Assembly (NCBI GenBank): GCA_022709545.1
Contig: JAKLIP010000002.1
Location: 248,001 to 312,000 of the forward strand
Reading direction: 5' to 3'
Length of the DNA stretch: 64,000 nucleotides
Source of the DNA: Patescibacteria group bacterium
GTDB taxonomy: Bacteria; Patescibacteriota; Minisyncoccia; Moranbacterales; GWC2-37-73
Part shown: in pieces, positions 1 through 64,000 of the stretch
Layout of the letters: every line of letters begins with the position of its first letter
Numbering within the stretch: the stretch's first letter is position 1
Notes under the pieces: model-generated
Databases searched by the model: none
What the model saw: only the letters and a program-made list of their open reading frames with translations
What the model was told of the DNA's origin: nothing
Translations under genes and position numbers: made by a program

Positions 1-736
1 TTAGCATCGTAGTTCCATCAGCATCATGGCCCCACAATGCCGAAAGTCTTGATTCATCCCCCAACTGGGCAAAAATTGCGTTTCCTGTAACTGCGCCAGT
101 ATTGTCACCAAACATAGAATTAACAAAATAATACATAGCTACATTCGCAACATCAATAAAAAAGCATGCAATTGGAAAACTGAAATTAACCAGCAGGGCA
201 TTGATGAGAATGTTGAGCCAGACTTTTTTAAGGTTCCATTTTTCGATCTGGAAAATAGTGCAGAAGGCGGAAAAAAGAAGGACTAGAATAAAAAACATAT
301 TGAAAGTATCCCGCACCATAATCCAGATATCCTTAACAACTGGATTATTGTTCAATAAACCTTTATCTCCGGAAATTAAATCAGGATTAATAACTGCTGA
401 AAAAAGAGAAGCTGCCACGCCGATTAGAAAACTCATAACGCCTTGAATTGCACTCAAGATAAAGGATATGGCAGTGACAAAAACTGCACTTGCCCCATCA
501 AGTATTCCCCCAAAAAATTTACTTAATAAACCCGGTTCTTCGGGTTTTTCAGGAACAGCGTCAGCGGCAAAGACCCCATGAACCGCCAAAAAAAAGACGC
601 AAAGAAAAATGCATCCGGCGACCACAAAAGTTTGGAATTTTTTGTCCCGCAAAAGACTTGCCAGTTTAACCCTGGAAATTCCAAAAAATAATTTGATTTT
701 GCAGAAAAATTTTTTGTTTTTCGAGATCAGATTCAT
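1..736 (-). CDS. TrbL/VirB6-like multi-spanning membrane protein (partial, 3' end outside window)
   Basis: Reading frame open from the ATG at 736 to the window edge (245 codons). The basic N-terminus is followed by a hydrophobic, signal-like segment (about residues 38-58) ending near an FAADA site, then an acidic linker and at least three long hydrophobic stretches, including ILSAIQGVMSFLIGVAA. This resembles the polytopic TrbL/VirB6-type proteins that CPR genomes carry with PrgI/VirB4-type genes; those genes occur here at 9.5-13.7 kb. Family assignment is by overall character and context, with no diagnostic motif. It lies downstream of the LysM-CHAP gene on the same strand, separated by a terminator. 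Confidence 0.55.
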   Translation of the reverse strand, partial: MNLISKNKKFFCKIKLFFGISRVKLASLLRDKKFQTFVVAGCIFLCVFFLAVHGVFAADAVPEKPEEPGLLSKFFGGILDGASAVFVTAISFILSAIQGVMSFLIGVAASLFSAVINPDLISGDKGLLNNNPVVKDIWIMVRDTFNMFFILVLLFSAFCTIFQIEKWNLKKVWLNILINALLVNFSFPIACFFIDVANVAMYYFVNSMFGDNTGAVTGNAIFAQLGDESRLSALWGHDADGTTML

Positions 737-816
737 TAGGATTCCAATCTAATTCTATATGTGAAAATTATAGCATACTTTCGTAATGTCAGGCAATAAC
801 TTTAATCAAAAAATAA

Positions 817-845
817 AAAGCCCCTTTTAACAAAAACGGGGCTTT
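817..845 (-). terminator. Intrinsic terminator after the LysM-CHAP gene
   Basis: Perfect 8-bp stem AAAGCCCC/GGGGCTTT with a 13-nt loop. On the minus strand it is followed by a T-rich run (TTTTTATTTTTT). It ends transcription of the LysM-CHAP gene before the next minus-strand gene. Confidence 0.85.
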
Positions 846-918
846 ATTTATTTTCACGAAAATATTTTATATTTATATATAAAATTTAACTTTTTCAACC
901 TGTTTTAACCAGCCAATT

Positions 919-2124
919 TTAATAAATGAAACCTTTAATAACTCTGCTTGAAGTTGAGATTGTTCTGCGACTTGTTTTTGCATAACCGACATAATTCATT
1001 TCAGAAACAGTAAAACTGTTTCCGCTGACTTTTTCAACATAAGCCACATGACCATAATATCTGTTCTCGGTAGTCACTACGATAGCTCCTGGTCGTGGAG
1101 TTTTTCCGGTTGCATACCCGGCAGCTTTTGCATGGTACAGCCATGTTCCAGCGTTGCCACCCCAGGGAACATAACGTTTCTGGGCGACAAACCAAGTGCA
1201 ATATCCATATGGAAATCTATGACCAGTGCCGGCTTTCCCTGAAAGAATTCTGCCCGTAATCTGGGGAACTCCTCCTGCAGTATTCGCATATTGCCTCTTA
1301 TTGATTAAGGATTGGCTGCTGCTTGGAACAGCTGGCTTAGGAGCTTCTCCCTGGCCATCAGGAATAATTATTTCTTCTCCCACTTTTATTTCTCCATTCG
1401 CTGGCAAATCATTAAAGGCTATTATTTTATCTTTTTCTGCTTTAAATTTATTAGCGATAGCATCAAGATTGTCTCCCGATTTTATGACATATTTTACTCC
1501 TGAAACAGGCAGAATGAACATAGTATCTCCTGGCATTATGGAGTCGGCATTACTGATGTCATTTGCCCACAAAATAGTATTAACCGAAACTCCATTTTTT
1601 TCAGCGATTGAACCGAGAGTGTCACCGGATTGTACAATATACATTTTAACCCCGCCCTCTTCTTCAGGATCTTTCATCGGATTGGCTCCGCCAGAAACCA
1701 GCATTATTCCGTCATCCTTTATAATGCTCCTGTTTGAATCATCTTCTTTTTTTTCTGGTTCAATGGATGTGTTTGATTTGGAAAGGGGAACAAGAGCTAA
1801 ATCATTTTTTTTATTTACCTGTCCGCTTATTTTACTGCCATTCACCGCTGGAATGGTCTCAGCTGATGCATCCCAATAACCAAAAAGAAGTTTGCCATAA
1901 TTATTGCCTGAGGCAACATTTGTTGCTGAAACAAGAAGTGAACTTGATACCACCACTGCAAAGGCTGAATAATTACGCAAAACGTGGAGCAGTTTTATGG
2001 TTCTGTGCTCCTTTATGAAGTTTGCTATTGAGCGTTGTTTAAGATGAATTTTAGTGTTTAAGCCCTTGAGGTCAATTTTTCTGATTGATTCGTATATATA
2101 AGAAAAAATGGATTTTTTGCTAAT
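919..2124 (-). CDS. Secreted LysM-LysM-CHAP peptidoglycan hydrolase; proposed ATT start
   Basis: A cell-wall hydrolase. Using the proposed 401-aa protein, two LysM domains (about 161-206, YIVQSGDTLG...; about 212-256, YVIKSGDNLD...) bind peptidoglycan. A C-terminal CHAP domain (about 298-398) shows the Cys in GYCTWFVA and the His in YGHVAYVEKV. A hydrophobic segment (SAFAVVVSSSLLVS) acts as signal or anchor. The first conventional start is TTG at 1980, but the frame stays open to 2184 and has no ATG, GTG or TTG between. An SD (AAAGGA, 2137-2132) sits 7 nt before an ATT codon at 2124, downstream of a consensus promoter, so I propose ATT. If ATT is not used, the gene starts at 1980 (353 aa). 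Confidence 0.85.
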   Translation of the reverse strand: MSKKSIFSYIYESIRKIDLKGLNTKIHLKQRSIANFIKEHRTIKLLHVLRNYSAFAVVVSSSLLVSATNVASGNNYGKLLFGYWDASAETIPAVNGSKISGQVNKKNDLALVPLSKSNTSIEPEKKEDDSNRSIIKDDGIMLVSGGANPMKDPEEEGGVKMYIVQSGDTLGSIAEKNGVSVNTILWANDISNADSIMPGDTMFILPVSGVKYVIKSGDNLDAIANKFKAEKDKIIAFNDLPANGEIKVGEEIIIPDGQGEAPKPAVPSSSQSLINKRQYANTAGGVPQITGRILSGKAGTGHRFPYGYCTWFVAQKRYVPWGGNAGTWLYHAKAAGYATGKTPRPGAIVVTTENRYYGHVAYVEKVSGNSFTVSEMNYVGYAKTSRRTISTSSRVIKGFIY

Positions 2125-2226
2125 AAATAAGTCCTTTCGGTTGGTTGACAGGCTTAGAGAATAATGATAAAAAACCGCCTCATGTCATTACTCATCACCC
2201 GCAACCTTAATTTTTAACTGGTTTCA

Positions 2227-2254
2227 AGTATATACCTAGGGATATTTTTGTCAA
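2227..2254 (-). promoter_or_regulatory. Sigma70-type promoter and structured leader of the LysM-CHAP gene
   Basis: -35 TTGACA (2254-2249), 16-bp spacer, -10 TATACT (2232-2227) on the minus strand. The leader of about 95 nt holds GGTTG (2206-2202), which can pair with CAACC (2147-2143) near the SD, and an inner stem joining AATGA and TCATT. This could be a regulatory fold; no known riboswitch consensus was recognised. Confidence 0.6.
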
Positions 2255-2395
2255 AGATGTTTTGTCTTAAAATTATTTTTTTTCCTTTTTTTAAGCCATT
2301 TTTTGGGGTTATATCTTTTTTATATTTCAAAAAAAGAGTACAATTAGATCGTAAAAGGCATGAAAAGCTTTTTTATGAATAATCGGAAATAATTT

Positions 2396-3307
2396 ATGAA
2401 ATTAAAAAACCTTCTGACTGAATTTCTTGAATATTTGGAGATTGAACGTAACCGTTCGCAGAAGACTATTGAGAATTATCATCATTATCTCAAGCGCTTT
2501 TTGACCTGGGCAAAAATATCCGAACCCAAGGATATCACTGCTGAGCTTATAAGGAGCTACCGTTTATATCTGAACCGGCAGAAAGATAGCCATGGCAAGG
2601 AACTGAAAAAAGTTACTCAAAATTATCATATAATAGCCATCCGCAGTTTTCTGAAATATCTTGCCAAGCGCGATATTAAAAGTTTGGCCGCTGAAAAATT
2701 GGAAGTTGGTAAAAATCCATCACATGAAATTGAGTTTCTTGATAGTGGTGAGCTTGACCGCCTTTTGCATGCCGCAGAAGGATCAGACATAAAGTCCATG
2801 CGCGATAGGGCAATCTTGGAGCTTCTTTTTTCGGCAGGACTTCGTGTTTCTGAACTTATAAATATAAACTGCGACCAATTGAACATTTCCAGACAAGAAT
2901 TTAGCGTGATTGGCAAGGGCGATAAAATGAGAATAGTTTTCATTTCTGATACTGCAAAAGAGGCGTTGGAAAAATATTTGAGCAAGCGCATGGACTTGGA
3001 TCCGGCTTTATTTATTCGATTATCCGAAAAAGGGGGAATTGGAAACGAAAAAACAAAGCGCTTGACCCCACGTTCAATTCAAAGAATAGTAAAATTTTAT
3101 GCAGCCAAAGCAGGTATCGTGAAAAATGTACATCCGCACACGCTAAGGCATAGTTTTGCCACAGACTTACTTTCTAATGGAGCTGACATCCGAAGCGTGC
3201 AAACAATGTTGGGACATTCTTCCATAACGACAACTCAAATTTATACGCACATTACCAACAAGCAACTCAAAGAAATACACAAGCAGTTTCACGGAAAAAA
3301 GAAATAA
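2396..3307 (+). CDS. xer: Tyrosine recombinase, XerC/XerD type
   Basis: 303 aa, the usual Xer length. An N-terminal SAM-like core-binding domain (about 1-90, LTEFLEYLEIERNRSQKTIENY) precedes the catalytic domain. Catalytic residues are visible: Arg in SAGLRVSELI, HTLRHSFATDLL (His-x-x-Arg), GHSSITTTQIYTH (His, then nucleophile Tyr). It resolves chromosome dimers at dif. No integron-type insertion is seen, so it is not IntI. No SD precedes the ATG. It converges on pcrA, whose stop is only 6 bp away. Confidence 0.95.
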   Translation: MKLKNLLTEFLEYLEIERNRSQKTIENYHHYLKRFLTWAKISEPKDITAELIRSYRLYLNRQKDSHGKELKKVTQNYHIIAIRSFLKYLAKRDIKSLAAEKLEVGKNPSHEIEFLDSGELDRLLHAAEGSDIKSMRDRAILELLFSAGLRVSELININCDQLNISRQEFSVIGKGDKMRIVFISDTAKEALEKYLSKRMDLDPALFIRLSEKGGIGNEKTKRLTPRSIQRIVKFYAAKAGIVKNVHPHTLRHSFATDLLSNGADIRSVQTMLGHSSITTTQIYTHITNKQLKEIHKQFHGKKK

Positions 3308-3313
3308 AAAAAA

Positions 3314-5503
3314 TTAAATTTGTTCAAGCTTTGCAAATTCTGCCGACAATCTTTTGATTCCGGCTTTTTTAAATGCCACTGTAATAATGTCGCCAACAGA
3401 CGAAACAACTATGCCTTCCCCAAATTGTTCATGTTTGACTTTCTCTCCCCCTTTGAAAAAATTCGCTTTTTTTTCTGATTTCTTCTTCTTTTTTAAAAGC
3501 GATTCAAATATCTTTTTTTCTGTTTCACGGCATGAGTTATGTTTTACAAGTTTTTCAGGTATATCGTCCAAAAATCTGGAAGGAGAATTCATCTGCGTTG
3601 AACCGAACAAATTGCGTTGGCGCGTGAATAAAAGATATATTTTTTCCTTGGCTCTAGTTAAGCCTACGTACATCAAACGCCTTTCTTCTTCCATTTCTTC
3701 ATAGGAAAGCATGCTTCTGGAGTGCGGCAATATTCCTTCTTCCAAACCGACTATAAAAACCGCAGGGAATTCTAGACCTTTAGCGCTATGCAGAGTCATA
3801 AGATACACTGCATCTTGATTTTGGTCAACGTTGTCTGCTTCAGATGTGAGTGCAACCTCTTCTAAAAACGCTCTTAAAATATCTCCATACTCTGCTTTAT
3901 TTTCATCATACTTATGCGCCACGGTTATAAGTTCTTTTACGTTTTCCCAGCGCATTTCACCTTCAACTCCGTCATCCAACAGCATTTTTTCGTATCCACT
4001 TTCCTTAAAAACTTTTTCAATAAAATCAGCTAATGTTATTCTCGGCTGGATTTCTTTCATTCTTTTTATAAAGTCGCAGAGCTTAGCTATTGCATCAATT
4101 TTTGAATTTACTAGTTGCAGACTTTCTGGAAATTTAAATTCAGATTCTGAAAATTTTAATCCGGCTTCAATAAGATTTAAATTTTTTTTCTTAGCGATAT
4201 CTACCCACTTTTTGAATGTAACTAGACCCAGATTTCTTTTTGGTTCATTGATTATCCTCTCCAATGAAATTGTGTCACTATGATTTGAAATTAATTTAAG
4301 ATAAGCAATCACGTCCTTTATTTCCTTTCGCTGGTAGAACTTAATGCCTCCGATAATTCGATAGGGTATTGATTTTTTTAGAAAAGTTTCTTCAATAACG
4401 CGTGATTGTGCATTGGTACGGTATAAAACTACGTATTTGCTATAAGGCATGCCTCCTTTTTTTATTTCATCTGCGACAAACTCAGCTTCGTCGCATTCAT
4501 CCTCAGCCTCAAAAGAAGTTACCAAATGCCCGGCTTCTTTTTCCGTCCAAAGTTTCTTATCCTTGCGATTTATGTTTTTGGAAATAACACCATAGGCCGC
4601 ATCCAGAATAACCTGGGTTGAACGGTAATTCTGTTCCAGATGTATTACTTTGGCTTCTGGATAATCATTTTCAAAATTGAGGATATTTTTAATGTCTGCG
4701 CCTCGGAACTTATAAATACTTTGCCAATCATCTCCCACAACGCATAAATTTCTGTGCTTCCCGGCCAACATATTTATAAATAAATATTGCGCCCGATTGG
4801 TATCCTGATATTCATCCACTAAAATATATTTGAATTGTTTCTGATATTTTTCCAGCACTTTAGGAAAATTCTGAAAAATTTTTACTATAAAAACAAGAAT
4901 ATCATCAAAATCCAGACTGTTGTTTTCTTTAAGATGTGATTGGTAGCGTTTATAGCACTTAGCCACAATTTCTTCGTAATATCCATGGGCTTGATTTTCA
5001 AATTCTTCCCTACTTATCAGCTCATTTTTAGCCTTACTTATGGTTGATAGAATTGCTCTTGGATTGAACTGCTGTGGATCTATTTCCATTTCTTTTAGAA
5101 TTTTTTTCATTAAAGCCTGCTGATCCTGGTCATCAATGATGTGAAACGATTTTTCATATCCCAAAACTTCTATTTCACTGCGCAGTATTTTGGAACAGAT
5201 TGCATGAAACGTTCCAATGGTTGGCAGATTCGAATTGTTATACAAACTATATTTATAATTTTTGTCTGCCTCGGGATATAAAATTCGCATGATCCTTTCA
5301 CACATTTCCCCCGCCGCCTTGTTAGTAAAAGTCACTGCCAAAATATTGCGCGGATTGACTCCGTGATTTTTAATCAGATAGGCTACCCGATGTGTCAGTG
5401 TTTTGGTTTTGCCCGACCCCGCTCCGGCAATAATCAAAAGCGGTCCATCTGTTGTCATTACCGCTTCTTTTTGTTTTTCATTTAATTCAGAGACTATGCC
5501 CAT
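3314..5503 (-). CDS. pcrA: UvrD/PcrA-type superfamily 1 DNA helicase
   Basis: 729 aa. The Q-motif (LNEKQKEAV), Walker A (GAGSGKTKTLTHR), Walker B (DEYQDTNRAQY), motif III (GDDWQSIYKFRGAD), motif IV (QNYRST), motif V (TLHSAKGLEFPAVF) and motif VI (RRLMYVGLTRAKEKIYL) are all in order. A PcrA-type C-terminal tail (GEKVKHEQFGEGIVVS) is a Tudor-like domain that contacts RNA polymerase in relatives. A 3'-5' helicase for nucleotide excision and recombination control. It follows rsmA by 13 bp, likely one transcript. Confidence 0.96.
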   Translation of the reverse strand: MGIVSELNEKQKEAVMTTDGPLLIIAGAGSGKTKTLTHRVAYLIKNHGVNPRNILAVTFTNKAAGEMCERIMRILYPEADKNYKYSLYNNSNLPTIGTFHAICSKILRSEIEVLGYEKSFHIIDDQDQQALMKKILKEMEIDPQQFNPRAILSTISKAKNELISREEFENQAHGYYEEIVAKCYKRYQSHLKENNSLDFDDILVFIVKIFQNFPKVLEKYQKQFKYILVDEYQDTNRAQYLFINMLAGKHRNLCVVGDDWQSIYKFRGADIKNILNFENDYPEAKVIHLEQNYRSTQVILDAAYGVISKNINRKDKKLWTEKEAGHLVTSFEAEDECDEAEFVADEIKKGGMPYSKYVVLYRTNAQSRVIEETFLKKSIPYRIIGGIKFYQRKEIKDVIAYLKLISNHSDTISLERIINEPKRNLGLVTFKKWVDIAKKKNLNLIEAGLKFSESEFKFPESLQLVNSKIDAIAKLCDFIKRMKEIQPRITLADFIEKVFKESGYEKMLLDDGVEGEMRWENVKELITVAHKYDENKAEYGDILRAFLEEVALTSEADNVDQNQDAVYLMTLHSAKGLEFPAVFIVGLEEGILPHSRSMLSYEEMEEERRLMYVGLTRAKEKIYLLFTRQRNLFGSTQMNSPSRFLDDIPEKLVKHNSCRETEKKIFESLLKKKKKSEKKANFFKGGEKVKHEQFGEGIVVSSVGDIITVAFKKAGIKRLSAEFAKLEQI

Positions 5504-5516
5504 ATAAAATTTATTT

Positions 5517-6350
5517 TTATAAAATATTCTCTATTTTCCTCCAATCTTCCACTGTCAGTTCCTGAGCGCGAGTATTTTTCGAAAAACCAAGCGCGATTAA
5601 TTTTTCTTCAGAAGTTTTTTTGTCTATTTGAAATCCATTAGAAAGATTATTAGCTAAAGTTTTTCTTTTGGCTGAAAATCCCGCCCGCACAATTCTAAAA
5701 AATTTTTTAACGTCCTGCTTGTTTCTTGTTTCTCGTCTGCCTGCCGGCGAAGCAGGTTTTTTGTTTCTTATGATTCTAATTACTGCACTATCCACTTTCG
5801 GCATCGGCTCAAAAGATTCTTTCGACACAGTGAATAAATATTCCGGCTGAGCATAGTATTGCACCGACACTGCCAAAATGCTCATTTTTCCTGCCTTGGC
5901 ACAGATTCTTTCCGCTACTTCTTTCTGCACCATCAGAATCATTTCACTCGGTGGAAATTTGGTTTCTAAAAATAATTTAATAATTGGAGCAGTAATGTAA
6001 TATGGAATATTAGCGACAACTTTATATTTAACTTCCTTAGCTTTCAGCTTCTTCAGCTTGTTAAAAATAAGCTCTGGAAGATTTATTTTTAGTATATCAT
6101 CATGGATAATTTCAATATTTTCTTTGTTACGCAACTTGTTATTTAACATTTCAACCAGTCGGTCATCCAATTCAATCGCCATGACTTTTTTGGCAACCTC
6201 AGTCAGCAGTTCCGTCAGCACTCCTTGCCCCGGCCCGATTTCAATGACAACATCATCAGCAGAAAGTTTCGCACTTTCAATAATCCGTTGCAAAATTGCC
6301 TCGTCTTTCAAAAAATTCTGTCCTAAAGATTTTTTCGCTTTGATTTCCAT
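5517..6350 (-). CDS. rsmA: 16S rRNA (A1518/A1519) dimethyltransferase RsmA/KsgA
   Basis: 277 aa. The SAM site (VIEIGPGQGVLTELL), KKSLGQNFLKD N-terminus and catalytic NIPYYIT motif are all present. It dimethylates two adenines in helix 45 of 16S rRNA late in 30S assembly. After VIRIIRNKK there is an extra basic stretch (PASPAGRRETRNKQD) encoded by a small GC-rich palindrome (CCTGC/GCAGG, about 5740-5757), which looks like a dispersed repeat inserted in frame. It lies between the G5/RlpA-like gene and pcrA. Confidence 0.96.
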   Translation of the reverse strand: MEIKAKKSLGQNFLKDEAILQRIIESAKLSADDVVIEIGPGQGVLTELLTEVAKKVMAIELDDRLVEMLNNKLRNKENIEIIHDDILKINLPELIFNKLKKLKAKEVKYKVVANIPYYITAPIIKLFLETKFPPSEMILMVQKEVAERICAKAGKMSILAVSVQYYAQPEYLFTVSKESFEPMPKVDSAVIRIIRNKKPASPAGRRETRNKQDVKKFFRIVRAGFSAKRKTLANNLSNGFQIDKKTSEEKLIALGFSKNTRAQELTVEDWRKIENIL

Positions 6351-6396
6351 AACTTTATGAACCTTATGAACCTTATGAACTTTATAACTTTATAAA
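6351..6396. repeat. Short tandem repeat between the G5/RlpA-like gene and rsmA
   Basis: About four imperfect tandem copies of a 9-10 bp unit (ACCTTATGA / ACTTTATAA) fill the 46-bp gap. It looks like a slippage-type repeat; no function is evident. Confidence 0.6.
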
Positions 6397-7353
6397 CTAA
6401 TTGAGTACTTGCTCCACTTTGACTCCAATAACTCCCGCACCTAATGAAGCTATTTTTTCAAAAGCAACTTTGTCCAAATCAATAATGCGTCCTTTACCTT
6501 GCGGGCCATAATCATTGATTTGGACAACGACCGATTTGCCATTTTCCGCATTGGTCACCTTGGCATATGCGCCGCGCGGAAGAGTCGTGCTGGCAGCAAA
6601 AAGTCCCCCTTTCCAGGCATACCAGGTACCCTGTCCTTTATTAGCCTTGCCTAATTTCATATATGTTCCTTGCGTAACAATTTCTTCAATTGGTTCTTTT
6701 GTAACATTGCTTTCCAGAATTTTGCGCGATATTTCCTTATTGTCATGATAAACTACTTTATATTTTATTTCACGCGTGCCTTTTATTCCTTTTTGGGTGA
6801 CTTTTTTAACGCGCCAACCTAATTTATCATCTTCATTAGAAATTGTTTTGAAATCGATATCCTGCTTTTTTATTTCTTCTTTTATGACAACATGTGTAAC
6901 AATAATTGTCATTTCTTCTTTGACCAATACTCGCCTTGATGGATTCGTAATATCATCATCGGACAAAGTTATTTCTTTATTCTCCCAAACAGCTTGCTCG
7001 ATAGTATCCAAAAGAGTATGCGTTTTAGTTTTTTTATCCGCTTCTTTAATTGTTATGTTTTTTGCTCGTTTGATGATTATATGAGTACCAGAAAAAATTT
7101 CTTTATTTTTATCAGGCACAATTAAATCATTTTCTTCCAGGACTATTTTTTGCTCGTTCATAAAATCTTCTACAGTTTTGGCCGCAGACATTAATTCAAA
7201 AGTGATATTGCTATCAGTCAATTCAATTTTCTTTTTTTCAGAATTAAAGTTTATAGCAATATCATTTTTATCTTTATTGAATATAAAGAAAAAAAGGATT
7301 GCCAGTCCAGTTAAAAAAAAGATGTATTTTAGTTTTTTTGAAATTCTTATCAT
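6397..7353 (-). CDS. Membrane-anchored G5 domain / RlpA-like double-psi beta-barrel protein
   Basis: 318 aa. One N-terminal membrane segment (about 9-24, YIFFLTGLAILFFFIF) is followed by a DUF348-like ubiquitin-fold region with repeated I/V-x-L patterns, a G5-like domain (about 160-225) and a C-terminal RlpA-type barrel (about 235-317). The barrel has GQGTWYAWKGG, LPRGAYAKVTN and INDYGPQGKGRIIDLDK; the Asp in IND matches the RlpA catalytic Asp. Probably a peptidoglycan-binding or lytic protein at the cell surface. Its start overlaps the comM stop by 4 bp (ATGA), so it is probably translationally coupled. Confidence 0.85.
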   Translation of the reverse strand: MIRISKKLKYIFFLTGLAILFFFIFNKDKNDIAINFNSEKKKIELTDSNITFELMSAAKTVEDFMNEQKIVLEENDLIVPDKNKEIFSGTHIIIKRAKNITIKEADKKTKTHTLLDTIEQAVWENKEITLSDDDITNPSRRVLVKEEMTIIVTHVVIKEEIKKQDIDFKTISNEDDKLGWRVKKVTQKGIKGTREIKYKVVYHDNKEISRKILESNVTKEPIEEIVTQGTYMKLGKANKGQGTWYAWKGGLFAASTTLPRGAYAKVTNAENGKSVVVQINDYGPQGKGRIIDLDKVAFEKIASLGAGVIGVKVEQVLN

Positions 7354-8876
7354 TCCATTTTGAATCTGTATTGAATGGCTTCGGCAATATGTGCCGGCTG
7401 AATATTTTCACTATTTGAAAGATCTGCAATAGTACGCGCGATTTTTATTATACGGTGATAAGCTCGGGCACTAAGCTTTAGAGCTGATACAGCATTTCTT
7501 AAAAGCTGTTTGCACTCTTCGTCTAAAGGACAAAATTGTCTTATTTGATCAGAAGACATTTCGCTGTTAGAAATTACCGACAAATTTTCAAATCTTTTAG
7601 CTTGTATTTTTCTGGCTGCTTCCACTCTGGCACGTATCTGCTCGCTTTTTTCTTCACTTATTCCTTCTTGAAGCTTGTCAAAACTTAAACGTGGCACTTC
7701 AATGTGCAGATCAATGCGGTCCATAATTGGTCCAGAAATTTTTTGCTTATACCGGGAAATCTGTGCTGGCGTACATGTGCATATTTTTTCCGGATCAGTA
7801 GCGTTCCCGCAAAAACAGGGATTCATAGCGGCCACCAAAATAAACCGGGCTGGAAAATATAAAGATCCTTTGGCTCTTGAGATTGTTATCATACCATCCT
7901 CAAGTGGCTGGCGCAAATTCTCTAAAACACTTTTAGGAAACTCAGCAAACTCATCCAAAAACAAAACTCCCCTGTGCGCTAAGCTTATTTCTCCAGGCTT
8001 TGGATAACTCCCCCCACCAATCAAAGAAACACTACTGGCACTATGATGTGGATTTCTGTATGGCCTTGAAGTAACTAGAGGTTGTCCTTTCCTAAGTTTT
8101 CCGGAAACTGAAAATATTTTTGTTATTTCCAATGCTTCTTCCAATGTTAACTGGGGGAGAATAGTAGGAATAGCCTTAGCCAATAAAGTCTTTCCTGATC
8201 CTGGAGGTCCGTTTAAAATAACATTGTGCCCACCAGCTGCTGCAATTTCCAGAGCACGCTTGGCATGTTGTTGACCTTTAATATGAGCCATATCTATTTC
8301 ATAATCTGCTGTTGAAAATAGGACATCCCCGTCTAATGATGGGAAATAATCAATTTTTCTATTGCCAGAAAAATGATCAGCCAAAGAATAAAGAGTATCT
8401 ACAGGTACAATATTTATTCCCTTAACTACACTGGCTTCAGCTGCATTTTCTAATGGAACATATAATTCATTAAACCCCTTTTCTTTTGCCAAGAGAGCTA
8501 TAGGTAAAGTTCCCTGTATAGGACGTATGCGCCCGTCAAGAGAAAGTTCTCCTACAATCATCCTGCCATTAAAATCAAATTGCAATTGTTTGGTCGCAAG
8601 CAAAAATCCCATAGCGATAGGAAGATCATAAATAGGGCTGGCCTTTGGCAAGTCTGCCGGAGCTAGATTCACCGTAATGCGACCGCACTGATGTGGTGGC
8701 TTAAATCCGCTATTTTTTATAGCACTCGAAACACGATCACGCGACTCCTTGATTGCAATATCCGGGAGACCAACGATTGAAAAATTGTGCAGGCCGGATC
8801 CTAGAATATCAACTTCAACTTCTACAATTTCTCCGTCCAGACCTATAGTTGCGGCAGAATATATTTTAGAAGACAT
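7350..8876 (-). CDS. comM: YifB/ComM family Mg-chelatase-like AAA+ ATPase
   Basis: 508 aa, full family length. An N-terminal Lon-protease-like fold (about 1-165) is followed by the AAA+ module: Walker A GPPGSGKTLLAKAI, the NPHHSASSVSLIGGG signature, Walker B VLFLDEFAEF and a zinc-like Cys cluster (CFCGNATDPEKICTC). ComM homologues are hexameric helicases that promote branch migration in natural transformation. It heads a tight minus-strand block (comM, G5/RlpA, rsmA, pcrA). Confidence 0.96.
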   Translation of the reverse strand: MSSKIYSAATIGLDGEIVEVEVDILGSGLHNFSIVGLPDIAIKESRDRVSSAIKNSGFKPPHQCGRITVNLAPADLPKASPIYDLPIAMGFLLATKQLQFDFNGRMIVGELSLDGRIRPIQGTLPIALLAKEKGFNELYVPLENAAEASVVKGINIVPVDTLYSLADHFSGNRKIDYFPSLDGDVLFSTADYEIDMAHIKGQQHAKRALEIAAAGGHNVILNGPPGSGKTLLAKAIPTILPQLTLEEALEITKIFSVSGKLRKGQPLVTSRPYRNPHHSASSVSLIGGGSYPKPGEISLAHRGVLFLDEFAEFPKSVLENLRQPLEDGMITISRAKGSLYFPARFILVAAMNPCFCGNATDPEKICTCTPAQISRYKQKISGPIMDRIDLHIEVPRLSFDKLQEGISEEKSEQIRARVEAARKIQAKRFENLSVISNSEMSSDQIRQFCPLDEECKQLLRNAVSALKLSARAYHRIIKIARTIADLSNSENIQPAHIAEAIQYRFKME

Positions 8877-8966
8877 AAATAAAAAAGAAAAGATCAGCTT
8901 GACACTTTTTTGTGCTTAATTATTAGCTGATCAGCTATAAAATTAATTGTGAAGCCTATATATTAT

Positions 8967-9470
8967 TTAGAGTTTGAATTTATTATTTTTTTCACTTGCT
9001 CTTTCTGCCAACACCATAATATATATCATTCCGACAGTAAGTGTTTCAATTGGTAAAAAATCTACTCCGGGCAATGAATCAGCTGCTCCGCCTCCTATTA
9101 ATGTAAGTGCTTTTTTAGCAAAGCCTCTTGCCGACTTATTTCTTCGCCCAGAACCAGCAAGAATTAACATCATGAAAATAAATATAGAACAAAGAATTGA
9201 GGTAAGCATGGAAAGTATTATTGTTTCAGCAAAAACAAAGTCAGAGACATCTTTTCCTAAAGCACCCAGAAGCGCAGCTACAAATGGCATATCTTTGGAA
9301 AGATCTATTTCTTTCAGTAAAGGGAAAAAACCTTTAGCTATAGCCGCTTTAGAAATATTTTTTGTCATATCAACAGGATTTCCATTGCTAAAAGAGCTGG
9401 GCCTTTCTCGCCTAGCTCTATCAAGGTTATCGCTGTTGTTTTTAAAATTTCTTGCAATATCTTCAGGCAT
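8967..9470 (-). CDS. Small membrane protein of the VirB4 cluster
   Basis: 167 aa, no recognised family. The N-terminal 50 residues are polar, followed by hydrophobic helices at about 80-108 (FAETIILSMLTSILCSIFIFMMLILAG) and 135-155 (VDFLPIETLTVGMIYIMVLAE). It lies 33 bp after the VirB4-like ATPase on the same strand, so it probably belongs to the secretion apparatus. A 169-aa frame lies exactly antisense and is treated as a shadow. Confidence 0.7.
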   Translation of the reverse strand: MPEDIARNFKNNSDNLDRARRERPSSFSNGNPVDMTKNISKAAIAKGFFPLLKEIDLSKDMPFVAALLGALGKDVSDFVFAETIILSMLTSILCSIFIFMMLILAGSGRRNKSARGFAKKALTLIGGGAADSLPGVDFLPIETLTVGMIYIMVLAERASEKNNKFKL

Positions 9471-9503
9471 AATAAATTGTTAATTCAATAAAGATTCTAT
9501 TTT

Positions 9504-11327
9504 TTATTCATCTTCTTCCAATTCTTTTTTGGCTTGTTCAATTTCAATCAATTGGCGCGGATCAGATGTTATGATTTGATCTTCAGGATATGAAGCAATA
9601 ACTTTTATTGCAACATGCTTTGCTCCCGCAAAAAGAATTCCTTCTCCAACCCCACTTTCCAATAAGAGAAACTTTTCCTGATCAGTTAGAAAAAAGGTGT
9701 CAGAAATTGTTTCTATAGCTGCCGGAGACTGACGCAATAGCAGCTGCAATGACGAATTAGTTACTACCGGCTTTCCATAGCGCGAGGTCATAAAATCTGC
9801 TATGTCCTGAGTTATTGTTGTTAAGCCTGTATAATATTTTCTGCAACGCTTTGCAATACCAAATAAAAAAGATGCTGCATCATCATTTTGCATCATAACC
9901 CAAGCTTCATCCACAACTACAATTCTTTTTTTAAGTGAAGACCGCATTTCATTCCAGATAAACTGCAAGACTGTATACATGGCAATGGGCCTAAGCTGTT
10001 CTTCAAGATCGCGTATATTAAAGACAACCATTTGATTATCAACCTGTACATTTGTTGTATGATTAAGCACCCCAGCAAAAATACCCTCTGTGTATTTTTC
10101 CAATCTTTTTGCTATTGATTCTCCGCCTTCTGAATTTCGAATAACAGCATAAAGGTCCGACATGGTCGGAAAAGAAGATGAATTAAGAGCCTTAAAATTG
10201 CTTCGGGCAGTAATATCACGCATCGCATATGTTTCACGAATAGCTATATCCAGAATTGAATCTTCTTCGGGAGTTACATTGCCAAGCATAAGATGAAGCA
10301 GTCCTATAAGACTGGCTATGTTGCTCCTAAGAACATCTTCAGGATCTTCTTCATCGCCAATTTTAGGAAGATCGAATGGATTCAAATGATATGGAGAATT
10401 AAGTGAAAGTTTTATGAAAGTTCCCCCTACTGTTTCACACAAATATTTGTACTCATTTTCTGGATCAATGACAACAACATTGGTTCCAACCATCAGCGAA
10501 CGGAATATTTCGAGTTTCACAGTATAGCTTTTCCCTCCGCCAGATTTAGAAAAAACTACCATATTGGCATTTTCCATTTGGAATCTGTCAAAAAGAATAA
10601 GGCTGTTATTGTGTCGATTAATCCCATAAAGAATACCCTCATTAGATGAAAGATCTGAAGATACAAAAGGAAATGTCGTAGAAAGTGGTGCTGTATTGAG
10701 ATTATTAGCAATATCTATTTCATCATTTCCCAATGGCAAAGTAGAGGAAAAACCTTGTTCAGCTTTTAACACCGCTGGCTTGATGTAAACCATTTGCGCC
10801 TCGAGAAGTGCTTCTATTTGCAAATGTATTTTTTCAAGTTCTTCCAAATTATTTGCATATAAAGTCATGTAGAGCCCGAAGCGGAAAAATTTTTCAGTTC
10901 CTTGCTGGAGCTTATCGCGCAAATCTTCTATATCTTCAATGGCTGTTTCCAAAATTGGATTTCGGATTTTTCCCGACTGTTCTTCCATGTGAATCTGCGA
11001 TTGCACTTGGGTTGATGTTTTCCTGAGGGTTTTTAATATTTCAACTGTATCAATAGGATGTATAAACATCGCAGTATCCATGGAAAAATCAATGTTTATA
11101 ATCGGAGAAAACCAGTTTGTATGCAAATATCTAGGATAGGCAACAACAAAAACGGTTCTGGCAAACGTTTCGCCTATTTGCAAGTAATTTGAACTTACCT
11201 TCATTGCAGAAGGGGCGATAAGATCTTTTATAGTTGCAACACCACGCTGATATAATTCCTCACTTTCTAAAATCGGATCCCTTTTTACAGTTTGTTTTTT
11301 GTCATTTTTTTTGTTTATTCCAAGCAT
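9504..11327 (-). CDS. VirB4/TraC-like secretion ATPase, motor half
   Basis: 607 aa. Walker A GGGKSYTVK (about 261-269), Walker B IVVVDEAWVMM (about 468-478), the following TTITQDIADFM segment and an LLLRQSP element match VirB4/TrbE/TraC ATPases that power type IV secretion or pilus assembly. The family's N-terminal domain is partly encoded by the separate upstream gene at 11399-12088, 71 bp away. No frameshift is needed to explain the two frames. Confidence 0.93.
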   Translation of the reverse strand: MLGINKKNDKKQTVKRDPILESEELYQRGVATIKDLIAPSAMKVSSNYLQIGETFARTVFVVAYPRYLHTNWFSPIINIDFSMDTAMFIHPIDTVEILKTLRKTSTQVQSQIHMEEQSGKIRNPILETAIEDIEDLRDKLQQGTEKFFRFGLYMTLYANNLEELEKIHLQIEALLEAQMVYIKPAVLKAEQGFSSTLPLGNDEIDIANNLNTAPLSTTFPFVSSDLSSNEGILYGINRHNNSLILFDRFQMENANMVVFSKSGGGKSYTVKLEIFRSLMVGTNVVVIDPENEYKYLCETVGGTFIKLSLNSPYHLNPFDLPKIGDEEDPEDVLRSNIASLIGLLHLMLGNVTPEEDSILDIAIRETYAMRDITARSNFKALNSSSFPTMSDLYAVIRNSEGGESIAKRLEKYTEGIFAGVLNHTTNVQVDNQMVVFNIRDLEEQLRPIAMYTVLQFIWNEMRSSLKKRIVVVDEAWVMMQNDDAASFLFGIAKRCRKYYTGLTTITQDIADFMTSRYGKPVVTNSSLQLLLRQSPAAIETISDTFFLTDQEKFLLLESGVGEGILFAGAKHVAIKVIASYPEDQIITSDPRQLIEIEQAKKELEEDE

Positions 11328-11398
11328 TTATAGTATTAAATAAGATTTGAATCTCTTTCTGAGAAGCTACTTATTTTAAATTAATTTGGATTATTTTT

Positions 11399-12088
11399 TT
11401 ATTTGAGTTCAATCTTGTCTACATCTCTTATTATTGCATTATTATGTGTCGTAGCATTATATGAATTATACAAAAGTTCTATAAGCTCTTCAGTTTTAAG
11501 CGGAACAGCTTTTACGCCAGTACTGCTTAAACCAGAACTGACATGTTCTATTCTTTGCCAAAGCTGATTTTTGTAAGTTTCAAAAAGTTCTCTTCTCCGC
11601 ATAGCAGACATCTGGGTATTTGCAGCTCCGAAAAATCTGTCAAAAACACTTGTTTTAACATTTTCAACTGGGTAGAAAGGCACCACCACATAAAAGAATT
11701 TAGACATTATACTTGAAACATCGGTAAGGCTTTTTATGAAGTTACGATATTCTTCCAGCTGTAAAATCAGCAATTCATTAGTCAGTTGTGTTTCCTTTTT
11801 TTTAAGATATTCCAAATAAGGAGCAATATTCAGTTTACGCGAACTTATCACTATTTGAATTGGAAAATCTAGTGAATTAAGAAAGTTTTGATATTGATTA
11901 ATAATAGAATCTTGTTCTTCTGTAGCTTTTAAGTCAAAATTAATTGAAGAAACCAAAAGTACTGAGCGCATAGATCCATCTTTCAGTATAACTACCCCAT
12001 CACGGACTTCTTCAACGTCGACATATTTTTGGGTACTTCCTCCTCCGGAAGTTCCTTTGGTTAGATTTTTTGAGTGCAATAATTCCAT
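11399..12088 (-). CDS. TraC/VirB4 N-terminal-domain-like protein (separate gene)
   Basis: 229 aa. The N-terminus (STQKYVDVEEVRDGVVILKDGSMRSVLLVSSINF) is the barrel typical of TraC/VirB4 N-terminal domains, followed by helices such as EEQDSIINQYQNFLNSLDFPIQIVISSRKLN. There is no Walker motif. With the next gene it would rebuild a two-subunit VirB4. It lies 10 bp after the PrgI-family gene. Confidence 0.85.
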   Translation of the reverse strand: MELLHSKNLTKGTSGGGSTQKYVDVEEVRDGVVILKDGSMRSVLLVSSINFDLKATEEQDSIINQYQNFLNSLDFPIQIVISSRKLNIAPYLEYLKKKETQLTNELLILQLEEYRNFIKSLTDVSSIMSKFFYVVVPFYPVENVKTSVFDRFFGAANTQMSAMRRRELFETYKNQLWQRIEHVSSGLSSTGVKAVPLKTEELIELLYNSYNATTHNNAIIRDVDKIELK

Positions 12089-12098
12089 GGTTTTTTTG

Positions 12099-12551
12099 TT
12101 ATTTCTTTTTAATTGGAACGTTTTTTAAAAGTTCTTCTATCCTTTCATTGCGTTCAGAACCACCGCTGTCCATGACCCTTGCTAAATCCATTATTGATTC
12201 AGTATCAAGTTTTTTTTCTGGCGGACGGGACTCTTCAGTTTTTGTTTTTTGCTTGCTGGGAATATTTTTCTGAGGAGTTCTTTGCCAGAAATATATTTTT
12301 GGACGGAAAAAATATAGTATCCCAAAAATGACAAAATTACCCAGTGGCTGACCATATGGCTTGTAAAAAGCAAAGGCTAAAAATGCAATGGACAGTGGTA
12401 TGCCTATAATAAAAAACAAAACCTTAGGCAACATATTCCACATTACCAAAAGAGTAATGCCTAGCCCTATAACCCACCCCAGCTGCTTAGCTGTGAGCGG
12501 ACCTGCAATTTTATCTTCGACATCTATATATTGTGGAACATTTATAAGCAT
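12099..12551 (-). CDS. PrgI family (VirB3/TrbD-like) inner-membrane protein
   Basis: 150 aa. N-terminal NVPQYIDVEDKIAGPLTAKQLGWVIGLG and two close transmembrane helices (about 25-45 and 48-66), then YKPYGQPLGNFVIFGILYFFRPKIYFW, match PrgI-family proteins that accompany VirB4 ATPases. The C-terminus is polar and charged. Its position just before the VirB4 halves supports the assignment. Confidence 0.88.
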   Translation of the reverse strand: MLINVPQYIDVEDKIAGPLTAKQLGWVIGLGITLLVMWNMLPKVLFFIIGIPLSIAFLAFAFYKPYGQPLGNFVIFGILYFFRPKIYFWQRTPQKNIPSKQKTKTEESRPPEKKLDTESIMDLARVMDSGGSERNERIEELLKNVPIKKK

Positions 12552-12589
12552 TTTATTTTTCTTTTTTATTTTTTAAGGGCGTAATTTGA

Positions 12590-13222
12590 TTATAAAAAAA
12601 GATTAGCAATTTGTCTTACTATTATCATGGAACTCATAATGACTATGATTCCGATTACGGAATACTTGAATGTTTTCTTGCCCTGCTCTACTCTTTCTTC
12701 ATCTCCAGCAGAAGTCAAATACATGATACCTCCAATGACCAGCATTATCATGGCTAGTATTCCCGCTATACCTAAAAGAAAACTAAGAACATTTAGTGCA
12801 ATATCGGAAAAATTAAGTGCATCAGTAAGAGTTCCACAATCTGTAGCTCCTTCAGGACAATTCCAACCGACAGCATTCGCGATTTCTTTTAATATCGATG
12901 GGGCTGCAATTCCAATTGTGAGACCTACTATTGCCATAGTAATAGCTTTTTTCCCTTTTTCCACAGTTTCCGGACTTCCCGCTGAAACAAGGACCATTAT
13001 CGCACCCACCACAATAAAAACCAAAGCCAATGAGACTATTATTTTTTGAACGGCTGACAGTAAATTAGATACAAGTCCTTCTAGAGTAGTAATATCTCCT
13101 AGAGGGTTAGTAAAGTTCACTACCGCATCTTCTGCAAATACGTTAACGGGGTTTAAAAAAATCATTGCCAAAAAAACAAAAACGGCCATTAAAAATAGTT
13201 TATTTTTTTTAAATTTTATCAT
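12590..13222 (-). CDS. Tandem TrbC/VirB2-like pilin (two pilin modules in one protein)
   Basis: 210 aa from the ATG at 13222; a TTG at 13303 would give 237 aa but overlaps the previous gene. A signal peptide ending in NVFAE is followed by two similar halves. Each half has two transmembrane helices and the charged hinge SAGSPETVEKGKKAI or SAGDEERVEQGKKTF. This is the VirB2/TrbC pilin pattern duplicated in one chain. A Cys pair (NCPEGATDCG) lies between the halves. Probably a structural subunit of the pilus or channel. Confidence 0.85.
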   Translation of the reverse strand: MIKFKKNKLFLMAVFVFLAMIFLNPVNVFAEDAVVNFTNPLGDITTLEGLVSNLLSAVQKIIVSLALVFIVVGAIMVLVSAGSPETVEKGKKAITMAIVGLTIGIAAPSILKEIANAVGWNCPEGATDCGTLTDALNFSDIALNVLSFLLGIAGILAMIMLVIGGIMYLTSAGDEERVEQGKKTFKYSVIGIIVIMSSMIIVRQIANLFL

Positions 13223-13274
13223 TTTTTTAAAAAAATTATTAATAAAATCTAACGATAAATTACTTTTTGGTTTA

Positions 13275-13718
13275 CTATCGAACACCTGCTGCTGTACAGT
13301 CAAATGTCCCCCAGGTTACTCCTGAACGTATTCCCATTCCTTCCTGTACTCCTAAATAACTTATCACTGTACCGATTATAATAAAGGCTGAAAAAACAAT
13401 AACAAATCCGATGATTCCGTTTTTGATTGCTTTTTTTGCCGTTTCAACAGCTCCAGGTTCACCGGCAGAAACAACATACAAAATCCCTCCTATGGATATG
13501 GCCAGCAGCGCAACACCGATTGAAATTTTCATTAGATACTGGATAATAGTATTGAATCCTGCAACCATATCACACAAAGTGCACATGTCATCTGAGGTTG
13601 CTCCGCAAGTAATAATAGCTGCATGTGCAACAGGTGAAAACAAAAGAAAAAGTGCAAAAACAAAAGTTATGCAAATAAATAATATTTTACCCATAGTTTT
13701 TGTTTTATTTCTGATCAT
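13275..13718 (-). CDS. TrbC/VirB2-like pilin, single module
   Basis: 147 aa. A signal peptide (SPVAHAA) is followed by a Cys-rich segment (CGATSDDMCTLCD), then two transmembrane helices around the hinge SAGEPGAVETAKKAIKNG, the same signature as in the neighbouring tandem pilin. It lies 5 bp from the solute-binding protein gene. Probably a pilus subunit or a minor pilin. Confidence 0.87.
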   Translation of the reverse strand: MIRNKTKTMGKILFICITFVFALFLLFSPVAHAAIITCGATSDDMCTLCDMVAGFNTIIQYLMKISIGVALLAISIGGILYVVSAGEPGAVETAKKAIKNGIIGFVIVFSAFIIIGTVISYLGVQEGMGIRSGVTWGTFDCTAAGVR

Positions 13719-13723
13719 AAAAA

Positions 13724-15172
13724 TTAATTGATTGGCATTTGATTTATTCTATTCTTCGCTATGGATAAACTTTCATCCAGAGCCTTGCCGCTGTTAACTG
13801 AATTTATCATCTCCAAAAAAACCGATTCTACAGCATTTGCGTCTTTTTTGTACCAATTTTTTGCTATAAGGTTTCCGGTTGCAAAAGTTCCAAGCAACGC
13901 ATCTGCTTTTTGTGATTCAATTATATCACGACGCGCGGCAGGTTTTTTAGTTCTCTCCAGATAATTATTTGCTGGATCAAAATTTACTGCGAAGTCTTTG
14001 CTGTTTTTTGTGTTTGCATTATAGAGCGTAACTTTACCTGAATTTTTTAGAGTCAAAAATTTCAAGAATTGCCATGCTTCATGAGCGCGCACATCATTAG
14101 AAACAACTGCTGTTTTTTGCGCACTATTTCTAGATGTATTGGTAGGTATTTTATTCAAAGAAACTGCATATCCCCAGTAATTTGCTATTGTAATGGGCTT
14201 GTTTGGATCTACCTGCGGAACAGGAGCTATCGAGTAGTTCAATTTGGAATTTTTATTCTTGATTCCGTCATTCTGCCATGAGTAGTTAAGCATCATGGCT
14301 GTTGATCCAGAAGCGAATGCTTCTATCGAATTATCCTGCTGTGAATTCCATGTATAAAAAGGATTTGTTGTACCGTCAGGATTATTTATTCTTGCAAATT
14401 GTGTATACATTTCTAGTGATTTTTCTCCTGCTTTTATAACTTTTCCATCAGGCCCAACTATTCCTTCATCAAAATTTATTGCATCACCATTTTTCATGGG
14501 CATTTTGACCCCATTCTGTAATAGCAACATACTGAAAATATCTGAAAATCTGTTTACATTCTTAGCGGTTCCAATTGCCGCTCCCGATCTGACTATGTTT
14601 CCGCTATTGTCTATTGATACAAGAATACGAACATCTTCTTTAAATTCATCCCAAGTTCTAGGCGGATAAGAAATACCTGCTGCATTAAACATATCCTTAT
14701 TATAATACATCTGCAGAGAATCTATGCTTAGCGGAACTGCATATACTTTCTTGTTACTTACAAAATCCGAGGAAACGACATCGGGAAAATTGTTTTGCAC
14801 ATCAATTTCACTAACAAGATGCGCTGGCGCAGGGTATGTTTTATTCTCAAAATACGGAAACCATGAGTTGTTTATCATGAATATATCGGGGCCTTGCCCG
14901 CTGGCAAGTGCATCAATAAGTTCGTCTCTATAGGTATCTTGGCTAAATTTTTTATATTTTATTTCACCGGCATATGGATTTATTTTTTTATATTGGTCTA
15001 CAATATCACTATATACCAATGAATCATCGAGTGGTCCCCATATTTCAAGTGGAACTAGATATCCGGCTGACGAAGAACTCCCGCAGCCGGAAAAAAATGG
15101 TATCATAGCAAAAGAAAGAAAAGCCATTACTATTTTCATTTTATTTTTTTTGTATTTTTTTATTATTTCCAT
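13724..15172 (-). CDS. Extracellular solute-binding lipoprotein (sugar ABC family 1-like)
   Basis: 482 aa. The lipobox FFSGC (Cys about residue 30) indicates a lipoprotein. Family features include PLEIWGPLDDSLVYSDIVDQY, GQGPDIFMINNSWF, YNKDMFNAAGISYPPRTWDEF and FASGSTAMMLNYSW. Such proteins deliver substrates to ABC importers, but no permease or ATPase gene is near. It sits at the head of the pilus/secretion operon, so it may serve that apparatus. Confidence 0.88.
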   Translation of the reverse strand: MEIIKKYKKNKMKIVMAFLSFAMIPFFSGCGSSSSAGYLVPLEIWGPLDDSLVYSDIVDQYKKINPYAGEIKYKKFSQDTYRDELIDALASGQGPDIFMINNSWFPYFENKTYPAPAHLVSEIDVQNNFPDVVSSDFVSNKKVYAVPLSIDSLQMYYNKDMFNAAGISYPPRTWDEFKEDVRILVSIDNSGNIVRSGAAIGTAKNVNRFSDIFSMLLLQNGVKMPMKNGDAINFDEGIVGPDGKVIKAGEKSLEMYTQFARINNPDGTTNPFYTWNSQQDNSIEAFASGSTAMMLNYSWQNDGIKNKNSKLNYSIAPVPQVDPNKPITIANYWGYAVSLNKIPTNTSRNSAQKTAVVSNDVRAHEAWQFLKFLTLKNSGKVTLYNANTKNSKDFAVNFDPANNYLERTKKPAARRDIIESQKADALLGTFATGNLIAKNWYKKDANAVESVFLEMINSVNSGKALDESLSIAKNRINQMPIN

Positions 15173-15217
15173 ATTTGTAATTCATTAAATTTTCTTATAT
15201 AAATACCCGGAAATAAA

Positions 15218-15772
15218 TTATTTTTTTATTGCAACAAATGCATAATGAAAATCTCCCGCATTAATGTTTTTGCCTATTAAAAATCCATGATCTGAAAACA
15301 TTTTTTTCAAATCATTTTCAGCAATCCTTAATTCAGATTCAGGACCAACAGTTGAGTCATTCTGGTTCCATTCAACCACCATTATTTGACCATTATTTTT
15401 AAGAACTCTGTATGCTTCTTTTATAATTATATCCTTTTTTTGATTTTGAAATAACATATCTTTCAAAATAACCCAATCTAGAGAATTAGCTTCCATTTTC
15501 GATCCGTTTTCTTTTTCCAGGTTAACGCGACTGGTTATAATATTGTTAATTCCGTAATTTTTCGCCTTAGCCGCAACAGCCTCCAATGCTTGAGGCAGAA
15601 CATCCAACGCATAAACTTTTCCATCTTCTCCTATTATTTTTGCAAAGGGTATTGAAAAATATCCAGGACCACATCCAAAGTCAGCTACTATACTGCCCCG
15701 TTTTATTTCTAACTGTTTTACAATCGCACCAGGATCAAGAAATTTTCCTAACTCATTTTTATTATATTCCAT
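15218..15772 (-). CDS. Class I SAM-dependent methyltransferase
   Basis: 184 aa, UbiE-like fold. Motif I VADFGCGPGYFSIPFA, motif II acidic VYALDV, and the segments DWVILKDMLFQNQ and EAYRVLKNNGQIMVVEWN are present. The substrate is unknown. It is the first gene of the minus-strand cluster that ends with VirB4 and the small membrane protein. Confidence 0.88.
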   Translation of the reverse strand: MEYNKNELGKFLDPGAIVKQLEIKRGSIVADFGCGPGYFSIPFAKIIGEDGKVYALDVLPQALEAVAAKAKNYGINNIITSRVNLEKENGSKMEANSLDWVILKDMLFQNQKKDIIIKEAYRVLKNNGQIMVVEWNQNDSTVGPESELRIAENDLKKMFSDHGFLIGKNINAGDFHYAFVAIKK

Positions 15773-15847
15773 ATTTTTTATATCTTTTTTTATATATATA
15801 GTTTACAACAAAAACAAAAAATGACAAAATGTATACGCTAACTGGCA

Positions 15848-15918
15848 TAGTTTCTGGATTAGCTCAATGAGCTGCATTTGAAATGTGGCGAGAAAGCTAT
15901 TTCCCCAGAAGCATACTC
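15848..15918. other. Nested inverted repeats upstream of tRNA-Ser
   Basis: TTCTGG (15852-15857) can pair with CCAGAA (15905-15910); inside it TAGCT/AGCTA and CATTT/AAATG can also pair. It could be a terminator-like fold or small RNA; no known RNA family was recognised. Confidence 0.3.
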
Positions 15919-15948
15919 CGCAATAAATTTCAAAAAGCGAATAAATTA

Positions 15949-16039
15949 GGAAGAGTGGCCGAGTTGGCTGAAGGCACGGCTCTCGAAAAGCCGCGGAGCA
16001 GAAATGCTCTCGTGAGTTCGAATCTCACCTCTTCCGCCA
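15949..16039 (+). tRNA. tRNA-Ser(CGA)
   Basis: Acceptor GGAAGAG/CTCTTCC, anticodon loop CTCGAAA (CGA), long serine-type variable arm, T-loop GTTCGAATC, and an encoded CCA at 16037-16039. Confidence 0.97.
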
Positions 16040-16138
16040 ATTTTCATAGTCTAGCATAGAACGAGAATCCTCTATTACATAAGATATTTGCAGATACTTA
16101 TAGAAATAGGCTTTTAGTGCCTGCTTTTATAAAAAATT

Positions 16139-16167
16139 TTGACAGTATTTCTTGAAAAATATAAAAT
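16139..16167 (+). promoter_or_regulatory. Consensus promoter of the multi-SD short transcript
   Basis: TTGACA (16139-16144), 17-bp spacer, TAAAAT (16162-16167). This is one of the best -35/-10 matches in the window. Expected start is near 16174. Confidence 0.75.
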
Positions 16168-16361
16168 AGAATAAAGAAATTGTTATTAAAAAATTTTTCG
16201 AAAGGAGGAAATGCAATATTCAAAATTATTACGATAGACATCATCCCCATTTCCGGGGGAGAATGCGGAACAAAATTAATGTGCGGTATACAATGGTAAT
16301 AATTCGCACAAACAAGAACTGCTGGAAAATGATTTGTTATTACTGAGTAGGAGGTACTATT

Positions 16362-16424
16362 ATGAAAAATTTTTTAATTTTTAGTTCCTTCTTATTGTTA
16401 CAGAATTGGCATGAAAGGGGGTGA
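16362..16424 (+). CDS. 20-residue hydrophobic peptide with strong SD
   Basis: The ATG lies 7 nt after AGGAGG, an ideal spacing. It encodes a basic start, a hydrophobic core (FLIFSSFLLL) and the tail QNWHERG, then TGA. It could be a small membrane or leader peptide, inside the multi-SD transcript. The frame is short, so it is uncertain. Confidence 0.4.
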   Translation: MKNFLIFSSFLLLQNWHERG

Positions 16425-16539
16425 TCTCCAAATCTAAGATAAGATTTTTTCTCTTTGAAAATATTCTTATCTAGAGTGCATTATACATGCATTCCCAAGG
16501 GCTAAATCCCCTTGGCTGTAACGATACGCAGAAAAATTT

Positions 16540-16576
16540 AGAGGGATAATCACAAAGGTTATCCCTCTCATTTTTT
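16540..16576 (+). terminator. Strong intrinsic terminator
   Basis: Ten-bp stem AGAGGGATAA/TTATCCCTCT followed by CATTTTTTC. Confidence 0.9.
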
Positions 16577-16633
16577 CTTTACATCCAGCAAAACAGATGC
16601 TAAAATAAGCCATGTATCTTATATGAAGCTTTT

Positions 16634-17137
16634 ATGATACTAACGCCACAAATTTTAACTATTATTTCTGTTTCCGGAGCTTTTTTGGCTTTATTAAGCT
16701 TAATATTTGTTATTATAGCACTTATCAAAATTAGAAAAACGAATAAAAATCTCGAAATATTTTTTTCAGGAAAACAGGCAAAAGACCTTGAGTCTATTTT
16801 ATTATCTCAAACAAAAGAAATTTCCACACTAGACAAAGAAATTCAGGAGTTGTTTGAAATTTCAAATAAATTATACGCCTTGGGACAAAAAAGCATACAT
16901 AAAATTGGAATTATACGCTTTAACCCATTCAAGGATATCGGCGGGGACCAGAGTTTCGCTTTAGCCCTGTTAGACGGAAAAAATTCAGGCATCGTAATTT
17001 CTTCTCTGCATACTAGGGAAGGCACACGTATCTATTCAAAACCCATAATAAAAGGTGATTCAGAAAAGTATAAACTAACTGAAGAAGAAAAGCAGGCTAT
17101 AAAAACAGCTACAGCATTAAAACCTATAAAAATGTAA
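16634..17137 (+). CDS. DUF4446 family membrane protein
   Basis: 167 aa. One N-terminal transmembrane helix (about 8-31) is followed by a short coiled region and the family core IIRFNPFKDIGGDQSFALALLDGKNSG and SSLHTREGTRIYSKPI. Function is unknown in the family, which is often found near cell-envelope or ParB genes. It lies 15 bp before infB and is likely co-transcribed with it. Confidence 0.9.
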   Translation: MILTPQILTIISVSGAFLALLSLIFVIIALIKIRKTNKNLEIFFSGKQAKDLESILLSQTKEISTLDKEIQELFEISNKLYALGQKSIHKIGIIRFNPFKDIGGDQSFALALLDGKNSGIVISSLHTREGTRIYSKPIIKGDSEKYKLTEEEKQAIKTATALKPIKM

Positions 17138-17152
17138 GTCTAATATTCAACA

Positions 17153-18934
17153 ATGGAACAATCAGAGAAAAAAATAATAAAGATTCCAGCAAGTATTACT
17201 GTTAAAAAGTTCAGTGAGCTTTTAGACTTGCCTGTTTCTCAAATAATTACAGAACTTTTAAAAAATAAAATTCTAGCTACTATAAATGAAGAGATTGATT
17301 TCGATACCGCAACTATTATTGCTCAGGATCTAGGATTTGAAACTGAAGTTGACCTAGAAATTTCTGACAACAAAGCAATAGATGTTGAAAAGCTTGTAGA
17401 TATATGCAAAAAAGAAAAGGAGTCAGGAAAAAATCTCAGACCACGCCCTCCAATCGTAACTATTTTAGGACACGTAGATCATGGGAAGACAACCCTACTT
17501 GATACCATTCGTAAAGCCAGTGTTGCAGCCAGGGAAGCGGGTGGTATTACTCAGCATATAAGTGCTTACCAGGTCAAAAAAAAGGGCAAAATAATAACTT
17601 TTGTGGATACTCCCGGCCATGAAGCATTTTCTGGAATGAGAGAAAGAGGAGTAAGCATCGCGGATATAGCAGTTTTAGTTGTCGCTGCAGATGATGGAGT
17701 AAGACCGCAAACAAAGGAAGTCATTGAATACTTAAAGGACAAGAAAATACCTACGGTTGTGGCTATAAATAAAATAGATAAGCCAGAGGCAAATCCACAA
17801 CGCGTAAAACAGGAATTAGCTGAAAATGGAATTCTCATTGAACAATGGGGCGGGGATATCATCAGCGTAAATGTAAGTGCAAAAGAAAACATAGGGATTG
17901 ATGAATTGCTTGATTCGATTTTACTTGTAGCTGAAGTTGAAGATTTCAAATCGGATGATAAACGCAATGGATTGGCTATTGTGCTAGAATCTAACCTTGA
18001 CCCCCAGAAAGGACCTGTAGCCACTGTTCTTATCAAGACAGGAACATTAAAAGTTGGTCAAGATGTAACAGCTGGAACGACTTATGGACGCATAAGAAAA
18101 ATGGAAGATTTCACAGGAAAAAGTCTTGCAAGTGCTTCTCCATCAACACCAGTAACAATAATGGGTCTTAATAGCAATCCCAACACCAACGATGTCCTTC
18201 AGGTTGTTGATGGAAAATCTCTTGCGCGCATCAAATCAAAAGAATTTTCAGAAGGAATAATTGGACAGAAAGAAAAGAATGTTTTGCAAAAAATGACACG
18301 CATTATAGAAAGTGATGAAAAACAAAAATTAAACCTGATCATTAAATCAGACGTTCAGGGCTCCCTCGAAGCAATTGAACAAATTCTCTCAACTATAAAA
18401 GTCGAGGAAATAAAAATAAATCTTATTGAAACAGGAGTTGGAAATATAACCGAATCAGACATAAAAATGGGAGCTCCGTCTAAGGCTTTTGTGCTTGGTT
18501 TCAATGTTGAAACAACTCCCGTTGCTAAACGCTTGGCTGAAATGAATGACATGAAAATAAAAACATTTAAAATAATCTATGAGCTGGTAGAAGAGGTTAA
18601 AAGGATGATTATTGAAATGCTACCGCCAGAAATAGTCCGCACAGACATTGGTACAGTCAGCATATTAGCTGTTTTTAAAACAGGAAAACATGACATGATT
18701 GTCGGAGGAAGAGTTAATGATGGAAAAATAATCAAGGGAGCTTTGATCGAAGTGAAAAGGGAAGGTGAAATTATAGGCAAGGGAAAGCTTGAAGGTTTAC
18801 AACAAAATAAAAATGTTACTAATGAGGTAGGCAAAGGCAATGAATGTGGAATAGTTTTTCAGGGGAATATCAAGATAAAAGAAGGGGACACATTGATAGC
18901 CTATGCTGAGGAAGAAAAAACTAGAACAATTTAG
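17153..18934 (+). CDS. infB: Translation initiation factor IF-2
   Basis: 593 aa, short because it has only one IF2_N domain (about 8-65). G1 GHVDHGKTTLL, G3 DTPGHEAFSGM, G4 NKID and G5 SAKEN are present, followed by domains II-IV ending EGDTLIAYAEE. It brings fMet-tRNA to the 30S subunit and promotes subunit joining. rbfA follows 33 bp after its stop, a conserved order. Confidence 0.98.
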   Translation: MEQSEKKIIKIPASITVKKFSELLDLPVSQIITELLKNKILATINEEIDFDTATIIAQDLGFETEVDLEISDNKAIDVEKLVDICKKEKESGKNLRPRPPIVTILGHVDHGKTTLLDTIRKASVAAREAGGITQHISAYQVKKKGKIITFVDTPGHEAFSGMRERGVSIADIAVLVVAADDGVRPQTKEVIEYLKDKKIPTVVAINKIDKPEANPQRVKQELAENGILIEQWGGDIISVNVSAKENIGIDELLDSILLVAEVEDFKSDDKRNGLAIVLESNLDPQKGPVATVLIKTGTLKVGQDVTAGTTYGRIRKMEDFTGKSLASASPSTPVTIMGLNSNPNTNDVLQVVDGKSLARIKSKEFSEGIIGQKEKNVLQKMTRIIESDEKQKLNLIIKSDVQGSLEAIEQILSTIKVEEIKINLIETGVGNITESDIKMGAPSKAFVLGFNVETTPVAKRLAEMNDMKIKTFKIIYELVEEVKRMIIEMLPPEIVRTDIGTVSILAVFKTGKHDMIVGGRVNDGKIIKGALIEVKREGEIIGKGKLEGLQQNKNVTNEVGKGNECGIVFQGNIKIKEGDTLIAYAEEEKTRTI

Positions 18935-18967
18935 TTGGATATTTTGCAATATAATTTATATTGGTAT

Positions 18968-19297
18968 ATGTCAGAAAGAATTCAAAAGGTAAACAAACTT
19001 ATAAAGCGCCACTTGGGAGAAATATTCTTAAAAGAATTAAGCCTGAAGCCAGGGCTTTTTTTGACTATTTCAAAAGTTGACACAACTCCCGATCTTCGAT
19101 ATACTCAAGTGTTCGTAAGCGTTTTTCCCTATAAAGAAGGGGGATATGCAATGAAAACCCTATCGAAAGAAATTTATTTCATCCAGGGTTTACTAAATAA
19201 AAAATTAGCTATGCGTCCTCTTCCTAAAATAACCTTTCACTTGGATTCGACTGAAGAAAAAGCTGATGAAATCGAAAAAATACTGATGAATTTATAG
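18968..19297 (+). CDS. rbfA: Ribosome-binding factor A
   Basis: 109 aa from the ATG at 18968; an upstream TTG at 18935 adds 11 unlikely residues. A KH-like fold with ERIQKVNKLIKRHLGEIFLKEL, TISKVDTTPDLRYTQVFVSV and PKITFHLDST is typical of RbfA, which helps mature the 30S subunit. It follows infB directly, as in many bacteria. Confidence 0.95.
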   Translation: MSERIQKVNKLIKRHLGEIFLKELSLKPGLFLTISKVDTTPDLRYTQVFVSVFPYKEGGYAMKTLSKEIYFIQGLLNKKLAMRPLPKITFHLDSTEEKADEIEKILMNL

Positions 19298-19327
19298 AAT
19301 AAAAAAACAAAAAGTATCTTTATAACT

Positions 19328-19357
19328 TCTTAAATCTTCCGGATTTAAGATTTTTAT
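19328..19357 (+). terminator. Terminator after rbfA
   Basis: Nine-bp stem TCTTAAATC/GATTTAAGA with a 5-nt loop and the tail TTTTTATTTC. Confidence 0.8.
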
Positions 19358-19379
19358 TTCTTGGATCTACATAATTACC

Positions 19380-20339
19380 ATGAAAAACCTAGACACAGAA
19401 TTTAAAACCCTTTCCTATATAATAAAGAATTCTAAAAAAATTCTTCTTTTCGCGCATACTAATCCTGACGGAGATACTTCGGGTTCTGTTTTGGCCATGA
19501 AAGAATATATCACCTCTTTAAACAAGACCGCAGATATTGCCTGTTTCGATCCTATCCCTTCCTTCCTAGAAATGCTGACCGAACAAAAATTTGAATTCCC
19601 TGAACATCTAGATTTTAAATCTTATGATATTATTATTGGCTGCGACAGTGTTGAACGTGGTTTTCAATCAGTTCTTTCATCAATTAATGAAAACACAGTC
19701 ACAGTTATAATAGACCACCATCCAGATATCAATCTAACTGCAGATGTTGTGATTATAGATTCAAAAAGCTCTTCCGTCTGCGAAATAATTTATGAATATT
19801 TTATTTCCCAAAATATCATTATTTCAAAAAATATTGCCACCTTTCTTATGGTAGGGATCCTATCAGATACGGGTAACTTTCAACATTCAAATACAACTAG
19901 TCGAGTCATGGAAATTTCCGCTGATTTATTAAAAAAAGGAGCTTCCGTACCGAAAATCATTAAAGCTACTTTTGCCAACAAAAAATTATCCACTTTAAAA
20001 TTATGGGGACGTGCTTTTGAAAAAGCAAAAATAAATCCGGCCAATGGGCTTATAACTACTGTTTTGACAAAAGAAGATATTGAATCATGCAATGCCACAA
20101 CTGAAGACATTGGGCAAGTAGCTTCTATTTTAAATACTGTTCCAGGAACAAAATTATCTCTGGTTCTTTCAGAACGAGAAGATGGGATTATAAAAGGCAG
20201 CCTCAGAAGTGAGGAATATAAAGGTATTAATGTTTCTGAAATCGCTCATCTTTTTGGCGGTGGCGGACATAAGCTGGCTTCGGGTTTCGAAATTAAAGGA
20301 AAAATTGTAGAAACTGAGAATGGCTGGGAAATAGTTTAG
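19380..20339 (+). CDS. nrnA: DHH/DHHA1 phosphoesterase, NrnA-like nanoRNase / pAp phosphatase
   Basis: 319 aa. Metal-binding motifs AHTNPDGDTSGS, GCDSVE, IIDHHPD and GILSDTGNFQHSNT, then the DHHA1 signature HLFGGGGHKLASG near the C-terminus. The enzyme degrades 2-5 nt RNAs and may dephosphorylate pAp. In many bacteria nrnA follows rbfA, as here. Confidence 0.93.
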   Translation: MKNLDTEFKTLSYIIKNSKKILLFAHTNPDGDTSGSVLAMKEYITSLNKTADIACFDPIPSFLEMLTEQKFEFPEHLDFKSYDIIIGCDSVERGFQSVLSSINENTVTVIIDHHPDINLTADVVIIDSKSSSVCEIIYEYFISQNIIISKNIATFLMVGILSDTGNFQHSNTTSRVMEISADLLKKGASVPKIIKATFANKKLSTLKLWGRAFEKAKINPANGLITTVLTKEDIESCNATTEDIGQVASILNTVPGTKLSLVLSEREDGIIKGSLRSEEYKGINVSEIAHLFGGGGHKLASGFEIKGKIVETENGWEIV

Positions 20340-20410
20340 CATTGTATCTTGTATTTAGTATGTGGTATTTTGTATATATACAAGACACTAAAAAATAGCT
20401 ACTAAATACT

Positions 20411-21232
20411 ATGCACATAGGTTGTCATGTTTCTATTGCAGGCGGAATCCAAAACGCACCTGAGCGCGCACATAATCTTGGCTGTGAGACCATGCAGATT
20501 TTTACCCGCTCTCCTCAGGGCGGACCAGCCCCTAAACTTACTTCTGAAATTATCAGCGACTTTAAGTTAAAAGCTAAAAACTATAAGCTAAAAGCTGTTG
20601 TTGTTCATACTCCATATTATATTAATTTTGCTTCTGCCAATAACCGTATCCGCTATGGCAGCGTGAGTGTTGTGCGTGATGAACTTGAGCGTGCTTCTCT
20701 TTTAGGCGCAAAATATGTCATGACACATCTAGGCAGCGCTGGCGAACTTTCTGAAAATGAAGCAAGCGAAAAGATAATTGAAATGCTCAAAAAAACTTTG
20801 GACGGCTATACTGGATCTGCAAAACTTTTAATTGAAAATAGTGCTGGTGCCGGAAAGATAATTGGTGATTCTTTTTTAGAAATTGCAAAAATAATTAAAA
20901 AAGTAAATCATTCAAAACTGGTTGGCATATGTCTCGACACACAGCATTCTTTTGCGTCCGGCTATGATTGGCATAATTTTGAAAACACTATTAAAAAAAT
21001 CAATACTGAAATAGGACTTGAAAATATCAAACTTATCCACGCCAATGATTCTATAACAGAATTTAATTCTAAAAAAGATCGCCACGAACACATCGGCCAA
21101 GGAAAAATCGGCGCAGAAATTTTTCAAAAAATAGTAAAGCTCGCTCAAGAAAAAAATATCGACATGATTCTGGAAACAGAACATGAAAAAGTCAAAGAAG
21201 ATATTGAACTTATCAAAAAACTTCGGGGATAA
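20411..21232 (+). CDS. nfo: Endonuclease IV (AP endonuclease)
   Basis: 273 aa. The TIM-barrel family start HIGCHVSIAGGIQNAPERA, then MQIFTRSPQG, LLIENSAGAG, GICLDTQHSFASGYD, LIHANDS and DRHEHIGQGKIG supply the zinc-cluster His, Asp and Glu residues. It cuts DNA at abasic sites in base excision repair. Confidence 0.97.
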   Translation: MHIGCHVSIAGGIQNAPERAHNLGCETMQIFTRSPQGGPAPKLTSEIISDFKLKAKNYKLKAVVVHTPYYINFASANNRIRYGSVSVVRDELERASLLGAKYVMTHLGSAGELSENEASEKIIEMLKKTLDGYTGSAKLLIENSAGAGKIIGDSFLEIAKIIKKVNHSKLVGICLDTQHSFASGYDWHNFENTIKKINTEIGLENIKLIHANDSITEFNSKKDRHEHIGQGKIGAEIFQKIVKLAQEKNIDMILETEHEKVKEDIELIKKLRG

Positions 21233-21257
21233 AATAAAAAAATTTTTATATAAGAAA

Positions 21258-21286
21258 AGGGCAGAATGATTTTATCGCTCTGCCCT
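21258..21286 (-). terminator. Terminator of the radical SAM gene
   Basis: Eight-bp stem AGGGCAGA/TCTGCCCT with a T-rich run on the minus strand side. Confidence 0.85.
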
Positions 21287-21296
21287 ATGTCAGCTG

Positions 21297-22412
21297 CTAG
21301 ACTTTCTTGCGAAAGTTCCAGCAACCGATTGTTTCAACTGCACCCTTGGCCAACAAGTTCTCATTGGTCAAGTCTTTCGTGCGACGACCGAGGCAAGAAT
21401 TGCATTTGCCTTCGGCGAAATTCGCACACTGCTCTGCGCATTTGCCAGAGTATTGCTTGTTCCGGATAATGACCATCTCGGTTTTGTTAAAAGCATCAAA
21501 TAAAGAAATGCCTCTTACGTTTCCGAGATCCACACCATTTGCACCAATACAGGGGCGAATATCGCCATACTGATTAATGTATAAATGGTGATGGAAGCGA
21601 TCACACACCGCCCCGACATAGCTCTGCGAGATTTCCCAAAAATTCCCGAACTCTTCGCGATCAACTCGCTGAAGCTCGATCATTTTGGCTTTCAATCTCT
21701 CGTCTGCTGTACAAAGACTGCAGGATGCACCGCGGCCAATCCCCAGAACACTGTCACAATCGAAAATGAAATTGTTTTTCCGACAAAACCGCAGGATGTC
21801 TACGATTTCATCATAGTTGGACAATTCACTTTCGTCCGTCATGATCGACGATACCAGTGCCATGCGTGATTTGCAACCGAAACTTTCCATACACTTAGCT
21901 TCGTCGTTGAAGCCATGTTGCATAAGAAGTTCGATAGCCGCGTTGCGTCTTTCCCCAAAGCCGTGAATAATTCTTCCACGATTAGGGTCAGAAACAAAAC
22001 GATCCTGCATTTCCGGGTTAAGACTGTTTCCCTTAACCATCAATTCGACTGGTAAAGAAAACAACTCGTCGGCCAATTCATCGGTAATGAATTCGGCAGT
22101 TGTAAACAAAGTTACAAATATGCCGACTTCTTTACATTTATGCAAAAACCTCATTGCCAGATCAAGATTCTTGGCGATGAACGGCTCACCAGCTCCTGGA
22201 ATGGATATCGAATTGATTCCGATTTTTTTTGCTTCATCGATAATCAATTCATAATTTTCCCAGGTCAACAAATTTGCAACATCAATGTTTTCTCCACCGC
22301 GAGCAAAGCAGTAGGAACATGCTAAATTGCAGTAACCAGGCAGTTCAACCCAGATTGTCTGCAAATTACCCGCATTCTTTCTCCCCAACCCATGTTGTGT
22401 AATTTGTTTCAT
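21297..22412 (-). CDS. Radical SAM protein with SPASM-like Cys-rich C-terminus
   Basis: 371 aa. The [4Fe-4S] motif CNLACSYC (CxxxCxxC, about 32-39) and a GAGEPF SAM-binding segment are clear. Cysteines in the second half (CSLC, GDIRPCIGANG, CAEQCANF, CNSCLG, GCW) suggest auxiliary clusters as in SPASM proteins that modify peptides or enzymes. No substrate gene is evident. Its composition is visibly more GC-rich than its neighbours, with a strong SD (AAAGGAG), a TTGACT/TATAAT promoter and its own terminator, which suggests recent transfer. Confidence 0.92.
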   Translation of the reverse strand: MKQITQHGLGRKNAGNLQTIWVELPGYCNLACSYCFARGGENIDVANLLTWENYELIIDEAKKIGINSISIPGAGEPFIAKNLDLAMRFLHKCKEVGIFVTLFTTAEFITDELADELFSLPVELMVKGNSLNPEMQDRFVSDPNRGRIIHGFGERRNAAIELLMQHGFNDEAKCMESFGCKSRMALVSSIMTDESELSNYDEIVDILRFCRKNNFIFDCDSVLGIGRGASCSLCTADERLKAKMIELQRVDREEFGNFWEISQSYVGAVCDRFHHHLYINQYGDIRPCIGANGVDLGNVRGISLFDAFNKTEMVIIRNKQYSGKCAEQCANFAEGKCNSCLGRRTKDLTNENLLAKGAVETIGCWNFRKKV

Positions 22413-22439
22413 GATTTTTTCTCCTTTTTTAGTTTAGTT

Positions 22440-22472
22440 AATATTATGCTTCCGGCCGGATAGCATAATATT
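22440..22472. promoter_or_regulatory. 33-bp near-perfect palindrome in the radical SAM leader
   Basis: AATATTATGCT and AGCATAATATT flank the self-complementary TCCGGCCGGA, with one unpaired base. It lies 28 bp before the radical SAM ATG, inside its leader. Either an operator or an RNA hairpin. Confidence 0.75.
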
Positions 22473-22540
22473 CGGAGAAATTCTTATTTGATTTTCAATG
22501 AACTTGTTAGGATGTTTTTTAATTTTCATCTTAACAGCTT

Positions 22541-22569
22541 ATTATATACCAAAAACAGCAAATAGTCAA
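22541..22569 (-). promoter_or_regulatory. Promoter of the radical SAM gene
   Basis: TTGACT (22569-22564), 17-bp spacer, TATAAT (22546-22541) on the minus strand; leader about 120 nt. Confidence 0.8.
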
Positions 22570-22649
22570 TTATGGAGAATATATAATCTAGCTATTTATT
22601 GCTTCAATAAAGCAAAATATTGATATAAATAATATATTCGTCAAAAATA

Positions 22650-22678
22650 TTGACCATACTGCAAAAACATGCTAAAAT
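22650..22678 (+). promoter_or_regulatory. Promoter for a leaderless TrmB mRNA
   Basis: TTGACC (22650-22655), 17-bp spacer, TAAAAT (22673-22678). The ATG at 22686 is where transcription should start, so the mRNA would be leaderless. Confidence 0.7.
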
Positions 22679-22685
22679 AGATTAT

Positions 22686-23438
22686 ATGGAATACATTGAA
22701 AAACTAATTAATTTGGGCTTAAATGAAAAAGAGGCTAAAGTATACTTAGCTCTTTTGCCTCTACAAAAAGCTACAGCCTATTATATTGCCCTCAAAAGCG
22801 GCTTAAAAAAGCCAACAACCTATGTTATTTTAGAAGAATTAGTCAAAAGGGGCTTTGTTTTGAAAACCCCTCAAGATAAAAAAAGCTTCTACATAGCTAA
22901 ATCTCCCCAGGAATGTATAAATTTAGTTCAGCAAAAATTTAACGAAGCCAAAGAAATTTTGCCGGAACTTTTGGCAATGCAAAAGAAAAACATAGGCAAA
23001 GTAAATGTTTCCTATTTCGAGGGACCGGAGGGCGTGAAAGAAGTTTACAAAGACACCCTGAAACATGGACAGGAATTTCTAGCCTTTGGATCTGAAAACA
23101 TGGCCGATGTTTTGGGCAATGAATGGATGGACAGCTTCATTAAAGATCGGGTAAAAAATAAAATATCCGTAAGAGCCATTGTCCCCCAGACGGAATATTA
23201 TGCAAAAAATCTCTTGGAGAAAGATAAGGAGCAATTGAGGTCGATGAAATTTATTGACTCGAAAGATTTTCCTTTCTCGATTGAAATTGATATTTATGGT
23301 GATTCAAAAGTTTCCTTGATATCAGCCAAAGAATCTATGGCAGCCATCATTGAAAGCACAGAGGTCTGCAAAACCATGAAATCAATTTTTGAATTGCTTT
23401 GGAAAAAACTGCCGGAGAATACTTTAGATAAAAATTAA
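22686..23438 (+). CDS. TrmB family transcriptional regulator
   Basis: 250 aa from the ATG at 22686. The N-terminal winged helix (IEKLINLGLNEKEAKVYLALLPLQKATAYYIALKSGLKKPTTY, about 3-45) is the TrmB signature, followed by a coiled linker and a PLD-like ligand domain (VSYFEGPEGVKEVYKDTLKHG). In archaea and bacteria these respond to sugars or other ligands. It is divergent from the radical SAM gene, with both promoters and the palindrome in the shared gap, so it may control that gene. Confidence 0.9.
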   Translation: MEYIEKLINLGLNEKEAKVYLALLPLQKATAYYIALKSGLKKPTTYVILEELVKRGFVLKTPQDKKSFYIAKSPQECINLVQQKFNEAKEILPELLAMQKKNIGKVNVSYFEGPEGVKEVYKDTLKHGQEFLAFGSENMADVLGNEWMDSFIKDRVKNKISVRAIVPQTEYYAKNLLEKDKEQLRSMKFIDSKDFPFSIEIDIYGDSKVSLISAKESMAAIIESTEVCKTMKSIFELLWKKLPENTLDKN

Positions 23439-23450
23439 AATTATTTATTT

Positions 23451-23957
23451 ATGCAAATCGCTATTATTTCTGACATTCATGACAATATCACCAATCTCAC
23501 GAAAGTGTTGGATTATTGCCGTGAGCATAAAATTGAAAAAACAATCTGCTGCGGAGATTTGGCGTCGCTGGAAACTCTGGATTTCCTGAATGATAATTTT
23601 CAGAAAGAAATATTTTTTGTTTTCGGTAACATGGATGATGATTATCTCAGAAATTATCCTTTTGAAAATAATATATACAAACACACCAAAATATTCAAAG
23701 ACTTTGGCGAAGCTGAAATTGAAAAACAAAAAATTGCTTTTGTACATAAGCCGGAACCAGCTAAAAACTTATGCGAAACAGGAAAATATGATTTCGTTTT
23801 CCATGGCCATACTCACAAGCCATGGACTGAAAAAATAAACAACCGTACGATTCTTAATCCCGGCAATGTTGCCAATCAGATTTATCCGCCAACATTTGCG
23901 GTGTGGCATACAGAAAATAACAAATTTGATCTGATCAAAATAAATGAACTAGTATAA
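23451..23957 (+). CDS. YfcE/MJ0936-type metallophosphoesterase
   Basis: 168 aa. Dimetal motifs ISDIHDN, CGDLAS, GNMDDD and FHGHTHKPW are all present, ending with NPGNVANQIYPPTFAVW, as in the YfcE/MJ0936 family of small phosphodiesterases. It lies 12 bp after the TrmB gene and 1 bp before the uracil-DNA glycosylase gene, so the three may form an operon. Confidence 0.93.
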   Translation: MQIAIISDIHDNITNLTKVLDYCREHKIEKTICCGDLASLETLDFLNDNFQKEIFFVFGNMDDDYLRNYPFENNIYKHTKIFKDFGEAEIEKQKIAFVHKPEPAKNLCETGKYDFVFHGHTHKPWTEKINNRTILNPGNVANQIYPPTFAVWHTENNKFDLIKINELV

Positions 23958-23958
23958 G

Positions 23959-24549
23959 ATGCTTATGACAAAAAAGGAACAAATGGAACAATTAAATATG
24001 CTCGCTTCTCTCTGTAATAACTGCGCGCTCCGCAAAGGTTGTTCTCAGGTTGTCTCTGGGGACGGCAATCCTGAAGCTGAAATTATGTTTATTGGTGAAG
24101 CACCAGGAAAAAAAGAAGATGAAATGGGAATTCCTTTCGTCGGAGCAGCCGGAAAATTCCTCAATGAAATGCTGGCATCTATAAATTTAAAACGTGAAGA
24201 TATCTATATCGCCAATGTAATAAAGTGCCGTCCACCGGAAAATCGCGATCCGCTGCCGGAAGAAATTGGAGCTTGCTGGCCATGGCTAGAAAAACAAATC
24301 GAAATTATTGATCCCAAACTGATAATAACGCTGGGAAGGCATTCTTTGGGAAGATTCTTCCCGCTTATGAAAATTTCTGAAGTTCACGGGAAAGCATTTC
24401 GTCGAAATTTTCCCAAAATAGGTTCCCGGGTTTTCTACGCGCTCTATCATCCGGCTGCTGCACTCTATAATGGAAGTATGCGCGAAGTGCTCATAAAAGA
24501 TTTCAGAAAAATTCCAAAGATTTTAGAAAAAACAAAAAAAGAGCAGTAA
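23959..24549 (+). CDS. Type-4 uracil-DNA glycosylase (Fe-S)
   Basis: 196 aa. CNNCALRKGC supplies two of the four Fe-S cysteines; KCRPPENRDP and GACWPWLE supply the rest. Active-site segments are IGEAPGKKEDEMGIPFVGAAG and LYHPAA. It removes uracil from DNA. An in-frame ATG two codons later is also possible. Confidence 0.95.
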   Translation: MLMTKKEQMEQLNMLASLCNNCALRKGCSQVVSGDGNPEAEIMFIGEAPGKKEDEMGIPFVGAAGKFLNEMLASINLKREDIYIANVIKCRPPENRDPLPEEIGACWPWLEKQIEIIDPKLIITLGRHSLGRFFPLMKISEVHGKAFRRNFPKIGSRVFYALYHPAAALYNGSMREVLIKDFRKIPKILEKTKKEQ

Positions 24550-24560
24550 TGCTCTTTTTT
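24538..24560 (+). terminator. Terminator overlapping the end of the uracil-DNA glycosylase gene
   Basis: Eight-bp stem AAAGAGCA/TGCTCTTT, 4-nt loop, T run. The stop codon lies in the hairpin. Confidence 0.85.
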
Positions 24561-24565
24561 AGTTG

Positions 24566-24649
24566 TGCCCGGAGCGAGACTCGAACTCGCAAGGTATTAC
24601 TACCGAGGGATTTTAAGTCCCTTGTGTATACCAATTCCACCATCCGGGC
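24566..24649 (-). tRNA. tRNA-Leu(TAA)
   Basis: Acceptor GCCCGGA/TCCGGGC, anticodon loop CTTAAAA (TAA), long variable arm. CCA is not encoded. Confidence 0.97.
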
Positions 24650-24655
24650 AAAATG

Positions 24656-24726
24656 AGGTCACAGCCGGAATTGAACCGGCATACGCGGTTTTGCAGACCG
24701 CTGCGTAACCTTTCCGCCATGTGACC
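24656..24726 (-). tRNA. tRNA-Cys(GCA)
   Basis: Acceptor GGTCACA/TGTGACC, anticodon loop CTGCAAA (GCA), U73 discriminator typical of tRNA-Cys. Confidence 0.97.
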
Positions 24727-24786
24727 ATTATTTTAAACTTCTTTCAGATTAGCAAAATTATTATGCGAGGTCAATCCACAAATATT

Positions 24787-24817
24787 AAAAAACATCCGCT
24801 TTGAACGGATGTTTTTT
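24787..24817. terminator. Bidirectional terminator
   Basis: AAAAAACATCCG/CGGATGTTTTTT with a 7-nt loop. It serves the 3D-domain gene on the minus strand. Confidence 0.85.
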
Positions 24818-24833
24818 GTTTCTTTCTCAATTT

Positions 24834-25418
24834 TTATCCTTCGATAATTTCAGCTTTTAAATGCTGACGCCCGAATCTAAATGCTTCTTTCTTTGTTTCC
24901 ATGTAGATATCAATTTTATTACCCTTGATCGCTCCCCCACGATCTTCGCAGGTGTATATTCCCATTCCTTCTATTTTTAATTTAACTCCGAAAGGAAATT
25001 CTTTGGGACAGGCAATAGTTCTGTTTTCTTTCACTTTTAGCCCCGAGGCTGTAATTCCATCGTTTTTACCGCATTCATCGGCTGCTGCCGTATAGGCTGA
25101 AGCATTTATTCTAAATTGTCCTTCGGGCAAGTTTTTCCATTTTTTATATTGTTTTTCTTTCCATTTGTTTAATACTTGTTCTCTTTTTATGTCTTCTTCT
25201 GATTTGGTTTCTTTTTTTAGGATAAAATCATTTTTCATTTTATCTCTAGAGGCTTTTTCTCTCATTGTAATGGATCCGGGAGAAAGAAGGCCTATAATTT
25301 CTGAGAATGTGTTTTTATTTTCTTCCACATTTATACTTTTTTCACTAGCTAATGTTGTTTGTGGTAAAACAGAGCAAACAGCTATTAATAAAAATACGAC
25401 TAACTTTACAATACGCAT
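24834..25418 (-). CDS. Secreted 3D-domain (double-psi barrel) cell-wall protein
   Basis: 194 aa. Signal peptide (VVFLLIAVCSVLPQTTLASE), charged linker, then a 3D domain (about 95-192) with ASAYTAAADECGKNDGITASG, CPKEFPFGVKLKIEG, CEDRGGAIKGNKIDIYM; the three Asp residues of the family are present. Related to the catalytic barrel of MltA/YocH-type peptidoglycan lytic enzymes. Its promoter lies about 190 bp upstream, leaving a long hairpin-rich leader. Confidence 0.88.
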   Translation of the reverse strand: MRIVKLVVFLLIAVCSVLPQTTLASEKSINVEENKNTFSEIIGLLSPGSITMREKASRDKMKNDFILKKETKSEEDIKREQVLNKWKEKQYKKWKNLPEGQFRINASAYTAAADECGKNDGITASGLKVKENRTIACPKEFPFGVKLKIEGMGIYTCEDRGGAIKGNKIDIYMETKKEAFRFGRQHLKAEIIEG

Positions 25419-25490
25419 GCAATATATCTTAATTGTTATTCGCTATTGATTTGCATTTACTCCGCTATAACTAATTCGCTAAACAAAAAT

Positions 25491-25503
25491 CTTCACGTAG
25501 AAG
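25491..25503 (-). promoter_or_regulatory. Hairpin with T run in the 3D-gene leader
   Basis: CTTC/GAAG with a 5-nt loop, followed on the minus strand by ATTTTTG. A weak attenuator-like element. Confidence 0.35.
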
Positions 25504-25562
25504 TGTAGGTTTTAGTTCAGTTATGCTTCTGCAATAAGCGAGTCAACACTTATTTAAACCAA

Positions 25563-25584
25563 AAATCCCTTAATCTAGGGATCT
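25563..25584 (-). terminator. Terminator-like hairpin near the start of the 3D-gene leader
   Basis: Six-bp stem ATCCCT/AGGGAT and TTTTTGG on the minus strand, about 20 nt after the predicted transcription start. It could act as an attenuator. The rest of the 25419-25766 gap holds nothing coding that I can see. Confidence 0.5.
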
Positions 25585-25610
25585 TTATTGTTTATTATTG
25601 TCAACAACTA

Positions 25611-25639
25611 ATATTAGCACATTATAATTATATGGTCAA
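25611..25639 (-). promoter_or_regulatory. Promoter of the 3D-domain gene
   Basis: TTGACC (25639-25634), 17-bp spacer, TAATAT (25616-25611). Confidence 0.65.
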
Positions 25640-25766
25640 CACTTAAAAGATATTTTTTGCTTAAATAAGCCATTTTATTTTGAGAATTAATAAAAAATAC
25701 ACTTTTCGTGGCTTAAATAAAGTATTTCTAAAAAATATTCTCTTTGTATAAATTTAATTAAAAATG

Positions 25767-25797
25767 AGGGGCTATTGTAAACATACAAATAGCCCCT
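25767..25797 (-). terminator. Terminator of the 53-aa gene
   Basis: Ten-bp stem AGGGGCTATT/AATAGCCCCT and a T-rich tail (CATTTTTAATT) on the minus strand. Confidence 0.85.
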
Positions 25798-25814
25798 GTG
25801 CAGAACTTTGATTT

Positions 25815-25976
25815 TTATTTTGCTCTTTTTTCAAGACCGCCCTTTAGAGCTCTGGAAAAGGCACATATATCACAAAAACAAAGCTCTTCCTCCTCCTTTT
25901 CATGATCTGCTTGAAGACGATTTATTTTTTTGATTATTTCCCTGTCTTCATTTTTTGCTATTTCTCTAGTTGCCAT
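25815..25976 (-). CDS. 53-aa protein with CxCxxC motif and strong SD
   Basis: ATG at 25976, preceded by AGGAGG with good spacing. The protein is highly charged: a helical N-terminal half (MATREIAKNEDREIIKKI), then EEEELCFCDICAFSRALKGG with three Cys that could bind zinc, and a basic tail. No family recognised. A TTGACA/TAAACT promoter upstream and a terminator downstream make it a complete small transcription unit, which supports it as a real gene. Confidence 0.75.
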   Translation of the reverse strand: MATREIAKNEDREIIKKINRLQADHEKEEEELCFCDICAFSRALKGGLEKRAK

Positions 25977-26020
25977 TTTCAACCTCCTGTTTTAAAAAAT
26001 AGATACAAATAACTGCTTTG

Positions 26021-26048
26021 AGTTTAGTCTAAAATATTAAACTGTCAA
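26021..26048 (-). promoter_or_regulatory. Promoter of the 53-aa gene
   Basis: TTGACA (26048-26043), 16-bp spacer, TAAACT (26026-26021). Confidence 0.65.
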
Positions 26049-26114
26049 TGAAAAATTTTCTCTTCTATTTTTATACATAAGCAGATTAATTATAGAATTG
26101 GATTTTTGAGACAT

Positions 26115-26145
26115 AATAAAAAACACCTTTCGGGTGTTTTTTATT
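26115..26145 (-). terminator. Terminator of the Q-rich secreted protein gene
   Basis: Stem AAAAAACACC/GGTGTTTTTT with a short loop and T-rich tail. Confidence 0.85.
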
Positions 26146-26159
26146 TATTAAAAGCAAAC

Positions 26160-26825
26160 CTATCTAAACATTTTTACCGCCCATCCAAACAAGCTGAATT
26201 TGCTTTCATTTTGAGTTATAAAATCATTAATCCTTGCTTGTTCCTGCTCCATTGTTTGAATCTGGTTTTGCAACTCCGTCTTGTCTTGTTCGTTGGTGGT
26301 TTTTTCTATCAATCTTTTCAATTGCTCAACTTGATTCCTTGTTTGCACCATTTGGCTCCTTAGTTCCCCGACATTTCTATAGCTGGTACCGATAAAAAAT
26401 GTTTTCACTTTGTTTCTGTTTTCCACGGCATATATCAGATCCGCTGCTCTGTCTTTCATATCATTTTGCTGCTGAGCAATCACTCTCACTTCCTGACCAA
26501 TTCCGCCTTCCCGATCAGCTACAGATAATAAATTTTGCACAAAGTTAGCTACTGCGCTTCTGTGCACCTCGGCATTGTCTTGTTTTTTGTTTTCATTTTT
26601 ATCCTTTGTCTGGACTGTATTCTGTTCTTGCGTCTGAACTTGAGTTTCTTCCCCTTGATTTTGAACCTGATTTTTTTCTTGAACTTGGACAGTATTACCG
26701 TTTTGATTCCCCTGGGAATTTTCCTGCCCCGTTTTATTCCCCTGATTGGCATTAGTACTTGCCGCCTGAGCTTGGATGACCAAACCAAACATCAGAAGGA
26801 AAGCAATGAGTAGTGTCTTTTTCAT
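26160..26825 (-). CDS. Secreted Gln/Asn-rich coiled-coil protein
   Basis: 221 aa. Signal peptide ending in AQAAS, then a low-complexity Q/N-rich segment (about 22-85) and two long helical coiled-coil regions (about 88-130 and 145-210). No catalytic motif. The C-terminus (FSLFGWAVKMFR) is hydrophobic and might touch the membrane. It lies 17 bp after the DUF4405-like gene. It could be an envelope or surface protein; no family recognised. Confidence 0.75.
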   Translation of the reverse strand: MKKTLLIAFLLMFGLVIQAQAASTNANQGNKTGQENSQGNQNGNTVQVQEKNQVQNQGEETQVQTQEQNTVQTKDKNENKKQDNAEVHRSAVANFVQNLLSVADREGGIGQEVRVIAQQQNDMKDRAADLIYAVENRNKVKTFFIGTSYRNVGELRSQMVQTRNQVEQLKRLIEKTTNEQDKTELQNQIQTMEQEQARINDFITQNESKFSLFGWAVKMFR

Positions 26826-26842
26826 TGATTTGTTATTAATTA

Positions 26843-27130
26843 TTATTTTTTAACTTCACAATTATTTGATTTTAATATATTTTTCGTCATACAAACAATC
26901 CAGTCCCAGTGCAGGATAAAATGAACCAAAACAAGAATGATCATCAGTATTCCAAAAAAATCGTGGACTTCTGACCAAGCTCCTTTTTGGACACCAAGAA
27001 ATTCCTGGAATCTGCCCTGCCTCACTCCACTAGGCATAAAAAACTTTATCACTAAACCCGAGAGGGCGGTGATGATAAAAGAAATAAAAGCTAAAAAATC
27101 TATAACATAATTTACTTTTGGTTTATTCAT
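26843..27130 (-). CDS. DUF4405-like small membrane protein
   Basis: 95 aa. Two or three hydrophobic helices (about 8-29, 55-77) with paired His residues (EVHDFFGI, VHFILHWDW) in the pattern of DUF4405 / cytochrome b561-like domains, so it may bind haem. It is the first gene of a two-gene unit with the Q-rich secreted protein. Confidence 0.75.
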   Translation of the reverse strand: MNKPKVNYVIDFLAFISFIITALSGLVIKFFMPSGVRQGRFQEFLGVQKGAWSEVHDFFGILMIILVLVHFILHWDWIVCMTKNILKSNNCEVKK

Positions 27131-27236
27131 ATGCTTATTTGATTATTGCCTTTATTCTTACGCCTTTATTATAACAAAAATTGCATAATTTATAAAACAA
27201 GAGTTGATGACACTATCCTTTTAAGATAGAAATACT

Positions 27237-27725
27237 TTATTTATTTTTTTGTAATAGATATTTTTTTAAAGCCTTTATGTCTATTGAATCCGCCTTTCTT
27301 GAGAGTTTGCTTTTATACTTTAGCAGATCTTCCGGACATATCACCGGAACAATTCTATCGAACACTCTTTTTTTGGCTGATCTTTCAAAGTCAGTATTAT
27401 CTTTGACCCATTTCTTTTTAACCTTATCAAAAATTTTTATACAATTTCCGCTCACATCAATTTGCTGCCCATGATAATTCAGCCTTAAAAGCATACAATC
27501 AAAACCTTCGGCGGTTGTTTTTTTAGGACCAAATATAACATATTTGGAAACTAAATTTCTCACCTTGGAAAAACAGCTATCTGGAATATCAAAATCAATA
27601 TCCCACAAATCTTTTGGCGAACCATAAATTTTAGCAGCAAGGCCTCCGGATAATTGAAAGGGTATATTATTATCTCTGAATATTTTAATTATCCAATCAA
27701 AAGCTTCTTTCGTTTTTTTCTTCAT
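27237..27725 (-). CDS. Nucleotidyltransferase-fold protein
   Basis: 162 aa. LSGGLAAKIYGSPKDLWDIDFDI (about 25-47) is a nucleotidyltransferase motif (GG...DxD). It resembles AbiEii/MNT or LinA-type enzymes that transfer nucleotides to a protein or small molecule. It is last in the repeat-separated gene row. Repeat copy A puts its TATAAT 6 bp before the ATG, so the mRNA should be leaderless. No partner HEPN gene is adjacent. Confidence 0.75.
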   Translation of the reverse strand: MKKKTKEAFDWIIKIFRDNNIPFQLSGGLAAKIYGSPKDLWDIDFDIPDSCFSKVRNLVSKYVIFGPKKTTAEGFDCMLLRLNYHGQQIDVSGNCIKIFDKVKKKWVKDNTDFERSAKKRVFDRIVPVICPEDLLKYKSKLSRKADSIDIKALKKYLLQKNK

Positions 27726-27731
27726 AATTAA

Positions 27732-27834
27732 ATTATATCACAACAAAAAATACAGCTTAACAAAGCTGTAGATTCATACCTGAGCCCATTATTATCTGAC
27801 GTTTGAACTGGGTTTAGAGAAAATGCTTCATTTA
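27732..27834 (-). repeat. Intergenic repeat copy A (terminator plus promoter)
   Basis: In minus orientation: AAACCCAGTTCAAACGTCA, GGGCTCAGGTATGAAT, hairpin ACAGCTT/AAGCTGT with T run, then TGTGATATAAT (extended -10) 6 bp from the next ATG. Full-length copy. Confidence 0.9.
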
Positions 27835-27836
27835 GA

Positions 27837-28607
27837 CTATAGACTTTCAATCCACCTCAAAAATATTTTATATATTTCATCGAGATGCTCTTTTTCTCTA
27901 AAAGTATGTTCTGCGCCCCTTATAATATGGAGCTCTCTCTTCCCGGGTAAACTATTATATAGCAATTCTTGTTGATTAAGTGGAGTGGTATCGTCTAAAT
28001 CACCAACAATTAAAAGTACAGGCATTTTTAATTTTTTAACCGCTGGAAGCAAATCGTATTTCCTTCTGTCTTCAACATGCGACCATTTTAATTTTTTAAC
28101 TAAACCTGGCTGACTTTTGCTTTCCCATTCTCTTATGCCTTTTTCTTCCCATTCTTTTCCAATTTCCATGAAATTTGGCGTTTCTTCTGTTAGCTTTCCG
28201 GAAATCACCGTGGAAATAGGAGCGAGAGCTTTTATTTTTTCTGGATATTTTTCAGCATATAAAGCCGAGGATATTGCACCAAGACTATGACCACACAAAA
28301 CAAATGGTTGTTGATAAAGATTTTGTTTACTCGCCCAATCAATCACATCTTCTAAGTCTTCATAATAATTAGTAAGTGTTGCGTCAACCATGTTTCCATC
28401 GCTTTCACCTATTGTATTTGTTGTATCAAATCTAATTACGGTATAGTTCTTTTTCTTGAAAGCATCGGCAAATGTTTCAATATGTTCTTGCTCCTTAAAA
28501 CCCCCTAGTCCATGCATAACAAATGCCAATCCTTTTTGATTTGCAGCTCTTTCTAACAAAACTACAACGTTTTGATCTTTCCTGTTTTTGATAATTATTT
28601 TTTCCAT
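27837..28607 (-). CDS. Alpha/beta hydrolase
   Basis: 256 aa. Oxyanion region VMHGLGGFKEQ, nucleophile elbow GHSLGA (Ser about 106), acid VGDLDDTTPL and catalytic His GAEHTF. Probably an esterase or acyl hydrolase, cytoplasmic (no signal peptide). It is followed by repeat copy A and preceded by two small membrane-protein genes. Confidence 0.93.
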   Translation of the reverse strand: MEKIIIKNRKDQNVVVLLERAANQKGLAFVMHGLGGFKEQEHIETFADAFKKKNYTVIRFDTTNTIGESDGNMVDATLTNYYEDLEDVIDWASKQNLYQQPFVLCGHSLGAISSALYAEKYPEKIKALAPISTVISGKLTEETPNFMEIGKEWEEKGIREWESKSQPGLVKKLKWSHVEDRRKYDLLPAVKKLKMPVLLIVGDLDDTTPLNQQELLYNSLPGKRELHIIRGAEHTFREKEHLDEIYKIFLRWIESL

Positions 28608-28630
28608 GAAAATATTCTATCGGAAAAAGA

Positions 28631-28951
28631 TTATTTATTTTTCTTAATTATTTTTATATTCCTCAAACCAAGAATCAACAGACCTACAATTAAGCTTTTT
28701 AGAACATAATGACCATGAATATCCAGGAAATTTTTAGTCATGGGTGTCATATGTCCGAAAATCAGATGAGCAACAATGCCAATTGGCAAAGTTAGAAACA
28801 ACCAGTTATGTTTAGGAACATTGATTCTTATTTTAAGAAACATTTTTGACAGCAAAGAGGATAATAAATAAATTCCTAGAAAAGATACTGCTAGATCGAA
28901 GATTGCATATTCACCAACGCGAAACTGCCTGAGAAATTCTATTGGAATCAT
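28631..28951 (-). CDS. Small membrane protein (unknown)
   Basis: 106 aa with about three transmembrane helices (18-38, 50-66, 84-98) and a His-rich segment (IVAHLIFGHMTP, DIHGHYVL). No family recognised. It lies between the alpha/beta hydrolase and another membrane-protein gene, 22-23 bp on each side. Confidence 0.65.
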   Translation of the reverse strand: MIPIEFLRQFRVGEYAIFDLAVSFLGIYLLSSLLSKMFLKIRINVPKHNWLFLTLPIGIVAHLIFGHMTPMTKNFLDIHGHYVLKSLIVGLLILGLRNIKIIKKNK

Positions 28952-28973
28952 GTTTTTCTATTAGTTTACAAAT

Positions 28974-29492
28974 TTACATTTTAATACAATCTTCTATAAC
29001 TTTTTCTACTCTATATTTAAAAACCAAATCAACATCATATAAGCCTTTGCTACATTTTATAATACGCGCGTACTCAAGTACATCAATCAATTTATTAAAA
29101 GAAAGAGCTACTCTCATTTTTTCAACTTCGTCTTTTTTTATCGGCATGTCTTCAATAAATTCTATCGCATTATCCAGCTCATGATTTTCAATTCCAAATT
29201 CATAGTCGCCCGCTTGAATGCTTTTCAGAATTTTAATATTTCGAAAAAAGCCTTTTATGGTTATTCTGAAAACGAGAGATAAAAAAGCAATAAATAAGAT
29301 TATATATGCATGTATTCCGGTGCCGAGCATTTCAAGGCTAAAAGCTACAAAAAAGGCACTTCCCAATATCATTACTATGAGAGAAATGTTAATAACGATG
29401 TTTATAAAAAAATATATAGGGAATTCTTTGATAAATCTATCTATTTTCTTTTTTACTTCAGTTTTAAATAGAAGCTTATTTTTGATTTCCAT
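28974..29492 (-). CDS. Membrane protein with two helices and a cytoplasmic tail (unknown)
   Basis: 172 aa from the ATG at 29492. An ATG at 29531 would translate part of repeat copy B (LWYNE), so it is rejected. A basic N-terminus is followed by two hydrophobic helices (about 27-50, 55-77) and a soluble tail (about 85-172). No known family. Confidence 0.65.
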   Translation of the reverse strand: MEIKNKLLFKTEVKKKIDRFIKEFPIYFFINIVINISLIVMILGSAFFVAFSLEMLGTGIHAYIILFIAFLSLVFRITIKGFFRNIKILKSIQAGDYEFGIENHELDNAIEFIEDMPIKKDEVEKMRVALSFNKLIDVLEYARIIKCSKGLYDVDLVFKYRVEKVIEDCIKM

Positions 29493-29516
29493 ATTATTTA
29501 TCAATTTACATTTTTC

Positions 29517-29571
29517 ATTATACCACAACAAAAAATACGGCTTAACAAAGCAGTAAATGTGCCCTATCTGC
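29517..29571 (-). repeat. Intergenic repeat copy B (promoter half)
   Basis: Holds CTGCTTTGTTAAGCCG, the T run and TGTGGTATAAT. The other half has diverged after the GCAGATAGGGC segment. Confidence 0.85.
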
Positions 29572-29607
29572 TTTTATTCAGAAGCTCTAAATATAAATAA
29601 ATATTAA

Positions 29608-29637
29608 TAAAAAACTCCCAAAATGGAAGTTTTTTAT
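29608..29637 (-). terminator. Terminator after the 375-aa gene
   Basis: AAAAAACTYCCA-type stem with TGGRAGTTTTTT and a short loop. Confidence 0.75.
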
Positions 29638-29673
29638 TTAAAAATAGAATTTAGATTTAAAACATTAAGCTAA

Positions 29674-30801
29674 TTATCGAACTGCATCATCACGGAAGTC
29701 TTTTTCCATTAAATTATTAATATCAACATCGTCTGCGTAATCTCGAATTGTTTTTTTGATAATAACTATATTATCAATATTTTGGAATGTTTCCATAGCT
29801 TCAGGATCTTTTTCAATTTCTCTCCACACCCTCAATTTTAAAGCATTTTCTAGTTCTTCAACTTTCTTGAGATTTTTTTGATCTCTATAATATTTTATTC
29901 TTCTATTATAAAGCCGCGATAATCGTGGATTCATGTCGTATTCAATAAATATTTTTTCTTTTCCTTCGAAAATAGCCGCTTGTTGAGTCAAATTAATACC
30001 AAACCTATCAGCCTCATCTAATTTTTCGCCAGAAGGATGCCATCCCGCCGGAAGAGCATACACATAGCGAGGAATTCCGTTTCCTTCTAAACATTTCCAC
30101 ACTTCATCTTCGAGCAATTTTTGTTTTCCTAGCGCAGGCATTCTTGTCGCATAATTTTCCTTGCTATAATAAGCTGACACCAACCGAGCGGATTCGCACT
30201 CGTTATTATCTCTTGGAAAATTATCTAGGACATAATTTAACACTTCTTCCTCTTGTTCGGAAACTTTCCCTTCTTTTTTTATTCTTAGTGCAGCTTTTCT
30301 GATTTTTTGAATTATATTTATTTCTTCTGTAATTTTTACATCTGCTGAATTGTTTGTTTCATCTTTTTTACCAAACAATTCTTCCAGTCTTTCCAGATTA
30401 GAAAAATTATTTAATATCCCCAACAAATAAGCTTTTTTCATTGGATTATTTTCAGTTGCTGCGCTATAAAAAATTTCTTCAGCTATTATGTCTATGTCTT
30501 CTTCTTTTTCTGTTTCAGCAATTGTTTTTATCAAATTTTCATAGGCATAAATTTGAGTGCTGGCATGCTCACCTTGTGAACCAAGAATAACTAGCCCCAA
30601 GTTATCAACTAAATTTTTTGCGGTGATTTTCTTTTCATAATAAGAATTTATTTGATCTTCTATATTTTCATAGTCAGTTCTTATTTCTTTTCTTTTTTCC
30701 AAACTACCTTCCTTGTAGGTTTTGCCCACAAATGTTTCGAATTTTTCTTGTCTTGGCATAAGATTTAAGTCATTAATTTTTACAATACTACCTAATGTTA
30801 C
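29674..30801 (-). CDS. Hypothetical 375-aa protein
   Basis: Mostly helical, charged, no signal or membrane segment. Segments such as YVYALPAGWHPSGEKLDEADRF and FIEYDMNPRLSRLYNRRIKYYRDQ look like a conserved core, but no family was recognised. The start is uncertain: ATG at 30801 or at 30759 (MPRQEKFETF). It lies downstream of the strong terminator of the 131-aa gene, so it needs its own promoter. Confidence 0.6.
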   Translation of the reverse strand, partial: VTLGSIVKINDLNLMPRQEKFETFVGKTYKEGSLEKRKEIRTDYENIEDQINSYYEKKITAKNLVDNLGLVILGSQGEHASTQIYAYENLIKTIAETEKEEDIDIIAEEIFYSAATENNPMKKAYLLGILNNFSNLERLEELFGKKDETNNSADVKITEEINIIQKIRKAALRIKKEGKVSEQEEEVLNYVLDNFPRDNNECESARLVSAYYSKENYATRMPALGKQKLLEDEVWKCLEGNGIPRYVYALPAGWHPSGEKLDEADRFGINLTQQAAIFEGKEKIFIEYDMNPRLSRLYNRRIKYYRDQKNLKKVEELENALKLRVWREIEKDPEAMETFQNIDNIVIIKKTIRDYADDVDINNLMEKDFRDDAVR

Positions 30802-30822
30802 CATTGTAAAACACAAAGAACA

Positions 30823-30859
30823 AGAGCCTCATGAGAAAGTGTTTATCTCATGAGGCTCT
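30823..30859 (-). terminator. Strong terminator of the 131-aa gene
   Basis: Perfect 14-bp stem AGAGCCTCATGAGA/TCTCATGAGGCTCT. Confidence 0.85.
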
Positions 30860-30872
30860 ACTTTTTCAACCT

Positions 30873-31268
30873 TTATTCTTCGAATTTCAATATGAACAGG
30901 TTTTTTTTCTTTTTAATCAGCAGGAAGTTGTTTTTGCTCCCCACTTTTTTCAGTTCCTCAATCATTGAAGAGTTGTTTTTGTAGCGACAAAAGTGGATCA
31001 TTACACATTCATCTTGCAATAATGCATCTCCTTTTTTCACTATCAGTTGAAAAAATCTGAATGGTATTCTTCCTTCACCATCTTCTCTGACCTCCTTTTT
31101 TTTCTCATTAACAAAGTTCCGCTCCTTTTTGCTAAGAATTCTCAGGGGAGCCTCTCTGTCTTTGTACCCGCTTGTATGGAATTGCAGCAGGATACAATAC
31201 AAAAGCAAAACGTTCTTTTCCGGGCTGTCTTTTCCAAAAAACCATGCATTTTTCACCTTTTCTTTCAT
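30873..31268 (-). CDS. Hypothetical 131-aa protein in a strong-SD islet
   Basis: A soluble basic protein (SPEKNVLLLYCILLQFHTSG, RIPFRFFQLIVKKGD, CVMIHFCRYK). No family recognised. It has a complete unit: TTGACA/GACAAT promoter, a 15-bp palindrome before the SD (GAGAGG), and a 14-bp terminator. Codon usage looks more GC-rich than in its neighbours. Probably acquired separately into the repeat-bearing row. Confidence 0.7.
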   Translation of the reverse strand: MKEKVKNAWFFGKDSPEKNVLLLYCILLQFHTSGYKDREAPLRILSKKERNFVNEKKKEVREDGEGRIPFRFFQLIVKKGDALLQDECVMIHFCRYKNNSSMIEELKKVGSKNNFLLIKKKKNLFILKFEE

Positions 31269-31282
31269 TATTGCACCTCTCT

Positions 31283-31297
31283 GTTCGAATTTCGAAC
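31283..31297. promoter_or_regulatory. 15-bp perfect palindrome before the 131-aa gene
   Basis: GTTCGAA-A-TTCGAAC, just upstream of the SD, 14 bp from the ATG. Possible operator or SD-controlling hairpin. Confidence 0.6.
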
Positions 31298-31339
31298 TTG
31301 TTTTAAAATTACTAAAAACTTTCCTCTAATTAGTTTTCT

Positions 31340-31368
31340 ATTGTCCTCTTTCTGCGCTAATTTGTCAA
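31340..31368 (-). promoter_or_regulatory. Promoter of the 131-aa gene
   Basis: TTGACA (31368-31363), 17-bp spacer, GACAAT (31345-31340). Confidence 0.7.
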
Positions 31369-31420
31369 GATCACAGCCTAAATGTCAATTTAAAGTGTTA
31401 TTAAATAATTACTTAAGTAT

Positions 31421-31462
31421 ATGACGTTTGAACTGGGTTTATGAAAAAATGTTTTATTTAAA
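31421..31462 (-). repeat. Intergenic repeat copy C (left half only)
   Basis: In minus orientation TTTAAATAAAACATTTTTTC, then AAACCCAGTTCAAACGTCAT; it then breaks into the promoter region of the 131-aa gene. The terminator/promoter half is missing. Confidence 0.8.
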
Positions 31463-31464
31463 AT

Positions 31465-31506
31465 AAAAAAGCCTACGACTTGAATCCAGGTTTTCGGCTT
31501 TTTTTA
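31465..31506 (-). terminator. Terminator of the alpha-CTD-like gene
   Basis: AAAAAAAGCC/GGCTTTTTT with a long loop and T run on the minus strand. Confidence 0.75.
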
Positions 31507-31524
31507 ATATCAAATTGGATTTTT

Positions 31525-32097
31525 TTATGTTCTTACGGCGAAATACAGATCATGCTCAATGAGAGCATCTTTTATTTGGCTAAGTATCTTTTGGCCTGCA
31601 TTTCTTTCCTTAAGTATTTCTGTTTCTGTCTTTTGAACTAACTCTCCAATTGTATTAATGTTGATGCTTTTGAGAAATCTGTATGCACGAATAGGTAATT
31701 CGAGTTCCTCAATGCTTTTTGTAAGCATGTCATCTTCTGAAGACTTTGGCGTAAATATATCAGCGTCTGTTTCAAACATCATGTTTTCGAAAAGTTGTAG
31801 AGCTAACTGTGAATAAACTGGGGGTTTATTATTTCTCATTGCCTCCATAAACAATCGTTTAATTATTATTGCCCTTTCGTTAATTTCACCTTTTTCAGGA
31901 AATGGACAGGTCATACCTATAACCCCCTGAATGAGTCGCGCTTGAATGTCAGCAACTTTTTGGTCATTTTTTCTAAAGGCATACGCCACGTGAATCAGCA
32001 TTGAGACATCCACTAGTGTTAACGGGTGGTAGTCTGCTACTGTTTCATTAGAATTGATACCTTTGGTATCGTGAATACAGAGTATTTTAAATTTCAT
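31525..32097 (-). CDS. Protein with an RNA polymerase alpha-CTD-like C-terminal domain
   Basis: 190 aa. The C-terminal ~60 residues (SIEELELPIRAYRFLKS, NINTIGELVQKTETEILKE, AGQKILSQIKDAL) closely follow the helix-hairpin-helix alpha-CTD of RpoA (ELELTVRS.CLK...IGDLVQ.TE.ELL...G.KSL.EIK). The N-terminal ~125 residues match no family I recognise. It could bind DNA or RNA polymerase partners as a regulator. It has a strong SD (AAAGGAG), its own promoter and a terminator, and sits between repeat copies C and D. Confidence 0.8.
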   Translation of the reverse strand: MKFKILCIHDTKGINSNETVADYHPLTLVDVSMLIHVAYAFRKNDQKVADIQARLIQGVIGMTCPFPEKGEINERAIIIKRLFMEAMRNNKPPVYSQLALQLFENMMFETDADIFTPKSSEDDMLTKSIEELELPIRAYRFLKSININTIGELVQKTETEILKERNAGQKILSQIKDALIEHDLYFAVRT

Positions 32098-32175
32098 TTC
32101 CTCTCTCCTTTCGATATTTTTTGTTTTTGTAAAATTATTTATTAATCTATATTAACGAACTAAAACTAATATTTG

Positions 32176-32205
32176 ATGATAGTATATTTTTAATAATTAT
32201 GTCAA
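32176..32205 (-). promoter_or_regulatory. Promoter of the alpha-CTD-like gene
   Basis: TTGACA (32205-32200), 18-bp spacer, TATCAT (32181-32176), directly after the hairpin of repeat copy D. Confidence 0.6.
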
Positions 32206-32212
32206 TGTCTAA

Positions 32213-32308
32213 TACCAAAAAATGGCTTTAGCAAGCCATAATTTAGAAAACTGAGCCCCTTAGTAGATGACGTTCGAACTGGGTTTGTGAATAAGAGCTT
32301 TATTTAAA
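32213..32308 (-). repeat. Intergenic repeat copy D (promoter end replaced)
   Basis: AAACCCAGTTCGAACGTCA, GGGGCTCAG and hairpin ATGGCTT/AAGCCAT with T run are present, but the TGTGGTATAAT box is replaced by the separate TTGACA promoter. Confidence 0.85.
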
Positions 32309-33188
32309 TTTTATCTGTTGTTATTCTTTCTTGAAATATAATCATAGCATCTTTCAAATTTTCTCTAAAAATTTTTTCATAGCATCGTTCAAAATTAGCT
32401 TTGTCTTTTAGTTCGGCCAAAATATTCCAAAAATCTTTTAATTTTTCTTTGCCATGTCTGTTTTCCAAAAAGTTGTAAAAAAGCCTTTCCCAGTCTTCAA
32501 CCTGAAAATCACCTTCTTCAAAATCTTTAATGATTTCATCAAACAAATCTCTACCTAAAGATTGATCTTTTGCTTTTGTTCTTATCATTTTGCCATAGGA
32601 TGGAACATATTCCTCCCACATTTTTTGGTCAATAAACACACACACCATTTCTTGTTCCCATTTACTTCTAGATGATTTATTATCCATTCCTTTAAAAAAT
32701 GGGTGAGAATGAGTTAATTCATGTGCTATTGTTGGATAAATATTATTTTTATAATTCTGCTTAGACAAAGCCTCTAACTCATCGAATTTGATTTTTTCTT
32801 TTTCGAGATATTTTCGAATCTTTAAATCATTTGGATCTAAGGTCGCTTGCTCCATAAACTTAGCTATAACATTTTTATTATGTTTTTCATCTGGAGAATA
32901 AAAAACCATGTCATTTTCCATATAATCAGATTTTTCTGGATAATTGGTTCTGAAATATTCTTCATATTCTTTTCTGTTGTCATATATCCTAAAATCGTAA
33001 ACGGCTGAATTTTTATTCTCTCCCAAGTATTTTTCGATTTCCTTATTTATTTTTAGTATTTCATTCTCAAACTCCTCTTTCTCAAAAACAGATTTTAAGC
33101 CTTCACTAAAATAAACATCTCCAATGTTAATTTTGGCTTCTTGTTTTTCTATCTTTTGCTTTTGCCATTCTGGATTCATAGAATTCAT
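32304..33188 (-). CDS. Zincin-like peptidase-fold protein (HELTH)
   Basis: 294 aa from the ATG at 33188, which sits 6 nt after the TATAAT of repeat copy E (leaderless); an earlier ATG translates repeat sequence and is rejected. IAHELTHSHPF carries the HExxH zinc motif (about 162-166). The third ligand is unclear (Glu in WEQEMVCVF is a candidate). Soluble and charged. Possibly a peptidase acting inside the cell, or a toxin. Confidence 0.75.
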   Translation of the reverse strand: MNSMNPEWQKQKIEKQEAKINIGDVYFSEGLKSVFEKEEFENEILKINKEIEKYLGENKNSAVYDFRIYDNRKEYEEYFRTNYPEKSDYMENDMVFYSPDEKHNKNVIAKFMEQATLDPNDLKIRKYLEKEKIKFDELEALSKQNYKNNIYPTIAHELTHSHPFFKGMDNKSSRSKWEQEMVCVFIDQKMWEEYVPSYGKMIRTKAKDQSLGRDLFDEIIKDFEEGDFQVEDWERLFYNFLENRHGKEKLKDFWNILAELKDKANFERCYEKIFRENLKDAMIIFQERITTDKI

Positions 33189-33194
33189 GTTTTC

Positions 33195-33300
33195 ATTATA
33201 CCACAACAAAAATACGGCTTAAAAAAGCCGTAAATTCATAGGTGAGCCCATTAGCAGATGATGTTCGAAATGAGTTTAGGGGAGAATTCCTTATTTAAAA
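33195..33300 (-). repeat. Intergenic repeat copy E (full length)
   Basis: TTTCGAACATCATCTGCTAA, GGGCTCACCTATGAATTTA, hairpin ACGGCTT/AAGCCGT, T run, TGTGGTATAAT. Confidence 0.9.
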
Positions 33301-33314
33301 TTTTAAATGCATTG

Positions 33315-33938
33315 TTAATTCTTATTTATCTTGTTTCCTATGAACGACAAGATTGTCTCTTTCAATTTTAATGCTTCTTCAGGCGAAAGTCCTGGAATTG
33401 ATCTGCCATCAACAAAATCACTTGAATAAGTTGCTTGCATAATTCTATTTCTTACTATTTTATGAAATGAGCTTGTTTTATTTTCAGAACAATAGAAAGT
33501 TAGAGCTACCAATCCTGTTAATGTTTCTGCTATTAGTTTTTCAGATTCAATTTTTTCAATATCCAAATAAAAAATCACATCTTTTGTTTTTTTTATAATT
33601 CCATAGTTGATATTTATCGAATTTTCGGTTATTTCAAAAGTATAATTTTTCCAGACTAGAAATCCCCAAATTAGCGAACTAAGGATAGACAAAATTATTG
33701 TTGGCAATAACCAAATTAATAAAAGAAATGCTTTGCTATAGTCGTATTCATTTAGAATTCCAACTCCAACTTTTGTGCTAGATGATAAGATAATTTCTTT
33801 CTGATTAAAAATGTTTATAACAAATATTGTAAGACCGACGACAACAAGCATTAGTAAGCTCCAAGCGATAAATGATCTAAGTGCAAATAAATATATAGCT
33901 TTTGGATTTAATTTATTTGCAGAATCAATGTTTAGCAT
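33315..33938 (-). CDS. Membrane protein with bacterial PH (bPH2-like) domain
   Basis: 207 aa. Two transmembrane helices (about 22-45, 70-98) are followed by a YdbS/bPH2-type domain (NYTFEITENSININYGII, FYLDIEKIESEKLIAETLTG). Such proteins often occur with stress or envelope genes; function unknown. It lies between repeat copies F and E, and its promoter is in copy F. Confidence 0.8.
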   Translation of the reverse strand: MLNIDSANKLNPKAIYLFALRSFIAWSLLMLVVVGLTIFVINIFNQKEIILSSSTKVGVGILNEYDYSKAFLLLIWLLPTIILSILSSLIWGFLVWKNYTFEITENSININYGIIKKTKDVIFYLDIEKIESEKLIAETLTGLVALTFYCSENKTSSFHKIVRNRIMQATYSSDFVDGRSIPGLSPEEALKLKETILSFIGNKINKN

Positions 33939-33963
33939 TTTTTTATTTTAATTTTATATTTCT

Positions 33964-34060
33964 ATTATACCACAACAAAAATACGGCTTAACAAAGCCGT
34001 AAATTTATACCTGAGCGGGCTAGTTAATACGGTTAGAACTGGATTTATGGTAAAAAATAT
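33964..34060 (-). repeat. Intergenic repeat copy F (divergent)
   Basis: Hairpin ACGGCTT/AAGCCGT, T run and TGTGGTATAAT are intact. The other half is changed (AAATCCAGTTCTAAC, GCCCGCTCAGGTATAAAT). Confidence 0.85.
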
Positions 34061-34117
34061 TGTCTAAACATATTAATATCCTAATACAATTGAATCAACC
34101 CTACAAGGTGCTTTATC

Positions 34118-35002
34118 TTAACTAGTTTTCGCTTTTATTATGGTCTTTGCCTTTTTCTTAATAATTTCAACCTCTTTTTCTTCAATTTCTTCTATTTTAT
34201 CAATCCACGGCAATATTTTATTGTCAGCAAAAGTCGCATAATAATAATGCCCCCTATCAATATTGCTAATACCTATTTTCTGAGATGTGAAAGCTTTAAA
34301 TCTTCCTTCGATGCTTTTGTCTTTAATCACCTCAAATCTAACTTCACATTCGGCATCTTTTTTTCTACTGACTAAACAATGAGAGTAAACTCTTATTAAG
34401 TGTGTTTCTCCAACTTCAAGAAATAACTCTAATTTTGATTTTTTTCCCAGTAAAGATCGCCCTTGTTTATAAGGCATTTGTTCAAAATTCGGCTTTTTCA
34501 CCAGACTTCTTGCTGATCTTTTTGCTGCCTTATCGACACTTTTCGTCTCTTGGGTACTCTTGCCTTCAATCCATTCAATTGTAATATTGAAATTGATCCG
34601 TGTTTTTTTACGTTCTTTTAGAAATTCTTTCCATAATTTCTCGTGTTTAACCGTACCACCATCAGATTTTTTCCATTTATTTTTATTCCATGGATTGCTC
34701 CATTTATAGACCCATGAATTGGCCGAACTAACAATGTAGTCAGAATCACTTAGGATTAATATTGAACTTATAGAATTTTCAAGAAGATGTGCTACATTTT
34801 TGTTAATCCACTTTAAAGCATTTATCAAAGCCAGAAGTTCCATGCTGCCAATTGACCCCAATGAGTAGGACCATCTGAGCTCTTTGTTTGGGATATTAAG
34901 GAATTCTGGATAGCAAACTATTCCCGCACATCCAACTAATTTTCCTGGATTTGTTATAGCAGATCCGTCTATATAGATTTTAAGTTCTTCACCATCAGAC
35001 AT
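34118..35002 (-). CDS. RNase HI-fold protein with C-terminal extension
   Basis: 294 aa from the ATG at 35002 (an ATG at 35020 is possible). The N-terminal ~160 residues have RNase H catalytic features: Asp in KIYIDGSAITNPG, Glu in SMELLALINALKW, Asp in LILSDSDYIVS, Asp in SVDKAAKRSAR. The C-terminal ~130 residues are an extra domain of unknown type. RNase HI removes RNA from RNA-DNA hybrids. It is at the right end of the repeat-separated row. Confidence 0.82.
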   Translation of the reverse strand: MSDGEELKIYIDGSAITNPGKLVGCAGIVCYPEFLNIPNKELRWSYSLGSIGSMELLALINALKWINKNVAHLLENSISSILILSDSDYIVSSANSWVYKWSNPWNKNKWKKSDGGTVKHEKLWKEFLKERKKTRINFNITIEWIEGKSTQETKSVDKAAKRSARSLVKKPNFEQMPYKQGRSLLGKKSKLELFLEVGETHLIRVYSHCLVSRKKDAECEVRFEVIKDKSIEGRFKAFTSQKIGISNIDRGHYYYATFADNKILPWIDKIEEIEEKEVEIIKKKAKTIIKAKTS

Positions 35003-35041
35003 ATTTGTTGTGGATAACAATTGCTCTATTTTATGGTAAAA

Positions 35042-35060
35042 TAAAGACGAGGCAATAGCT
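35042..35060 (+). repeat. Left arm of an inverted repeat
   Basis: AAAGACGAGGCAATAGCTT, downstream of TGGTAAAAT. It matches the right arm at 35415-35432 in inverted orientation with one extra base. Confidence 0.7.
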
Positions 35061-35077
35061 TCTTGTTCTAAAATCTC

Positions 35078-35287
35078 TTATTGACCATTAATTAGGTCGT
35101 TAAGGGATTTTATTTTATGCTCCTTAAGATATGTTCCTAAGTGCATATCACTTCTGACTTCGAGATCTATATCGTACTGCTTCTCAATGGTCCCAATGTG
35201 GGTATCATCACGCTTATCGCGCAATTCTCCATCTTCGTTTCGAGTTCGATATCCTCGCATACCAGAAGCATCTTGCTTCTTTGGCAT
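35078..35287 (-). CDS. Conserved-looking 69-aa hydrophilic protein
   Basis: MPKKQDASGMRGYRTRNEDG start, then KRDDTHIGTIEKQYDIDLEV and MHLGTYLKEHKIKSLNDLI. Soluble and polar. I recognise the general type (short proteins in accessory regions) but no function. The leader of about 140 nt can form several stems. Confidence 0.7.
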   Translation of the reverse strand: MPKKQDASGMRGYRTRNEDGELRDKRDDTHIGTIEKQYDIDLEVRSDMHLGTYLKEHKIKSLNDLINGQ

Positions 35288-35414
35288 ATGGCTCTCTTAT
35301 TATGTCTTAATTACACAAGAAGGCTCGACCACTTTCTTCTTATACCGTTCTTCACGGCCCGTTCCAATGCCGCTACTCAGATAAGAGCGATCGAGATATA
35401 CCTAAAAGCTTTAA

Positions 35415-35432
35415 AGCTATGCCTCGTCTTTA
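35415..35432 (-). repeat. Right arm of the inverted repeat
   Basis: On the minus strand AAAGACGAGGCATAGCTT, preceded by TGCTATAGT. The pair brackets the 69-aa gene. Confidence 0.7.
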
Positions 35433-35546
35433 GAAAAAACTATAGCATGGAATAAGTGCTTTGTCAAAGCAATTTAGGTACATTTTAAACACAGAATTCG
35501 CATATTTTTAATAAATTGCCCTGGGGGTGTATTTTTCTCTCTTTTA

Positions 35547-35562
35547 AGGTTATAATTAACCT
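35547..35562. promoter_or_regulatory. Palindrome overlapping the methyltransferase promoter
   Basis: AGGTTA-TAAT-TAACCT beside TATAAT boxes, 26 bp before the first methyltransferase ATG. Position suits an operator for a restriction-modification locus. Confidence 0.5.
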
Positions 35563-35587
35563 ATAATCTATAAATTAAAAAATAAGG

Positions 35588-36352
35588 ATGATTTTTACAG
35601 ATAAAAAACTGAAAATAAATAAAATCTACAATGAAGATTGCTTAAAATTAATGAAAAAAATTAAAAGCAACTCTATTGACTTGATATTTGCAGATCCTCC
35701 CTATAACCTAAGCAAAAGCAATTTTAAGATAAAATTCATAAAATCTGGCGGTTCTGATTTAAGCACAAATAAAGGGCATTGGGATAATTTTGGAGATATT
35801 GAATTCGAAGAATTTACAAAGAAATGGCTACAAGAATGTTATAGAATATTAAAAAATGAAGGAGCAATATGGGTTGCAGGAACTTATCATAATATTTATT
35901 TAACAGGATACTTATTAAAAAAAATAGGGCTTGAGCCTTTAAATGAAATAATATGGCACAAATCTGATGCTACACCAAATTTGTCTTGTACGAGATTTGT
36001 AGCTGATCATGAAAATTTCATATGGGCAAGAAAAACTAAAAAAAATACATTTAATTATGGTGAGATGAAAAAGATTAATCACGGAAAGCAAATGAGGTGC
36101 ATGTGGTATGGAGAAGCTGTTTTGACAAGAGGAAAAACTGCGGGAGGAAAAAAAATACATCCTACACAAAAACCAGAATGGCTTTTAGAGAAAATAATAC
36201 TAGCAACTTCAAATGAAAATGATATTATATTCGATCCTTTTATGGGTTCAGGGACTACTGCGGTTGTGGCGAAAAGATTAAAAAGAAATTTTATAGGTTC
36301 TGAAGTTGACAAGGGTTATTATATTGATTCACTTAAACGACTAAAAAAATAA
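35588..36352 (+). CDS. DNA methyltransferase, N6-adenine/N4-cytosine (beta-type order)
   Basis: 254 aa. Catalytic ADPPYNLSKS (about 32-41) precedes the SAM motif FDPFMGSGTTAVVAKRLKRNFIG (about 217-239), the order of beta-class enzymes such as MboIIM/RsrI. HPTQKPEWLLEKII is also typical. It modifies host DNA against a partner nuclease. A second methyltransferase begins 5 bp later, so the two are likely co-transcribed. Confidence 0.94.
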   Translation: MIFTDKKLKINKIYNEDCLKLMKKIKSNSIDLIFADPPYNLSKSNFKIKFIKSGGSDLSTNKGHWDNFGDIEFEEFTKKWLQECYRILKNEGAIWVAGTYHNIYLTGYLLKKIGLEPLNEIIWHKSDATPNLSCTRFVADHENFIWARKTKKNTFNYGEMKKINHGKQMRCMWYGEAVLTRGKTAGGKKIHPTQKPEWLLEKIILATSNENDIIFDPFMGSGTTAVVAKRLKRNFIGSEVDKGYYIDSLKRLKK

Positions 36353-36357
36353 ACTTT

Positions 36358-37149
36358 ATGAATTCACATTATTTAATATTCGGAGATGCTTTGGATATTT
36401 TGCCAAAAATCAATAAAAAATTCGATGCCGTAATTGTTGATCCTCCTTACAATACTGCTAATAAAAATACCAAGATATTAAAAGGAAGAAAGGCTAGATC
36501 ATCAGATTTTGGAAAGTGGGATTATTTTTCTGATGATGAATATCTATTATTTACTGATAAATGGATAAAGAATACAAAAAATAAAGTTAAAGAATCTGGA
36601 AATTTGTTAATTTTTAGCAAATTAGAATATATTAGTGATATAAAAAGAATATATGAAAAGCATGATTTTAAACACCATGCTACTATTATTTGGCACAAAA
36701 CTAATCCAGCCCCCCAAATTAGAAAAACAGGTTTTTTATCTTCATGTGAGGCAATTTTATGGGCAACGAAAGGATTTAATGAAAAAAAAATAGATTATAC
36801 TTTCAATTTTACAAAGCAAAATGAAATGCATAATCACATCAAGGCTGATTTTGTAGAAACTCCGATATGCATGGGCAATGAAAGAACGAAACATCCCACT
36901 CAAAAACCAGCCAAGGTTTTAGAGCACTTACTAAAAATATTTACTAATGAAAATGACTGGGTTTTAGATTGTTTTGCCGGCAGTGGAACGCTTCAATCTT
37001 CAGCGGATCAATTAAAAAGGAACAGTATAAGTATAGAGAATGACAATGAATATTTTGAAATAATGAAAAATCGAGCGAAAAAAAATAACACAACCTCGAA
37101 AATAGTTGTGTTAAAAAATAAAAATCAATTAAGTAAACTAAAATTTTAA
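36358..37149 (+). CDS. DNA methyltransferase, N6-adenine/N4-cytosine (second)
   Basis: 263 aa. VDPPYNTANKNTK (about 30-42), HPTQKPAKVLEHLL and VLDCFAGSGTLQSSADQLKRNSIS show the same beta-type order as the preceding gene, but the sequences differ outside the motifs. Two such enzymes suggest a non-palindromic recognition site with one enzyme per strand. Its 3' end overlaps the convergent nuclease candidate by 12 bp. Confidence 0.93.
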   Translation: MNSHYLIFGDALDILPKINKKFDAVIVDPPYNTANKNTKILKGRKARSSDFGKWDYFSDDEYLLFTDKWIKNTKNKVKESGNLLIFSKLEYISDIKRIYEKHDFKHHATIIWHKTNPAPQIRKTGFLSSCEAILWATKGFNEKKIDYTFNFTKQNEMHNHIKADFVETPICMGNERTKHPTQKPAKVLEHLLKIFTNENDWVLDCFAGSGTLQSSADQLKRNSISIENDNEYFEIMKNRAKKNNTTSKIVVLKNKNQLSKLKF

Positions 37150-38436
37150 AGGTATTTCTGTAAATGTTTCTTCATCCCAATTTGCTTCATAGCACTTGCG
37201 TTCTCCTCTTTCTAAACATAAAAATACATTAGGAATTCTTTGACCATTGGTTTTTCTATGTGTCTTGTATAAACTTAATATTCTTTTAGGATTCCATTCT
37301 TCTTCTGCAAAAAGCCATGTATCTACCCATGCATTACTTTCGTGATGCCTGTGATCTAAGTAGCTTTTCCAGTTATGTTCAAGTTCTAATTTTTGGGCTG
37401 TGCCACCCGAAAATGTTAAGTGAACATCGGGACCACCAGAGCTCGATACATTTACACCCACAACTTTCTTTTCTCCAACTTCAAATTCTTTTTGCCACTT
37501 GAGGAATTTCTCTAGAAAAATTATAAATTCATCTTCTTTGATTTCAGAAAAATCAGCTTCTTTATCACAGTGAGCCTCTTTTATTTTTTCCCAGGAATAT
37601 GAAAGCCTTTGAGGTATATTTTCATCTCCAGTTGTAAATTCGTCAACGGCTTCCCTTAGAGAATATAGCTTGTATTTATTATTGTCCGTATCAAAACAAA
37701 TTTCTTTTTCTAAATCAACCAATAATGTCAAAGGTTTATTATCAATCAAATCTTCCATTTTTATTGCAAATATTTTACTCCAAGGAGTATCTTTCGTAGG
37801 AATAACTATTAATGGATGAAGATTTTTCTTCTTTAACTTTTTTCCTTCCCAAAAATTAACTATACTGTACTCCAGAACTTTATTTTTTGAATCAATAAAA
37901 TTGTTAACTAACGATCTTATAAAATATTGACCATTTGCACTCCTTACGACAGATACTTTTTTGAAATTATCGTTATCTCTAGAAAGAGGTATGCTCTTAT
38001 CTTTTCCTAACATAACTTTTATATGTGCCTGTGTTTCCTTTACGGTGAAAAGCCATGCTTCTAATTCTAAAAGTTCTTTTAATTTTTCATTTGTAGTATA
38101 CGCAGTCATATTACTCTCATTTAGTATAATTTCACCATTACATACTGCATTAGCCAATCTTTTATCCCTGCCAATATAATATCTACTTACTATGGCATTT
38201 CCCCTTTTAACAAACCCTTTCCACGTAAGAAGTGTTGAAAAATTTCCTCTTAATCCACCAAAATTAGTATCATCCAAATACTTATAATCTTTTTTGTCTG
38301 ATCTTAAACGAACGAGATGTTCGGCATATTTATTTGCAATTCCAGCGAGATCATTTGTATTATAATAACCTTTATAATAAAATCTTGCTGTCCCTAGTGC
38401 TAAAAATAATATCTTAGGTATTTTTACTTGGTACAT
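37138..38436 (-). CDS. Candidate restriction endonuclease
   Basis: 432 aa from the ATG at 38436; an overlapping ATG at 38457 adds 7 residues. It is convergent with the two methyltransferases. A possible PD-(D/E)xK core is GGPDVHLTFSGGTAQKLELEH, with PD and the Glu of LELEH; the following segment (WVDTWLFAEEEW) is acidic. No family name can be given from motif alone. A TATAAT lies 10 bp before 38436. The nuclease role rests on context. Confidence 0.6.
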   Translation of the reverse strand: MYQVKIPKILFLALGTARFYYKGYYNTNDLAGIANKYAEHLVRLRSDKKDYKYLDDTNFGGLRGNFSTLLTWKGFVKRGNAIVSRYYIGRDKRLANAVCNGEIILNESNMTAYTTNEKLKELLELEAWLFTVKETQAHIKVMLGKDKSIPLSRDNDNFKKVSVVRSANGQYFIRSLVNNFIDSKNKVLEYSIVNFWEGKKLKKKNLHPLIVIPTKDTPWSKIFAIKMEDLIDNKPLTLLVDLEKEICFDTDNNKYKLYSLREAVDEFTTGDENIPQRLSYSWEKIKEAHCDKEADFSEIKEDEFIIFLEKFLKWQKEFEVGEKKVVGVNVSSSGGPDVHLTFSGGTAQKLELEHNWKSYLDHRHHESNAWVDTWLFAEEEWNPKRILSLYKTHRKTNGQRIPNVFLCLERGERKCYEANWDEETFTEIPLKF

Positions 38437-38440
38437 AGTT

Positions 38441-39355
38441 TTATTTATTATAACCATAACTTTGTTTTATTAGGTCAAAAACTTTTTCTAAATCATTTTC
38501 GCTTTGCAATTTTACCTCATAATCACCATTCCCCCAATGACCAACGGATTTTGGCTTAGTTAAGTCTCTGGCTATTGAATTTTTATCAATAAGTTTTCCA
38601 CTTTTCACATTTAAAAATATTTTTAAACTATTGCCAAGCACCACAATATCAACAAAATTAGTTGAAGTTTTATAGGCGATATACTTTGCCTTAGCCTCTT
38701 CAATAATATTTTCATCAAGTGCTGTGATCTTTTCTCGCAACTTATAAAAAAGTAATTTTATTTCCTTTTGCGCATTTTTCAGATGATCTTCTAATAAATA
38801 ATTTTTCTGAAGAACATTCTGCTTCTCTTTTTGATTTCTTGCTTTCTTTAATATGCCAGAAGTTGAAATTCTTACTTTTTGATAATTTTCTATGTCTAGA
38901 GATAAAATATCGTTTTCATAGATCCTATATCTTAGCAATTCAATATTTATAGGCAAAATATCCGCAGTGTCAATATCAAATTTATTATAGTTTTCTGCTA
39001 TACAGATAACCCTTGGCGAATCCCAATCAATTTCAACTGCAACTTTATTATTTCTGCATAATATTTCAAAATCAGCCTTATGATCTAAAAGCCATCGCAA
39101 ATAGGAGAGTCCTTGATTAATTACATTATCATTTTGGTTCTTTTTATATTCTATTATTGCGGGAGATCCGTTTTTATCTATTCCCAATGTATCAATTCTT
39201 CCGCCAAAACTTGTGGAATATTCATGGGCTAAAAAAGTGATATTCAAAACGTCTTCAAGATTATTCTCGAATAATTTTTGAAGTTTTTTTTCTAAATCTA
39301 AGCTTTTAGATAAAATCTTTTTAGTTTTCTCGCCTTGTATGCTAAATAATGCCAT
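38441..39355 (-). CDS. PD-(D/E)xK nuclease-like protein (DUF5655/NucS-like)
   Basis: 304 aa. GGRIDTLGIDKNGSPAIIEYKK (about 51-72) is a PD-(D/E)xK core (Asp...Glu-x-Lys), and QGLSYLRWLLDHKADFE matches the helix that follows in NucS/DUF91-like proteins. The C-terminal third (LNVKSGKLIDKNSIARDL, GHWGNGDYEVKL) matches DUF5655. Probably a nuclease or DNA-binding partner in the restriction locus. It is directly upstream of the restriction candidate. Confidence 0.82.
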   Translation of the reverse strand: MALFSIQGEKTKKILSKSLDLEKKLQKLFENNLEDVLNITFLAHEYSTSFGGRIDTLGIDKNGSPAIIEYKKNQNDNVINQGLSYLRWLLDHKADFEILCRNNKVAVEIDWDSPRVICIAENYNKFDIDTADILPINIELLRYRIYENDILSLDIENYQKVRISTSGILKKARNQKEKQNVLQKNYLLEDHLKNAQKEIKLLFYKLREKITALDENIIEEAKAKYIAYKTSTNFVDIVVLGNSLKIFLNVKSGKLIDKNSIARDLTKPKSVGHWGNGDYEVKLQSENDLEKVFDLIKQSYGYNK

Positions 39356-39469
39356 ATTTGTATTTTTAGCTTATCACTTAAATTGCCTTATGCCAATATA
39401 TAGCTTTTTAACCCATAAACTTATATAATAATTAATTCTTTAAACAGTTATCATACTACACAAATTAAT

Positions 39470-39505
39470 CGACCAAACACGATAATTTCCGCTATTTAAA
39501 ACCTT
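39470..39505 (+). repeat. Direct repeat, left copy
   Basis: CGACCAAACACGAT followed by a divergent part and AAAACCTT. A similar copy lies 282 bp away, flanking a structured segment. Confidence 0.75.
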
Positions 39506-39540
39506 TTATCGTTTAATTAAGAAATCTTTGCCTTATTTTA

Positions 39541-39726
39541 GCCAAAAAGCCCATTTGGCGAGACACTCTCACTGCCCCTGGAGGCTTTATTTCATCCCTA
39601 GAGGATGTCTTGGCTGGTCAGCCATATAACTTTATATCTTTGGCTATTTAAAGCCAAAAGAGAGTGTTTTGGTGACAAAAGAGGAATAAAAAAAGACCTT
39701 CGCAAAAAAGAGAGGGTCGTTTTTTG
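39541..39726. ncRNA. Multi-hairpin structured element with terminator
   Basis: Outer stem ACACTCTC (39563-39570)/GAGAGTGT (39660-39667) encloses hairpins CATCC/GGATG (39593-39606), GGCTG/CAGCC (39612-39623) and TTTGGCT/AGCCAAA (39640-39657). A further hairpin GCCAAA/TTTGGC (39541-39559) precedes, and GACC/GGTC with A/T flanks (39688-39726) resembles a bidirectional terminator. There is no open frame of note. Strand is undecided. Confidence 0.5.
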
Positions 39727-39751
39727 TTATATCTTGCATAGCTAGAATCCG

Positions 39752-39787
39752 CGACCAAACACGATTATTCGTTTTAGATAAAACCTT
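39752..39787 (+). repeat. Direct repeat, right copy
   Basis: CGACCAAACACGATTATTCG and, after a divergent part, AAAACCTT, overlapping the end of the 69-aa membrane-protein gene. Confidence 0.75.
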
Positions 39788-39995
39788 ATTTGCTTCTAAT
39801 TTTGCCAAGTAGTCTATTAGAAATAAAAACCAAACTCAAGCAAATCAAGATAGTTTTAATTGAAAATCGCAGATCTTTATAATTCAAAAGGGGTATCGCA
39901 ACCATAAAGAAATATGAAAACGCTCGCACTACTCGCAAGGATGTTTCAGCAATAAATTCGAAATTTGATTGGAGACGATGTTTTTTATTTTCCAT
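39786..39995 (-). CDS. Small membrane protein, 69 aa (unknown)
   Basis: Basic ends and two hydrophobic segments (about 24-38, 45-60: FSYFFMVAIPLL, TILICLSLVFI). No family recognised. It starts 1 bp after the stop of the 116-aa gene, so the two are probably co-translated. Confidence 0.6.
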   Translation of the reverse strand: MENKKHRLQSNFEFIAETSLRVVRAFSYFFMVAIPLLNYKDLRFSIKTILICLSLVFISNRLLGKIRSK

Positions 39996-39996
39996 A

Positions 39997-40347
39997 TTAA
40001 AATTCTCCTATATCTAATGGAATTCCTTTTTCAATTATATTTTCCAGATTAAGACACAATCTTTTCAGTTCATTCTCATTAGAGCATTGCTCTATTCTAT
40101 GCGCCAATGACTTAAGTAGATCGCCTTCTTTATAAAACCAACCGTGTAAAGAATTGGCCGCCTCATCACAAACAGCCCAGTATAAATTTTTACTATTAAA
40201 CATGCCAAAAAGTATATTGGATTTTGATAATTTCCATATTCTAACATCAGAGCAATAGTTTCCTTTATATTTTAAAAATAATCTAACACAAAAATCATCG
40301 AAAATGATTCTTGCTCGGTTAGCTCCGATTGATTCAATTACACCCAT
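39997..40347 (-). CDS. Hypothetical 116-aa protein downstream of a structured RNA
   Basis: Soluble, mixed alpha/beta, with three Cys (FDDFCVRLFL, YCSDVRIW, CLNLENIIEKG) and WAVCDEAANSLHGWFYKEG. No family recognised. It lies 30 bp after the terminator of the RNA at 40377-40554, on the same strand. That RNA could therefore be its leader. No SD is seen at its ATG. Confidence 0.6.
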   Translation of the reverse strand: MGVIESIGANRARIIFDDFCVRLFLKYKGNYCSDVRIWKLSKSNILFGMFNSKNLYWAVCDEAANSLHGWFYKEGDLLKSLAHRIEQCSNENELKRLCLNLENIIEKGIPLDIGEF

Positions 40348-40376
40348 ATTTTTTATTGTGTAATTTGTTTTTTAAA

Positions 40377-40405
40377 AACAAAAAACGACTTAATAATTAA
40401 GTCGT
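40377..40405 (-). terminator. Terminator of the structured RNA
   Basis: ACGACTTAAT/ATTAAGTCGT palindrome followed by TTTTTTG on the minus strand. Confidence 0.85.
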
Positions 40406-40556
40406 CGAGAAGTTCCGCTTGAGTGGACGACCCGACGGGTACCACACTCAAAAGACACCGAAATGCCCCATCATGTGCGCCGAGCCGCCCGCTTAAAGGC
40501 GTGATGAAGCAAAATTACTGAGATTACTCTCAGTGTCTATATGAGTATGGTACCAC
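40385..40556 (-). ncRNA. Structured RNA of about 170 nt with competing helices
   Basis: A GC-rich island in AT-rich DNA. P1: GGTACCATACTC (40554-40543) pairs with GAGTGTGGTACC (40449-40438), 12 bp with one G-U. P2: AGACAC/GTGTCT (40538-40533 with 40458-40453). P3: CATCA/TGATG plus CGCC/GGCG around 40470-40506. P4: CTGAGA/TCTCAG (40518-40533), partly overlapping P2. After P1, TTGAGTG/CACTCAA (40451-40419) reuses the 3' arm of P1, so the two exclude each other. A terminator and an ORF follow. The layout suggests a riboswitch, attenuator or stand-alone RNA. Confidence 0.7.
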
Positions 40557-40561
40557 TTACA

Positions 40562-40590
40562 ATGTAATATAAAAATGGCTAAAAGTAAAC
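40562..40590 (-). promoter_or_regulatory. Putative promoter of the structured RNA
   Basis: TTTACT, 17-bp spacer, TACATT on the minus strand, about 7 bp before the P1 5' arm. A moderate match. Confidence 0.45.
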
Positions 40591-40641
40591 ATTTATCTTG
40601 CTTTTAAGCCTATCTAGTGAGAAAATATCAATAATAAATAT

Positions 40642-41442
40642 ATGTTTAAAAATGAAATTGAATTAGCAATAACAGTAAGCTCCCTTAAAAAAGAAGGCTG
40701 TATATTAAATGAGCAGTCATTGGAACTTATTGCTAAAAAAATAAATGCCATAGAAAGTTTAAAATCTCACATAAAAATGGGCGATTTTTTAAATGAATGC
40801 GGTGTAAAAAAAGATTTATATGGCCATATATCTACACTCAATTATATGGCTGAATCTTTAAAGACAAATTATTTCAACTCAAGACAAAAACTACTTCATA
40901 ATATATTGCTTTATTATTCATGCAAGAAAAACAAGAAAATACTATTTAACATTATTTGTAAATCCACGCATCCATTATTGTTTAAGGCAAATAAAAACGA
41001 GGCTGGTAAATTCAAAGAAAGCTTGAATAAAATATTAGAATATTCCAGTTATCGAATAGGAAACAATAAAATTGAAAAATTGAAGGAAAAAACAAGTAAA
41101 ATAAAAGTTGCCACATTTGAAAAAAATGGGATCGGTTATTTAAAGGTTGATAAGAAAAATATTGAAGTTGGTAACGCTGAAACAGCCAAGTATCAATTAT
41201 TAAAATCTTTTTGTAATCCTATTGGAACAGCACGAACTTTGGAATATTTATTTGAAAAAATAAAGAGATTTACCAAAAAAAATGCATCGGATGAAGCTGA
41301 TGAATATTTGAAAAAAAATTACAAGAAACTTAAAATTGAGGGAACAATAAAAGAGTTGCAGAGATTGTTATCAGCACATGATGTTAATAAAAAATTTAAA
41401 TTTAAAATTGACAGCGATAAAGCATGGCTATCTTATAGGTAA
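40642..41442 (+). CDS. Hypothetical 266-aa protein
   Basis: Lys-rich and mostly helical, with no signal peptide or membrane segment. The central part (IKVATFEKNGIGYLKVDKKN) may be a beta-domain, followed by a helical C-terminal region (NPIGTARTLEYLFEKIKRF, IKELQRLLSAHDVNKKFKF) that looks winged-helix-like. No family recognised. A terminator follows. It belongs to the accessory region left of the recombinase. Confidence 0.65.
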   Translation: MFKNEIELAITVSSLKKEGCILNEQSLELIAKKINAIESLKSHIKMGDFLNECGVKKDLYGHISTLNYMAESLKTNYFNSRQKLLHNILLYYSCKKNKKILFNIICKSTHPLLFKANKNEAGKFKESLNKILEYSSYRIGNNKIEKLKEKTSKIKVATFEKNGIGYLKVDKKNIEVGNAETAKYQLLKSFCNPIGTARTLEYLFEKIKRFTKKNASDEADEYLKKNYKKLKIEGTIKELQRLLSAHDVNKKFKFKIDSDKAWLSYR

Positions 41443-41485
41443 AAGAGTGGTTTATACCTAAACTTAAAACTTCTTTAGTTGTATC

Positions 41486-41512
41486 AAAAGACTTTATTAA
41501 AAGTCTTTTTTT
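41486..41512 (+). terminator. Terminator after the 266-aa gene
   Basis: AAAAGACTTT/AAAGTCTTTT with a short loop and T run. Confidence 0.85.
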
Positions 41513-41677
41513 GTTTTTTTAAACCACTAGCAACCCACTAATTCTTTATCAAATAGTGGGTTAAATATAATGAAAAAATAAAAAATAATTTAAAGAATAT
41601 TTTATGAAAAATTCCCCAAAATGTCGTTCTCCCACTGAAAAATCGGGGTGTGTGTCTAATTATTAAATTTTAATTTT

Positions 41678-41893
41678 ATGGAATCAATCAATGAAGAACT
41701 GTCAATTGAAGAAAACTTATGGGCTGACCTTGATGAATTTGTTGTAAAGTACATGAAACTAATACCTAATGCAAATTTTAACGATGACGATTTTTGGAAA
41801 GTTGCCTCTGATATGTTGAGTTATTTTAATGAGTCTGTCGACAGAATAATGGCAGAAAAATCTAAACAAAAAAATAAAACTGAACCATCTTAA
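41678..41893 (+). CDS. Small acidic protein, 71 aa
   Basis: Acidic N-terminal half (MESINEELSIEENLWADLDEF) and a basic C-terminus. No family recognised. It is followed 17 bp later by the 102-aa gene; both lie in the leader region of the serine-recombinase element. Confidence 0.6.
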   Translation: MESINEELSIEENLWADLDEFVVKYMKLIPNANFNDDDFWKVASDMLSYFNESVDRIMAEKSKQKNKTEPS

Positions 41894-41910
41894 CAAAATT
41901 ACCGAAAATT

Positions 41911-42219
41911 ATGAAACCATTTACCACCTACCCGCTCGACCTACATCTTAAAGAAGTGTCGATAAAAATAAACATGATTAAAGGAAAGCACGAGAACTTG
42001 CTTGCCAACGCCAATGTGAGTTTCAAGTTTGAAACTGGAGAATACTTTACGGTCACTGGCTTTGGTGTTTGGAAAAGCAAGTTTGAGGGATTAAATGTCA
42101 CGATGCCACAGAAAGCTGGATTCAAATTCTGTCTTTTTGAAAAAGCGATTTGGAATAAAATCAGAAAATTTATTTTAGACGCTTATGACTATGCCAGTAT
42201 TGAAATCGTTGAAGAATAA
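41911..42219 (+). CDS. Hypothetical 102-aa protein of the recombinase element
   Basis: Beta-rich, with LKEVSIKINMIKGKHENLLAN, GFGVWKSKFEGLNVTMPQKAG and ILDAYDYASIEIVEE. The pattern (N-terminal strands, FGVWKS..., C-terminal helix) recalls SpoVG-like or septation-regulator folds, but no firm match. It precedes the tandem palindromes at 42223-42263. Confidence 0.6.
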   Translation: MKPFTTYPLDLHLKEVSIKINMIKGKHENLLANANVSFKFETGEYFTVTGFGVWKSKFEGLNVTMPQKAGFKFCLFEKAIWNKIRKFILDAYDYASIEIVEE

Positions 42220-42222
42220 TAA

Positions 42223-42238
42223 CCTTACTATAGTAAGG
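42223..42238. promoter_or_regulatory. Palindromic operator-like site 1
   Basis: Perfect 16-bp palindrome CCTTACTATAGTAAGG, repeated nearly intact 27 bp downstream. Confidence 0.6.
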
Positions 42239-42249
42239 ATAATTCTCCT

Positions 42250-42263
42250 CCTTACTATAGTAA
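42250..42263. promoter_or_regulatory. Palindromic operator-like site 2
   Basis: CCTTACTATAGTAA, the same core (TTACTATAGTAA) without the last GG. The pair probably binds a repressor of the recombinase unit. A CCTCT/AGAGG hairpin follows at 42295-42309. Confidence 0.6.
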
Positions 42264-42370
42264 ATACTATAATTTTTACTTTAGTCTATATATACCTCTA
42301 AATAAGAGGAACTATACATATCCTAAATCTATAAATATCCTATTCATCTATCTTATTTTATTAAATTAAA

Positions 42371-42553
42371 ATGATAACCAAGGCTGACGCAAAAAAATTT
42401 CAAGCACTTTATGAAAAAGAATTCGGACAAAAACTGTCATCCGAGGAGTCTTTGGAATGTGCGGAAACTTTGGTTGAAATGATTAGACATATATATAAAC
42501 CTCTCAGAAAGGTCGACTCTGAGCCATGTACAAGAAGAGAGAACATAATATAA
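42371..42553 (+). CDS. 60-aa protein upstream of the serine recombinase
   Basis: MITKADAKKFQALYEKEFG followed by SSEESLECAETLVEMIRHIY. Short helical protein of the kind often found directly before serine recombinases in CPR mobile elements, function unknown. It ends 33 bp before the recombinase start. Confidence 0.7.
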   Translation: MITKADAKKFQALYEKEFGQKLSSEESLECAETLVEMIRHIYKPLRKVDSEPCTRRENII

Positions 42554-42586
42554 TCAATCCGTGGCATAAATTCTGTACACACTAAT

Positions 42587-44194
42587 ATGGAAACAAAACA
42601 AAAATATCTGATGTATCTTCGCAAAAGTACCGAAGCGGAAGATCGTCAAACGCAATCTATTGAAAGCCAGAAAAAAGAACTGGAAAAATTAGCACGCCAT
42701 CTCGATGTTAAAATTGTCGGTGTTTTTCAAGAGAGCAAATCAGCGAAAAAGCCAGGTCGGGAACAATTCAACAAAATGCTGTCTGCTATTAAACAAGGCA
42801 AGGCAGATGGAATTATATGCTGGAAGTTAAATCGTCTAGCAAGAAATCCCGTTGATGGTGGTGAGATAATGTGGTTGCTTCAACAAGGACTCATCCAGTC
42901 CATCCAAACAGTCGGCAGAGAATACAAAACCGTAGACAATGTGATAATGATGAGTGTTGAATTTGGAATGGCGAACCAATATGTTATTGATTTAGGAAAA
43001 GATGTCCGACGAGGACTGTTGAATAAGGCAGAGCAAGGCTGGAGACCTGGTCGTGCACCGATAGGATATAAAAATGACAAAGGAACAGACCAAGGTAAAA
43101 AACAGATTTTTGTAGATGAAGTAAAATTCCCCATTGTTCGTAAGATGTGGGACTTGATGTTAACTGGCGACTATTCTGTTTCAAAAATTATCGAGATTGC
43201 CAACAATGAATGGGGTTTGCGAAGAATGTGCAAGGGGCAAGAAATAAAACTGCACGCTAGCCATGGATACGATATTTTTACCAATCCTTTTTATTGTGGA
43301 AAATATGAATGGACTGGTAAGGTTTATGAAGGAAATCACACACCGATGATAACCGAAGCTGAATTTGATTATGTTCAAGGACTTTTGGGAAATAAAACTA
43401 AGCCACAAACAAAACATAAAATTCTTCCCTATCGAGGAACTATCCGTTGCGGTGAGTGCGGATGTCATATTACTACCCAACTAAAACTGAAGCATATAAA
43501 AACCGAAAATGTTGTCCGAACATTCATCTATCATAACTGCACTAGAAAGAAGTTGAATGTTAATTGCAAACAAAAATCCATTACCTACAACGACATCAAC
43601 AAGCAGATTGCAGATAAGTTGGATAAAATCACTATACCTAAAAGTTTTTTGGATTATGCTTTGAAAATCTTAAGGCGAGATAACGAACTCGAAGTTGATA
43701 ATAGGAACATAATGATTGAAAACCAACAAAAAGCATTGAAGAAATGCCAAGATAGGATTGATAAGTTGTTAGATATCTACATCTCACCCGAAAATGCCAA
43801 CAAGGATTTAATTGGCGATGACGAATTCAAGGAAAGAAAAGCGACCCTACTGAAAGAAAAAGACAAGATTCAACAATCTTTAGATGACATAAACCAGCGA
43901 GCCGATGAATGGTTAGAACTGACCGAAAAAACATTCAAGTTTGCGGTATATGCAAAACATAATTTTAATGTTGGTGATTATACCGAGAAAACCAACATTT
44001 TACGGGCTTTGGGATCAGATTTCACCCTCAAGGATGGCGTGCTAGATATCACACTAAGAAAACAATACCAACTCATTGAAAAAGGATTGGAAACCATAAA
44101 GGCAGAATGTCCAAGGTTAGAACTGACTAATTTTGCCTTAGATAAAACAAAAACAGCCCAATCTAAGGCCGTTTTTGAACTTCTGAGCGGGTAA
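42587..44194 (+). CDS. Large serine recombinase (site-specific integrase)
   Basis: 535 aa. N-terminal resolvase domain (about 4-140): catalytic Ser in MYLRKSTEAEDR, ESKSAKKPGREQFNKML, and CWKLNRLARNPVDGGEI (catalytic Arg pair). A recombinase domain (about 165-265, APIGYKND...GKYEWTGKVYEGNH) and a zinc ribbon (CGECGCH...CTRKKLNVNC) follow, then a coiled coil. It integrates or excises a mobile element. Its last codons and stop fall inside the 3' end of tRNA-Gly, marking the attachment site. Confidence 0.96.
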   Translation: METKQKYLMYLRKSTEAEDRQTQSIESQKKELEKLARHLDVKIVGVFQESKSAKKPGREQFNKMLSAIKQGKADGIICWKLNRLARNPVDGGEIMWLLQQGLIQSIQTVGREYKTVDNVIMMSVEFGMANQYVIDLGKDVRRGLLNKAEQGWRPGRAPIGYKNDKGTDQGKKQIFVDEVKFPIVRKMWDLMLTGDYSVSKIIEIANNEWGLRRMCKGQEIKLHASHGYDIFTNPFYCGKYEWTGKVYEGNHTPMITEAEFDYVQGLLGNKTKPQTKHKILPYRGTIRCGECGCHITTQLKLKHIKTENVVRTFIYHNCTRKKLNVNCKQKSITYNDINKQIADKLDKITIPKSFLDYALKILRRDNELEVDNRNIMIENQQKALKKCQDRIDKLLDIYISPENANKDLIGDDEFKERKATLLKEKDKIQQSLDDINQRADEWLELTEKTFKFAVYAKHNFNVGDYTEKTNILRALGSDFTLKDGVLDITLRKQYQLIEKGLETIKAECPRLELTNFALDKTKTAQSKAVFELLSG

Positions 44195-44215
44195 GCAGAA
44201 TCGAACTGCCGTCTC
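44186..44215. mobile_element. Putative attachment site of the serine-recombinase element
   Basis: The 3' end of tRNA-Gly joins the recombinase reading frame here. The tRNA stays intact. The other end of the element is not identified; no long copy of this segment was seen elsewhere in the window. Confidence 0.5.
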
Positions 44216-44257
44216 ATCCTTGGCAAGGACGTATAATAGCCACTATACGATACCCGC
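44186..44257 (-). tRNA. tRNA-Gly(GCC), integration target
   Basis: Acceptor GCGGGTA/TACCCGC, anticodon loop TTGCCAA (GCC). The recombinase gene stop (TAA, 44192-44194) is in its 3' acceptor strand. Confidence 0.96.
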
Positions 44258-44272
44258 ATTTTTAAATTCTTG

Positions 44273-44344
44273 TGGGACCAATAGGATTCGAACCTATGAC
44301 CAAGCGATTATGAGTCGCCTGCTCTACCGCTGAGCTATGGTCCC
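44273..44344 (-). tRNA. tRNA-Met(CAT) (elongator Met or Ile2)
   Basis: Acceptor GGGACCA/TGGTCCC, loop CTCATAA (CAT). Methionine versus lysidine-modified isoleucine identity cannot be settled by eye. Confidence 0.93.
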
Positions 44345-44373
44345 TCTTAGCTCAATCTTTGATTTTTAAAATG

Positions 44374-44445
44374 TGCCGAAAGGCAGAGTTGAACTGCCGA
44401 CGCAAGGATTTTCAGTCCTTCGCTCTACCGCTGAGCTATTTCGGC
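44374..44445 (-). tRNA. tRNA-Phe(GAA)
   Basis: Acceptor GCCGAAA/TTTCGGC, loop CTGAAAA (GAA). Confidence 0.96.
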
Positions 44446-44460
44446 TCTATCTTTTTTGCA

Positions 44461-44537
44461 TGGTGGATGTTACTGGACTCGAACCAGTGACCCCTTCTTT
44501 GTAAGAGAAGTGCTCTAGCCAACTGAGCTAAACATCC
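44461..44537 (-). tRNA. tRNA-Val(TAC)
   Basis: Acceptor GGATGTT/AACATCC, loop CTTACAA (TAC), CCA encoded. Confidence 0.96.
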
Positions 44538-44548
44538 TTTTGAACACG

Positions 44549-44629
44549 TGGGGATAGAGGGACTCGAACCCTCACACCTTTCGGTCACGCCCCTCAAACG
44601 TGTGTGTATACCAATTCCACCATATCCCC
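44549..44629 (-). tRNA. tRNA-Leu(GAG)
   Basis: Acceptor GGGGATA/TATCCCC, loop TTGAGGG (GAG), long variable arm. Confidence 0.95.
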
Positions 44630-44643
44630 AAAAGAAAATATAA

Positions 44644-45102
44644 TTAGTTTTCCTTTTTTTCTTCAGCTTTATTTTCGGTATTTTCTACTGTTTCAGTTTT
44701 AGTTTCTACTTGAACCTCCGGGACAATCTCTTCTTCAACCTTGGCCACAGCAGCTAAATCTTTATATTTCATTTTTAAAGACTTGGCGCTTTTTTCACGA
44801 ATAAAATATAGTTTTCCTTGACGGACTTTGGCTCTTTTTACAAGGACTATTTTCTCAATATTTGGTGACTGGATAGGTACGATAATTTCTACTCCAACCC
44901 CGTTTGATACTTTACGCACAGTTATCATTGTAGATGAGCTTTGGTTACCTTTAACTGCAATGATCATACCCTCAAAAACCTGAGATCTTTCTTTCCCGCC
45001 TTCAACAATTTTTCGATAAACCTTAACCACATCACCAGCTCTAAAAACTGGCATTTTTGAAGTTTTTTGTAACATGTTGAATTCCAATAATTTCTTGTTC
45101 AT
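44644..45102 (-). CDS. rplS: 50S ribosomal protein L19 with acidic C-terminal tail
   Basis: 152 aa. FRAGDVVKVYRKIVEGGKERSQVFEGMII, TITVRK-type core (TMITVRKVSNGVGVE), FPIQSPNIEKI-like VPIQSPNIEKIVLVKRAKVRQ and KLYFIREKSAKSLKMK define L19. About 35 extra C-terminal residues are rich in Glu/Lys (EEEIVPEVQVETKTETVENT), beyond the usual ~115. It lies between rluD and the tRNA cluster. Confidence 0.96.
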   Translation of the reverse strand: MNKKLLEFNMLQKTSKMPVFRAGDVVKVYRKIVEGGKERSQVFEGMIIAVKGNQSSSTMITVRKVSNGVGVEIIVPIQSPNIEKIVLVKRAKVRQGKLYFIREKSAKSLKMKYKDLAAVAKVEEEIVPEVQVETKTETVENTENKAEEKKEN

Positions 45103-45214
45103 ATTTTAATCCCAATCCGACATGAGCATACTGCTAAAACAGCCCTCAGGAGGCATCGGAAAATAAGTTAAATGTAAATTAAAAAGCTATTTTATAATAA
45201 TAAAAAAATAAAGT

Positions 45215-46144
45215 TTAGTCAATATTAGCCAAAAAATCGATGAAATCTTGTGGCAATGGAACTAAAAAAGTATATTTTTTATTAAAAATTTCAAATTCCA
45301 ATTTTTCAGCATGCAGAAGTTGCCGTTTTGCTTTGTCTTTATCTCCCCTATTTTTATACAATAAATCTCCCACTACTGGATGACCCATCGAAGCAAGATG
45401 AAGCCTGATCTGATGCATCCTGCCCGTTTTTGGAACCACCTCAACAAAAGAATATTCCTTTGATTCCTTTATGACTTTATATTCTGTTTCGGCAGGCCTT
45501 ATTTTTGTTTTCGTATTTTTTTTGGCGATAATCTGTTTGCGGTAATTCGAAGAGCGTGCGATGGGTTTTTTTATGACTCCCTGCTTTTTTTCAAAAATTC
45601 CTTCACAAATTGCAACATATTTTTTGGAAATGCTTCTGTCTTTAAATTTTTTTTTCAATTCATTGAATGTTTTTTTATTGCGTGCAATTACCATAACCCC
45701 GGAAGTATCTTTGTCGAGCCTGTGTACTATGCCAGGTCGAGACTCACCACCAACAGAATCGTCATGAACCTTGGCAATCTCAGGAAAATGTGCCAAAAGT
45801 GCGTTAGCTATAGTGTTTATTTTTTCATTGTGACTTGGGTGAACCTGTATTCCTGCTTGTTTATTGATAACGACAATATCACTGTTTTCAAATATTATTT
45901 CCAAAGGAATTTTGCTATTTTTAATAAGTTTTTTATCAGCACCTTCCTTTGAAAAATTTTTCAATCCGACAATATCATTTTCCTTGAGAATATAGCTAGG
46001 TTTTGTTTTTTTACCATTAACTGAAATTTTTTCCTCTTTTATTTTTTTAATAATTTCTCCGCGAGTATGCGAAAAAAATTCCTTGGAAAGGAATTTGTCT
46101 AATCGGATATCTGCAAATTTTTTTTTAACTACTATATTTTGCAT
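45215..46144 (-). CDS. rluD: 23S rRNA pseudouridine synthase RluD family
   Basis: 309 aa. An N-terminal S4 domain (about 10-70, ADIRLDKFLSKEFF...GEIIKKIKEEKISVNGK) and the catalytic motif PGIVHRLDKDTSGVMVIARN with its Asp; RMHQIRLHLASMGHPVVGD near the C-terminus. It converts uridines of 23S rRNA helix 69 or nearby to pseudouridine. A RluA/RluC specificity cannot be excluded. Confidence 0.94.
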   Translation of the reverse strand: MQNIVVKKKFADIRLDKFLSKEFFSHTRGEIIKKIKEEKISVNGKKTKPSYILKENDIVGLKNFSKEGADKKLIKNSKIPLEIIFENSDIVVINKQAGIQVHPSHNEKINTIANALLAHFPEIAKVHDDSVGGESRPGIVHRLDKDTSGVMVIARNKKTFNELKKKFKDRSISKKYVAICEGIFEKKQGVIKKPIARSSNYRKQIIAKKNTKTKIRPAETEYKVIKESKEYSFVEVVPKTGRMHQIRLHLASMGHPVVGDLLYKNRGDKDKAKRQLLHAEKLEFEIFNKKYTFLVPLPQDFIDFLANID

Positions 46145-46166
46145 ATTTAGAATAAAAAATTAGATA

Positions 46167-46197
46167 AAGAGAGTGCGAAAAATAAGCACACTCTCTT
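46167..46197 (-). terminator. Terminator of the 59-aa gene
   Basis: Nine-bp stem AAGAGAGTG/CACTCTCTT with a T-rich tail. Confidence 0.8.
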
Positions 46198-46211
46198 CTT
46201 TTGGCTTATTG

Positions 46212-46391
46212 TTAATTCTTATCAGCTGGTTTGAAACCAAAACATTTTAGAAGTTTGGGGTGAATTTCCTTTAGCACTTTCCAAGCCTTTTCAGTATCCT
46301 TGTACTTTAACTTGTATTCATGAAAAAGCTTCGATGTGTGATCCTCCTTTGGATGACCACAAAACTTGCAAATATCTTCTCTTCTGGCCAC
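46212..46391 (-). CDS. 59-aa zinc-ribbon-like protein with strong SD, GTG start
   Basis: GTG at 46391 after AAAGGAGG. ICKFCGHPKEDHTSKLFHEYK carries CxxC and several His, and the C-terminus has HPKLLKCFGFKPADKN with another Cys, so it may bind one zinc. No family recognised. It follows tRNA-Leu(TAG) by 40 bp on the same strand and could share its transcript. The terminator downstream supports a real gene. Confidence 0.72.
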   Translation of the reverse strand: MARREDICKFCGHPKEDHTSKLFHEYKLKYKDTEKAWKVLKEIHPKLLKCFGFKPADKN

Positions 46392-46431
46392 ATTAACCTC
46401 CTTTAAAAAATTTTATTTAATTTTAAGCCGG

Positions 46432-46513
46432 TGCCGCGAGCGAGACTCGAACTCGCACAGATTGCTCTACCAGTTCCTAAGACTGGCGTGTATACCAATT
46501 CCACCACCGCGGC
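46432..46513 (-). tRNA. tRNA-Leu(TAG)
   Basis: Acceptor GCCGCGG/TCGCGGC, loop CTTAGGA (TAG), long variable arm. Confidence 0.96.
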
Positions 46514-46551
46514 ATAAATAAGATTCTATCCAAATTATTCCATTAAGTCAA

Positions 46552-46848
46552 TTATGGATTCGCTGTCTTTTTTATTCTTTCTGCTTCGTTTTTTACTAAA
46601 TCGCTGTCTTCATACTCACCATGATGCCTCGTTGCTCTTCCATAAGTCACTTTTTTCTGATCTAAATGCAAATTCAGAATCAGGTTAGCACCATCGACTT
46701 CAATATATGCATGGAAACGAGGATAACCACTTCTGGCAAGAGGCTTAATAAAACTCATCTTTGCCCCTTCCTTATGCTGAAAAATATATCCTGCCTTGCG
46801 CATTAGCATAGCTGAATTTTCCTTGATATTTTCGAATTTTAGCCTCAT
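46552..46848 (-). CDS. Conserved-looking 98-aa protein
   Basis: Start at ATG 46848 (MRLKFENIKENSAMLMRKAG); earlier Met codons fall in the region antisense to the UbiA-family gene. Beta-rich core FHAYIEVDGANLILNLHLDQKK, then YGRATRHHGEYEDSDLVKNE. This resembles a short protein family of unknown function that I associate with CPR genomes. Confidence 0.75.
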   Translation of the reverse strand: MRLKFENIKENSAMLMRKAGYIFQHKEGAKMSFIKPLARSGYPRFHAYIEVDGANLILNLHLDQKKVTYGRATRHHGEYEDSDLVKNEAERIKKTANP

Positions 46849-46897
46849 AATAATATTAAGATTTTGTATTACTCTTAAGATAAACCTTTCGAAACAT

Positions 46898-48526
46898 ATG
46901 TCAAATTCAAATAATGAAGCATCTGAAAACGACAGTGATTTTTCTTTACTTAAGGTCATATTTACCGTTTTCTGCATAATCGGCATAAGAATGCCCCTGG
47001 ATAAATTAGCTTACCAAAGTACAGGTAATTATTTTCTGCCTTATGAAAGAGCTGTCCATGCTTCTTTATATTATTTTTCTGTTTTTCTTGCACTCTCAAT
47101 TTTAGTTTATCTCCTTACAAAAATATCCTTCAAAGATGTTTTAAATTTTTTAACAAAAGTATTTCTGTTTATTTTGTTAGTACCACTGACTGATCTCGTT
47201 TTTACAATAGGCAAGACTAGTCCGCCAATTTATTTAGTTACCGAAACAAATGAAATTTTAGTAACCTTTTTTAAAATAATGAATCCTTTCAGCGGACAAG
47301 GAATAACACTTGGTCAGCATATTGGGGCTTATGCCATTTTTATATCCTTAGCTATTTTTATTTATAAAAAAACAAGAAGTGTTTCAAAATCTTTATTTTC
47401 AATAATAGCAGGTTATGCAATCCTTTTTGTTGATGCTGTGATTCCAAGCATAATTTCTTTTTTCGGAAATAAAAATTTTATTCATGACCAGTCTGCCATA
47501 TCTTCCTATGCTTTTATTTTAAAAGACAGCTGGATAACCAATTCATTTGAAAATATTTCTAATAATCTGGACAGTTTTTTGATAACTCCGACTACATTAA
47601 ATTTTTGGAATGAGATTGCAATCGCACGTTTCTTTTGGATATATATATTCATTGAAATAATAATAATACTATTTATAACCAATAAGCGCCTTTGGAGTTC
47701 TTTCAAAAAAAACTTGCGCATAGAAAGAATTGCATACTGGTTTATTATTGCAACCATTGGAATTATTATAAACCAAAAAATGTTCGGAAGTATTAATTTG
47801 CAAAATCCCGTAAATTTTATTTCCTTATTATTGTTTTTTTCATTGATTGCTTTGAATATCTGGCTGGCTGTTTTTATCAATGATGCGGAAGACATCGAGA
47901 TCGACAAAATATCAAATCCTGAAAGACCTCTTGTAAAAAAAGAATTCTCAGAACAAGAATGGCATACAGCCCAAGTTGTTCTTTGCATCTTTATCGCCTT
48001 TGGTCTGGCCACCTTGAATAATGCCACCGCTTTTTTGCTTCTTTTAGCGCAAGCCCCCTACTATATTTATTCCGCCAAGCCATTAAGACTAAAGAAGCAT
48101 TTCTTGTTTTCTTCTATTTTGATTGGTTTTGCTACTATTTCAGTTGCAATGTCGGGATTTTTCCTAGTTTCCCCGAATCAATCTTTTTTCGTTTTTCCTA
48201 TAAAAGCTATCGTCATCCTGGGAATTTCTTATGCTCTTGTTTCAAACCTTAAAGATATAAAAGATTTTGAAGGAGATAGTTATGAAAACATAAAAACTAT
48301 TCCGGTTGTTTTTGGGCTTAAAAATGCGAAATACATAATTGCAACTTTATGTGCTATCGTTATTATTACTATACCTATTATATTAAAGATGTACTCAATG
48401 TTGTTTTTTTCTATTTTAATAGCCTCGTTCTTATTTTATCTATTTATTAAAAAAATATACCAGGAAAAATATATATTTCTATCTATATTTTTATATCTGC
48501 TTCTTTTGTTTGTTTCTTCGCTATAA
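46898..48526 (+). CDS. UbiA-family prenyltransferase with extra N-terminal membrane half
   Basis: 542 aa from the ATG at 46898. The C-terminal half has UbiA motifs: FINDAEDIEIDKISNPERPL (NDxxDxxxD, about 360) and LKDIKDFEGDSYENIKTIP (second Asp motif). Many transmembrane helices. The N-terminal ~290 residues are a further polytopic region not usual in UbiA. It would join a prenyl diphosphate to an acceptor such as a quinone, haem or sugar. It is convergent with the terpene-cyclase-like gene, overlapping by 6 bp. Confidence 0.87.
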   Translation: MSNSNNEASENDSDFSLLKVIFTVFCIIGIRMPLDKLAYQSTGNYFLPYERAVHASLYYFSVFLALSILVYLLTKISFKDVLNFLTKVFLFILLVPLTDLVFTIGKTSPPIYLVTETNEILVTFFKIMNPFSGQGITLGQHIGAYAIFISLAIFIYKKTRSVSKSLFSIIAGYAILFVDAVIPSIISFFGNKNFIHDQSAISSYAFILKDSWITNSFENISNNLDSFLITPTTLNFWNEIAIARFFWIYIFIEIIIILFITNKRLWSSFKKNLRIERIAYWFIIATIGIIINQKMFGSINLQNPVNFISLLLFFSLIALNIWLAVFINDAEDIEIDKISNPERPLVKKEFSEQEWHTAQVVLCIFIAFGLATLNNATAFLLLLAQAPYYIYSAKPLRLKKHFLFSSILIGFATISVAMSGFFLVSPNQSFFVFPIKAIVILGISYALVSNLKDIKDFEGDSYENIKTIPVVFGLKNAKYIIATLCAIVIITIPIILKMYSMLFFSILIASFLFYLFIKKIYQEKYIFLSIFLYLLLLFVSSL

Positions 48527-49537
48527 TTTAAACAAATATTTATTTAGCGCTTCACTATTTATAGCTGTTGTTAATACGGGTGATCCGTTGTGTTGATATG
48601 GTTGCATACCCATCCAAAAACTTTCATTTTCCCAGGAACCATCTTCTTTCTGATTTTTTATTATCAATGAAATTCCTTTTTTTATTTCCGGACCAGAATA
48701 GCCCATATCCAAAAGAGCGTTGATTGCTAATCCATTTTGCAAATCATTACCAAAAGATCCATCTTTATTTTGCTTTTTCAATATGGAAGAAATAATAATA
48801 TTTTTTTCATCTCCTAGACATGTTATGCCGTTTGTATATGCCCTGGATAAAAAATAGTACATCCCCAGTCTATCCGGATAATAATACGGGGAACACTTAT
48901 TTTCAGAACGTATTGATTCATTTATATATGAACATATCCTCGGATCATTGCTCTGCAAATACAGCAGTGCGCTTATATTTACGACACAATCAATATCCGG
49001 GTCAAATCCGGTGTGTTTTTCTCTTATGTAAGTATAGAAAAGTCCTCTTTCGTCTCTATTTTTTTCTATCAAATCTTTATTGTCGATAAATTTGATATTA
49101 TTTTTAAGCAAAGCATAAGAAGCATTTACTGTATCATCGACGTCCGGCGGTATTATAAATCCTTTTAAAACTTTACTTGTCCAATAATGCCATGCTCCAT
49201 TTTTTTCCTGGCTCTTTAATAAAAAATTGGCTCCCTTTTTTAAAATTATATTCTTCTTTGACTTTTTTATTTTTATATTTTGTATTGAATTAATCACCAT
49301 GGAAACATTATAAGATGTGGAATCTAAAATACATTCATCCATGTTTTCGTTCTTGCAGGCATATGTTTTAAATTCTCCGTTTTCCGATTGCTGAGAAAAA
49401 ATATAAGACAAGCTTTTCCTAATTGAAAAATAAGCATGAGTTTTTAAAATCATTTGATCTTTGAAAACAACCAGAAAAACAATAATAAAAAATAATGCCC
49501 AACAAAAAATTATCTTGCTTTTTCTATTGATTTGCAT
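48521..49537 (-). CDS. Terpene-cyclase-like alpha-toroid protein with DxDD motif
   Basis: 338 aa from the ATG at 49537, 2 bp after the cca stop; a TTG at 49552 is less likely. One N-terminal membrane anchor (about 9-27) is followed by QW-type repeats (QEKNGAWHYW, QNKDGSFG, QKEDGSWEN) of the squalene-hopene cyclase fold. PPDVDDTVNA matches the DxDD(T) acid motif of class II terpene cyclases. Half the normal length, so either one toroid domain or a non-catalytic relative. Likely acts at the membrane. Confidence 0.82.
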   Translation of the reverse strand: MQINRKSKIIFCWALFFIIVFLVVFKDQMILKTHAYFSIRKSLSYIFSQQSENGEFKTYACKNENMDECILDSTSYNVSMVINSIQNIKIKKSKKNIILKKGANFLLKSQEKNGAWHYWTSKVLKGFIIPPDVDDTVNASYALLKNNIKFIDNKDLIEKNRDERGLFYTYIREKHTGFDPDIDCVVNISALLYLQSNDPRICSYINESIRSENKCSPYYYPDRLGMYYFLSRAYTNGITCLGDEKNIIISSILKKQNKDGSFGNDLQNGLAINALLDMGYSGPEIKKGISLIIKNQKEDGSWENESFWMGMQPYQHNGSPVLTTAINSEALNKYLFKL

Positions 49538-49539
49538 AA

Positions 49540-50988
49540 TTATTTTACCCAATATTTATTTTTTATCTCTTTGTCATTTTCTTCTTTTCTATCTTCTATT
49601 TTTTCCTGCGCCATTTCACGAAGATTTGTCAGGTCTTTTTTACTCAATTCTTCGGCTAAAGCGAGGAGATGTTTTTTTTCATTTTTTTCAGGATTTTCAA
49701 TAACTTCAGCTAAAAGAACGTCTAGGATAGCGCCTATTTTAGGACCAGGTTTAATTTTTATTTTTTTTATAAGATCATTGCCATTTATTTTAAGCATTTT
49801 GACTGAAACCGCATCGTGCGAAACCCTATCTATCATATATTCCAAATGCCTCAGTTTATAAGGTTTTGCTTTCGGAGTTCCACTTCCCAGGCGATCAGCG
49901 ATTCTAAGTTCGATCAAGTCTTTAATGTTTTCCAACCCGACTTTTTTTATAAGCTTTCTTACGCTACTTTCACCAACCTCGTCGGGATTGTAATAAAACA
50001 TATGATTATCCACAAGCAGTTTCACCTTTTCTATGATTTCTTTTGAAAATCTTAGTCTAGAAAGAATTTTTTCCGCCACACATGCGCCCACATGATCATG
50101 GTTATAAAATGTTGCATATGTGCCCTCACCTCTTTTTGTCTGTGGTTTTGCGATGTCATGCAGAAGCGCCGCCAATCTTACACTTACATTTTTTGATGGG
50201 CAATATTTGAGAGCTAAAAGGCTGTGCTTGTATATAGTATGTATATGATGCCTGTTTTGAGCTACCCCGATTCCTTTCTCAAGCTCCGGCATTATATAAG
50301 AAAGCAGACCAGTTTTTTGCATAGCATCAATTCCTCCTGCAGGATTTTCTGAAATGATTATGCGGGTTAATTCATCTTTAATCCTTTCCAAAGCAACCAA
50401 CTTGATAAGCTGTGCATTTTTTTTAATGGCCTCTAAAGTTTTTTCTTCAATAGAAAAGCCCAATTCAGCTTGGAAACGAACTGCACGCATCATGCGGAGA
50501 GCATCTTCAGAAAATCTGCTTTCAGCATCTCCCACTGCACGAATGATTTTATTTTTAATATCATTTTGTCCATTAAAGAGATCAACCACTTCAAAACTAT
50601 TTTTTTTGACTCTTGCAGCTAAAGCATTCATGGTAAAATCCCTGCGACTCAAATCTTCTTCTATGGTTTTGGCGAATTTTATTTTGTCTGGATGTCTTTT
50701 GTCTGAATATTGTGATTCGGTACGATAAGTTGTTATTTCTACAATATTTTTTGTTATTCCTTTTTCTTTTATTTTCACTCCCACCGTCCCAAAATCATTT
50801 TCATAAAAACTTTCCGTAAAAATTTCTAAAATATCTCTAGGCTTAGCATTGGTTGTTATATCCCAATCCCTGACTTCACGTTTCATCAATAAATCACGCA
50901 CGGAACCCCCAACAATATAAGCTTCGAATCCAGCTTTTTCTATTTTATCCAAAACATTGATTATTGATTTTGGAATTTTTTTTATCAT
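49540..50988 (-). CDS. cca: CCA tRNA nucleotidyltransferase with HD domain
   Basis: 482 aa. Catalytic site YIVGGSVRDLLMKREVRDWDITTNA (GGxVRD, DxD), RRDFTMNALAAR and a second segment EDALRMMRAVRFQAEL. An HD domain follows (LAALLHDIAKPQT, DHVGACVAEKIL). It builds or repairs the 3' CCA of tRNAs; several tRNAs here lack an encoded CCA. tRNA-Arg lies just upstream. Confidence 0.94.
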   Translation of the reverse strand: MIKKIPKSIINVLDKIEKAGFEAYIVGGSVRDLLMKREVRDWDITTNAKPRDILEIFTESFYENDFGTVGVKIKEKGITKNIVEITTYRTESQYSDKRHPDKIKFAKTIEEDLSRRDFTMNALAARVKKNSFEVVDLFNGQNDIKNKIIRAVGDAESRFSEDALRMMRAVRFQAELGFSIEEKTLEAIKKNAQLIKLVALERIKDELTRIIISENPAGGIDAMQKTGLLSYIMPELEKGIGVAQNRHHIHTIYKHSLLALKYCPSKNVSVRLAALLHDIAKPQTKRGEGTYATFYNHDHVGACVAEKILSRLRFSKEIIEKVKLLVDNHMFYYNPDEVGESSVRKLIKKVGLENIKDLIELRIADRLGSGTPKAKPYKLRHLEYMIDRVSHDAVSVKMLKINGNDLIKKIKIKPGPKIGAILDVLLAEVIENPEKNEKKHLLALAEELSKKDLTNLREMAQEKIEDRKEENDKEIKNKYWVK

Positions 50989-50998
50989 TTAGCTTTTG

Positions 50999-51070
50999 TG
51001 CCCCCAGCATGAATTGAACACACATCGTATCCTTAGGACGGATCCGCTCTATCCGTTGAGCTATGGGGGC
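50999..51070 (-). tRNA. tRNA-Arg(CCT)
   Basis: Acceptor GCCCCCA/TGGGGGC, loop GTCCTAA (CCT). Confidence 0.93.
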
Positions 51071-51098
51071 TTGATTTAATTTTTAATTTTTTATTCTG

Positions 51099-51169
51099 TG
51101 GACCTATGGAGAATTGAACTCCAGCTTCATCCATGCCATGGACGCGTAATACCATTTTACTATAGGCCC
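51099..51169 (-). tRNA. tRNA-Ala(GGC)
   Basis: Acceptor GGGCCTA/TAGGTCC with the alanine-identity G3-U70 pair, loop ATGGCAT (GGC). Confidence 0.94.
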
Positions 51170-51244
51170 GTGTTTCAAACTTGAGCTCTTTCTATCATAA
51201 CAACCATAAAAAATAGGTCAATGTTTTTTTTGCTAAAAATACAT

Positions 51245-51250
51245 TATAAT
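51245..51250 (+). promoter_or_regulatory. -10 box (leaderless) of the Wzy-like gene
   Basis: TATAAT ends 6 bp before the ATG at 51257. No clear -35 box. Confidence 0.55.
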
Positions 51251-51256
51251 AAGAAT

Positions 51257-52834
51257 ATGACTGATTTAATCAGAAAAACTTTAATCTCTTTTAGAAAAAA
51301 ACCAGATTTTTGGTTTTTTTGTGCTTTTCTTGCCACAAGCACATTATCCATAAGAAAAGTGCTTTTCTATTATCCTGTAAAAGGTGTATTTAATGAATAT
51401 ATGGGAGTATACATATACTTGTCTGACATATTCCTTTTTCTGACATTATTTACTTGGTTTTTAATATTATGCAATAAAAATAGTATTCTGTCAATATTGA
51501 CAGCTTTTTCTACTCTAAAAATAAATTGTTCCACGTGGAACAATTACAACAAAATATTAAATAAAAAAACATTTAATAATCTTTTTTCATGTTTAAAAAA
51601 CCTTTATCAACAATTTAATCACAACTTACTATTATTTTTTCCTTTATTTTTAGTTATTTTTTCTTTTATATCTATCCTATGGTCAGAAAGTCACCAAATT
51701 GCTCTATTTAGATCATTAAAAATTCTCGAATTTGTTCTACTTTTTATTTATATAAGCAAAATGTTCCACGTGGAACATTTATATAGGCTTAGAATAATTT
51801 TTAAGATAATTATAGGAATAGGTATATTACAATCAATTATCGGAATAATTCAGATTTTAAGCCAACAATCCCTAGGTTTAATATGGCTGAAAGAAAGCAT
51901 TATTTCAACTCAATTAACAGGAGTCGCTAAAATTATCATAAATGGATCAACATACCTGAGAGCTTACGGTCTTTTTCCTCATCCAAATATACTTGGAGGT
52001 TTTTTAGTTTTTTCTATAATCATATCTATACTATATTTTAAATTGTTCCGCGTGGAACAATTTTCAAGGCTTAAAAAAGCACCTGAAAAAATGTTATTTA
52101 TTAATGTTTTTAATATAAATGTTCCACGTGAAACATTTATATTTTTTTTCATTATATTAATTCAGTTTTTAGCCATTTTTTTAACATTTTCAAAATCCGC
52201 AATCTTAGGTCTTATAATAGCTTTTATTTACCTCTGTAAAAAAAATTGTTCCACGTGGAACAATTTCATTTTTTTTAATAAAATAGTCTTTATTAAAAAA
52301 TTTTTCTTGATTTTATGTATATTTTTCTTTCTATTTTTTCTACTAAATACAGATCTGAATTCAATATTTTATAAAAGCCTTCAAGAAAGAGGATTTTATA
52401 CAAGTATTTCAAGCCAAATTTTTGCTCTAAACCCAATTCTAGGATTAGGTAGTGGACAATTTATTGCTTACATAGAAAAAATAAAAGATGTACAAATATG
52501 GCAATTTCAGCCCGTCCATAATGTTTTTTTGCTTTTATTAAATGATTTTGGTATATTGATGCTTTTTCTTTTTTTAATCTTTTTGTTTAAGCTATTCGGT
52601 GAAAAAATTGACATTTGTTCCACGTGGAACAATTTAAGTAACTTTAAAAATAATGAGTCTATTGAAAAAAATATACAAATAAATACCTTAGAAAATTATC
52701 ATTTTAGGGCGGTACTTGTTTCATTTCTTTTTATAATGCTTTTCGATCATTACTTTTGGGATATCCAACAGGGGCAAATACTGTTGTGGCTTATATTTGG
52801 ATTTATTTTAAGTAACAAGAAGAGCTTTATTTAA
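51257..52834 (+). CDS. O-antigen ligase/polymerase (Wzy/WaaL)-like membrane protein carrying parS sites
   Basis: 525 aa with about ten or more transmembrane helices. The central stretch (LRAYGLFPHPNILGGFLVFS, and further on LTFSKSAILGLI, NPILGLGSGQF, VHNVFLLLLNDFG) matches Wzy/WaaL-type O-antigen ligases. Six parS-like palindromes lie inside the gene and are read as CSTWNN, MFHVEH, LFRVEQ or VPRETF in loops between helices, so the protein tolerates them. Another member of the family could be meant. Confidence 0.85.
   Translation: MTDLIRKTLISFRKKPDFWFFCAFLATSTLSIRKVLFYYPVKGVFNEYMGVYIYLSDIFLFLTLFTWFLILCNKNSILSILTAFSTLKINCSTWNNYNKILNKKTFNNLFSCLKNLYQQFNHNLLLFFPLFLVIFSFISILWSESHQIALFRSLKILEFVLLFIYISKMFHVEHLYRLRIIFKIIIGIGILQSIIGIIQILSQQSLGLIWLKESIISTQLTGVAKIIINGSTYLRAYGLFPHPNILGGFLVFSIIISILYFKLFRVEQFSRLKKAPEKMLFINVFNINVPRETFIFFFIILIQFLAIFLTFSKSAILGLIIAFIYLCKKNCSTWNNFIFFNKIVFIKKFFLILCIFFFLFFLLNTDLNSIFYKSLQERGFYTSISSQIFALNPILGLGSGQFIAYIEKIKDVQIWQFQPVHNVFLLLLNDFGILMLFLFLIFLFKLFGEKIDICSTWNNLSNFKNNESIEKNIQINTLENYHFRAVLVSFLFIMLFDHYFWDIQQGQILLWLIFGFILSNKKSFI
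51527..51542. promoter_or_regulatory. parS-like site 1
   Basis: TGTTCCACGTGGAACA, perfect palindrome; extends to 22 bp (51524-51545). Confidence 0.85.
51762..51777. promoter_or_regulatory. parS-like site 2
   Basis: TGTTCCACGTGGAACA, identical to site 1. Confidence 0.85.
52044..52059. promoter_or_regulatory. parS-like site 3 (one change)
   Basis: TGTTCCGCGTGGAACA, A to G in the centre. Confidence 0.7.
52120..52135. promoter_or_regulatory. parS-like site 4
   Basis: TGTTCCACGTGAAACA, which agrees with the classic bacterial parS consensus. Confidence 0.88.
52247..52262. promoter_or_regulatory. parS-like site 5
   Basis: TGTTCCACGTGGAACA. Confidence 0.85.
52616..52631. promoter_or_regulatory. 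parS-like site 6
   Basis: TGTTCCACGTGGAACA. Confidence 0.85.
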
Positions 52835-53112
52835 CTTGACAATATAAATATATTATGTCTTAATATAAAAATGGCTGTACTCTTTTTTTAATTGTTTAGT
52901 ATGTTTTTTAAAAATTAAAATTATTTAATTCTGATAATAAAAAATATAAATTTTTTATTTATTATAGATTTCACGCGTGGTGTATTAATTGTGCATTACG
53001 TTTTTATTTTTATCCTAAAAACATATTTTTGAAATATATTAAATTTTTTAAATAGGATACTTTACTGCTTTTAAAAATAATAGTATAATTACGACATAAA
53101 ATAATAAATGTT

Positions 53113-54096
53113 ATGTATATAAAAATAAACACTCTTAAAAAATTATTCCTAATCATGGTTTGTATTTTTTTTGCAAGTTTCAATTATTTTACATATGCAG
53201 AAAATATTGATTCAGACTCAAATTCTTGTGATAAAAATATTGATTCTGATTGTGACGGACTTACAAACACAGAAGAAAATTTATACGGAACAGACATTAA
53301 CAAAAATGACACCGATAATGATAGCTATTCGGATGGCATTGAAGTCCAAAGCGGATATGATCCTCTTAAGCCGGCCCCGGGAGATAAAATTGAAACTGGA
53401 ATAAAGACTTCTGATGCTTCTTCAAAAAGCACATCTTCAGTTAGCAACAGTTCAACACTCACAGATGAATATTTGCAAAACTTAAGTGCATTTGTTTCCT
53501 CGAAAGAAGGCCAGAATGTTTCAGTAACCGATTTGCGCAATTTTGCCGATGAACAAATTGCTAAAAATATGGGAGATTCTATAACTTGGGATACGTTACC
53601 TTTTGTTGATGAAACACAACTCAACATACTGAAACAAAATTATTCATCACTCAGTGATGCAGACAGGAAAAAGAGAGAAGCTGAAGACTCCGCAAGATAT
53701 TTGAATCAGGTATTATATCTAATGGCCAATAATCTTCCTGTTCAAATTTTAACAAAAGATGATTTTACTGCATTTCAAGAAGATTTCCTTTCAAAGGTAG
53801 CTGATGTTGGAAATTCAAAAGAAAATATCTCCTATTTTTCTGATCTTGGTAATAGATTAGAAGCGTTTTCAAATCAAGTCAGTAGTGTCCAGGTTCCAGA
53901 GACCATGGTTGATTTACATGTAAAATTTTTAAGGCTTATCAAGGGCGTTTTGACATTAAAAGACTATTCTTTGAGTTCAAACGACCCAATGGGAAAGCTA
54001 GTCATTGCAAACAAAGCAACTGCCTATTTAGACCTATTTGCTGATTTTTTTAAAAATGATTTTCAATCATACTATAAAGAAATAAGTGCTAATTAA
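53113..54096 (+). CDS. Secreted protein with thrombospondin-type-3-like calcium repeats
   Basis: 327 aa. Signal peptide (LFLIMVCIFFASFNYFTYAE), then Asp/Asn-rich repeats (NIDSDCDGLTNTEENLYGTD, NKNDTDNDSYSDGIEVQSGYD) that resemble TSP3/dockerin calcium loops. The remainder (about 110-327) is helical. It is 16 bp before the next secreted-protein gene, so both may belong to a surface apparatus. The 278-bp gap before it is AT-rich with no feature I can support. Confidence 0.8.
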   Translation: MYIKINTLKKLFLIMVCIFFASFNYFTYAENIDSDSNSCDKNIDSDCDGLTNTEENLYGTDINKNDTDNDSYSDGIEVQSGYDPLKPAPGDKIETGIKTSDASSKSTSSVSNSSTLTDEYLQNLSAFVSSKEGQNVSVTDLRNFADEQIAKNMGDSITWDTLPFVDETQLNILKQNYSSLSDADRKKREAEDSARYLNQVLYLMANNLPVQILTKDDFTAFQEDFLSKVADVGNSKENISYFSDLGNRLEAFSNQVSSVQVPETMVDLHVKFLRLIKGVLTLKDYSLSSNDPMGKLVIANKATAYLDLFADFFKNDFQSYYKEISAN

Positions 54097-54112
54097 ATAA
54101 GTTTTTCAAGCT

Positions 54113-55285
54113 ATGAAAAAGAAGCCTTTTTTTTCAGTAATCTCAGTTATATTATGCTTTTCCATAATATTTTATGGCGTTTTTGTTACAAACTTAAAGG
54201 TAGCCCAAGCTTATACAGTTTTTGATGCACCGAATTTTGTACCAAATACCGGAGATTGGGTGACCAACCTCGGCGATTGGATGACAGCCATAGGAGAATT
54301 TGCTTGGGAAGTTTATGAGGTTTTGAAAAATTATCTTGCTGCTTTAGCCGTATTTGCTGCTAAAATGGTTGCTTTATATGCAGTTCAGAAGTTTACAGCT
54401 GAACTTATCGGTGGCGACTCCGAGGATAGCGGTGGGTCTTTAATGATAAGAGACTATGCTAATTATTTATTTACGGCTCCAGCACAGAAAGCCATGAATC
54501 AAATGGAAACCTTTTATAATACTGTCGCCAAAGGAAGGCTTTCTTCTGCTAATTATGAAGGTGTCGGTTCGATTTATGATGTTTATTTGAGCTCAGGTGC
54601 CACCAAAATGATAAAGGGCGGCGAGAAACACGCAACTGATATCCAAGACATTACAGGAGGAGGTGATCCCCGCCAAAGCCTTTTCAAGAGTAGAAATATG
54701 AGAGGAGTGATGGCATATGTCAAATGCGCCAATAATCTGCCTTGTTTTTCTATTATGTCTCAGACCCAATATGATGAATATTTAAAGCAAAACAAGGAGC
54801 AGGCCAAAACAGAGCAGAACAATGGGCTTATACCACAAAAAAAGCTTGGACGTATAATCAAGCCAACAGCCCTCATAAGCAGTGCTTTTTCAACTCTTGA
54901 CAAAATGGGAACTGATCTCATCATGACTGCAGAAGCCACTGGAGTTGATGATGCAGGAGCAGCACTTGCCCAAATTGCTGAAGGCATGGTTATAAGTACA
55001 CTAGCTCGATCGGCTAATTATGGCATTTCTGATGATGAAGGAAAAGCAGCAATTATTGCGCAAAACAACCAATTCCCTTTCAGCACAGCTTATAACAACG
55101 TTATTACTAATGCTGTAACCGGTGTTACAAATAAAGTCACTGATTCTCTTAACAGCGCTATTGACACTGTAAATGCTGCTCAGGTAGGCGCCATTGGATC
55201 TGCTGTTGAAGGAGTCAGAAATGCTACCAGTAATAATAACAGTGATGCTGAACGTAATGCAGAATTGGATTATTATGGTTATTAA
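54113..55285 (+). CDS. Secreted or membrane-associated 390-aa protein (unknown)
   Basis: Signal peptide or anchor (about 7-30), then a helical protein with a hydrophobic helix (about 68-95, YLAALAVFAAKMVALYAVQ) and Ala/Asn-rich C-terminal part. Segments YANYLFTAPAQKAMNQMETFYN and RNMRGVMAYVKCANNLPCFS are distinctive. I know no family function; the character suits a component of a CPR secretion or pilus system. A terminator follows. Confidence 0.75.
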   Translation: MKKKPFFSVISVILCFSIIFYGVFVTNLKVAQAYTVFDAPNFVPNTGDWVTNLGDWMTAIGEFAWEVYEVLKNYLAALAVFAAKMVALYAVQKFTAELIGGDSEDSGGSLMIRDYANYLFTAPAQKAMNQMETFYNTVAKGRLSSANYEGVGSIYDVYLSSGATKMIKGGEKHATDIQDITGGGDPRQSLFKSRNMRGVMAYVKCANNLPCFSIMSQTQYDEYLKQNKEQAKTEQNNGLIPQKKLGRIIKPTALISSAFSTLDKMGTDLIMTAEATGVDDAGAALAQIAEGMVISTLARSANYGISDDEGKAAIIAQNNQFPFSTAYNNVITNAVTGVTNKVTDSLNSAIDTVNAAQVGAIGSAVEGVRNATSNNNSDAERNAELDYYGY

Positions 55286-55299
55286 ACTTATTTAAGCAA

Positions 55300-55333
55300 A
55301 AAAAAGAGAATCCCATTGGATTCTCTTTTTTGT
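55300..55333 (+). terminator. Terminator after the secreted 390-aa gene
   Basis: Thirteen-bp stem AAAAAGAGAATCC/GGATTCTCTTTTT and T-rich tail. Confidence 0.88.
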
Positions 55334-55348
55334 TTTTAAAAATTTTTG

Positions 55349-55422
55349 TGGGCCTATGCAGACTCGAACTGCAGACCTCTACAATGTCAATGTAGCGCTC
55401 TAACCAACTGAGCTATAGGCCC
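55349..55422 (-). tRNA. tRNA-Val(GAC)
   Basis: Acceptor GGGCCTA/TAGGCCC, loop TTGACAT (GAC). Confidence 0.94.
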
Positions 55423-55449
55423 ATTAATGAAAATAGATAAATTAAATTT

Positions 55450-56376
55450 TTATATTGTTTCAATTGTTGCTTCTTTTGTTTCAGTTTCCAATTCCCTAAC
55501 AGCTATATTTTCCTTTTTATCTAAAGAAATTTCCTGAAAAAATAAAACCCAGACAATCTGATAAAAAGAGGCATATATTGAGAACAATGCTATAAAAATT
55601 AAAATTTCAATAACCATAATCAAGCCCACAAAGATATTTTTCATCTCAAATATTTGAGAATATATCATTAAGTCAAGAAATAACAATGATAAAAGCACCG
55701 CTGAAAATAACACTTGTAAAATTCCAATAAAGCATCCCATTATCAGACTTTCCCAAATATTTTTCGCCAGCAAACGATAAGCTTCTTCTATGGCCATTTT
55801 TATTTTCATATTGCCAATAACAACATATAAATAGGCATATTTTTTTAAATAATATGCCACAACAACTATTACAGTAATGATAAAAGAAGCAGTTAAAAAT
55901 AAGCTTGCTGCAAAAAACTTTTCTCCAAGAATCAATAAATATAAAACAGGAAAATAAAGTGCCAAAAAAATTACAGCTAATGCGAAACTGATTATAATTT
56001 CAATTAAGAACATGGGCCATAAATATATTGTCCCCTCGTAAAAGATAGCTCTAATTTTGCTTTGCTTATATATATTAATGTTGTTTGCAGACTTTATAAT
56101 TCCAGCAATTGCAATAAACCTTAAAAGAAAAAATACCAGCCATAATAAAACAAAAACAATGACTGCTTTTAGAAAAAATGAGGGATTTTCTTTCACCACT
56201 ATTATCAGGGATTGCACTTGTTCTTTGTTTCCGGTTGTAGAAAAAACATTCATTACATTTGAAAAAATTGAACTAAGAAAAATAAGCAAGCCGAAAAACC
56301 ACATTGGTTTGTTTCTAAGTGCCATAGCTAATGATTTTCTGAAGATATCGGAATATTTAATTGCTTTTATTTTCAT
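55450..56376 (-). CDS. Polytopic membrane protein (unknown)
   Basis: 308 aa with about six hydrophobic helices and a short acidic C-terminal tail (ELETETKEATIETI). Repeated pattern of N-terminal FRKSLAMALRNKPMWFFGLLIF resembles the membrane part of DUF975/glycerophosphodiesterase-associated proteins, but no firm family. It lies 45 bp after ftsH on the same strand. Confidence 0.75.
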   Translation of the reverse strand: MKIKAIKYSDIFRKSLAMALRNKPMWFFGLLIFLSSIFSNVMNVFSTTGNKEQVQSLIIVVKENPSFFLKAVIVFVLLWLVFFLLRFIAIAGIIKSANNINIYKQSKIRAIFYEGTIYLWPMFLIEIIISFALAVIFLALYFPVLYLLILGEKFFAASLFLTASFIITVIVVVAYYLKKYAYLYVVIGNMKIKMAIEEAYRLLAKNIWESLIMGCFIGILQVLFSAVLLSLLFLDLMIYSQIFEMKNIFVGLIMVIEILIFIALFSIYASFYQIVWVLFFQEISLDKKENIAVRELETETKEATIETI

Positions 56377-56421
56377 AAATAATATTCTTTCGATTATCTG
56401 TTTGTTTTTTGTCTTGGTTTT

Positions 56422-58263
56422 TTATTCGGATTCGTTCTTGGTCGTTTTTATACCAACAATTTCATCGAATTCATCTTTTTCAAGAGTTTCTTTTTCTAAA
56501 AGCTCAGCAACCAGCTTCTTCAAGATGTCCTGCTTTTCCTTTAGGATTTTTTCGGCAGTATCAAAAGCATTCTTTATCAAAAAAGAAACTTCTTTGTCTA
56601 TAGCTTCAGCTGTGTGTTCCGAATAATCTTTTTCTTCACTTATTTCCCGGCCCAGAAAAACGAGTTCCTCTTTTTTGCCAAATGTCCTGGGCCCTAAACT
56701 GCTCATGCCATATCTGGTAACCATAGCTCTGGCCATATGAGTGGCTCTTTCTAAATCATTTGATGGTCCGGTAGTAAGGTCACCAATAAACATTTTCTCG
56801 CTAACATGTCCGCCAAGAAGCGTTGCTAATTCATCAAGAAAATAAGCTTTTGATTGAAGTCTTTTATCTTCTGTCGGAGCAGATAATGTGTATCCGCCAG
56901 CTTGTCCGCGGGCAATAACAGAAACTTTCTGTACAGGATCAGCATTTGGCAGGGTGGCTCCTACCAAGGCATGTCCCGCTTCATGATAGGCTATTATTTC
57001 TTTTTCTTTCTTGTTTATGGCCTTACTGCGCCTTTCTGGACCAAGAATAACTTTTTCTATTGATTCTTTCAGTTCATCTTCCGTTATAGATTTTTTGTCA
57101 CGTCTTACAGATAATATAGCAGCCTCATTTACCAGGTTAGCCAAATCTGCTCCAGAAAATCCCGCTGTCCTTTCGGCCAAAGTCCTGACATTTATGTCTT
57201 TTGCTAAAGGTTTATTTTTCATATGTATCTTTAAGATTTCTTCTCTCTCGTTTATGTCTGGTAAGTCCATAACTACGCGTCGATCAAAGCGTCCTGGCCT
57301 TAAAAGCGCTGGGTCCAATACATCCGGACGATTTGTGGCAGCGATTACAATAACGCTAACATTGCTCTCAAAACCATCCATTTCTACCAAAATTTGATTC
57401 AGTGTCTGCTCTCTTTCGTCGTGACCGCCTCCTAGACCAGCCCCTCTGTGTCTGCCTACTGCATCTATTTCGTCAATAAAAACTATCGCTGGCGCATTTT
57501 TTTTCGCTTGTTTAAAAAGATCACGCACCCTGCTTGCTCCAACGCCTACAAACATTTCTACGAATTCAGAACCACTTATATTAAAAAATGGCACTCCGGC
57601 TTCACCGGCCACTGCTTTTGCAATAAGCGTTTTTCCTGTTCCTGGGGAGCCAAGAAGCAAAACGCCTTTTGGAATTTTTGCTCCGATTGAGATAAATTTT
57701 TTGGGATGTTTTAAAAATTCTACAATTTCCCCCAGCTCTTCTTTTGCCTCCTTGGCTCCAGCAACGTCTGCAAAGGTTGTTTTTTTATTTTTATCTTTTG
57801 GATCGGTCATTCTTGCTTTGCTTAAACCAAAAGATAAGGCCTGGGAATTTCCTCTTTGGGCTTGCCTAAACATAAACCAAATAAAGGCACCTATAATAAC
57901 AAATGGGAGAAATATCGGAATAAGTATATTTTTAGCAAAAGAACTAAAGCCTGATTCTTGAATAATTTTCATTTGAACTGCCTTAAATTTTTCTTTATCA
58001 GCTCCATAATTATTAAGTGAATCAGTCAGAGCGCTTTGAGGTTCCTTAATAGAAATTTCTTTTGTGCCATCATTTAATTCAATTTCTAAGTCATTTCCTT
58101 TTATGGAAATAGCCCTAACCTTTCCCTCATTTATCTGAGTGACTAGTTCGCTCAATGAGATAGTGGCTGGTTTTTGAGCTGGTCCGCTGTAAAGAATCAT
58201 TATTGTTGAAAGAAGAAGAAAAAACAATACAACAAAACCTATATTTTTTAAAAATTTTTCCAT
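56422..58263 (-). CDS. ftsH: ATP-dependent zinc metalloprotease FtsH
   Basis: 613 aa. Two N-terminal transmembrane helices (about 8-25, 107-127) flank a periplasmic/extracellular domain. AAA+ module: Walker [15 protein letters not shown], Walker [39 protein letters not shown]. Zinc protease HEAGH (about 418-422). It degrades membrane and short-lived proteins. It is downstream of tilS, as in many bacteria. Confidence 0.97.
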
Positions 58264-58298
58264 TTTTTTAAATTTTACGAGTTATTTTCTTTATTTTG

Positions 58299-59261
58299 TT
58301 ATTTCAAAAACATAATAACCTTATCACCTTTTTTTAATATACTCAAGCCTCCTATTAAGCTTTTCTGACTCTTGTTTTTGGTGCTCCTGATTATTTTAGA
58401 AATTTCTTCAATTTGCTGATTATCAACGTCTGCTATTATTTTCAGTTCTTGAAAAATATTTCTTAGTGTTTGCCGCTGAATAGCACTGTGTAATTTAAGA
58501 AAATTTTTAGCGCTAAATTTAACGTAATTGCTTTTATGGATATTATTCATAAAGTCTTCTGTGTTTTTATTTATAAACTCATAGTCGTCTGCTACTGAAA
58601 ATGACCAATGACTAAGAGTTTTTTTAATCGAGGAATTGAATTTTTTTTCTAAAAATGGGATAAGTTTATGTCTTACAGCGTTTCGGGTAAATTTTGTATC
58701 ACTATTAGATTTATCAATTCTGTATTTAAGTTTATTTTTTTTCAGATAACCAAGTATTTCTTTGCGGCTAATACCTAGAAGCGGTCGGATAATTTTTCCA
58801 TTTTTAGCTTTCATGGCCGAAAGGCCATTGAGACCTGTGCCTCTTATAATACGCATTAAAACAGTCTCAGCCTGATCATCCTGATTGTGTGCAACTGCGA
58901 TAATATCGAATTTTAATTTTTTGCGGATTTGTTCAAGGTAATCATAACGGATTTTGCGCAGATTATTTTCCAAATTGCCTTTATTTTTTTTCTTTGAAGA
59001 AAGAGCATCGATGGCAATCTTATATTTTTTTGCCAAATCTTTCACGAATAATTCGTCTTTTTTTGAGTCTTTCCCGCGAAGATTATAATTTACATGAACA
59101 ATGTGCAATTCAAAATCATATTTTTTAGATAGTTTATTGAAAATATCTAAAAGACAAACACTGTCTGGCCCGCCAGACACACCCAAAACAATCTTTGCTC
59201 CTTTTTCCCAAAGATTGTTTTGAAAAGCAAAATTCTGGATGTTTTTGATGAGGTTAGACAT
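58299..59261 (-). CDS. tilS: tRNA(Ile)-lysidine synthase
   Basis: 320 aa. PP-loop VLGVSGGPDSVCLLDI, HVNYNLRGKDSKKDE, AVAHNQDDQAETVLMRIIRGTGLNGL and RPLL are the TilS signatures. It converts C34 of tRNA-Ile2(CAU) to lysidine; a CAT-anticodon tRNA occurs at 44273-44344. The start overlaps the end of gmk by 8 bp. Confidence 0.95.
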   Translation of the reverse strand: MSNLIKNIQNFAFQNNLWEKGAKIVLGVSGGPDSVCLLDIFNKLSKKYDFELHIVHVNYNLRGKDSKKDELFVKDLAKKYKIAIDALSSKKKNKGNLENNLRKIRYDYLEQIRKKLKFDIIAVAHNQDDQAETVLMRIIRGTGLNGLSAMKAKNGKIIRPLLGISRKEILGYLKKNKLKYRIDKSNSDTKFTRNAVRHKLIPFLEKKFNSSIKKTLSHWSFSVADDYEFINKNTEDFMNNIHKSNYVKFSAKNFLKLHSAIQRQTLRNIFQELKIIADVDNQQIEEISKIIRSTKNKSQKSLIGGLSILKKGDKVIMFLK

Positions 59262-59829
59262 TATTTTTTTTAATTATTTTTATTACTTCTTTGACTGCTT
59301 GATTTAATTTTCCATATTTATTTATAATCGTATAGTCGTAAAATCTCTCTTCATTTTTAATTTCTTTTTTTGCGTTTTCAAGCCGTTTTTTTAGCTCAGT
59401 TTGAGAAATATTCGGGTCACGATCCATTAGGCGCTTTTTGAGACTTTCTATGGATTCTGGTTTTACAAAAATAGTCACTGCTCTATAATTCTCTTTAAAA
59501 AATTTTGCACCTATAACGTCTGGATTAATTATCAAACTAAAGCCACTATTTAATTTTTTTTCTAAGTCTTTTTTGTATGTGCCATAATAAGTGTCTCTGT
59601 TTTTAATATACGTATATTCTAAAATGTTTCCTTTTTCAATTTCATTTTTAAATCTTTTTTTTGAAAAAAAATAATAATCAATTTTATTTTTTTCATTAAG
59701 TCTTGGCATTCGAGTCGTTGCAGTTACTAAGCGTTTAAACTTCGGGAATTTTTTTATAATTTCTTTAGTTACAGTGCTTTCACCGCAACCAGTAGGTCCC
59801 GCTATTATAATAATTTTTGATTTTTTCAT
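59254..59829 (-). CDS. gmk: Guanylate kinase-like protein with Walker A Lys replaced by Glu
   Basis: 191 aa from the ATG at 59829. Overall fold is clear: ATTRMPRLNEKNKIDYYFF, YTYIKNRDTYYGTYKK, RLMDRDPNISQTELKKRL, DYTIINKYGKLNQAV. But the P-loop reads GPTGCGEST, with Glu (codon 59779-59781) where GMP kinases have the catalytic Lys. Either activity uses an altered site or the protein has a new role. Upstream ATGs are unlikely starts (no coding character). Confidence 0.88.
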   Translation of the reverse strand: MKKSKIIIIAGPTGCGESTVTKEIIKKFPKFKRLVTATTRMPRLNEKNKIDYYFFSKKRFKNEIEKGNILEYTYIKNRDTYYGTYKKDLEKKLNSGFSLIINPDVIGAKFFKENYRAVTIFVKPESIESLKKRLMDRDPNISQTELKKRLENAKKEIKNEERFYDYTIINKYGKLNQAVKEVIKIIKKNNV

Positions 59830-59888
59830 GTTTTTATTGGTTATATAAGTATATATATATATTTTAACATAATGCAATGTCTGAAAAC

Positions 59889-59918
59889 AAAAAACCCCGA
59901 TAAAAATCGGGGTTTTCA
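59889..59918 (-). terminator. Terminator after rpsA
   Basis: Ten-bp stem AAAACCCCGA/TCGGGGTTTT and a T run on the minus strand. Confidence 0.88.
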
Positions 59919-59939
59919 TATTTATCAAAAATACTTCTA

Positions 59940-61163
59940 TTATTTAACAATTATTAATCCCATCCTATGGTCTTTCGGCTCAATGGAAAGAATTTTCCAA
60001 GAATATGTTTCTCCAGCTTTTAGAATTTCATCCATTTTTTTGCCCGGATAAACTTCCTGGAATTCGCTAACATGAGCTAGACCATGAATGTCCTTGTCTA
60101 AATATACAAAAGCTCCAAACGGGTTAATTTTGTCTATTTTTCCTTGAACCGTATCTCCAACTTTATACTTCTCTGCAATTTCACTCCACGGATCTTTAGC
60201 TAAGGCCTTCATAGAAAGGGAGATTCTGGTATCATCAATTCCAATTATTTTAGCTTTAACTTTATCATTTGTTTTGATGATCGTTCTTGGATCATCAATT
60301 AGTTGCCAAGCTAATTCAGAAATATGTACCAACCCTTCTATTTTATCACTTTCGTTAGTCGAATCTGCTTTTGATGGTGGCAGAAATTTTACAAATGCTC
60401 CAAAATCAACAACTCCACTGATTTCGCCTTCTATAATATCTCCCACCTGTAACTGAGAAATCACCTCTTTTTCTTTTTCGCTTGATGCAGCTCTTTCGCT
60501 TATAATCAGTTTTTCCGCTTCCCTATCTACATCCAATATTCTTACTAGAATTTCCTTGCCTACCATTTTTTTAAGAAGCTCAAGTATTTTGTTTTTATCA
60601 CCATCTTCAACTCTTGGATAATGTTCGCTTGAAAGCTGTGAAACAGGAATAAAACCGGTTATTCCATTTATTTCAACCATAAGACCCCCTTTATTCGCAT
60701 CGAGAACTTTAGTTGTAACCGCTGACATAGAATCTCTTTTTGATTCAAGGTCGTCCCATGCTCGTTCATAAGAAGCCTCGCGAATTGAGAGTTCTATATA
60801 GCCATCTTCATTTTCAAAATCAACAAGCGTTGCTCCGACTTTGTCTCCTTTTTTTACTTTATTTAGAGCTAGGCCATCCTTTATTTCTTTTCCCAAAACA
60901 ACGCCAGTTCCTAGAGCTCCTAAGTCAAGCAGTAATGAGTTTGAGGTAATATCCATGACAGTTCCCTCTAAAACATCCCCTATTTGAGGTATTTTTACCG
61001 GATTTTTCTCCAGCAAACTTTCCATTAAAGAAACATTTCCTTCTTTTGTTGTTTTTGCTATTTTAGAAATGGTTTTCTTGCTTTTTTTTGGCTCTGTAGA
61101 AGCAATGTTGCTTTTTATTTTATCAACTTCCTCGGCCAACTTATCTAGTATATTTTTTGCCAT
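59940..61163 (-). CDS. rpsA: 30S ribosomal protein S1 (four S1 domains)
   Basis: 407 aa from the ATG at 61163; a TTG at 61190 is rejected. Four S1 OB-folds: IGDVLEGTVMDITSNSLLLDLG, AVTTKVLDANKGGLMVEINGITGFIP, VGDIIEGEISGVVDFGAFVKF and VGDTVQGKIDKINPFGAFVYL. It binds mRNA for translation initiation. A leader of about 140 nt with hairpins suggests autoregulation. Confidence 0.95.
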   Translation of the reverse strand: MAKNILDKLAEEVDKIKSNIASTEPKKSKKTISKIAKTTKEGNVSLMESLLEKNPVKIPQIGDVLEGTVMDITSNSLLLDLGALGTGVVLGKEIKDGLALNKVKKGDKVGATLVDFENEDGYIELSIREASYERAWDDLESKRDSMSAVTTKVLDANKGGLMVEINGITGFIPVSQLSSEHYPRVEDGDKNKILELLKKMVGKEILVRILDVDREAEKLIISERAASSEKEKEVISQLQVGDIIEGEISGVVDFGAFVKFLPPSKADSTNESDKIEGLVHISELAWQLIDDPRTIIKTNDKVKAKIIGIDDTRISLSMKALAKDPWSEIAEKYKVGDTVQGKIDKINPFGAFVYLDKDIHGLAHVSEFQEVYPGKKMDEILKAGETYSWKILSIEPKDHRMGLIIVK

Positions 61164-61213
61164 ATTTTTAGTATTATCAGGTGTGCCCAACCTGCCTTAA
61201 TAATTAAAAGGCA

Positions 61214-61238
61214 CAAAAAAATTTCCCTTCAGGAAATT
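61214..61238 (-). promoter_or_regulatory. Attenuator-like hairpin in the rpsA leader
   Basis: AATTTCC/GGAAATT stem followed by TTTTTTTG. A GCGAAAT/ATTTCGC stem precedes it at 61256-61275. Confidence 0.55.
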
Positions 61239-61308
61239 AAAAAGAAATCTTTATTGCGAAATTGAAGCATTTCGCTATTTAATTTTCTTAATAATTAACT
61301 GCAGGATA

Positions 61309-61337
61309 AGTATATAGTATATTTATTAATTTGACAA
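61309..61337 (-). promoter_or_regulatory. Promoter of rpsA
   Basis: TTGTCA (61337-61332), 17-bp spacer, TATACT (61314-61309). Confidence 0.7.
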
Positions 61338-61465
61338 GCCCAGCACTGTTTTTGTATTGCCGGGTCAATTGTTGTTTTATGCTTTTATAAATCAATTATA
61401 GCTCAGAAATTATTTTATAGTTATTTTTTTTGCTTTTAAATGAGTGTTTTTTTGCCTAAAAACTC

Positions 61466-61494
61466 TCGACAAAAAGTCTCCAGCGTGATATACT
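61466..61494 (+). promoter_or_regulatory. Promoter of the MBL-fold gene
   Basis: TCGACA (61466-61471), 17-bp spacer, TATACT (61489-61494). Confidence 0.65.
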
Positions 61495-61518
61495 AATTTT
61501 GTATAAATAAGATATTAT

Positions 61519-62181
61519 ATGCAAATTCAATATTACGGACACTCTTGTTTCAAAATATCAACAAAACCAGCAGGTAGAGCAACTGAAGATATTGTTGTTT
61601 TTTTTGATCCCTTTAATAAGGGAATTGGACTCAGGCCACCACAGGGTCAGGCAGATGTTGTTTTTGTTTCTCATGATCATAATGACCACAACAATACAAC
61701 AGCTATAAAGGGCAACCCTGTTATTATAGATACACCCGGAGAATATGCAGTTAAAGGCATAAACGTTTTAGGAATAGATTCTTTTCATGATAATCAAAAT
61801 GGAACACTGAGAGGACATTCTACTATTTTTATTATTGAGGCAGAAGGTCTAAAAATTTGTCATCTGGGAGATTTGGGTTGCGATTTGACAGCTAAACAAC
61901 TTGAAGAAATTGACGGCGTAGACATTCTTTTAATTCCAATTGGTGGAACCTACACGTTGGATGGAAAAAAAGCTGCCGAATTGGTTCACAAAATAGAACC
62001 AACTCTGGTTATTCCAATGCATTACAAAGTACCCGGATTAAACTTAAAAATAGAAGATGAAAAAAAGTTTTGCACCGAGATAGGAAATTGTCCCAAGGAA
62101 AAAATATCCAGATTAAATGTAAAGAAAAAAGACCTTGAAAATAAGGGCATGGAAATAATTCTAATGAAACATGAGGCTTAG
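61519..62181 (+). CDS. MBL-fold metal-dependent hydrolase (UPF0173-like)
   Basis: 220 aa. YYGHSCFKIST start, FVSHDHNDHNN (HxHxDH metal site), DTPGEYAVKGINVLGI, CHLGDLG and VIPMHYKVPG match the UPF0173/YtkL group. Substrate unknown. It is followed by a small membrane gene and gyrA on the same strand. Confidence 0.92.
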   Translation: MQIQYYGHSCFKISTKPAGRATEDIVVFFDPFNKGIGLRPPQGQADVVFVSHDHNDHNNTTAIKGNPVIIDTPGEYAVKGINVLGIDSFHDNQNGTLRGHSTIFIIEAEGLKICHLGDLGCDLTAKQLEEIDGVDILLIPIGGTYTLDGKKAAELVHKIEPTLVIPMHYKVPGLNLKIEDEKKFCTEIGNCPKEKISRLNVKKKDLENKGMEIILMKHEA

Positions 62182-62228
62182 TGATTGTGCTTATAAAAAA
62201 CTTTTTAATATAAATAAAGCAAGAACCT

Positions 62229-62612
62229 GTGTCAATAAATATTTCTAAAAAAATTGAGCTTATTCGTAATCAGCCGGAACATATACGTATGTTATATGTG
62301 TGGGGATGTGTTGCCTTTTTCATGATTGTTTTCTTTTTAGTGTGGATTTTTTCAATAAATTCAATGATTGCTGAGCATCGTAATTTAAATAATGAAATTA
62401 TTCCAAGCATTAATGAACAAATGCGGGCATTATCAGAGCAAAATCTCTCTATAGAAAAACTCAGTCCGGAATCTTCTGTTAATAGCAACACTAGTAACGA
62501 AAAAACTCTTCCTGATACTAACACTTCTGATAATAATTCTATTGACTCGCTTGATATTACTAGTGGGGTAGAGTCAAACAGGTATATTGATTTGCCAGCT
62601 AACAATCAATGA
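62229..62612 (+). CDS. Single-pass membrane protein, 127 aa
   Basis: GTG start. One transmembrane helix (about 24-46, YVWGCVAFFMIVFFLVWIF), short coiled stretch, then a Ser/Asn/Thr-rich tail. No family recognised. It is 56 bp before gyrA. Confidence 0.7.
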   Translation: MSINISKKIELIRNQPEHIRMLYVWGCVAFFMIVFFLVWIFSINSMIAEHRNLNNEIIPSINEQMRALSEQNLSIEKLSPESSVNSNTSNEKTLPDTNTSDNNSIDSLDITSGVESNRYIDLPANNQ

Positions 62613-62668
62613 AAATAATGTTAATTAAAATTTTAGGTAAACATTCCATATTTAAATTTATAAAATAA

Positions 62669-64000
62669 ATGATGAAAACAGAGTCTTCCAAAAAAACAGG
62701 TCTTGAAAAGGAAACTATTACATCACAAGAGATTGTGTCTGAAGTGCAACAGTCTTATCTTGATTATGCTATGAGTGTAATCGTGGCTCGCGCTTTGCCT
62801 GATGTCCGCGATGGACTAAAACCTGTTCACCGTCGGATTTTATATTCCATGTGGGAAAGCGGACTGAGACCTTCTGCCAAATTCAGAAAATCAGCTACCG
62901 TTGTCGGAGAAGTTTTAGGAAAATATCATCCGCATGGCGACAGTGCTGTTTATGAATCCATGGTGCGTTTAGCTCAGGATTTTTCCTTGCGCTATCCATT
63001 AATTTGGGGACAGGGAAACTTTGGCTCTATGGATGGGGATGGCGCAGCTGCATATCGTTATACAGAAGCAAAGCTTAGACCTATTGCAGAAGAGATGCTT
63101 TTTGATATCGAAAAAAACACCGTCGATTTCGTGCCTAATTTTGATGGAGTACATAAAGAGCCAGTTGTATTGCCAGCCAAATTGCCCCAGCTTCTACTTA
63201 ACGGAACAATGGGTATTGCTGTTGGTATGGCTACAAACATTCCTCCACACAATTTAAGCGAATTAGCTGATGCCATAAATCACTTAATTGATAACCCAGA
63301 AGCTACTGTTAACGATTTGATGCATTTTATAAAAGGGCCTGATTTCCCAACTGGAGGAATCATGTATAATACACCAGGAATTCGAGAAGCTTATTCTACC
63401 GGACGCGGCAAAATCGTAACCAGAGCCAAGGCAGAAATAGTGGAAACAAAAGCAGGAAACTTCCAGGTCATCGTTTCTGAGATAACCTATGCCACTAATA
63501 AATCAGCCTTGATAGCTAAAATTGCTGAATTAGTAAGAGACGGAAAAATATTAGGTATCAAGGATTTGCGCGATGAGTCAGACAAAGAGGGTGTGCGTAT
63601 AGTTATTGACCTTAAAAAGGATGCTTATCCGCAAAAGGTTTTAAATAAGCTTTACGATACGACTGATTTGCAGAAGAATTTCAATGTAAACATGCTGGCC
63701 TTAGTTGATGGTATTGATCCACAGATTTTAAACTTGAAATCAATTTTGGAACACTATATCCAGCACCGAAACATAGTAGTCAAAAGGCGCACGCAGTTTG
63801 AGTTGGATAAAGCTAGGGATCGCGCTCATATTCTGGAAGGATTAAAGAAAGCATTGGATCATATTGATGCAGTCATTGAAACTATCAAAAAATCTCCAAC
63901 TAAAGAAGAGGCTCATGCTAATTTGATGAAAAAATTTAAATTATCCGAGAAACAGGCTAGTGCTATTCTGGAAATGAAACTTCAGACTTTAGCGGGACTG
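62669..64000 (+). CDS. gyrA: DNA gyrase subunit A (partial, 5' part)
   Basis: 444 codons to the window edge; a second ATG follows at once (62672). [22 protein letters not shown], the QRDR ([21 protein letters not shown]), the catalytic Tyr in AAYRYTEAK, and [15 protein letters not shown] are all present. With GyrB it introduces negative supercoils. A ParC identity is less likely but not excluded. Confidence 0.95.

Follow-up and report, generated by a model that had tools for sequence, protein, structure and literature searches.

The window, a 64,000-nt stretch of a 375-kb contig from a host genome with an estimated contamination of 9.6%, carries on its minus strand a structured RNA of 177 nt, which lies between the divergent first gene of a mobile-element core block and a small ORF on the RNA's own strand. 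The features of this region are:

35588–39355: a pair of N6_N4 DNA methyltransferases, a DUF5655 protein weakly similar to NucS, and a 439-aa protein that matches nothing in Pfam
39997–40347, minus strand: first downstream ORF, with an ATG 38 nt past the terminator hairpin and a 116-aa product that matches neither Pfam nor PHROG
40380–40556, minus strand: structured RNA, made up of a P1-P2-P3 arm, a P4 hairpin, a pseudoknot, the P5 terminator hairpin and a U tract
40561–40589, minus strand: promoter, with a −35 TTTACT (40584–40589), a 17 bp spacer and a −10 TACATT (40561–40566), 4 nt before the RNA
40642–41442, plus strand: the core block's first gene, divergent from the RNA, with a 266-aa product that matches neither Pfam nor PHROG
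42587–44194, plus strand: large serine recombinase (Pfam Resolvase/Recombinase), the end of which overlaps a tRNA-Gly (44185–44257)

A first-pass annotation of the same DNA had described a layout like that of a riboswitch or attenuator, and this description holds: a −35/−10 pair precedes the folded core, the core covaries among homologues, and a terminator is followed directly by the co-directional ORF at 39997–40347 that the annotation had pointed out. Folding of 232 nt gave a predicted energy of −77 kcal/mol, compared to −50 ± 4.1 kcal/mol for shuffled sequences (z = −6.6; 0 of 200 shuffles). The annotation had recognised no Rfam family, and in agreement with this, Rfam scans at gathering and permissive thresholds returned nothing above cut-off at the RNA locus, the only Rfam matches in the window being 12 tRNAs. 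The segment 40380–40556 is therefore confirmed as a genuine structured RNA outside all Rfam families, and comparison of its copies indicates that it is a new, pseudoknotted RNA family with strong covariation. The best sub-threshold Rfam match at the locus, pntA, scored 19.7 bits against a cut-off of 54 and was set aside as chance.

The paired elements of the RNA, together with one alternative pairing discussed below, are:

40542–40554 with 40438–40450, minus strand: helix P1, GGTACCATACTCA with TGAGTGTGGTACC; pairing in 98.9% of cells, two-sided changes in 9 of 13 pairs
40529–40537 with 40454–40462, minus strand: helix P2, GACACTGAG with TTCGGTGTC; 92.8% paired, 8 of 9 change on both sides
40502–40510 with 40465–40473, minus strand: helix P3, GCTTCATCA with TGATGGGGC; 95.2% paired, 7 of 9 change on both sides
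40485–40490 with 40425–40430, minus strand: pseudoknot between the P3 apical loop (GGGCGG) and the P4 loop (TCGTCC); paired in 14 of 14 copies
40431–40436 with 40404–40409, minus strand: helix P4, GTCGGG with CTCGAC; 97.6% paired, 2 of 6 change on both sides
40397–40403 with 40387–40393, minus strand: P5 terminator hairpin, GACTTAA with TTAAGTC, which extends through GAC (40404–40406) and GTT (40384–40386)
40380–40385, minus strand: U tract of the terminator, U-rich in 16 of 16 copies
40445–40452 with 40418–40425, minus strand: alternative pairing by sequence complementarity, TTTGAGTG with CACTCAAG

P1 is the closing helix that the first-pass annotation gave as 12 bp and that measures 13 bp, and the terminator it reported corresponds to the hairpin and U tract at 40380–40403 on the minus strand, extendable to 40406. 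A search for homologues and a covariation test had also been advised there; homologues were found, and their covariation was assessed in a covariance-model alignment of 14 copies and 50 pairs, with shuffled columns as the control. Standard pairs make up 97.0% of the cells across the 50 pairs. Two-sided changes occur in 31 of the 50 pairs (P1–P4 and P5) compared to 17.1 in the shuffles, none of 500 of which scored as high, although these controls are optimistic and overstate independence because the copies are mutually related, and the covariance-model alignment leans to its own structure. The signal was lost when the 3′ partners were slid along the alignment, and a plain MAFFT alignment of nine sequences gave 19 pairs with two-sided changes as against 9.5 after shuffling.

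The pseudoknot, which the first-pass annotation did not include, was outside the model used for the alignment. It consists of six pairs, with the consensus GGGCGR in the P3 apical loop and YYGUCC in the P4 loop, and its variants GGGCUA/UAGUCC, GGGCAA/UUGUCC and GGAUGU/GCAUCC are all still paired. A scan of all column pairs ranked the known P1–P3 pairs at the top and also brought out columns 81/148 and 82/147, which belong to the pseudoknot; the other unmodelled pairs that emerged form no helices. Unpaired bases are conserved in both pseudoknot loops. A further hairpin that we considered, P3b (CGCCC/GGGCG), was unsupported by the comparison, its GGGCG pairing instead in the pseudoknot.

A DNA search of 96 related genomes identified nine further full or partial copies with 73–90% identity across the matched parts. 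A first covariance model, built from nine sequences, found 14 intact and two truncated copies in 14 of the 131 genomes of the host's order (Ca. Moranbacteria), spanning 12 genera and seven families, and a second model, built from 14 sequences, found no additional ones. Covariance scans that took in 380 genomes from across the phylum and 384 from across the class returned no convincing copy outside the order, and neither pattern scans of viral contigs nor blastn against phages and plasmids gave a match. The distribution is patchy, which is what carriage by mobile DNA would lead one to expect. Two 24-bit matches (G153 and G467) were discarded because reverse-strand noise scores 20–26 bits. In one truncated copy (G037; L043/L061) P4 and the terminator are all that is left, behind an ORF that by eye is GIY-YIG-like; in the other (G080; L084/L060) the 3′ end of a tRNA replaces the 5′ part, and the gene start is still 8 nt past the terminator hairpin.

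In the window, the tRNA-Gly is the likely integration site; an attachment repeat of this tRNA was not found within the window. The divergent gene or block is present in related elements too. A large serine recombinase is encoded on the strand opposite to the RNA in nine loci, and L082 has a tyrosine-type integrase (PHROG match) instead. When a common partner protein was sought across 16 loci, the serine recombinase (9 of 16) was the only one to recur widely; a 456-aa protein provisionally labelled primase-like is found in four, its L037 copy without a PHROG match. The G082 copy lies behind a clpP-like gene, so identified by eye, and no recombinase was seen within 19 kb, which indicates that some copies lie outside any evident element. 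The gene content at 35588–39355 of the window suggests a restriction-modification or defence locus as cargo.

The arrangement at both ends of the RNA is nearly constant. Promoter-like −35 and −10 sequences with 16–17 bp spacing end 4 nt upstream of the RNA in 12 of 14 intact copies, the exceptions being L079 (16 bp and 5 nt) and L044, which has a weak match only. At the 3′ end, every copy has a CGACUUAAU..AUUAAGUCG-type hairpin with a U-rich tract behind it, and the start codon of a co-directional gene lies 4–15 nt past this hairpin in 13 of the 14 intact copies, the window copy being the one with 38 nt. Counted over all 16 copies, 14 have an ORF start no more than 17 nt past the hairpin (exceptions: the window copy and the truncated G037), compared to 5 of 113 terminator-like hairpins elsewhere in this DNA (Fisher p = 7e-13), an exploratory figure in that the spacing, like the P4/P5 overlap described below, was noticed and counted on one set of sequences. 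For these counts, ORFs of at least 40 aa were called mechanically; the starts in the 14 copies fall 5–15 nt past the hairpin by the first scan and 4–14 nt past it by a second, independent one. In nine intact copies the spacing from hairpin to AUG is 7–9 nt. Shine-Dalgarno enrichment is absent in the host (3 of 51 long window ORFs compared to 6 after shuffling), so that an AUG right behind the U tract would be usable. Some genes in the window start ~6 nt past a TATAAT, which suggests near-leaderless mRNAs.

The downstream genes are always on the RNA's strand and belong mostly to unrelated families, with relatedness limited to L041/L083 and L042/L081/L084. Among those scanned against Pfam there was one clear DNA methyltransferase, the others falling below cut-off. 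Within their first 90 residues, the products of 11 of 15 first genes have a hydrophobic segment, compared to 59 of 214 background ORFs (p = 5e-4, by a crude scoring). The distance to the start codons is nearly constant although the genes are mostly unrelated, which argues for a role of the RNA in cis.

Two exclusive folds had been proposed in the first-pass annotation, in which the 3′ strand of P1 would instead pair as UUUGAGUG/CACUCAAG. The complementarity, which is between the P1 3′ strand and the P4 loop, is present, but its proposed role as a switch is not supported. In the alternative helix 89.9% of cells are paired as against 87.7% after shuffling, a level reached in 30 of 500 shuffles, several copies have mismatches, and by nearest-neighbour energy the helix costs 13–33 kcal/mol relative to the P1 fold. 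A better candidate for an exclusive fold is the overlap between P4 and the base of P5, which was likewise not part of the first-pass annotation. Three nucleotides (40404–40406; C189, A/G188 and G187 by alignment column) are common to both and pair in either helix; the shared C, itself invariant, has an invariant G as its partner in P4 as well as in P5, and in one copy, L054, column 188 has changed in concert with both of its partners. With the shared nucleotides P5 has an energy of −8.4 to −11.5 kcal/mol (~−9.5), and without them −2.6 to −5.3 kcal/mol (~−4), so that the terminator hairpin loses ~5 kcal/mol when P4 takes them. The P5 extension is paired in 100% of cells, yet 169 of 500 shuffles reach its covariation; this support is weak because the extension is nearly invariant. 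No conserved anti-terminator pairing with the whole P5 arm was found among the copies.

These data make it somewhat probable, in our view, that the RNA is a cis-acting leader with a conditional terminator for mobile-element cargo genes. The polymerase would start at the dedicated promoter, transcribe the 177-nt pseudoknotted leader of the cargo transcript and then meet an intrinsic terminator immediately before the first cargo gene. The gate would be the competition between P4 and P5 for 40404–40406: as long as the pseudoknot keeps P4 closed, P5 would be left as a weak AU-rich hairpin and the polymerase would read through into the cargo gene, and if P4 opens, the full terminator would form and transcription would stop. 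A signal acting on the pseudoknot or P4 would in this way admit transcription to the cargo gene. We propose that the pseudoknot and P4 weaken the terminator because P4 and P5 share three nucleotides with the accompanying loss of energy; we infer that the terminator works, that the stability of P4 and the pseudoknot controls it, and that a ligand, a protein or the state of the host sets this stability. In favor of a leader are the fixed promoter distance, the AUG close behind the hairpin, a 5′ leader whose pseudoknotted structure is conserved and covaries, as in riboswitches, and the presence of LOOT RNA in the equivalent slot of a sister element, where a cargo gene follows too. Against it, the downstream genes have no function in common, whereas those under metabolite riboswitches usually do, and in the window copy itself the start codon is 38 nt away.

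Alternatively, the sequence could encode a small RNA that stands alone, transcribed from its own promoter to its own terminator and working in trans or as a scaffold for proteins, with the cargo gene a mere neighbour. It is a complete transcription unit, its conserved structure is richer than that of most attenuators, and both pseudoknot loops contain conserved unpaired bases. LOOT, which has the Rfam type 'Gene; sRNA', occupies the equivalent slot in a sister element. We regard such an RNA as possible but rather unlikely: a mere neighbour gives no reason for gene starts 4–15 nt past the hairpin in 14 of 16 copies, and in a search for antisense targets the longest complements of either loop in the surrounding element were no longer than the shuffled expectation. 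The position at the start of mobile-element operons, where the leader is constant and the cargo varies, recalls antiterminator RNAs such as HK022 put, EAR and conAn2, and operon-start antitermination is known from conjugative plasmids, where conAn2 RNA acts (PMC8955417). An RNA of this kind would bind its own polymerase and take it past the adjacent and later terminators of the cargo operon; that the P4/P5 overlap would then be needless, and that there is no Rfam match whatever, makes this improbable.

Spacing of the hairpin and AUG bears on a different proposal, that of a structured translation-initiation leader, in which the hairpin and U tract ~8 nt before the AUG would position the ribosome. 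The 7–9 nt seen in nine intact copies and a host that does not use Shine-Dalgarno sequences would suit it, but a U tract with a hairpin is typical of an intrinsic terminator, the spacing in the window copy is 38 nt and other genes of the host manage without such a leader, and we give the idea little credence. The switch of the first-pass annotation, with the P1 3′ strand alternating between P1 and the P4 loop, seems highly improbable, even though CUUGA/UCAAG or longer complementarity is found in most copies: its covariation does not clearly exceed that of shuffles, the energetic cost given above is large, and by the time the P4 loop is transcribed, the P1 3′ strand has already met its 5′ partner.

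A cis-acting leader with a conditional terminator has parallels in known systems. Terminating riboswitches and attenuators share with the 177-nt RNA a clamp helix (P1), a pseudoknotted core, a terminator before an ORF and a strand common to a core helix and the terminator. Unlike these, the 177-nt RNA matches no known class and sits on mobile elements, and the genes downstream of it share no pathway; no common ligand or pathway was found among the first genes, which are mostly unrelated. The P4 CI and P1 C4 immunity RNAs are leader RNAs of mobile elements that act with terminators and do so by pairing with leader targets. Pairing targets of the 177-nt RNA, by contrast, were not found in the surrounding element. 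The put and conAn2 antiterminators are structured operon-start leaders on mobile elements (PMC9378689, PMC8955417). The 177-nt RNA resembles HK022 put, EAR and conAn2 in being a structured leader at the start of an operon and differs from them in having no family match and in ending in its own terminator, past which read-through is a prediction.

A parallel within the order is provided by LOOT (RF03000). The 456-aa protein (L037:10909–12279) was used to trace related elements, and one of these was found in G087, in which the 177-nt RNA family is absent. In this serine-recombinase element, a highly structured sequence (z = −4.8) separates the core block from the first cargo gene, and this sequence is LOOT RNA (L088:9680–9905); the shared slot is shown for this one element and does not belong to the Rfam definition. 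Of 124 genomes of the order, 29, the host's included, carry LOOT. Like the 177-nt RNA, it has a promoter-like sequence upstream and a co-directional gene behind it, mostly for a membrane protein: such a gene begins 29–117 nt past the model end in 18 of 19 copies examined, and 16 of the 19 downstream proteins score at least 1.6 for a membrane segment anywhere in the protein. The two RNAs differ in their helices and in the distance to the start codon, which for LOOT is mostly 29–87 nt past the end of the Rfam model, and the RF03000 model gives no match at the 177-nt RNA locus, though the host carries LOOT elsewhere. Thus, two RNA families between which no relationship was detected seem to fill similar positions.

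We suggest tentatively, as a possibility that we would not call likely, that interchangeable unrelated leaders (the 177-nt family and LOOT) form a modular gate in one slot of Moranbacteria integrative elements, which would silence new cargo until a host signal arrives. The cargo under such a gate would be mostly membrane proteins and sometimes DNA methyltransferases. RNA regulation in the host lineage seems little studied, and the 177-nt RNA goes with mobile elements and not with a metabolic pathway. If the reading of the RNA as a cargo gate is true, it would show how such elements govern the genes they bring along, and the slot common to both RNAs would suggest a testable function for the orphan LOOT RNA. 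The host's own copy of LOOT lies outside the window, on contig C10 at 6110–6236 (L097; 87.8 bits), and is followed by a gene whose product has CxxC pairs as well as a membrane segment.
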